16,597 bases of DNA from Clostridia bacterium (GTDB taxonomy: Bacteria; Bacillota; Clostridia; Oscillospirales; Acutalibacteraceae). Positions 1 through 16,597 of the stretch are shown piece by piece. Made by a program: the position numbers and the translations under genes. The notes below the pieces were generated by a model. It was given only the letters and a program-made list of their open reading frames with translations. It searched no databases and was not told the origin of the DNA. Every line of letters begins with the position of its first letter. Position 1 is the stretch's first letter. The stretch covers positions 1 through 16,597 of the forward strand of contig JAGAAE010000007.1 of NCBI GenBank assembly GCA_017615405.1, written 5' to 3'.

Positions 1-552
1 GATAAAGACGTTGCGGCTTTAAAGTCAATAAGAGAAGAGACGGTTTTATCCGACGAGCAACTTTCGGAAATTATCGAACTCTCGGATTATACGCGGGCAA
101 AGTCGAGGGCGCTTTGGTATCTTGACCGAAGCGATCACACCGAAAAACAGCTTTACGATAAACTGATCCGGGCGCGCTTTTCCCCGAGAGTCTGTGCAAA
201 GGTCATTGCCAAGCTTAAAGAACTCGGGCTTATAGACGACGAACGGTTTGCAAAAAGATACAGTGAACGCCTCTTTGAGGCAAACACCTCAAAAAGGCAG
301 ATCTTATGTAAACTCTATGAAAAGGGCGTAAGCCGCGATCTTGCAAAGGTGACCGTTTGCGCCCTTCCCGAGGACGAAACGGCGCTTATCAGGAACCTTA
401 TTGAAAAGAAATATAAACAAAAGTTAAAGGATAAAGAAAGTGTAAAAAAGGTCTACGCCGCGCTTATAAGGAAGGGATTTTCCTTCTCCGGCGTTAAAGA
501 GGTCCTTAAAGATTACGAGGAAGAACTTGCCTACACTTTCGAGGATACGTAA
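1..552 (+). CDS. recX: RecX regulatory protein, 5' end missing
   Basis: Frame 1 is open from the first base to TAA at 550-552, giving 183 visible residues; the true start lies left of the window. RecX-family proteins bind RecA filaments and limit recombination and SOS activity. The visible part shows the repeated three-helix RecX pattern: a first repeat around ALWYLDRSDHTEKQLYDKL (residues 37-55), a second around AKLKELGLIDDERFAKRYSE, and a third ending with ALIRKGFSFSGVKEVL near the C-terminus. A later internal ATG at 349 would give only 67 residues and discard two of the three repeats, so it is not the start. The stop abuts the rimO ATG directly (TAAATG), which suggests co-transcription. 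recA is not in the window. The family call is firm; regulation cannot be judged because the start is absent. Confidence 0.88.
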   Translation, partial: DKDVAALKSIREETVLSDEQLSEIIELSDYTRAKSRALWYLDRSDHTEKQLYDKLIRARFSPRVCAKVIAKLKELGLIDDERFAKRYSERLFEANTSKRQILCKLYEKGVSRDLAKVTVCALPEDETALIRNLIEKKYKQKLKDKESVKKVYAALIRKGFSFSGVKEVLKDYEEELAYTFEDT

Positions 553-1878
553 ATGGCAAAGGTGAGTATGGTATCTTTGGGTTGCCCGAAAAATCAGGTC
601 GACGCCGAAATGATGCTGTATTTGTTGAAAGAGGGCGGTTTTGAACTCTCAAGCGAGGAAGCCGAAGCCGACGTTATAATAATCAACACCTGCGGTTTTA
701 TCGAGGAAGCCAAAAAAGAGGCGATCGAAAACATTCTCGAAGCCGCGCAGTATAAAACGAGCGGTAAATGCAAGGCGCTTATCGTGACGGGATGTCTTGC
801 CGAGAGGTATAAAGACGACGTGACCGCCGAGATACCCGAGGTCGACGTTTGCGTCGGCATAGGGAAAAATTCAGAGATAGTTGACGTCGTGAACGATGCC
901 TTAAACGGGAAATTGCAAAATCGCTACGGCGAAAAAACCGAGCTTGATCTTAATATCCCGAGGATACTCGGAGGGATGCCGTTTACGGCGTACCTTAAAA
1001 TCGCCGACGGCTGCGATAACTGCTGTACATACTGCGCGATACCGAAAATCAGGGGCAGAATGCGAAGCCGAACCATCGAAGAATGCGTCGAAGAGGCAAG
1101 ACGGCTTGCGGCGGGCGGAGTTAAGGAACTTACCGTCGTAGCGCAGGACACGACCGCATACGGTACCGATATCTACGGTGAGCCGAAATTATGCGAGCTT
1201 TTGGAAAAACTTTGCAGGATCGACGGGCTTCACTGGATCCGGACGCTCTACACCTACCCCGAACGGATAACCGACGGGTTGCTTGAACTTATAAACCGCG
1301 AGCCTAAACTCGTCAAATATCTCGATATCCCTATCCAGCACGTAAACCAAGATATCCTTAAAAGGATGAACCGAAAGGGCAATGCGGCGAGCATCCGCGC
1401 CCTTATCGAAAGGATCCGGCAAAAGGTCGACGGCGTTACGATACGAACGACCCTTATAACCGGCTTCCCGGGCGAAACCGACGAGCAGTTTACCGAACTT
1501 CATGAGTTTATAAAGGACGTAAGGTTTGACAGGCTCGGCTGTTTCCCCTATTCCGCCGAGGAAGATACGATCGCCGCGACAATGCCCGATCAGATCGATG
1601 AGCAGGTAAAGATCGACCGTATGGAACATATCATGGAGACCCAGATGACCATATCGGCCGAGAAAAACGCAGAAAAGAACGGTCGGACCGTCGAAGTCCT
1701 GATCGAAGGATACGACGATTACGTCAAGTGCTATTTCGGAAGAAGCGAGAGCGACGCCCCCGAGATCGACGGAAAGGTATTTTTTACAGCATTAAGGCCG
1801 CTTAAAATAGGAGATTTTGTTAAGGTGAATATATTCGACACCATCGAATATGATTTGTTAGGAGAGATGATAGAATGA
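553..1878 (+). CDS. rimO: Ribosomal protein S12 methylthiotransferase RimO
   Basis: This 441-residue radical-SAM enzyme methylthiolates the conserved aspartate of ribosomal protein S12 and uses two [4Fe-4S] clusters. The N-terminal methylthiotransferase domain carries the three cluster cysteines C11 (VSLGCPKNQ), C47 (NTCGF) and C81 (TGCLAE). The radical-SAM motif CxxxCxxC is C154, C158 and C161, in ADGCDNCCTYCAIPKIRGR. A TRAM-like domain occupies about the last 65 residues. Length and the GCPKNQVD signature favour RimO over the tRNA enzyme MiaB. The ATG directly follows the recX stop and has a GAGGA ribosome site at 541-545. The end overlaps pgsA by four bases (ATGA), so translation is probably coupled. 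Nothing essential is missing. Confidence 0.96.
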   Translation: MAKVSMVSLGCPKNQVDAEMMLYLLKEGGFELSSEEAEADVIIINTCGFIEEAKKEAIENILEAAQYKTSGKCKALIVTGCLAERYKDDVTAEIPEVDVCVGIGKNSEIVDVVNDALNGKLQNRYGEKTELDLNIPRILGGMPFTAYLKIADGCDNCCTYCAIPKIRGRMRSRTIEECVEEARRLAAGGVKELTVVAQDTTAYGTDIYGEPKLCELLEKLCRIDGLHWIRTLYTYPERITDGLLELINREPKLVKYLDIPIQHVNQDILKRMNRKGNAASIRALIERIRQKVDGVTIRTTLITGFPGETDEQFTELHEFIKDVRFDRLGCFPYSAEEDTIAATMPDQIDEQVKIDRMEHIMETQMTISAEKNAEKNGRTVEVLIEGYDDYVKCYFGRSESDAPEIDGKVFFTALRPLKIGDFVKVNIFDTIEYDLLGEMIE

Positions 1879-2468
1879 ACACACCGAACAAGTTGACACT
1901 CGCAAGGATGATAGCGACCCCGATATTTATGCTTACGATGCTTTTTGCATTCCCCTTCCGCTACGTTGCGGCGCTTGTGCTTTTTGTTCTTGCTTCGCTC
2001 ACCGACCTTATCGACGGAAAACTCGCAAGAAAGTACAATCTCATAACCGATTTCGGAAAATTTCTGGATCCCCTCGTCGACAAAATGCTCACGACGGCGG
2101 CATATCTCGGATTTATATGCGTTTACGGTGATAAACCTGTGTATTGCTGGCAGATAACGGCGATAACCTTTATCGTCTTATTCAGAGAATTTGCCGTTTC
2201 ATCCATCCGACTTGTTGTTGTTTCTTCCGGCGGAAAGGTTATCGCCGCAAATATGTGGGGCAAGGCGAAAACGGTCAGCCAGATGATCGGTATATCGACG
2301 GCTTTGACAATTTTTGCGGCAAAGGATATTTTTTCCTGCCTTTCGAGGTTTGACCTGTTTTTCGACATCGCCATAATGGTCCTTTTCTGGATATCGGCGG
2401 TTTTGTGCGTTATTTCGGGCATAATCTACCTTTCAGGCAGCAAAGAATATATCAATTCTTCAAAGTAG
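1875..2468 (+). CDS. pgsA: CDP-diacylglycerol-glycerol-3-phosphate 3-phosphatidyltransferase
   Basis: This 197-residue integral membrane enzyme transfers a phosphatidyl group from CDP-diacylglycerol to glycerol-3-phosphate, the committed step to phosphatidylglycerol. The full CDP-alcohol phosphotransferase signature DxxDGxxARx8GxxxDxxxD is visible as D44, D47, G48, A51, R52, G61, D65 and D69. Several hydrophobic helices surround it (about 12-40, 75-97, 100-125 and a pair between 160 and 190). The opening NTPNKLTLARM is typical of PgsA. The ATG lies inside the rimO stop (ATGA) and is served by AGGAGAG at 1860-1866. rimO-pgsA adjacency is common in Clostridia from general knowledge. No anomalies were seen. 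Confidence 0.95.
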   Translation: MNTPNKLTLARMIATPIFMLTMLFAFPFRYVAALVLFVLASLTDLIDGKLARKYNLITDFGKFLDPLVDKMLTTAAYLGFICVYGDKPVYCWQITAITFIVLFREFAVSSIRLVVVSSGGKVIAANMWGKAKTVSQMIGISTALTIFAAKDIFSCLSRFDLFFDIAIMVLFWISAVLCVISGIIYLSGSKEYINSSK

Positions 2469-2476
2469 GAGAGCGT

Positions 2477-3109
2477 ATGTTTGACAGAATCAAAGAAGAT
2501 ATACAGGCGGTAAAGGATCGCGATCCCGCTGCGAGATCGAGTCTTGAAATATTCTTCCTTTACCCCGGCGTAAAGGCGATAAGGATGTATCGCCGCGCGC
2601 ATAAGCATTATTTGAAGGGGCATTTTTTCAGGGCGCGCCTTATTTCGCAAAGGGCGGTCAAAAAGACCGGTATTGAGATCCACCCCGGCGCAAAAATAGG
2701 CAGAAGGCTCGTTATCGACCACGGTACGGGCATCGTAATAGGCGAGACCGCCGAGATAGGCGACGATTGCCTTTTATATCAGGGCGTTACCCTCGGAGGA
2801 ACGGGCAAGGACGTCGGAAAACGTCACCCGACCCTCGGGAACAACGTTATGGTCAGCGCAGGGGCAAAGGTTTTAGGTCCTTTTAAGATAGGCGATAATT
2901 CAAGGGTAGCCGCCGGAGCGGTCGTTCTTGAAGAGGTGCCGCCGAATTCAACCGTCGTCGGCGTTCCGGCGCACGTCGTTCGCCAAAACGGCAAAAAGGT
3001 AGAAACAAAGCCGCTCGATCAGATCAACATCCCCGATCCCGTTCAGCAGGAGATCGACAAATTGGAAGAAAGAATAGCGGCTCTCGAAAAAACAAAAGGT
3101 GAAAGATAA
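2477..3109 (+). CDS. cysE: Serine O-acetyltransferase
   Basis: This 210-residue enzyme acetylates L-serine with acetyl-CoA to O-acetylserine, the precursor used by cysteine synthase. It has a short helical N-terminus and a left-handed beta-helix of hexapeptide repeats from about residue 66 to 190. The catalytic D81-H82 pair is in IDHGTGIVIGE, and H117 is in GKRHPTLG. Length matches the short Bacillus-type CysE. An upstream in-frame ATG at 2405 lies inside pgsA and lacks the conserved fold; the ATG at 2477 has AGGAGAG at 2467-2473. A charged heptad-like tail (residues about 190-207, QQEIDKLEERIAALEK) could form a short coiled coil. The stop overlaps the cysS ATG by one base, which pairs cysteine synthesis with cysteine charging. 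I see no T-box leader before it. Confidence 0.95.
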   Translation: MFDRIKEDIQAVKDRDPAARSSLEIFFLYPGVKAIRMYRRAHKHYLKGHFFRARLISQRAVKKTGIEIHPGAKIGRRLVIDHGTGIVIGETAEIGDDCLLYQGVTLGGTGKDVGKRHPTLGNNVMVSAGAKVLGPFKIGDNSRVAAGAVVLEEVPPNSTVVGVPAHVVRQNGKKVETKPLDQINIPDPVQQEIDKLEERIAALEKTKGER

Positions 3110-4488
3110 TGAAGATTTTTAACACACTTACAAGACAAAAAGACGAATTCATCCCGATAAAGGAAGGCGAGGCAAAGATATATGCCTGCGGTCCGACGGT
3201 TTATAACTATATACATATCGGAAACGCGAGACCGCTTTGCGTTTTCGACGTGTTGAGACGCTATCTTGAATGGCGCGGATACAAGGTCACCTTCGTCCAG
3301 AACTTTACCGATATCGACGATAAACTTATAAACAAGGCAAACGAGGAAGGGATAACCGTTCCCGAGGTCGCCGAAAGATTTATTAAAGAGTTCTGGGTCG
3401 ATGCAAAGGGTCTTAACGTCCGTGAGGCTACGGTACACCCGAGAGCGACCGAGAATATAGACGAGATCCAAAGAATAATAACCACCCTTATCGAAAAGGG
3501 ATATGCCTACCAAGCGGGCGGCGACGTTTATTTCAGAAGCCGCAAATTCGAAGGCTACGGCAAACTTTCCCATCAACCTCTTGAAGATTTAGAGGCAGGC
3601 GCAAGGATAGAGACCGGGGATATCAAGGAAGACCCGATGGACTTCTGCCTCTGGAAAGGCGCCAAGGAGGGCGAGCCGTTCTGGGAATCACCCTGGGGAA
3701 AGGGACGCCCCGGCTGGCATATCGAATGCTCGGCTATGGCGGGAAGATACTTGGGCAAAACGATAGATATCCATTGCGGAGGGCTTGATCTTATATTCCC
3801 CCACCACGAAAACGAGATAGCCCAGAGCGAATGCGCAAACGGATGCGATTTTTCGCATTACTGGATGCATAACGGATTTATAAACGTTGACAACCATAAA
3901 ATGTCAAAATCTCTTAATAACTTCTTTACCGTTCGTGACGTTGCAAATGCCTACGGCTACGAGCCGATAAGATATCTTATGATCTCTTCGCAGTACAGAG
4001 GCCCCATTAACTACTCGGTCGATATAATCGAGCAGGGCAAGAACGCTCTTGAAAGGCTTTACACCTGCCGCGACAATATTGATTTCGCTCTTAAAAACGC
4101 GCCTGACGGCGGAGAGATACCGGAATTTATCGAAAAGAGAAAAGCGGAATTTATTGCCGCTATGGAAGACGATCTCAATACCGCCGACGCTCTGGCGGCT
4201 GTCTTCTCGCTCGTCCGCGAGATCAATACTGCGATATCCGAGGGTGCAGGGAAGGATGCTCTTAACGCCTGCGCCGGGATATTTGACGAGCTGACCGGCG
4301 TTTTGGGTCTTGTCTACAACAGGAAAAGCGGCGACCTTGATTCCGAGATCGAAGAGCTTATAAATAAGCGTACCGAGGCGAGGAAAAACAGGGATTTCAA
4401 GACCGCGGACGAAATAAGGGATAAACTCAAAGAAATGGGGATCACCCTTGAAGACACCCCGAACGGTGTAAAATGGACAAAAGTTTAA
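3109..4488 (+). CDS. cysS: Cysteinyl-tRNA synthetase
   Basis: This 459-residue class I synthetase charges tRNA-Cys with cysteine. The HIGH-type motif is H36-I-G-N39, in YNYIHIGNARP. The KMSKS loop is K264-M-S-K-S268, in NHKMSKSLNN. The zinc site that selects cysteine is complete: C27, C207 (WHIECSAM), H232 and E236 (FPHHENE), with the spacing known from E. coli CysS. The C-terminal part holds the DALR-type anticodon region and an ERR/DEIRDKLKEMGI ending common to the family. A ribosome site AAAGGTGA lies at 3095-3102. The end overlaps the next gene by 16 bases. Coupling with cysE is a common Firmicutes arrangement. Confidence 0.97.
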   Translation: MKIFNTLTRQKDEFIPIKEGEAKIYACGPTVYNYIHIGNARPLCVFDVLRRYLEWRGYKVTFVQNFTDIDDKLINKANEEGITVPEVAERFIKEFWVDAKGLNVREATVHPRATENIDEIQRIITTLIEKGYAYQAGGDVYFRSRKFEGYGKLSHQPLEDLEAGARIETGDIKEDPMDFCLWKGAKEGEPFWESPWGKGRPGWHIECSAMAGRYLGKTIDIHCGGLDLIFPHHENEIAQSECANGCDFSHYWMHNGFINVDNHKMSKSLNNFFTVRDVANAYGYEPIRYLMISSQYRGPINYSVDIIEQGKNALERLYTCRDNIDFALKNAPDGGEIPEFIEKRKAEFIAAMEDDLNTADALAAVFSLVREINTAISEGAGKDALNACAGIFDELTGVLGLVYNRKSGDLDSEIEELINKRTEARKNRDFKTADEIRDKLKEMGITLEDTPNGVKWTKV

Positions 4489-5210
4489 ACGTTTCGCGGC
4501 AGCCGATCGGAAACGGCGTTTTTATCTATACCTCAAAGCATCATTCCTTTGGCACCGACGCCGTTTTGCTCGCCGATTTTGCAAGACCGAAACCTAAGGA
4601 CAGGATGATCGACCTCGGTACGGGATGCGGGATAATACCCTTTTTGATACTTCGCGACAGAAAACTGTCCGACTGCATCGGTATAGATATTTCTTCGGAG
4701 GCGACAGAACTTGCCGAAATGACGGCGAAGGAAAACGGATTTGAAGGGTTTAGGGCGCTTAATTCCGATTTTCTTGATTTAAAGGGAAAAATCGAATTCG
4801 GAAGGGCGACGCTTATAACCTGCAATCCGCCCTATAAGGCGCCGGGAGCGGGTCTTAAAAACCCGGATGAGACCGATATGGTCGCGCGGCACGAAACGAA
4901 ATGTACGCTGAGGGATATCATCGCCCTTTCGGCAAAGCTTCTTCAAACAAGCGGCAGACTTTGCCTTTGCCACCGTCCCGAACGGCTCGCCGAGCTTATT
5001 GATCTTATGCGGGAGTTCGGGATCGAGCCGAAACGCCTTCGCTGTGTGGCGCAAAGACGCGGCGAGAAACCGTGGCTGGTCCTTGTTGAAGGGCGGCGCT
5101 GCGGGAACACCGGACTTGATATCGAAAACGAACTTTATATCGAGGAAAACGGCGATTTTTCCCCCGAAATGAAAGAGATATACAGTTATTATAAAGAAGG
5201 GCATCAGTAG
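4473..5210 (+). CDS. trmN6: TrmN6/YabB-like tRNA adenine-N6 methyltransferase
   Basis: This 245-residue SAM-dependent methyltransferase belongs to the group annotated as tRNA1(Val) A37 N6-methyltransferase (YfiC in E. coli, YabB in Bacillus). SAM motif I is D47-LGTGCG-53, preceded by the typical GTDAVLLADF segment. The catalytic N118-P-P-Y121 motif marks N6-adenine (or N-type) methylation. The start overlaps cysS by 16 bases with no strong ribosome site, so termination-reinitiation is the likely mode; no other in-frame start upstream of motif I fits. The next gene is rsmI, the same neighbour as yabB in Bacillus, which supports the assignment. Exact tRNA target is inferred from the family only. 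Confidence 0.85.
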   Translation: MDKSLNVSRQPIGNGVFIYTSKHHSFGTDAVLLADFARPKPKDRMIDLGTGCGIIPFLILRDRKLSDCIGIDISSEATELAEMTAKENGFEGFRALNSDFLDLKGKIEFGRATLITCNPPYKAPGAGLKNPDETDMVARHETKCTLRDIIALSAKLLQTSGRLCLCHRPERLAELIDLMREFGIEPKRLRCVAQRRGEKPWLVLVEGRRCGNTGLDIENELYIEENGDFSPEMKEIYSYYKEGHQ

Positions 5211-5236
5211 AAAGCCGATAAAAAGGAAGTGAGCGT

Positions 5237-6061
5237 TTGAGCGGAAAATTATACGTTGTCGGGACCCCCATAGGAAACCTTGAAGACCTTTCTCCGAGGG
5301 CGATACGAATTCTTTCCGAGGCGGACTTTATCGCCGCCGAGGATACGAGAGTGACCCTTAAACTGCTCAACCGTTTCGACATAAAAAAAGAACTTGTCTC
5401 TTACTATGAACACAACAAAGAGCAAAAAGAAGACTATATAATAAACAGGATCTCGGGCGGCGAGGTCTGTGCGGTCGTAACCGACGCCGGGATGCCGGCG
5501 ATCTCCGACCCGGGCGAAGAATTGGTGAGATCGGCGCATGAGAACGGTATTCCGGTCGAATGCGTTCCCGGTCCGGTGGCTTTTGCCTCGGCGCTGAGCG
5601 TTTCGGGAATGCCTTCGGGAAGGTTTTGTTTCGAGGGTTTTTTGTCGGTAAACAGGATAAGCCGCCTTGAACGTCTCACATCGCTTAAAGGCGAGACAAG
5701 GACGATGATTTTTTACGAGGCGCCGCATAAACTTCTCAAAACCCTTAAAGATATGGGCGAAACCTTCGGACTCGACAGACAGATCGCCATTGTAAAAGAG
5801 CTTACGAAGATCCACGAGACCGTTTTTCGCTTTACCTTTTCGCAGGCGATTGCTTATTTTGAGGAAAATCAGCCTCGCGGTGAATACGTTCTTATAGTCA
5901 AGGGCGAGGAACCGAAGCGCGAGGAATACACGTTAGAGGATGCCGTTTCGATCGCCAAAGACTATATAAACAAGGGAAATCCGCCGTCCTTTGCCGCAAA
6001 ATCGGCGGCGTCGGTCACCGGCGTTAAAAAGGGCGATATTTATAAAGAACTCATAAAATGA
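5237..6061 (+). CDS. rsmI: 16S rRNA (cytidine-1402-2'-O) methyltransferase RsmI
   Basis: This 274-residue tetrapyrrole-methylase-fold enzyme adds the 2'-O-methyl group to C1402 in the decoding centre of 16S rRNA. The N-terminus LYVVGTPIGNLEDLSPRA and the AEDTRVTLKLLN segment are diagnostic. VTDAGMPAISDPGEELV and the EAPHKLLKTL region follow, as in other RsmI proteins. The C-terminal 45 residues form the small helical RsmI domain ending in KKGDIYKELIK. The start codon is TTG at 5237 with AGGAAG at 5224-5229; no in-frame ATG precedes the conserved GTPIGNL. The gap to the previous gene is 26 bases, so the two are probably one operon. No terminator hairpin is visible after the stop; a promoter for the next gene begins two bases later. 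Confidence 0.95.
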   Translation: MSGKLYVVGTPIGNLEDLSPRAIRILSEADFIAAEDTRVTLKLLNRFDIKKELVSYYEHNKEQKEDYIINRISGGEVCAVVTDAGMPAISDPGEELVRSAHENGIPVECVPGPVAFASALSVSGMPSGRFCFEGFLSVNRISRLERLTSLKGETRTMIFYEAPHKLLKTLKDMGETFGLDRQIAIVKELTKIHETVFRFTFSQAIAYFEENQPRGEYVLIVKGEEPKREEYTLEDAVSIAKDYINKGNPPSFAAKSAASVTGVKKGDIYKELIK

Positions 6062-6062
6062 T

Positions 6063-6090
6063 TGTAATTCGGCGCAATATAGAATATAAT
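6063..6090 (+). promoter_or_regulatory. Sigma-A type promoter for the LCP operon
   Basis: TTGTAA (6063-6068) and a perfect TATAAT (6085-6090) are separated by 16 bases. Transcription would begin near 6097, between an in-frame ATG at 6089 that overlaps the -10 box and the ATG at 6128. This placement argues that the downstream protein starts at 6128. The -35 box matches four of six consensus bases. Confidence 0.6.
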
Positions 6091-6127
6091 GGTCTTCCAC
6101 GGGGATCATTTTAAAGGGAACGGGAAT

Positions 6128-7699
6128 ATGGATAAAGACGATAAATTCGACGGAAATTTTAATAATGACGGTAATATGAGTTTTGAAGATATTTCTTCAA
6201 ATTCTGCAAAATATCAGATAGACACGGGAAAGATAGACCTTTTTTTCGATGACCCCAAGCATTCGTATCGTCGGAAAAAGCGTGGTATTTTCAAGTTTTT
6301 TGACAATATCAGGTATGGGATCTATAAATGGTGGAAGTGTATGAAAAAATCGAAAAAGGGCATTTTGATCGTATTTGTTTCATTTGTTTTGGCGCTGACT
6401 ATATTTATTATGGCGGGCGGTCTTAACTACTTATATCACTACAACGACATTAAGGTTGAACACGTCAGGGGTCAGATCGACGGGGACGTTATGAACATCG
6501 CTTTGTTCGGGATCGACAGCCGCGATACCGACGGGAAAAGCAGTTTTAACGGAAATTCCGACAGTATTATGATATTAAGCCTTAATTTCAAAACCAAGAA
6601 GATAAAGATCATCTCCCTGCTTCGCGATACCTTTGTGCCGCTCGGCTGGAAGGGCGAAAAAGGCTATGGGAAAATCAACGCCGCTTATGCCAAAGGCGGT
6701 CCGACGCTCGCGGTACAGACCATCGACAGTATTTTTAACCTTGATATAACCGAATATGCAACGGTAAACTTTTACGGTATGGCGGATATCATCGATGCCG
6801 TTGGCGGCATTGACGTCGAGCTTACCAAAAACGAGGTCACCGCAAGGGGTGTAAACAACCACGGCATCAACGATATGATAGATGAGATCTGCCAGAAGGA
6901 AGGTCTTAAATTCAGTGATTACAAGGTCTCCAAATGGGGAAAACAGCACCTGAACGGCGTTCAGGCGGTCGCCTATTCGAGAATAAGATACTGTACGAAC
7001 GTCTGGGGCACTTCGAACGATTACGGACGAAGCGACCGTCAGAGATTTGTTATGAAACAGCTTTTTAATTCGGTTAAGGATCTGCCGAAATCGAGATATC
7101 TGAGCCTTGTCAAGGCGCTTGTCCCCTGCACCGAAACGTCCCTTGAGTTTAACAAGATAGTAGACATCGGCTGGAACATGATGATGCAAAAGCCCGCTTT
7201 TGAGGAATACCGTCTGCCTATGACCGAAGCGGACGCAGACAAGGAAAAGGGTGAAAAAGGCTCCGATTATAATTTCCTTATCACTCCGACACCGTCGGGA
7301 TACGGATCGATCCTTTATATGGATCTTAATTACGTTTCAAAGGTCATCCACGCCGTTTTGTATTCGGATATGACCGTAAAGGATTATATCGCCAAGAATC
7401 CCGTTCAAAAGAACAGTTGGTATAAGGGAAGCTACGGCGGAGGTTCATCCTCCGGAAGTTCAGGCAAAACGTCGTCCACCGAGTCAACGACTAAAGAACC
7501 GACCAAGCCGACCGAGACCGAGACGGATGATCCCGATAAGAAGACCGAAAGCGAGTCGCCGGGCGGTACCGATACCGGGACCGAAACGGGCAACGAAAGC
7601 GGTGAAGACAAACCGTCCGAAGAGCAGAAACCTCCCGAAGGCGGCGAGGTAGAAGGCGGCGAGACTCCGCCCGAGAGTCAGGGGGAAGAGGGGACTTGA
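6128..7699 (+). CDS. LytR-CpsA-Psr (LCP) family cell-wall polymer ligase
   Basis: LCP proteins attach teichoic acids or other phosphate-linked polymers to peptidoglycan outside the cell. From the chosen ATG the protein has 523 residues: an N/D-rich cytoplasmic segment (1-75), one membrane helix (about 78-100), the LCP domain (about 120-340), and a low-complexity tail rich in Gly, Ser, Thr, Pro and Glu (about 435-523). Recognisable LCP residues are D130 and R132 in FGIDSRDTDG, the NSDSIMILSLN strand, and LLRDTFV (R166-D167). An ATG 39 bases upstream sits inside a TATAAT box, while 6128 has AAAGGGAA at 6113-6120, so I chose 6128. The acidic, proline/threonine-rich tail is longer than in classical TagTUV and could span or contact the wall. 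The stop overlaps the next start (TTGA). Confidence 0.9.
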   Translation: MDKDDKFDGNFNNDGNMSFEDISSNSAKYQIDTGKIDLFFDDPKHSYRRKKRGIFKFFDNIRYGIYKWWKCMKKSKKGILIVFVSFVLALTIFIMAGGLNYLYHYNDIKVEHVRGQIDGDVMNIALFGIDSRDTDGKSSFNGNSDSIMILSLNFKTKKIKIISLLRDTFVPLGWKGEKGYGKINAAYAKGGPTLAVQTIDSIFNLDITEYATVNFYGMADIIDAVGGIDVELTKNEVTARGVNNHGINDMIDEICQKEGLKFSDYKVSKWGKQHLNGVQAVAYSRIRYCTNVWGTSNDYGRSDRQRFVMKQLFNSVKDLPKSRYLSLVKALVPCTETSLEFNKIVDIGWNMMMQKPAFEEYRLPMTEADADKEKGEKGSDYNFLITPTPSGYGSILYMDLNYVSKVIHAVLYSDMTVKDYIAKNPVQKNSWYKGSYGGGSSSGSSGKTSSTESTTKEPTKPTETETDDPDKKTESESPGGTDTGTETGNESGEDKPSEEQKPPEGGEVEGGETPPESQGEEGT

Positions 7700-7881
7700 A
7701 AAAGCAAAGCACTTCCTGCGAAAACTGCGCCAACTATATCCTTGACGAAGAGACCGAGACGTATTATTGCGATAAGGACCTTGATGAGGATGAAATGGCG
7801 AGATTCCTGACGGCTTCGACCTATAATTGTCCGTATTTTGATTTTTATGATGAATATTCCATCGTCAGAAAACAAAACTGA
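7696..7881 (+). CDS. Small four-cysteine protein (DUF6472-like)
   Basis: This 61-residue acidic protein has no signal peptide or membrane helix. Its four cysteines are C8, C11, C25 and C45, the first two as CxxC (SCENCANYI), followed by an acidic stretch DKDLDEDEMARFL and the ending NCPYFDFYDEYSIVRKQN. The pattern suggests a small zinc or metal-binding fold. From memory it resembles a conserved Clostridia family annotated as DUF6472; I could not check this. No function is known to me. The start is TTG inside the LCP stop codon, with a purine-rich GGGGAAGAGGGGA ribosome region just before, so it is probably translated by coupling to the LCP gene. The acyltransferase gene follows after 11 bases. 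Confidence 0.8.
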   Translation: MKKQSTSCENCANYILDEETETYYCDKDLDEDEMARFLTASTYNCPYFDFYDEYSIVRKQN

Positions 7882-7892
7882 GAGGCAAAAAT

Positions 7893-8732
7893 ATGCTGTA
7901 TTTATACTTTTTTCTGTCGGTTGCGATCCTGTTTGTGACCGACCGGCTTTCTCCCGTGTTTTCAAGCCCTCACGGGTGGTGGCTGACGCCTGTCATTCTG
8001 ATAGGATTAATGCTTGGTTTTATTATTATTCATCTGCTCATACTCGTTATATCGATCGCCGTCGTCGACCTTGACAAGGACAGTGAAAAGGGCAACGGAT
8101 ATTACCGAAAACTTGTAAACTGTTCCCTGCCGCTTCTTTTTAAGATCTGTCGCGTTAAGGTTCACGTTACGGGAGAGGAAATAATACCCGAGAATGAACG
8201 TATCCTGCTCGTCAGCAACCATATCAACGACATAGACCCGGCTATATTCATAGAGGAGTTTCCCGGGCTTGAACTCGGATTTATAGCCAAGAAAGAGATC
8301 TATACCGAGTTGCGTTTCGTCGCCAAAATGATGAAAAAACTCTACTGTATCCCGATCGACCGCGAAAACAACCGCGAAGCTATTAAGGCAATTATTAAAG
8401 CGGTAGATTACATAAAAAACGACAAGGCGAGCATCGGAATTTTTCCCGAAGGATATACGAGTCTCGACGGTGAACTTCATGACTTTCGCAACGGCGCTTT
8501 TAAGATCGCGACCAAGGCTAAGGTACCCATCGTCGTCTGTACCATCGTAGGTTCGGATAAATGTTTTGCCAACCTCATAAAGAGAAGGACCGACGTTTAC
8601 GTTGACGTCGTCAAGGTCCTTTCGTCAGACGAGGTTTCCTCAATGCATACCGATGCGATAGGCGAAATAGTACATAAGGCAATGGAAGAAAGCCTTAAAA
8701 ACCGAAAAGAAGAAATCAAGAAAAATATATAA
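7893..8732 (+). CDS. plsC: 1-acyl-sn-glycerol-3-phosphate acyltransferase-like protein (PlsC family)
   Basis: This 279-residue membrane-bound acyltransferase probably acylates lysophosphatidic acid to phosphatidic acid in phospholipid synthesis. Two hydrophobic helices (about 1-20 and 30-58) precede the catalytic domain. Motif I NHx4D is N109-H110 and D115 in SNHINDIDPAIF. Motif II-type IPIDREN is at 153-159, and motif III FPEGYTS at 184-190 replaces the common FPEGTRS. The two N-terminal helices and the divergent motif III leave room for another acyl acceptor. The ribosome site is GAGAGG at 7880-7885. It is the last gene of the LCP unit and is followed by the hairpin-rich region. Confidence 0.82.
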   Translation: MLYLYFFLSVAILFVTDRLSPVFSSPHGWWLTPVILIGLMLGFIIIHLLILVISIAVVDLDKDSEKGNGYYRKLVNCSLPLLFKICRVKVHVTGEEIIPENERILLVSNHINDIDPAIFIEEFPGLELGFIAKKEIYTELRFVAKMMKKLYCIPIDRENNREAIKAIIKAVDYIKNDKASIGIFPEGYTSLDGELHDFRNGAFKIATKAKVPIVVCTIVGSDKCFANLIKRRTDVYVDVVKVLSSDEVSSMHTDAIGEIVHKAMEESLKNRKEEIKKNI

Positions 8733-8739
8733 ACCGAGA

Positions 8740-8761
8740 AAACGATGCTTCGGCATCGTTT
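8740..8761. repeat. UUCG-loop hairpin repeat, copy 1
   Basis: AAACGATGC, TTCG, GCATCGTTT: a 9-pair palindrome with a cUUCGg tetraloop, starting seven bases after the plsC stop. The identical 22-base sequence recurs at 9004-9025. Here it is not followed by a T-run (the next bases are GAGAGT), so it would be a poor intrinsic terminator by itself. Confidence 0.85.
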
Positions 8762-8788
8762 GAGAGTGTCGAAAACGTCGACACTCTC
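8762..8788. other. Perfect 11-pair stem-loop after the first repeat
   Basis: The arm GAGAGTGTCGA (8762-8772) pairs exactly with TCGACACTCTC (8778-8788) around a five-base loop. It abuts the first UUCG hairpin with no spacing, and the two could stack coaxially in RNA. No T-run follows, so it is not an ordinary terminator. It might also serve as a protein-binding palindrome at the DNA level. Confidence 0.65.
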
Positions 8789-9003
8789 TTGGCGGAAATG
8801 CCGTTCGCCAAAAATCAAGAGATTTTCGGACTGCACTCTACTCCCGCCAATACCACCCACGCACTCTTGAAAACCGCTTTAAAAAGGCGGTTTTCGCTTA
8901 CAAGGTGTTTTTCCGCCGCACATGTCGCCGGAAAAACAAATCGACGCCGTTGGGCGCGCCCTTTCCGGCGTCGGAGTTTGCAATACTGTTTATCAACAGA
9001 CTG

Positions 9004-9028
9004 AAACGATGCTTCGGCATCGTTTTTT
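9004..9028 (+). terminator. Intrinsic terminator, UUCG hairpin repeat copy 2
   Basis: The same 22-base palindrome as at 8740-8761 (arms 9004-9012 and 9017-9025, loop TTCG) is followed here by a T-run through 9028. This is a convincing rho-independent terminator for the plsC transcript or any RNA made from the hairpin region. The abrB promoter begins two bases later. Confidence 0.85.
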
Positions 9029-9029
9029 A

Positions 9030-9058
9030 TTGACTTTTCGATTTGATAGATGTATAAT
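9030..9058 (+). promoter_or_regulatory. Sigma-A promoter for the AbrB/ABC operon
   Basis: TTGACT (9030-9035) and TATAAT (9053-9058) are separated by an ideal 17 bases, the best promoter in the window. Transcription would begin near 9065 and give a leader of roughly 38 bases with AAGGAGGAG at 9089-9097. No clear inverted repeat is seen in the leader, so autoregulation by the AbrB-like product is only a guess. Confidence 0.85.
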
Positions 9059-9102
9059 TTGTATGAAAAGTATAACCAATCACACAAAAAGGAGGAGTTT
9101 GA

Positions 9103-9303
9103 TTGAAAGATAAGTTCGTCGGTATCGCAAGGGTGGGCGAAAAAGGGCAGATCGTTATTCCGAAGGAAGCAAGGGAAATGTTCGACATAAGACCCGGAGA
9201 TTCGGTCATCGTGCTATGCGACAAAGAAAAAGGGATCGCGCTTATAAAGGCAGACGCGATCGAAAGCTTGACCGAAAGGGTGTTCCCGAGTGGAGAAAAA
9301 TGA
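9103..9303 (+). CDS. SpoVT/AbrB-family DNA-binding regulator
   Basis: This 66-residue protein has the swapped-hairpin AbrB/SpoVT fold: GIARVGEKGQIVIPKEARE (residues 6-24) followed by MFDIRPGDSVIVLCD and GIALIKAD. Such proteins bind DNA as dimers or tetramers. It lacks the C-terminal multimerisation or ligand domain of AbrB and SpoVT, leaving about 17 extra residues. The start is TTG with a very strong ribosome site (AAGGAGGAG, 9089-9097). Its stop lies one base before the ABC ATPase ATG. The tight link to an ABC-2 exporter suggests it controls that exporter. An antitoxin of the MazE type is the alternative, but no toxin gene adjoins it. Confidence 0.88.
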   Translation: MKDKFVGIARVGEKGQIVIPKEAREMFDIRPGDSVIVLCDKEKGIALIKADAIESLTERVFPSGEK

Positions 9304-9304
9304 T

Positions 9305-10027
9305 ATGTTGGCTATAAGAACAAATAAACTCATCAAAAAATTTAAGGATAAAACCGCCGTAAACGGGATAGATCTCAGTATCGAAAAGGGCGAACTGTTT
9401 GCGCTTTTGGGGGTCAACGGCGCCGGAAAGACCACTACCATAAAGATGTTGTCGGGTCTTATTATGCCGACCTCAGGCGAGATCGTCATAAACGGAATGG
9501 ATATGAAAAAAGACGTCTTTAAAATAAAGGAGATCATAAACGTTTCGCCGCAGGAGACCGCCATCGCCCCGAATCTGACCGTTAAGGAAAATCTCGAATT
9601 TATGGCGGGCGTTTATCAGATAAAGGACAAAGAAAAAAAGATAAACGAACTCGTTAGTCAATTCAAGCTTGACGAGGTGCTTAAAAAGAGGGCAAAAACG
9701 CTCTCGGGCGGCTGGCAGAGGAAGGTTTCGATCGCAATAGGGCTTATCAACGACCCCGAAATTCTGTTTTTGGATGAGCCGACGCTCGGGCTTGACGTTA
9801 TTGCAAGAAAAGAGCTGTGGAAGGTAATAACGGAACTCAAAGGCAAAAAGACCGTGATACTTACCACACATTATATGGAAGAGGCGGAAAGCCTTTCGGA
9901 CAGGATAGGCATAATGGCAAACGGCGACCTTGTTGACGTAGGGACCGCCGCCGAACTTATCGAAAAGACCGGGGCTAAGACCTTTGAAGACGCATTCGTT
10001 ACGATAGCGACCGGAGGTGAACTGTGA
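9305..10027 (+). CDS. ABC transporter ATP-binding protein (ABC-2 exporter)
   Basis: This 240-residue nucleotide-binding subunit energises export through the membrane protein encoded next. Walker A is G36-VNGAGKT-43, the Q-loop is VSPQETAI, the signature is L133-SGGWQRK, Walker B is I153-LFLDEPTLGLD, and the switch histidine is in LTTHYMEEAE. The signature has GGW instead of the usual GGQ/GGM. A GTG at 9290 would extend the protein by five residues but overlaps the GGAGA ribosome site at 9292-9296, so ATG 9305 is preferred. The sequence class (MLSGLIMPTSGEIVING, then TTHYMEEAE) fits drug, bacteriocin or lipid exporters. The substrate cannot be inferred. Confidence 0.93.
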   Translation: MLAIRTNKLIKKFKDKTAVNGIDLSIEKGELFALLGVNGAGKTTTIKMLSGLIMPTSGEIVINGMDMKKDVFKIKEIINVSPQETAIAPNLTVKENLEFMAGVYQIKDKEKKINELVSQFKLDEVLKKRAKTLSGGWQRKVSIAIGLINDPEILFLDEPTLGLDVIARKELWKVITELKGKKTVILTTHYMEEAESLSDRIGIMANGDLVDVGTAAELIEKTGAKTFEDAFVTIATGGEL

Positions 10028-10758
10028 TGCGGACGTTGAATTTTGCCAAAAGAAATTTCAAAGAGCTTATAAGAGACCCGCTGAGTCTGGTCTTCGAGAT
10101 CGCATTGCCGCTTTTCCTGCTTTTTATTTTTCAGCAATTCGATATACCGGCGGAAAACTATAAACTCGAAAACTTCACACCGTCTATTATACTGTTCGGT
10201 TTTTCGTTTATAACGTTATTCACGGCGACGCTTATCGCCAAGGACAGGACGTCGTCGTTTTTAATAAGGCTCGGAACGTCGCCGATGAAACCGCGTGATT
10301 ATATTATCGGATATATTTGCTCGCTGCTGCCGATAGTCCTCGTTCAAAGTCTTCTGTTTTTCCTGACGGCGGTCATTATGGGATTAACGCTCACCGTCAG
10401 CATTATCCCGACTATACTGGCGTCTATGGTGATATCGGTGTTTTTCATATCGCTCGGTATTCTTATCGGAAGTTTAGTCAGTGAAAAGGGAACGGGCGGT
10501 TTAGGCAGTATCGTCGTCCAGCTCGTATGCTTTACAAGCGGTATGTATTTCCCGAAGGATTCGGTCGGCGGTGTCTTTGAAATAATATGTAAGATCCTGC
10601 CTTTCGAGGCTTGTCTTAACATTTTACAATCGGTGTTAAACAACGATTTTTCCAATCTTACCGTTGCGAATATCGTTGTGTTCGCGGTCTATTTTGTCGG
10701 GGTTATCCTTTTGTCGATAATCGTATTCAGGAAAAGAATGATAAGCGACAACAAATAG
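10027..10758 (+). CDS. ABC-2 type transporter permease
   Basis: This 243-residue membrane protein has about six hydrophobic helices and the soluble segment GTSPMKPRDYIIGY after helix two, typical of ABC-2 (DrrB/NatB-like) permeases. It forms the transmembrane part of the exporter with the upstream ATPase. A GTG at 10024 is possible, but GGAGGTGA at 10014-10021 is better spaced for ATG 10027, which overlaps the ATPase stop (TGATG). Positively charged residues (KRNFKELIRDP) sit before helix one, as expected for a cytoplasmic N-terminus. A long perfect stem-loop follows 26 bases after the stop. Confidence 0.9.
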   Translation: MRTLNFAKRNFKELIRDPLSLVFEIALPLFLLFIFQQFDIPAENYKLENFTPSIILFGFSFITLFTATLIAKDRTSSFLIRLGTSPMKPRDYIIGYICSLLPIVLVQSLLFFLTAVIMGLTLTVSIIPTILASMVISVFFISLGILIGSLVSEKGTGGLGSIVVQLVCFTSGMYFPKDSVGGVFEIICKILPFEACLNILQSVLNNDFSNLTVANIVVFAVYFVGVILLSIIVFRKRMISDNK

Positions 10759-10784
10759 TTAAAAACAGAACCGCTGATATAATG

Positions 10785-10819
10785 CAGAAAATCGCAGCCT
10801 TATCGACTGCGATTTTCTG
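10785..10819. terminator. 13-pair hairpin between convergent genes
   Basis: CAGAAAATCGCAG (10785-10797) pairs perfectly with CTGCGATTTTCTG (10807-10819) around a nine-base loop. It lies between the ends of the ABC permease (+) and the ParB-like gene (-). There is no T-run just outside either arm, so it is an atypical terminator; pausing or protection of both 3' ends is equally possible. Confidence 0.5.
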
Positions 10820-10884
10820 TGTATGGGGATGAATATGGTTGCGGCGGCGAAGGGGAACACCGCCGTATATAAAACCGACAGCCC

Positions 10885-11748
10885 TCAGGGGACAAAAGAG
10901 CAAATCGGGTTTATCTGTTTTTGGGCGCCGGTGCGGGCGGTCGGCTTTGGTTTGGGTATTTTTATCGTGTATTCGATGCAGTCTTCCTTCTCGACCACGT
11001 CTGAATATGCCGAAATTCCCGAATTATTAAGGGTCTTTATCAACTTTGAAAGACTGTTTGAAAATATTCTGACGTCGCAGGCGACGCTTTTTCTGCCCGT
11101 AAACGGCTCCTCGTTGCTCGATTTCGGCATAGACATCGGCAGGATAAAGCTTTGAAGGGTCTCTTTCGCTTTTTCGGGGGTCAAGGACAAAGAGACGATC
11201 TTTTCGATGAAATCAAGCTGTTTTTCCTCAGGGACCATCGAAACGATAACGGCATATTTTTCGTCAAGCCCCGCCGAAACGAGCTTTTTTCTGACCTGAT
11301 CGCCGAGCGACAGAAGATTTATTCTGTTAAGAAGCGAGGAGATCGACATCCCCGTTTTTTCGGCTATTGTTTCGTAGTCAACGCCGAAGCGGTTGGAGAT
11401 CCTTTTAAAAAGCTCCGCCTGCTCAAAATAATCGGGCGAGATCCGGTTCAGATTTTCCGAAATCGAGATAAGCGAGGCTGACAGATCGTCGGCGTTTATC
11501 AGAATACACGGAACGCGCCTAAGTCCGACCGTAATTGCGGCCTTGAGACGTCGGTTGCCCGAAACGACCTCAAATCTTTTTAAGGAATTTTTCCTTATTA
11601 TTAACGGCTCTATTATTCCGTTGGCAACGATGCTGTCGGCAAGGGGCTTTATCGAAAGGACGTCGGAGGGAGAGTTTATGGGGAACATAGGTGTCATGAT
11701 TTTTTCGGGTCTTAGAAACAACAATCGTTTGTCGTAAAAGTTTGACAC
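10885..11748 (-). CDS. parB: ParB/Spo0J/Noc-family chromosome-organising protein
   Basis: From the chosen GTG the protein has 287 residues. The N-terminal ParB domain (about 14-110) has the ADSIVANGIIEPLIIR segment, the motif-II equivalent G64-NRRLKA and ENLNR (98-102). A helix-turn-helix follows (about 124-145, DYETIAEKTGMSISSLLNRI). ParB and Noc proteins form CTP-dependent clamps on parS or NBS sites. Here the usual GERR is GNRR, replacing the glutamate linked to CTP hydrolysis. A TTG at 11799 would add 17 residues, but GTG 11748 has AAGGGAAGG just upstream. Following RsmG suggests Noc, whose gene adjoins rsmG in Firmicutes. No ParA gene is seen. The product could be a specialised transcriptional relative. 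Confidence 0.85.
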   Translation of the reverse strand: MSNFYDKRLLFLRPEKIMTPMFPINSPSDVLSIKPLADSIVANGIIEPLIIRKNSLKRFEVVSGNRRLKAAITVGLRRVPCILINADDLSASLISISENLNRISPDYFEQAELFKRISNRFGVDYETIAEKTGMSISSLLNRINLLSLGDQVRKKLVSAGLDEKYAVIVSMVPEEKQLDFIEKIVSLSLTPEKAKETLQSFILPMSMPKSSNEEPFTGRKSVACDVRIFSNSLSKLIKTLNNSGISAYSDVVEKEDCIEYTIKIPKPKPTARTGAQKQINPICSFVP

Positions 11749-11779
11749 CTTGATCGCCTTCCCTTGACTTTCTGGTATA

Positions 11780-11808
11780 ATTATCGCAGACAAAAACAAA
11801 AAAGTAAA
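11780..11808 (-). promoter_or_regulatory. Candidate promoter for the ParB-like gene
   Basis: On the minus strand TTTACT (11808-11803) and GATAAT (11785-11780) are 17 bases apart, matching four and five of six consensus bases. Transcription would begin near 11773 and give a short leader to GTG 11748. It sits between the mnmA-rsmG terminator and the ParB start, which implies separate transcription despite the gene adjacency. Confidence 0.45.
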
Positions 11809-11843
11809 GCAAAACAGGTCGACAAAAATCGTTCAAAAAAAAT

Positions 11844-11872
11844 AAAAAACGCCTTTTTAGAGGGCGTTTTTT
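11844..11872 (-). terminator. Intrinsic terminator overlapping the rsmG stop
   Basis: On the minus strand AAAAAACGCC (11872-11863) pairs with GGCGTTTTTT (11853-11844) around a nine-base loop, followed by a run of T (about 11842-11835). The stop codon TAA (11859-11857) lies in the loop, so the upstream arm encodes the last residues of the protein. Confidence 0.85.
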
Positions 11873-13641
11873 GCTATTTTCGCGGCGTTTCGCGGGTATT
11901 TTGTCGGAGTTTGCGATATCTTTTTTGAAATAATGAAGGTTCTTTGTTCTTCTCCGGTAAGTGTTTCGCATATTATTTCGGGTTTTTCACATCCGAGGAT
12001 CTTTATGGCGTTTTGCGCTTCGCTCGCTTCACGTTCGCCGGATGAACCCTTCATTGCTACGAAAAGCCCGCCTGTTTTTACGAACGGAATGCAGTATTCC
12101 GAAAGAACGGGAAGTGCGGCGACCGCCCTCGCGCAGGCGATATCGTATTTCTCCCGGTGTTCGGGGTCCCTGCCGCCGTCCTCGGCCCTTGAATGTACGG
12201 TGTTTGCCGTCAGACCGAGCTCGGTCAAGACCTCGTTTAAAAAGTTGATTCGTTTGTTAAGACTGTCAAGCAGGGTCAGGTTTATATCGGGTCGGGCGAT
12301 TTTAAGAACAAGCCCCGGGAATCCCGCTCCCGTGCCGACGTCTATTATCGCGGCGCCTTGTTTGACCTTTACGTTTTTAAAAAACAACAGGCAATCGTAA
12401 AAATGCTTATATAAAACCTCTTTCGGCTCGGTTATTGCTGTTAGATTTATCTTTTCGTTCCATTCTAAAAGAAGGTTTCCGTAAAGGTTTAACCGGTCAA
12501 GCGCCGCATTGTCAAGGCTTAATCCGAAACCATCGCATAACGGCAGGATCTCTTTAACGTTAAAATCTATCATATCAGTATCCTTTTTGATTATTCCGCC
12601 TCCGACGACGATATCGCCGTCGTAAAACACCGCCGACTGCCCGGGTGCCGGCGCCCTTTGAGGCGTATCGAATTCGACGAGCACCTCATCGTTTGATAAC
12701 GGATGAAGAACAGCGGGCTGTTCTTTATGGCGATAGCGAAGCTTTGCAAAGATCCGGATATCGCCCGAAAGGTTGTCAAACGGGATAAAGTTAACGTTTT
12801 TAACGACAATGTTTTTATAGAAAAGATTTTCCTCGTCGCCTAAAACGACGGTGTTGGTCTTTGCGTCCTTGCTTAAAACGAACTGCGGTTTTCCGAGCGC
12901 GATCCCGAGCCCTTTCCTCTGCCCTATCGTGTAGTGAAGCTGACCTTTATGTTTGCCGAGAACAGTGCCGTTTATATCGAGATAGTCGCCCGCTTTCGGG
13001 CAGATCCCAGCGGATCTTTCGATAAATCCGGCGTAATCGCCGTCGGGGACAAAGCAGATATCCTGGCTGTCCTTTTTCCGTGCGTTTAAAAAACCGTTTT
13101 CCTCGGCAATTTGCCGAACCTCTTTTTTGCTGAGTCCTCCGAGGGGGAAAAGGGTGTGCTCAAGCTCGGCGGGTGTCATCTGATAAAGAACGTAACTCTG
13201 ATCCTTCGTTTCGTCAAGACCTTTCTTTAAAAGATAACGGTCGCCGGATTTTTCTATTACGGCATAATGTCCGGTCGCTATATGATCGCATCCTAAAACT
13301 TTTGCTCTCTCATAAAGTCTGCCGAATTTCATATATTTGTTACAGTCGATGCAGGGGTTGGGCGTTTCGCCCGAAAGATAACTCTTTATAAAGCGGTCGA
13401 TAACCTCTTTTTTGAACTCCTCGCGGTAGTTGAAAACGTAGTAGGGAATACCGAGCCGACAGGCGACACTCTTTGCGTCCTCGACGTCCGAAAGCGAGCA
13501 ACAGGTCTTTTCGGCGGTTTCGCCGATATCGCCGTTGTCATAAAGTTTCATTGTGCAGCCGATACATTCGTTATCCCTGCTGAGCAGATACGCGGCTACC
13601 GAGGAATCGACCCCTCCGCTCATTGCAAGCGCAATTTTCAT
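11857..13641 (-). CDS. mnmA-rsmG: MnmA-RsmG fused frame: tRNA 2-thiouridylase plus 16S rRNA G527 methyltransferase
   Basis: One uninterrupted 594-codon frame encodes two complete enzymes. Residues 1-356 are MnmA, which makes 2-thiouridine at tRNA wobble U34: PP-loop SGGVDSS (8-14), catalytic cysteines C100 (NPCIDCNK) and C196 (SQDICF), and a C-terminal end at VVGGGII. Residues 357-594 are RsmG (GidB), which makes m7G527 in 16S rRNA: LLEWNEKINLTAIT, HFYD, and the SAM loop VGTGAGFPG at 435-443. Both parts have normal lengths. The start ATG 13641 is served by AAAGGTGG at 13654-13647; a GTG at 13650 overlaps that site. An in-frame ATG (12573-12571) after AAAAAGGA could start RsmG alone. An extra A in the A5 run would put TGA just before it, so a lost stop, a sequence error or recoding must be considered. 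Confidence 0.85.
   Translation of the reverse strand: MKIALAMSGGVDSSVAAYLLSRDNECIGCTMKLYDNGDIGETAEKTCCSLSDVEDAKSVACRLGIPYYVFNYREEFKKEVIDRFIKSYLSGETPNPCIDCNKYMKFGRLYERAKVLGCDHIATGHYAVIEKSGDRYLLKKGLDETKDQSYVLYQMTPAELEHTLFPLGGLSKKEVRQIAEENGFLNARKKDSQDICFVPDGDYAGFIERSAGICPKAGDYLDINGTVLGKHKGQLHYTIGQRKGLGIALGKPQFVLSKDAKTNTVVLGDEENLFYKNIVVKNVNFIPFDNLSGDIRIFAKLRYRHKEQPAVLHPLSNDEVLVEFDTPQRAPAPGQSAVFYDGDIVVGGGIIKKDTDMIDFNVKEILPLCDGFGLSLDNAALDRLNLYGNLLLEWNEKINLTAITEPKEVLYKHFYDCLLFFKNVKVKQGAAIIDVGTGAGFPGLVLKIARPDINLTLLDSLNKRINFLNEVLTELGLTANTVHSRAEDGGRDPEHREKYDIACARAVAALPVLSEYCIPFVKTGGLFVAMKGSSGEREASEAQNAIKILGCEKPEIICETLTGEEQRTFIISKKISQTPTKYPRNAAKIAKNAL
12571..12603 (-). promoter_or_regulatory. MnmA-RsmG junction: internal ribosome site and possible slippery sequence
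   Basis: On the minus strand the order is GGAGG (12603-12599), ten bases, AAAAAGGA (12588-12581), seven bases, ATG (12573-12571). AAAAAGGA with that ATG is a normal start signal for RsmG. In the MnmA frame the run reads C AAA AAG; slipping back one base leads at once to TGA (12577-12575). GGAGG is also part of the codons for the conserved MnmA glycines, so it may be incidental. Confidence 0.5.
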
Positions 13642-13669
13642 AAGATCCACCTTTTTTTAATATAATGTA

Positions 13670-13698
13670 ATTATAGCATATTTTAACGGGATAAACAA
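13670..13698 (-). promoter_or_regulatory. Promoter for mnmA-rsmG
   Basis: On the minus strand TTGTTT (13698-13693) and TATAAT (13675-13670) are 17 bases apart, with TG one base before the -10 box (extended -10, TGCTATAAT). The leader to ATG 13641 would be about 20 bases. A second AT-rich stretch on the plus strand (TATAAT at 13661-13666) may belong to the divergent gene, but I found no matching -35 box for it. Confidence 0.65.
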
Positions 13699-13715
13699 CC
13701 TGAAAGGAATTTTTT

Positions 13716-13928
13716 ATGGAGAACAAGGAAATAAAGATACGGCCGTTTTTCGTAAAATGCGCCGTGATAGAGGCGATAACGGTCGGGCTGATAGTTTTAA
13801 CGGTGCTGGCGATCAGCCTTTTCAGCAAAACCCATAAGAAGAAAATGAAGAATTGGTATGAGCGATACGTCCTTGAAGACACGTCGGCGGACGAGGTCAT
13901 ATCGGGAGAGGATACCTATGAGGTTTAG
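13716..13928 (+). CDS. Small single-pass membrane protein upstream of the M50 protease
   Basis: This 70-residue protein is not a family I recognise. It has a short basic N-terminus, one membrane helix at about 13-36 (CAVIEAITVGLIVLTVLAIS), a basic stretch KTHKKKMKNWYERY, and an acidic C-terminus DTSADEVISGEDTYEV. The ribosome site is AAAGGAA (13703-13709) before ATG 13716. The end overlaps the M50 protease gene by 11 bases, so the two are co-translated. Positive residues after the helix suggest the tail is cytoplasmic, but the N-terminus is also basic, so topology is uncertain. A partner, inhibitor or substrate of the protease is plausible from context alone. Confidence 0.72.
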   Translation: MENKEIKIRPFFVKCAVIEAITVGLIVLTVLAISLFSKTHKKKMKNWYERYVLEDTSADEVISGEDTYEV

Positions 13929-14511
13929 GATTTTCGGCACGCAGGTTTATGTTTCTTTCCTCTTTTTTGCCGTTATAACCGTTATGCTTGCGTTTGACAG
14001 AACGGGTTACTGCCTGCCCTGCCTTTGCGCCGCCGCGTTTCACGAAATCGGACACCTTTTCGCAATGTGGATATCCGACTGCCAGCCGAAGGCGATCCGT
14101 CTTGTCCCGGCAAGCGTCAGTATAATAAGCGACTTTCCGCGTAAGAAATACGGAGAGTTTTTTATAGCCCTGTCGGGTCCGCTCTTTAATATCGTTTTGT
14201 TTTGCTCGCTTATTATCAATTACAGAATGACCGCAAGCGAAATATCCTTTAAATACGCGGTAATAAGCCTTGTTATCGGGCTTTTTAATCTTCTGCCGGT
14301 AAAGGGACTTGACGGCGGAACGATACTTATGCTCATCATCGAAAAGGCGGCGGGCAGCCGTGAAAAGGCGGAGGCGGTAACCAAAATCATAACCGTTATC
14401 ATAGGGCTTTTGCTCCTTTTTGTCGGGGCGTTTTTGATCATAGGCGGCAGGATAAATATCTCGATAATCATTATGGGACTTTATATTCTTATCTGCGGAT
14501 TTTTAAGGTGA
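13918..14511 (+). CDS. M50-family site-2 protease (SpoIVFB-like)
   Basis: This 197-residue polytopic membrane zinc metalloprotease cuts substrates within or near the membrane. The zinc motif is H42-E43-I-G-H46 in AAAFHEIGHLFAMW. ALSGPLFNI (84-92) and the third zinc ligand D132 in NLLPVKGLDGGT match SpoIVFB, whose zinc aspartate is followed by DGG. About five to six helices are visible, and the last two (about 155-195) end right at the C-terminus. No PDZ or CBS domain is present, so it is a minimal S2P. An upstream in-frame ATG at 13858 would add 20 charged residues within the preceding gene; ATG 13918 has GGGAGAGGA at 13904-13912. Sporulation or stress roles are inference. Confidence 0.88.
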   Translation: MRFRIFGTQVYVSFLFFAVITVMLAFDRTGYCLPCLCAAAFHEIGHLFAMWISDCQPKAIRLVPASVSIISDFPRKKYGEFFIALSGPLFNIVLFCSLIINYRMTASEISFKYAVISLVIGLFNLLPVKGLDGGTILMLIIEKAAGSREKAEAVTKIITVIIGLLLLFVGAFLIIGGRINISIIIMGLYILICGFLR

Positions 14512-14523
14512 AAACAAAGATGC

Positions 14524-14552
14524 TTGTTATTTTGGCTTGTTTATTATATAAT
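14524..14552 (+). promoter_or_regulatory. Promoter for the glycosyltransferase pair
   Basis: TTGTTA (14524-14529) and TATAAT (14547-14552) are 17 bases apart, with four and six consensus matches. The start point near 14559 gives a leader of about 29 bases with AGGGAGGA at 14573-14580. It begins 12 bases after the protease stop, so the two units are probably transcribed separately, though read-through is possible because no terminator is visible. Confidence 0.75.
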
Positions 14553-14587
14553 ATGTAAAGACTATAAAACAAAGGGAGGAAAAACCG

Positions 14588-15496
14588 ATGCTTAAAATTT
14601 CGGTCGTTCTTGCCGCCTTTAACGGCGAAAAGTATATAAAAGAGCAGCTTGATTCCATCGAAAATCAAAGCCTCCCTCCGTTTGAACTTATTATTATCGA
14701 CGATGATTCCTCCGACGCCACAAGGGATATAATCGAGGAGTATATCGGGAGTTCAAAGCTCAATATAAGATTTTTCAAAAATGAACAAAATCTCGGTTTC
14801 TTCGAAAATTTCAAAAAGGGGCTTTCTCTTGCCGAGGGGGACGTTTGTGCGCTCTGCGATCAGGATGATATCTGGCAACCCGATAAATTGAAAAAACTTG
14901 AGGAAATATTTGCCGACAGTTTTGTTTACGGCTGTGCGGCAGGGTTTCGTTTTATCGATGAGAACGGCGTTTGTTTTGAAAATGAAATGTTAAAGGGAAA
15001 AACCTTCGCTTTTCTTGACAGAGCGCCCAAAACCGAACTTACCAAAATAACGCTTGAGCAGATATCTCACCGAAATATTGCGCCGGGTTGTGCCTGCGCC
15101 TATAAAAAGGCGGTCGTTGACCGGTTCCTTGCAAGCGGAGTTCCCGATCTTCCGCATGACTATCAACTTTCGGCGATAGCCGCCGCGCTTGACGGCTTTT
15201 ATTTCTATAATAAACCGCTTACAAGATACAGGATCCACGGCAAAAACACCCTCGGATTAAAGCCGCTCGACCAGACGAGGCTCGACGTCGCCCGCGAAAA
15301 GGAAAAACTGGGCGAAGCCGTTTCGGGCGCTTCGGCGAAGGGGAAGGAATATTACGATCTTTCAAAAAAACGGGCGGAATATCTTAAAAACAAAAAGCCG
15401 TTTAAAATAATTAAAATGTTTTTTTTAAAGCCATACAGAAGGTATTATACCTTAAAAGAGCGATTGGGGGACGTTGTCTATGCTATCGGACGGTAA
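14588..15496 (+). CDS. Family 2 glycosyltransferase
   Basis: This 302-residue GT-A-fold enzyme transfers a sugar from a nucleotide-sugar donor, probably at the cytoplasmic membrane face during surface-polysaccharide synthesis. The opening KISVVLAAFNGEKYIKEQLDSI, IDDDSSD (37-43) and the metal-binding CDQDDIW (90-96) are typical of rhamnosyltransferase-like GT2 proteins. HDYQLSAIAA with a later HGKNTL segment fits the acceptor half. The C-terminal 50 residues are lysine-rich with one hydrophobic patch (IIKMFFLKPYRRYY), suggesting peripheral membrane attachment. It overlaps the next glycosyltransferase by 17 bases. Donor and acceptor sugars cannot be fixed from sequence. Confidence 0.9.
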   Translation: MLKISVVLAAFNGEKYIKEQLDSIENQSLPPFELIIIDDDSSDATRDIIEEYIGSSKLNIRFFKNEQNLGFFENFKKGLSLAEGDVCALCDQDDIWQPDKLKKLEEIFADSFVYGCAAGFRFIDENGVCFENEMLKGKTFAFLDRAPKTELTKITLEQISHRNIAPGCACAYKKAVVDRFLASGVPDLPHDYQLSAIAAALDGFYFYNKPLTRYRIHGKNTLGLKPLDQTRLDVAREKEKLGEAVSGASAKGKEYYDLSKKRAEYLKNKKPFKIIKMFFLKPYRRYYTLKERLGDVVYAIGR

Positions 15497-16376
15497 AAGG
15501 ATCGCGGCAGGGATAACCCTCTACAATCCCGAGATAGAGCGCCTTAAAGACAATATTAAGGCGACGCTCGGTCAGGTGGAGCGTTTGTATATCGTAGATA
15601 ACGATTCAAACAACACTGCCGGTATAAAGGTCGATCTTGCTTTGGACGAGAGGGTAACAATAATCTCGAACGCCGAGAACAAAGGCGTTGCCGCCGCGCT
15701 CAACCGGATGTGTAACGCCGCGATCGAGGACGGTTTTGACTGGATAATGACCCTCGACCAGGACTCACTTCCCGAAAACGATATCGTTGAAAAGTATCTC
15801 CCGTTTACCGAAAATGAAGAGGTCGCGCTTATAACGCCTAAATTTGACGACGATAACGAGCCGGATATGATCTTTTCGGAAAAGGACGAGCCGTTTACCT
15901 TTGTTGAGCGGTGCAACACTTCGGCGTCGCTTGTTCGCCTTTCGGTTTTTAAAGAGGTGGGAGGATTTGACGAAAAGATGTTTATTGACTGCGTCGATTT
16001 TGATTACTGCACCACATTGATCGAAAACGGATATAAGATATTGAGGGTGAACAGCGCCGTTTTGCACCACCGTTTGGGTGAGGCGAGCGAGGTCAAATTC
16101 TTTATCCCGATAGGCAGGCTTTTTGGCATAAAAAAACTTCAAAAGTCCTTTTTCACCTATAACCACTCGCCGCTGAGGACCTATTACTATGCGAGGAACA
16201 TCAGGTATTACGCCTATAAGCACAGAAACACGATAGACCTTAAAACCGAAAAGCGGGTTTACCTTAAATGGCTTGTCTTAAAACTCGGTTTTGAAAAACA
16301 GAAGTTTGCAAAGTTAAAGGCGATCCTAAGGGGCAAAAAGGACGCCAAAAAAATGATAAAGGAATATCTTAAATAA
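15480..16376 (+). CDS. Rhamnosyltransferase-like family 2 glycosyltransferase
   Basis: This 298-residue GT2 enzyme resembles the RfbF/WbbL rhamnosyltransferase group. Signs are AAGITLYNPEIERLKDNI (9-26), IVDNDSN (38-44), NKGVAAALN (68-76), TLDQDS (91-96) and the late RTYYYARNIRYYAYKH segment common in that group. A TTG at 15474 would add two residues, but ATG 15480 is better spaced from the GGGGGA run at 15466-15471. It overlaps the upstream glycosyltransferase, so the two probably act in the same polysaccharide pathway. A lysine-rich tail ends the protein. dTDP-rhamnose as donor is an inference; no rml genes are in view. Confidence 0.88.
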   Translation: MLSDGKRIAAGITLYNPEIERLKDNIKATLGQVERLYIVDNDSNNTAGIKVDLALDERVTIISNAENKGVAAALNRMCNAAIEDGFDWIMTLDQDSLPENDIVEKYLPFTENEEVALITPKFDDDNEPDMIFSEKDEPFTFVERCNTSASLVRLSVFKEVGGFDEKMFIDCVDFDYCTTLIENGYKILRVNSAVLHHRLGEASEVKFFIPIGRLFGIKKLQKSFFTYNHSPLRTYYYARNIRYYAYKHRNTIDLKTEKRVYLKWLVLKLGFEKQKFAKLKAILRGKKDAKKMIKEYLK

Positions 16377-16379
16377 AAA

Positions 16380-16411
16380 AAGACCGTTCTGCCAACCGGC
16401 AGAACGGTCTT
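16380..16411. terminator. Bidirectional intrinsic terminator
   Basis: AAGACCGTTCTGCC (16380-16393) pairs perfectly over 14 bases with GGCAGAACGGTCTT (16398-16411), loop AACC. On the minus strand it is followed by a run of seven T, an excellent terminator for the uracil-permease-like gene. On the plus strand TTGAATTTT follows, a weaker tail for the glycosyltransferase transcript. Confidence 0.9.
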
Positions 16412-16426
16412 GAATTTTGGCGTTTA

Positions 16427-16597
16427 TTACTTTGAAGCCTTTGCTTTTTTCTTTGATACGATAAGGTTGGTGATGATACCGAGGATAAGAGCAACGGCGA
16501 TCTCGGTAAGAACTATGTTTCCGTTTTTCAAAACGATCTTGATAGCCATTGATCCGACGCCGGCGATAAGGATGCTTGAAGCGGTGAAGAGGTTGCC
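16427..16597 (-). CDS. uraA: NCS2-family uracil permease, C-terminal fragment
   Basis: The minus strand is open from the window edge to tandem stops TAATAA (16429-16424). The visible 56 residues begin GNLFTASSILIAGVGSMAIKI, continue with VLTEIAVALILGIITNLIV, and end in a lysine-rich tail KKKAKASK. Two hydrophobic helices and the NLF-x-ASSILIAGVG pattern match the end of UraA/PyrP uracil-xanthine permeases, which import uracil with protons. The start and most of the protein lie to the right of the window. The family call rests on a short piece, so related NCS2 purine permeases remain possible. Confidence 0.7.
   Translation of the reverse strand, partial: GNLFTASSILIAGVGSMAIKIVLKNGNIVLTEIAVALILGIITNLIVSKKKAKASK

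Follow-up and report, generated by a model that had tools for sequence, protein, structure and literature searches.

The described enzymes closest to the protein considered here are MnmA (TrmU) of E. coli (2der) and RsmG (GidB) of B. subtilis (1xdz). Its first part resembles E. coli MnmA in a match over the full length, in the PP-loop and in both catalytic-position cysteines, and its second part resembles GidB in a match over residues 5-231 of 238 (E 1.2e-55) and in the SAM loop. Unlike in MnmA proper, DTD and RsmG replace the usual MnmA ending in the assembly from which the window (the whole stretch of DNA analyzed, 16597 bases) is taken. No paper naming an MnmA-RsmG fusion in its title or the opening of its abstract was found, and the accessible passages of PMC4014445, PMC3936742 and PMC10219651 describe none; a supporting table of PMC4014445 is said, in the part available, to mark some fused genes. 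As set out below, the window very probably holds two ordinary, tightly packed genes that were joined by an indel of assembly or sequencing, or by a strain-level allele, and not an evolved bifunctional enzyme.

The window is an entire contig (C3) in an assembly of 214 contigs and 64.5% completeness. The following features of the locus were considered:

13650-13715, minus strand: short region preceding mnmA; 13686-13659 resembles a promoter (9 of 12; a match to the consensus only)
12583-13641, minus strand: mnmA body, tRNA 2-thiouridine(34) synthase, residues 1-353 (PF03054, PF20259, PF20258, TIGR00420, NF001138)
12574-12588, minus strand: junction, an AAAAAGG run followed by GATACTGAT minus its first G; DTD linker in the joined frame
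12580-12588, minus strand: probable rsmG ribosome-binding site, AAAAAGGAT, with 7 bases from AGGA to ATG; function predicted from sequence
11857-12573, minus strand: rsmG, 16S rRNA G527 N7-methyltransferase, 238 aa plus stop, own ATG at 12573-12571 (PF02527, TIGR00138, 1xdz)
10885-11799, minus strand: parB/noc-like gene downstream of rsmG (PF02195, PF17762)

The 594-codon MnmA-RsmG frame that a preliminary description of this DNA had reported, without its strand, is present on the minus strand, where 13641 to 11857 reads as a single open frame of 594 aa plus stop (597 aa if a GTG nine bases upstream serves as start); the plus-strand translation of 11857-13641 contained 17 stops in the one frame read. 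The motifs named in that description (the SGGVDSS PP-loop, C100, C196 and VGTGAGFPG) were all recovered in the translation. The joined protein consists of a full MnmA (residues 1-353), a DTD linker and a full RsmG (357-594), K353 being the last MnmA-homologous residue and residue 357 the methionine of RsmG itself. TIGR00420 matched residues 1-351 over model positions 1-351 of 351 with 349.1 bits (curated cut-off 236.95), NF001138 scored 417.7 bits (cut-off 284), and E. coli MnmA matched residues 2-353 (E 8.3e-74). C100 and C196 align with the cysteines of ILC and ICF in E. coli MnmA, and we take them to be the catalytic-position cysteines of MnmA. Thus, the full-length model above its cut-off, the PP-loop SGGxDS and two cysteines at catalytic positions, which together mark a member of the MnmA family, are all present. 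The RsmG domain was recognized by PF02527 at residues 383-556 and by TIGR00138 at 385-557 (168.5 bits, curated cut-off 99.5), with the SAM loop VGTGAGFPG in place. In an alignment of 56 rows, those containing RsmG only were 16-21% identical to the first row and look misplaced. Judged by these matches, a joined frame containing two complete enzymes is no chance open frame.

How the two genes came to share a frame is apparent at the junction. The previously described A run at 12584-12588 was confirmed, as A5 on the coding strand and T5 on the plus strand; two Gs at 12583-12582 follow it on the coding strand. Compared with the closest junctions, those of the relatives G002 and G028 (GAAAAGGGATACTGA), the window (AAAAAGGATACTGA) is one base shorter, and the missing base falls into the A/G run (AATCAAAAAGGATACTGATATG in the window, AATTGAAAAGGGATACTGATATG in G028). 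One base fewer in this run puts the mnmA TGA out of frame, so that reading continues into rsmG. The ancestral end of mnmA (..KGY TGA) is still contained in the junction of the window, one frame off; the mnmA stop is lost through a change of frame, the stop codon itself being unmutated. The change has spared the ATG of rsmG and the purine-rich stretch just ahead of it; of the six relatives with this gene order, five have a comparable stretch at that place, and G061 differs. With its own ATG and the probable ribosome-binding site intact, RsmG could continue to be produced on its own.

AAAAAG resembles known slippery runs, of which A AAA AAG is a known heptamer. Programmed -1 frameshifting on C AAA AAG, by which one mRNA would give both MnmA (ending KKGY-stop) and MnmA-RsmG, fits the fact that frame -1 after AAAAAG reads GGA TAC TGA. 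However, the heptamer of the window differs from the known one in its first base, and frameshifting would be superfluous in the relatives, whose mnmA stops are in frame; this explanation is hardly credible.

The relatives were searched in 70 genomes of the genus, the one containing the window included. Directly upstream of rsmG and on the same strand, mnmA was found in seven of them (the window's own, G002, G028, G060, G061, G083 and G084); the remaining 63 either had their listed mnmA and rsmG matches apart or lacked one of the two. Comparison of the junction DNA of all seven showed that mnmA has its own stop in each of the six relatives, at offsets of -4 to +3 bases relative to the start codon of rsmG: it overlaps this ATG by four bases in G061 (-4), stands directly before it in G084 (0), and is separated from it by one base in G002 and G028, two in G060 and three in G083. 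The last MnmA residues are IIEKGY (G002, G028 and G083), IIEEGF (G060), IIEKGEN (G084) and IIKQ (G061). In G083 and G084, mnmA and rsmG even share one frame, parted by a single stop. This spacing would fit a gene pair that is probably translationally coupled. The exact joined junction, sought with a degenerate but narrow pattern that demands the residues of the window itself, occurred in one of the 70 genomes, the window's own. The prospect that relatives among the Clostridia share the fused junction was not borne out either: in 148 genomes of the class, the sole listed match spanning both enzymes was again the window's own, and the few listed matches that pass the junction, to residue 382-392, do so via two to four stops.

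An unjoined MnmA was found much closer to the window than these relatives. The MnmA part was searched against ∼5.8 billion proteins (scores were computed for the 7999 candidates with the most words in common, and the best 120 were considered). The best match, P0121, comprises 355 residues and stems from a contig of 2265 bases (compared with 16597 for the window); it is identical to the MnmA of the window over 353 of 353 residues, continues with GY, and ends. P0121 thus very likely represents the same species, as assigned by this identity, with mnmA ending normally, although it is known as protein only and the ending could in principle be the work of a gene caller that tolerates frameshifts. 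Its end, KKGY-stop, would fit either six As or a third G in the run. The next best matches (P0122, P0123 and P0124) were 78-79% identical and also end in KGY, and the longest MnmA match among the best 120 of the 7999 scored measured 415 aa. For the RsmG part, the best match among the best 120 of 8000 scored was 82% identical, and RsmG of the same species was absent from these 120. Further copies from the species could exist, since one of the searches may leave out records of the same or a very near genome. A separate mnmA stop in close relatives, proposed earlier as an observation that would refute the fusion, was therefore seen in P0121, at the protein level, and in all six relatives with adjacent genes. 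Nor is the joined form consistent within the species, as P0121 (a protein only, its species assigned by identity) ends separately.

Fused forms were also sought among RsmG-bearing proteins of ∼327-1040 aa, a range that leaves free RsmG out. PF03054, the MnmA domain, was found in none of the 120 listed of 206 such proteins; the window's own joined protein was likewise absent from those 120. With separate genes in six of six relatives, one junction in 70 genomes and none of 120 listed of 206 proteins, a joined frame common to more than one lineage was not found.

These results bear on the possibility that MnmA-RsmG is a real bifunctional enzyme, its joined frame fixed in the species and its linked domains acting as one on the decoding machinery. 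Neither domain is truncated, and the joining point falls between the end of the MnmA barrel (PF20258 stops at residue 351) and the start of the RsmG domain. In addition, a C-terminal addition to MnmA can apparently be tolerated, because in B. subtilis an MnmA-YrvO fusion with C-terminal mCherry replaced the lost MnmA, albeit in an engineered setting (PMC10219651, in the passages available). Against such an enzyme stand the identical MnmA (353/353) that ends separately, the separate genes of all six adjacent relatives, the lack of a fused homologue among the matches listed, and the exact junction that (by the narrow pattern) no other of the 70 genus genomes contains. A conserved bifunctional enzyme was rejected on the six relatives, on P0121 and on the lack of a fused homologue among the matches listed, and a fixed one is very improbable. 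The preliminary description offered two outcomes, a bifunctional protein or an mnmA stop lost very recently. The first is not supported and the second is, with the addition that the loss may be an assembly error.

The reading that remains, of two ordinary genes joined by a single base, comprises two cases, for which the odds are about equal. In the first, to which we give an even chance, the missing base is an indel of assembly or sequencing beside a homopolymer run. The position next to the A5 run, the fragmentary state of the assembly (214 contigs, 64.5% complete) and the existence of an unjoined form with 100% protein identity over 353 residues (P0121) all speak for an error of this kind. 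In the second, which appears a little less probable than that, the one-base difference is a natural strain-level allele, real, recent and nearly neutral, which would give a fused protein plus free RsmG. The site in the last codons of mnmA is where an indel does the least damage, as expected of a real one that is tolerated, and the start signals of rsmG are unharmed; on the other hand, P0121, very likely from the same species, is unjoined.

To gauge the quality of the assembly, 61 of its 214 contigs (312,915 bases) were searched by tblastn with 791 ORFs of G083, each of at least 130 aa. Frameshift candidates numbered zero in 103,339 covered coding bases, located in 28 of the 61 contigs, at a recall of 111 of 164 planted one-base deletions; the procedure is blind to gene ends and left the window's own event unflagged. 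Since no frameshift was detected in 103,339 bases at this recall, indels are not rife in the assembly, and the notion of a generally indel-ridden assembly was rejected. The scarcity of apparent indels elsewhere counts against an assembly error, and the 103 kb of aligned coding sequence free of frameshifts (recall 111/164) count in favor of a strain allele. Nonetheless, a rate of one indel per some tens of kilobases is compatible with the result, and the short contigs of the sample (2.6-16.6 kb in the 61 of 214) leave room for consensus errors.

In the favored reading, mnmA and rsmG are two separate, tightly packed genes in the order mnmA - rsmG - parB/noc; the A/G run differs by one base where the last mnmA codons lie, and reading passes the TGA and enters rsmG. 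Should the allele be real, ribosomes translating mnmA would produce a single chain of 594 aa, MnmA-DTD-RsmG, in which neither catalytic domain is truncated, and RsmG could also be made on its own from its ATG; MnmA would thiolate U34 of tRNA and RsmG would methylate G527 of 16S rRNA, as they do when separate. The joining itself appears meaningless. That the allele is real and expressed, yielding a bifunctional MnmA-RsmG alongside free RsmG, and thus a fusion at its birth via a single indel, is improbable; a real allele would be a small, clean case of an indel fusing packed genes while sparing the start of the second. An apparently new bifunctional RNA-modification enzyme hangs on one base of one draft assembly, and MnmA-RsmG should not, as matters stand, be entered as a novel domain architecture.

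The adjacency of the two genes has a history of its own within the genus. In a tree of 34 MnmA rows, the window grouped with G002 with strong support, and the remaining five mnmA genes that adjoin rsmG fell into another group; the MnmA of G002 has 355 aa and the window/G002 lineage carries TCC, compared with 339-342 aa and no TCC in the other five (the mnmA loci of the two lineages are window:12583-13641, L031, L032, L049, L149, L150 and L151). Because MnmA of two lineages adjoins an rsmG that is 75-79% identical to that of the window in all six relatives, the comparison suggests a replacement of mnmA in situ, beside rsmG; independent origins of the adjacency are the alternative. Loss of MnmE/MnmG as the reason for the adjacency was rejected, as mnmG and mnmE were present in all six relatives: mnmG scored above the cut-off in six of six and mnmE in six of six plus the window's own genome, both placed elsewhere than at the rsmG locus in the six. 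A full mnmG was not found in the window's genome, which is uninformative at 64.5% completeness.

Upstream of mnmA, the six adjacent relatives have an ORF of 625-629 aa with a common start, identified by Pfam as a radical SAM protein (PF08497) in G002 and G084, the two of the six that were run. Unlike in these relatives, this gene is absent ahead of mnmA in the window (13650-13930), where a plus-strand ORF of 70 aa, with its ATG at 13716 and extending to 13928, had no Pfam match. Promoter-like sites numbered nine in the 3.3-kb region, compared with a mean of 3.6 after shuffling. Downstream of rsmG, the ParB family was confirmed by Pfam in the window and in G084 (the two run), and ORFs with a ParB-like start, judged by that start, follow rsmG in the loci of several other relatives. 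The ParB-like gene tends to stay downstream of rsmG while the upstream gene varies, being mnmG, a PF02390 methyltransferase or mnmA (L035, L034, L033, L047, L163, L049 and L149). The PF02390 methyltransferase, presumably TrmB, was identified by Pfam in G010 and by a similar start in G001 and G007.

Compared with other arrangements, rsmG lies behind mnmA in the window and behind mnmE and mnmG in two genomes of the genus, G034 and G004. Its sharing of a frame with a neighbor also has counterparts: among the 120 listed of 206 RsmG-bearing proteins, four combine RsmG with MnmG/GidA (PF01134) in one frame (P0001, P0002, P0004 and P0111) and six with ParB_N (PF02195; P0007, P0009, P0054, P0075, P0094 and P0102), P0075 being encoded on a 423,849-base contig. 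The listed MnmG-RsmG and RsmG-ParB proteins, which are candidate fusions or lost stops, resemble the protein of the window in that RsmG shares a frame with the product of a neighboring gene; in the window, the partner is MnmA instead.
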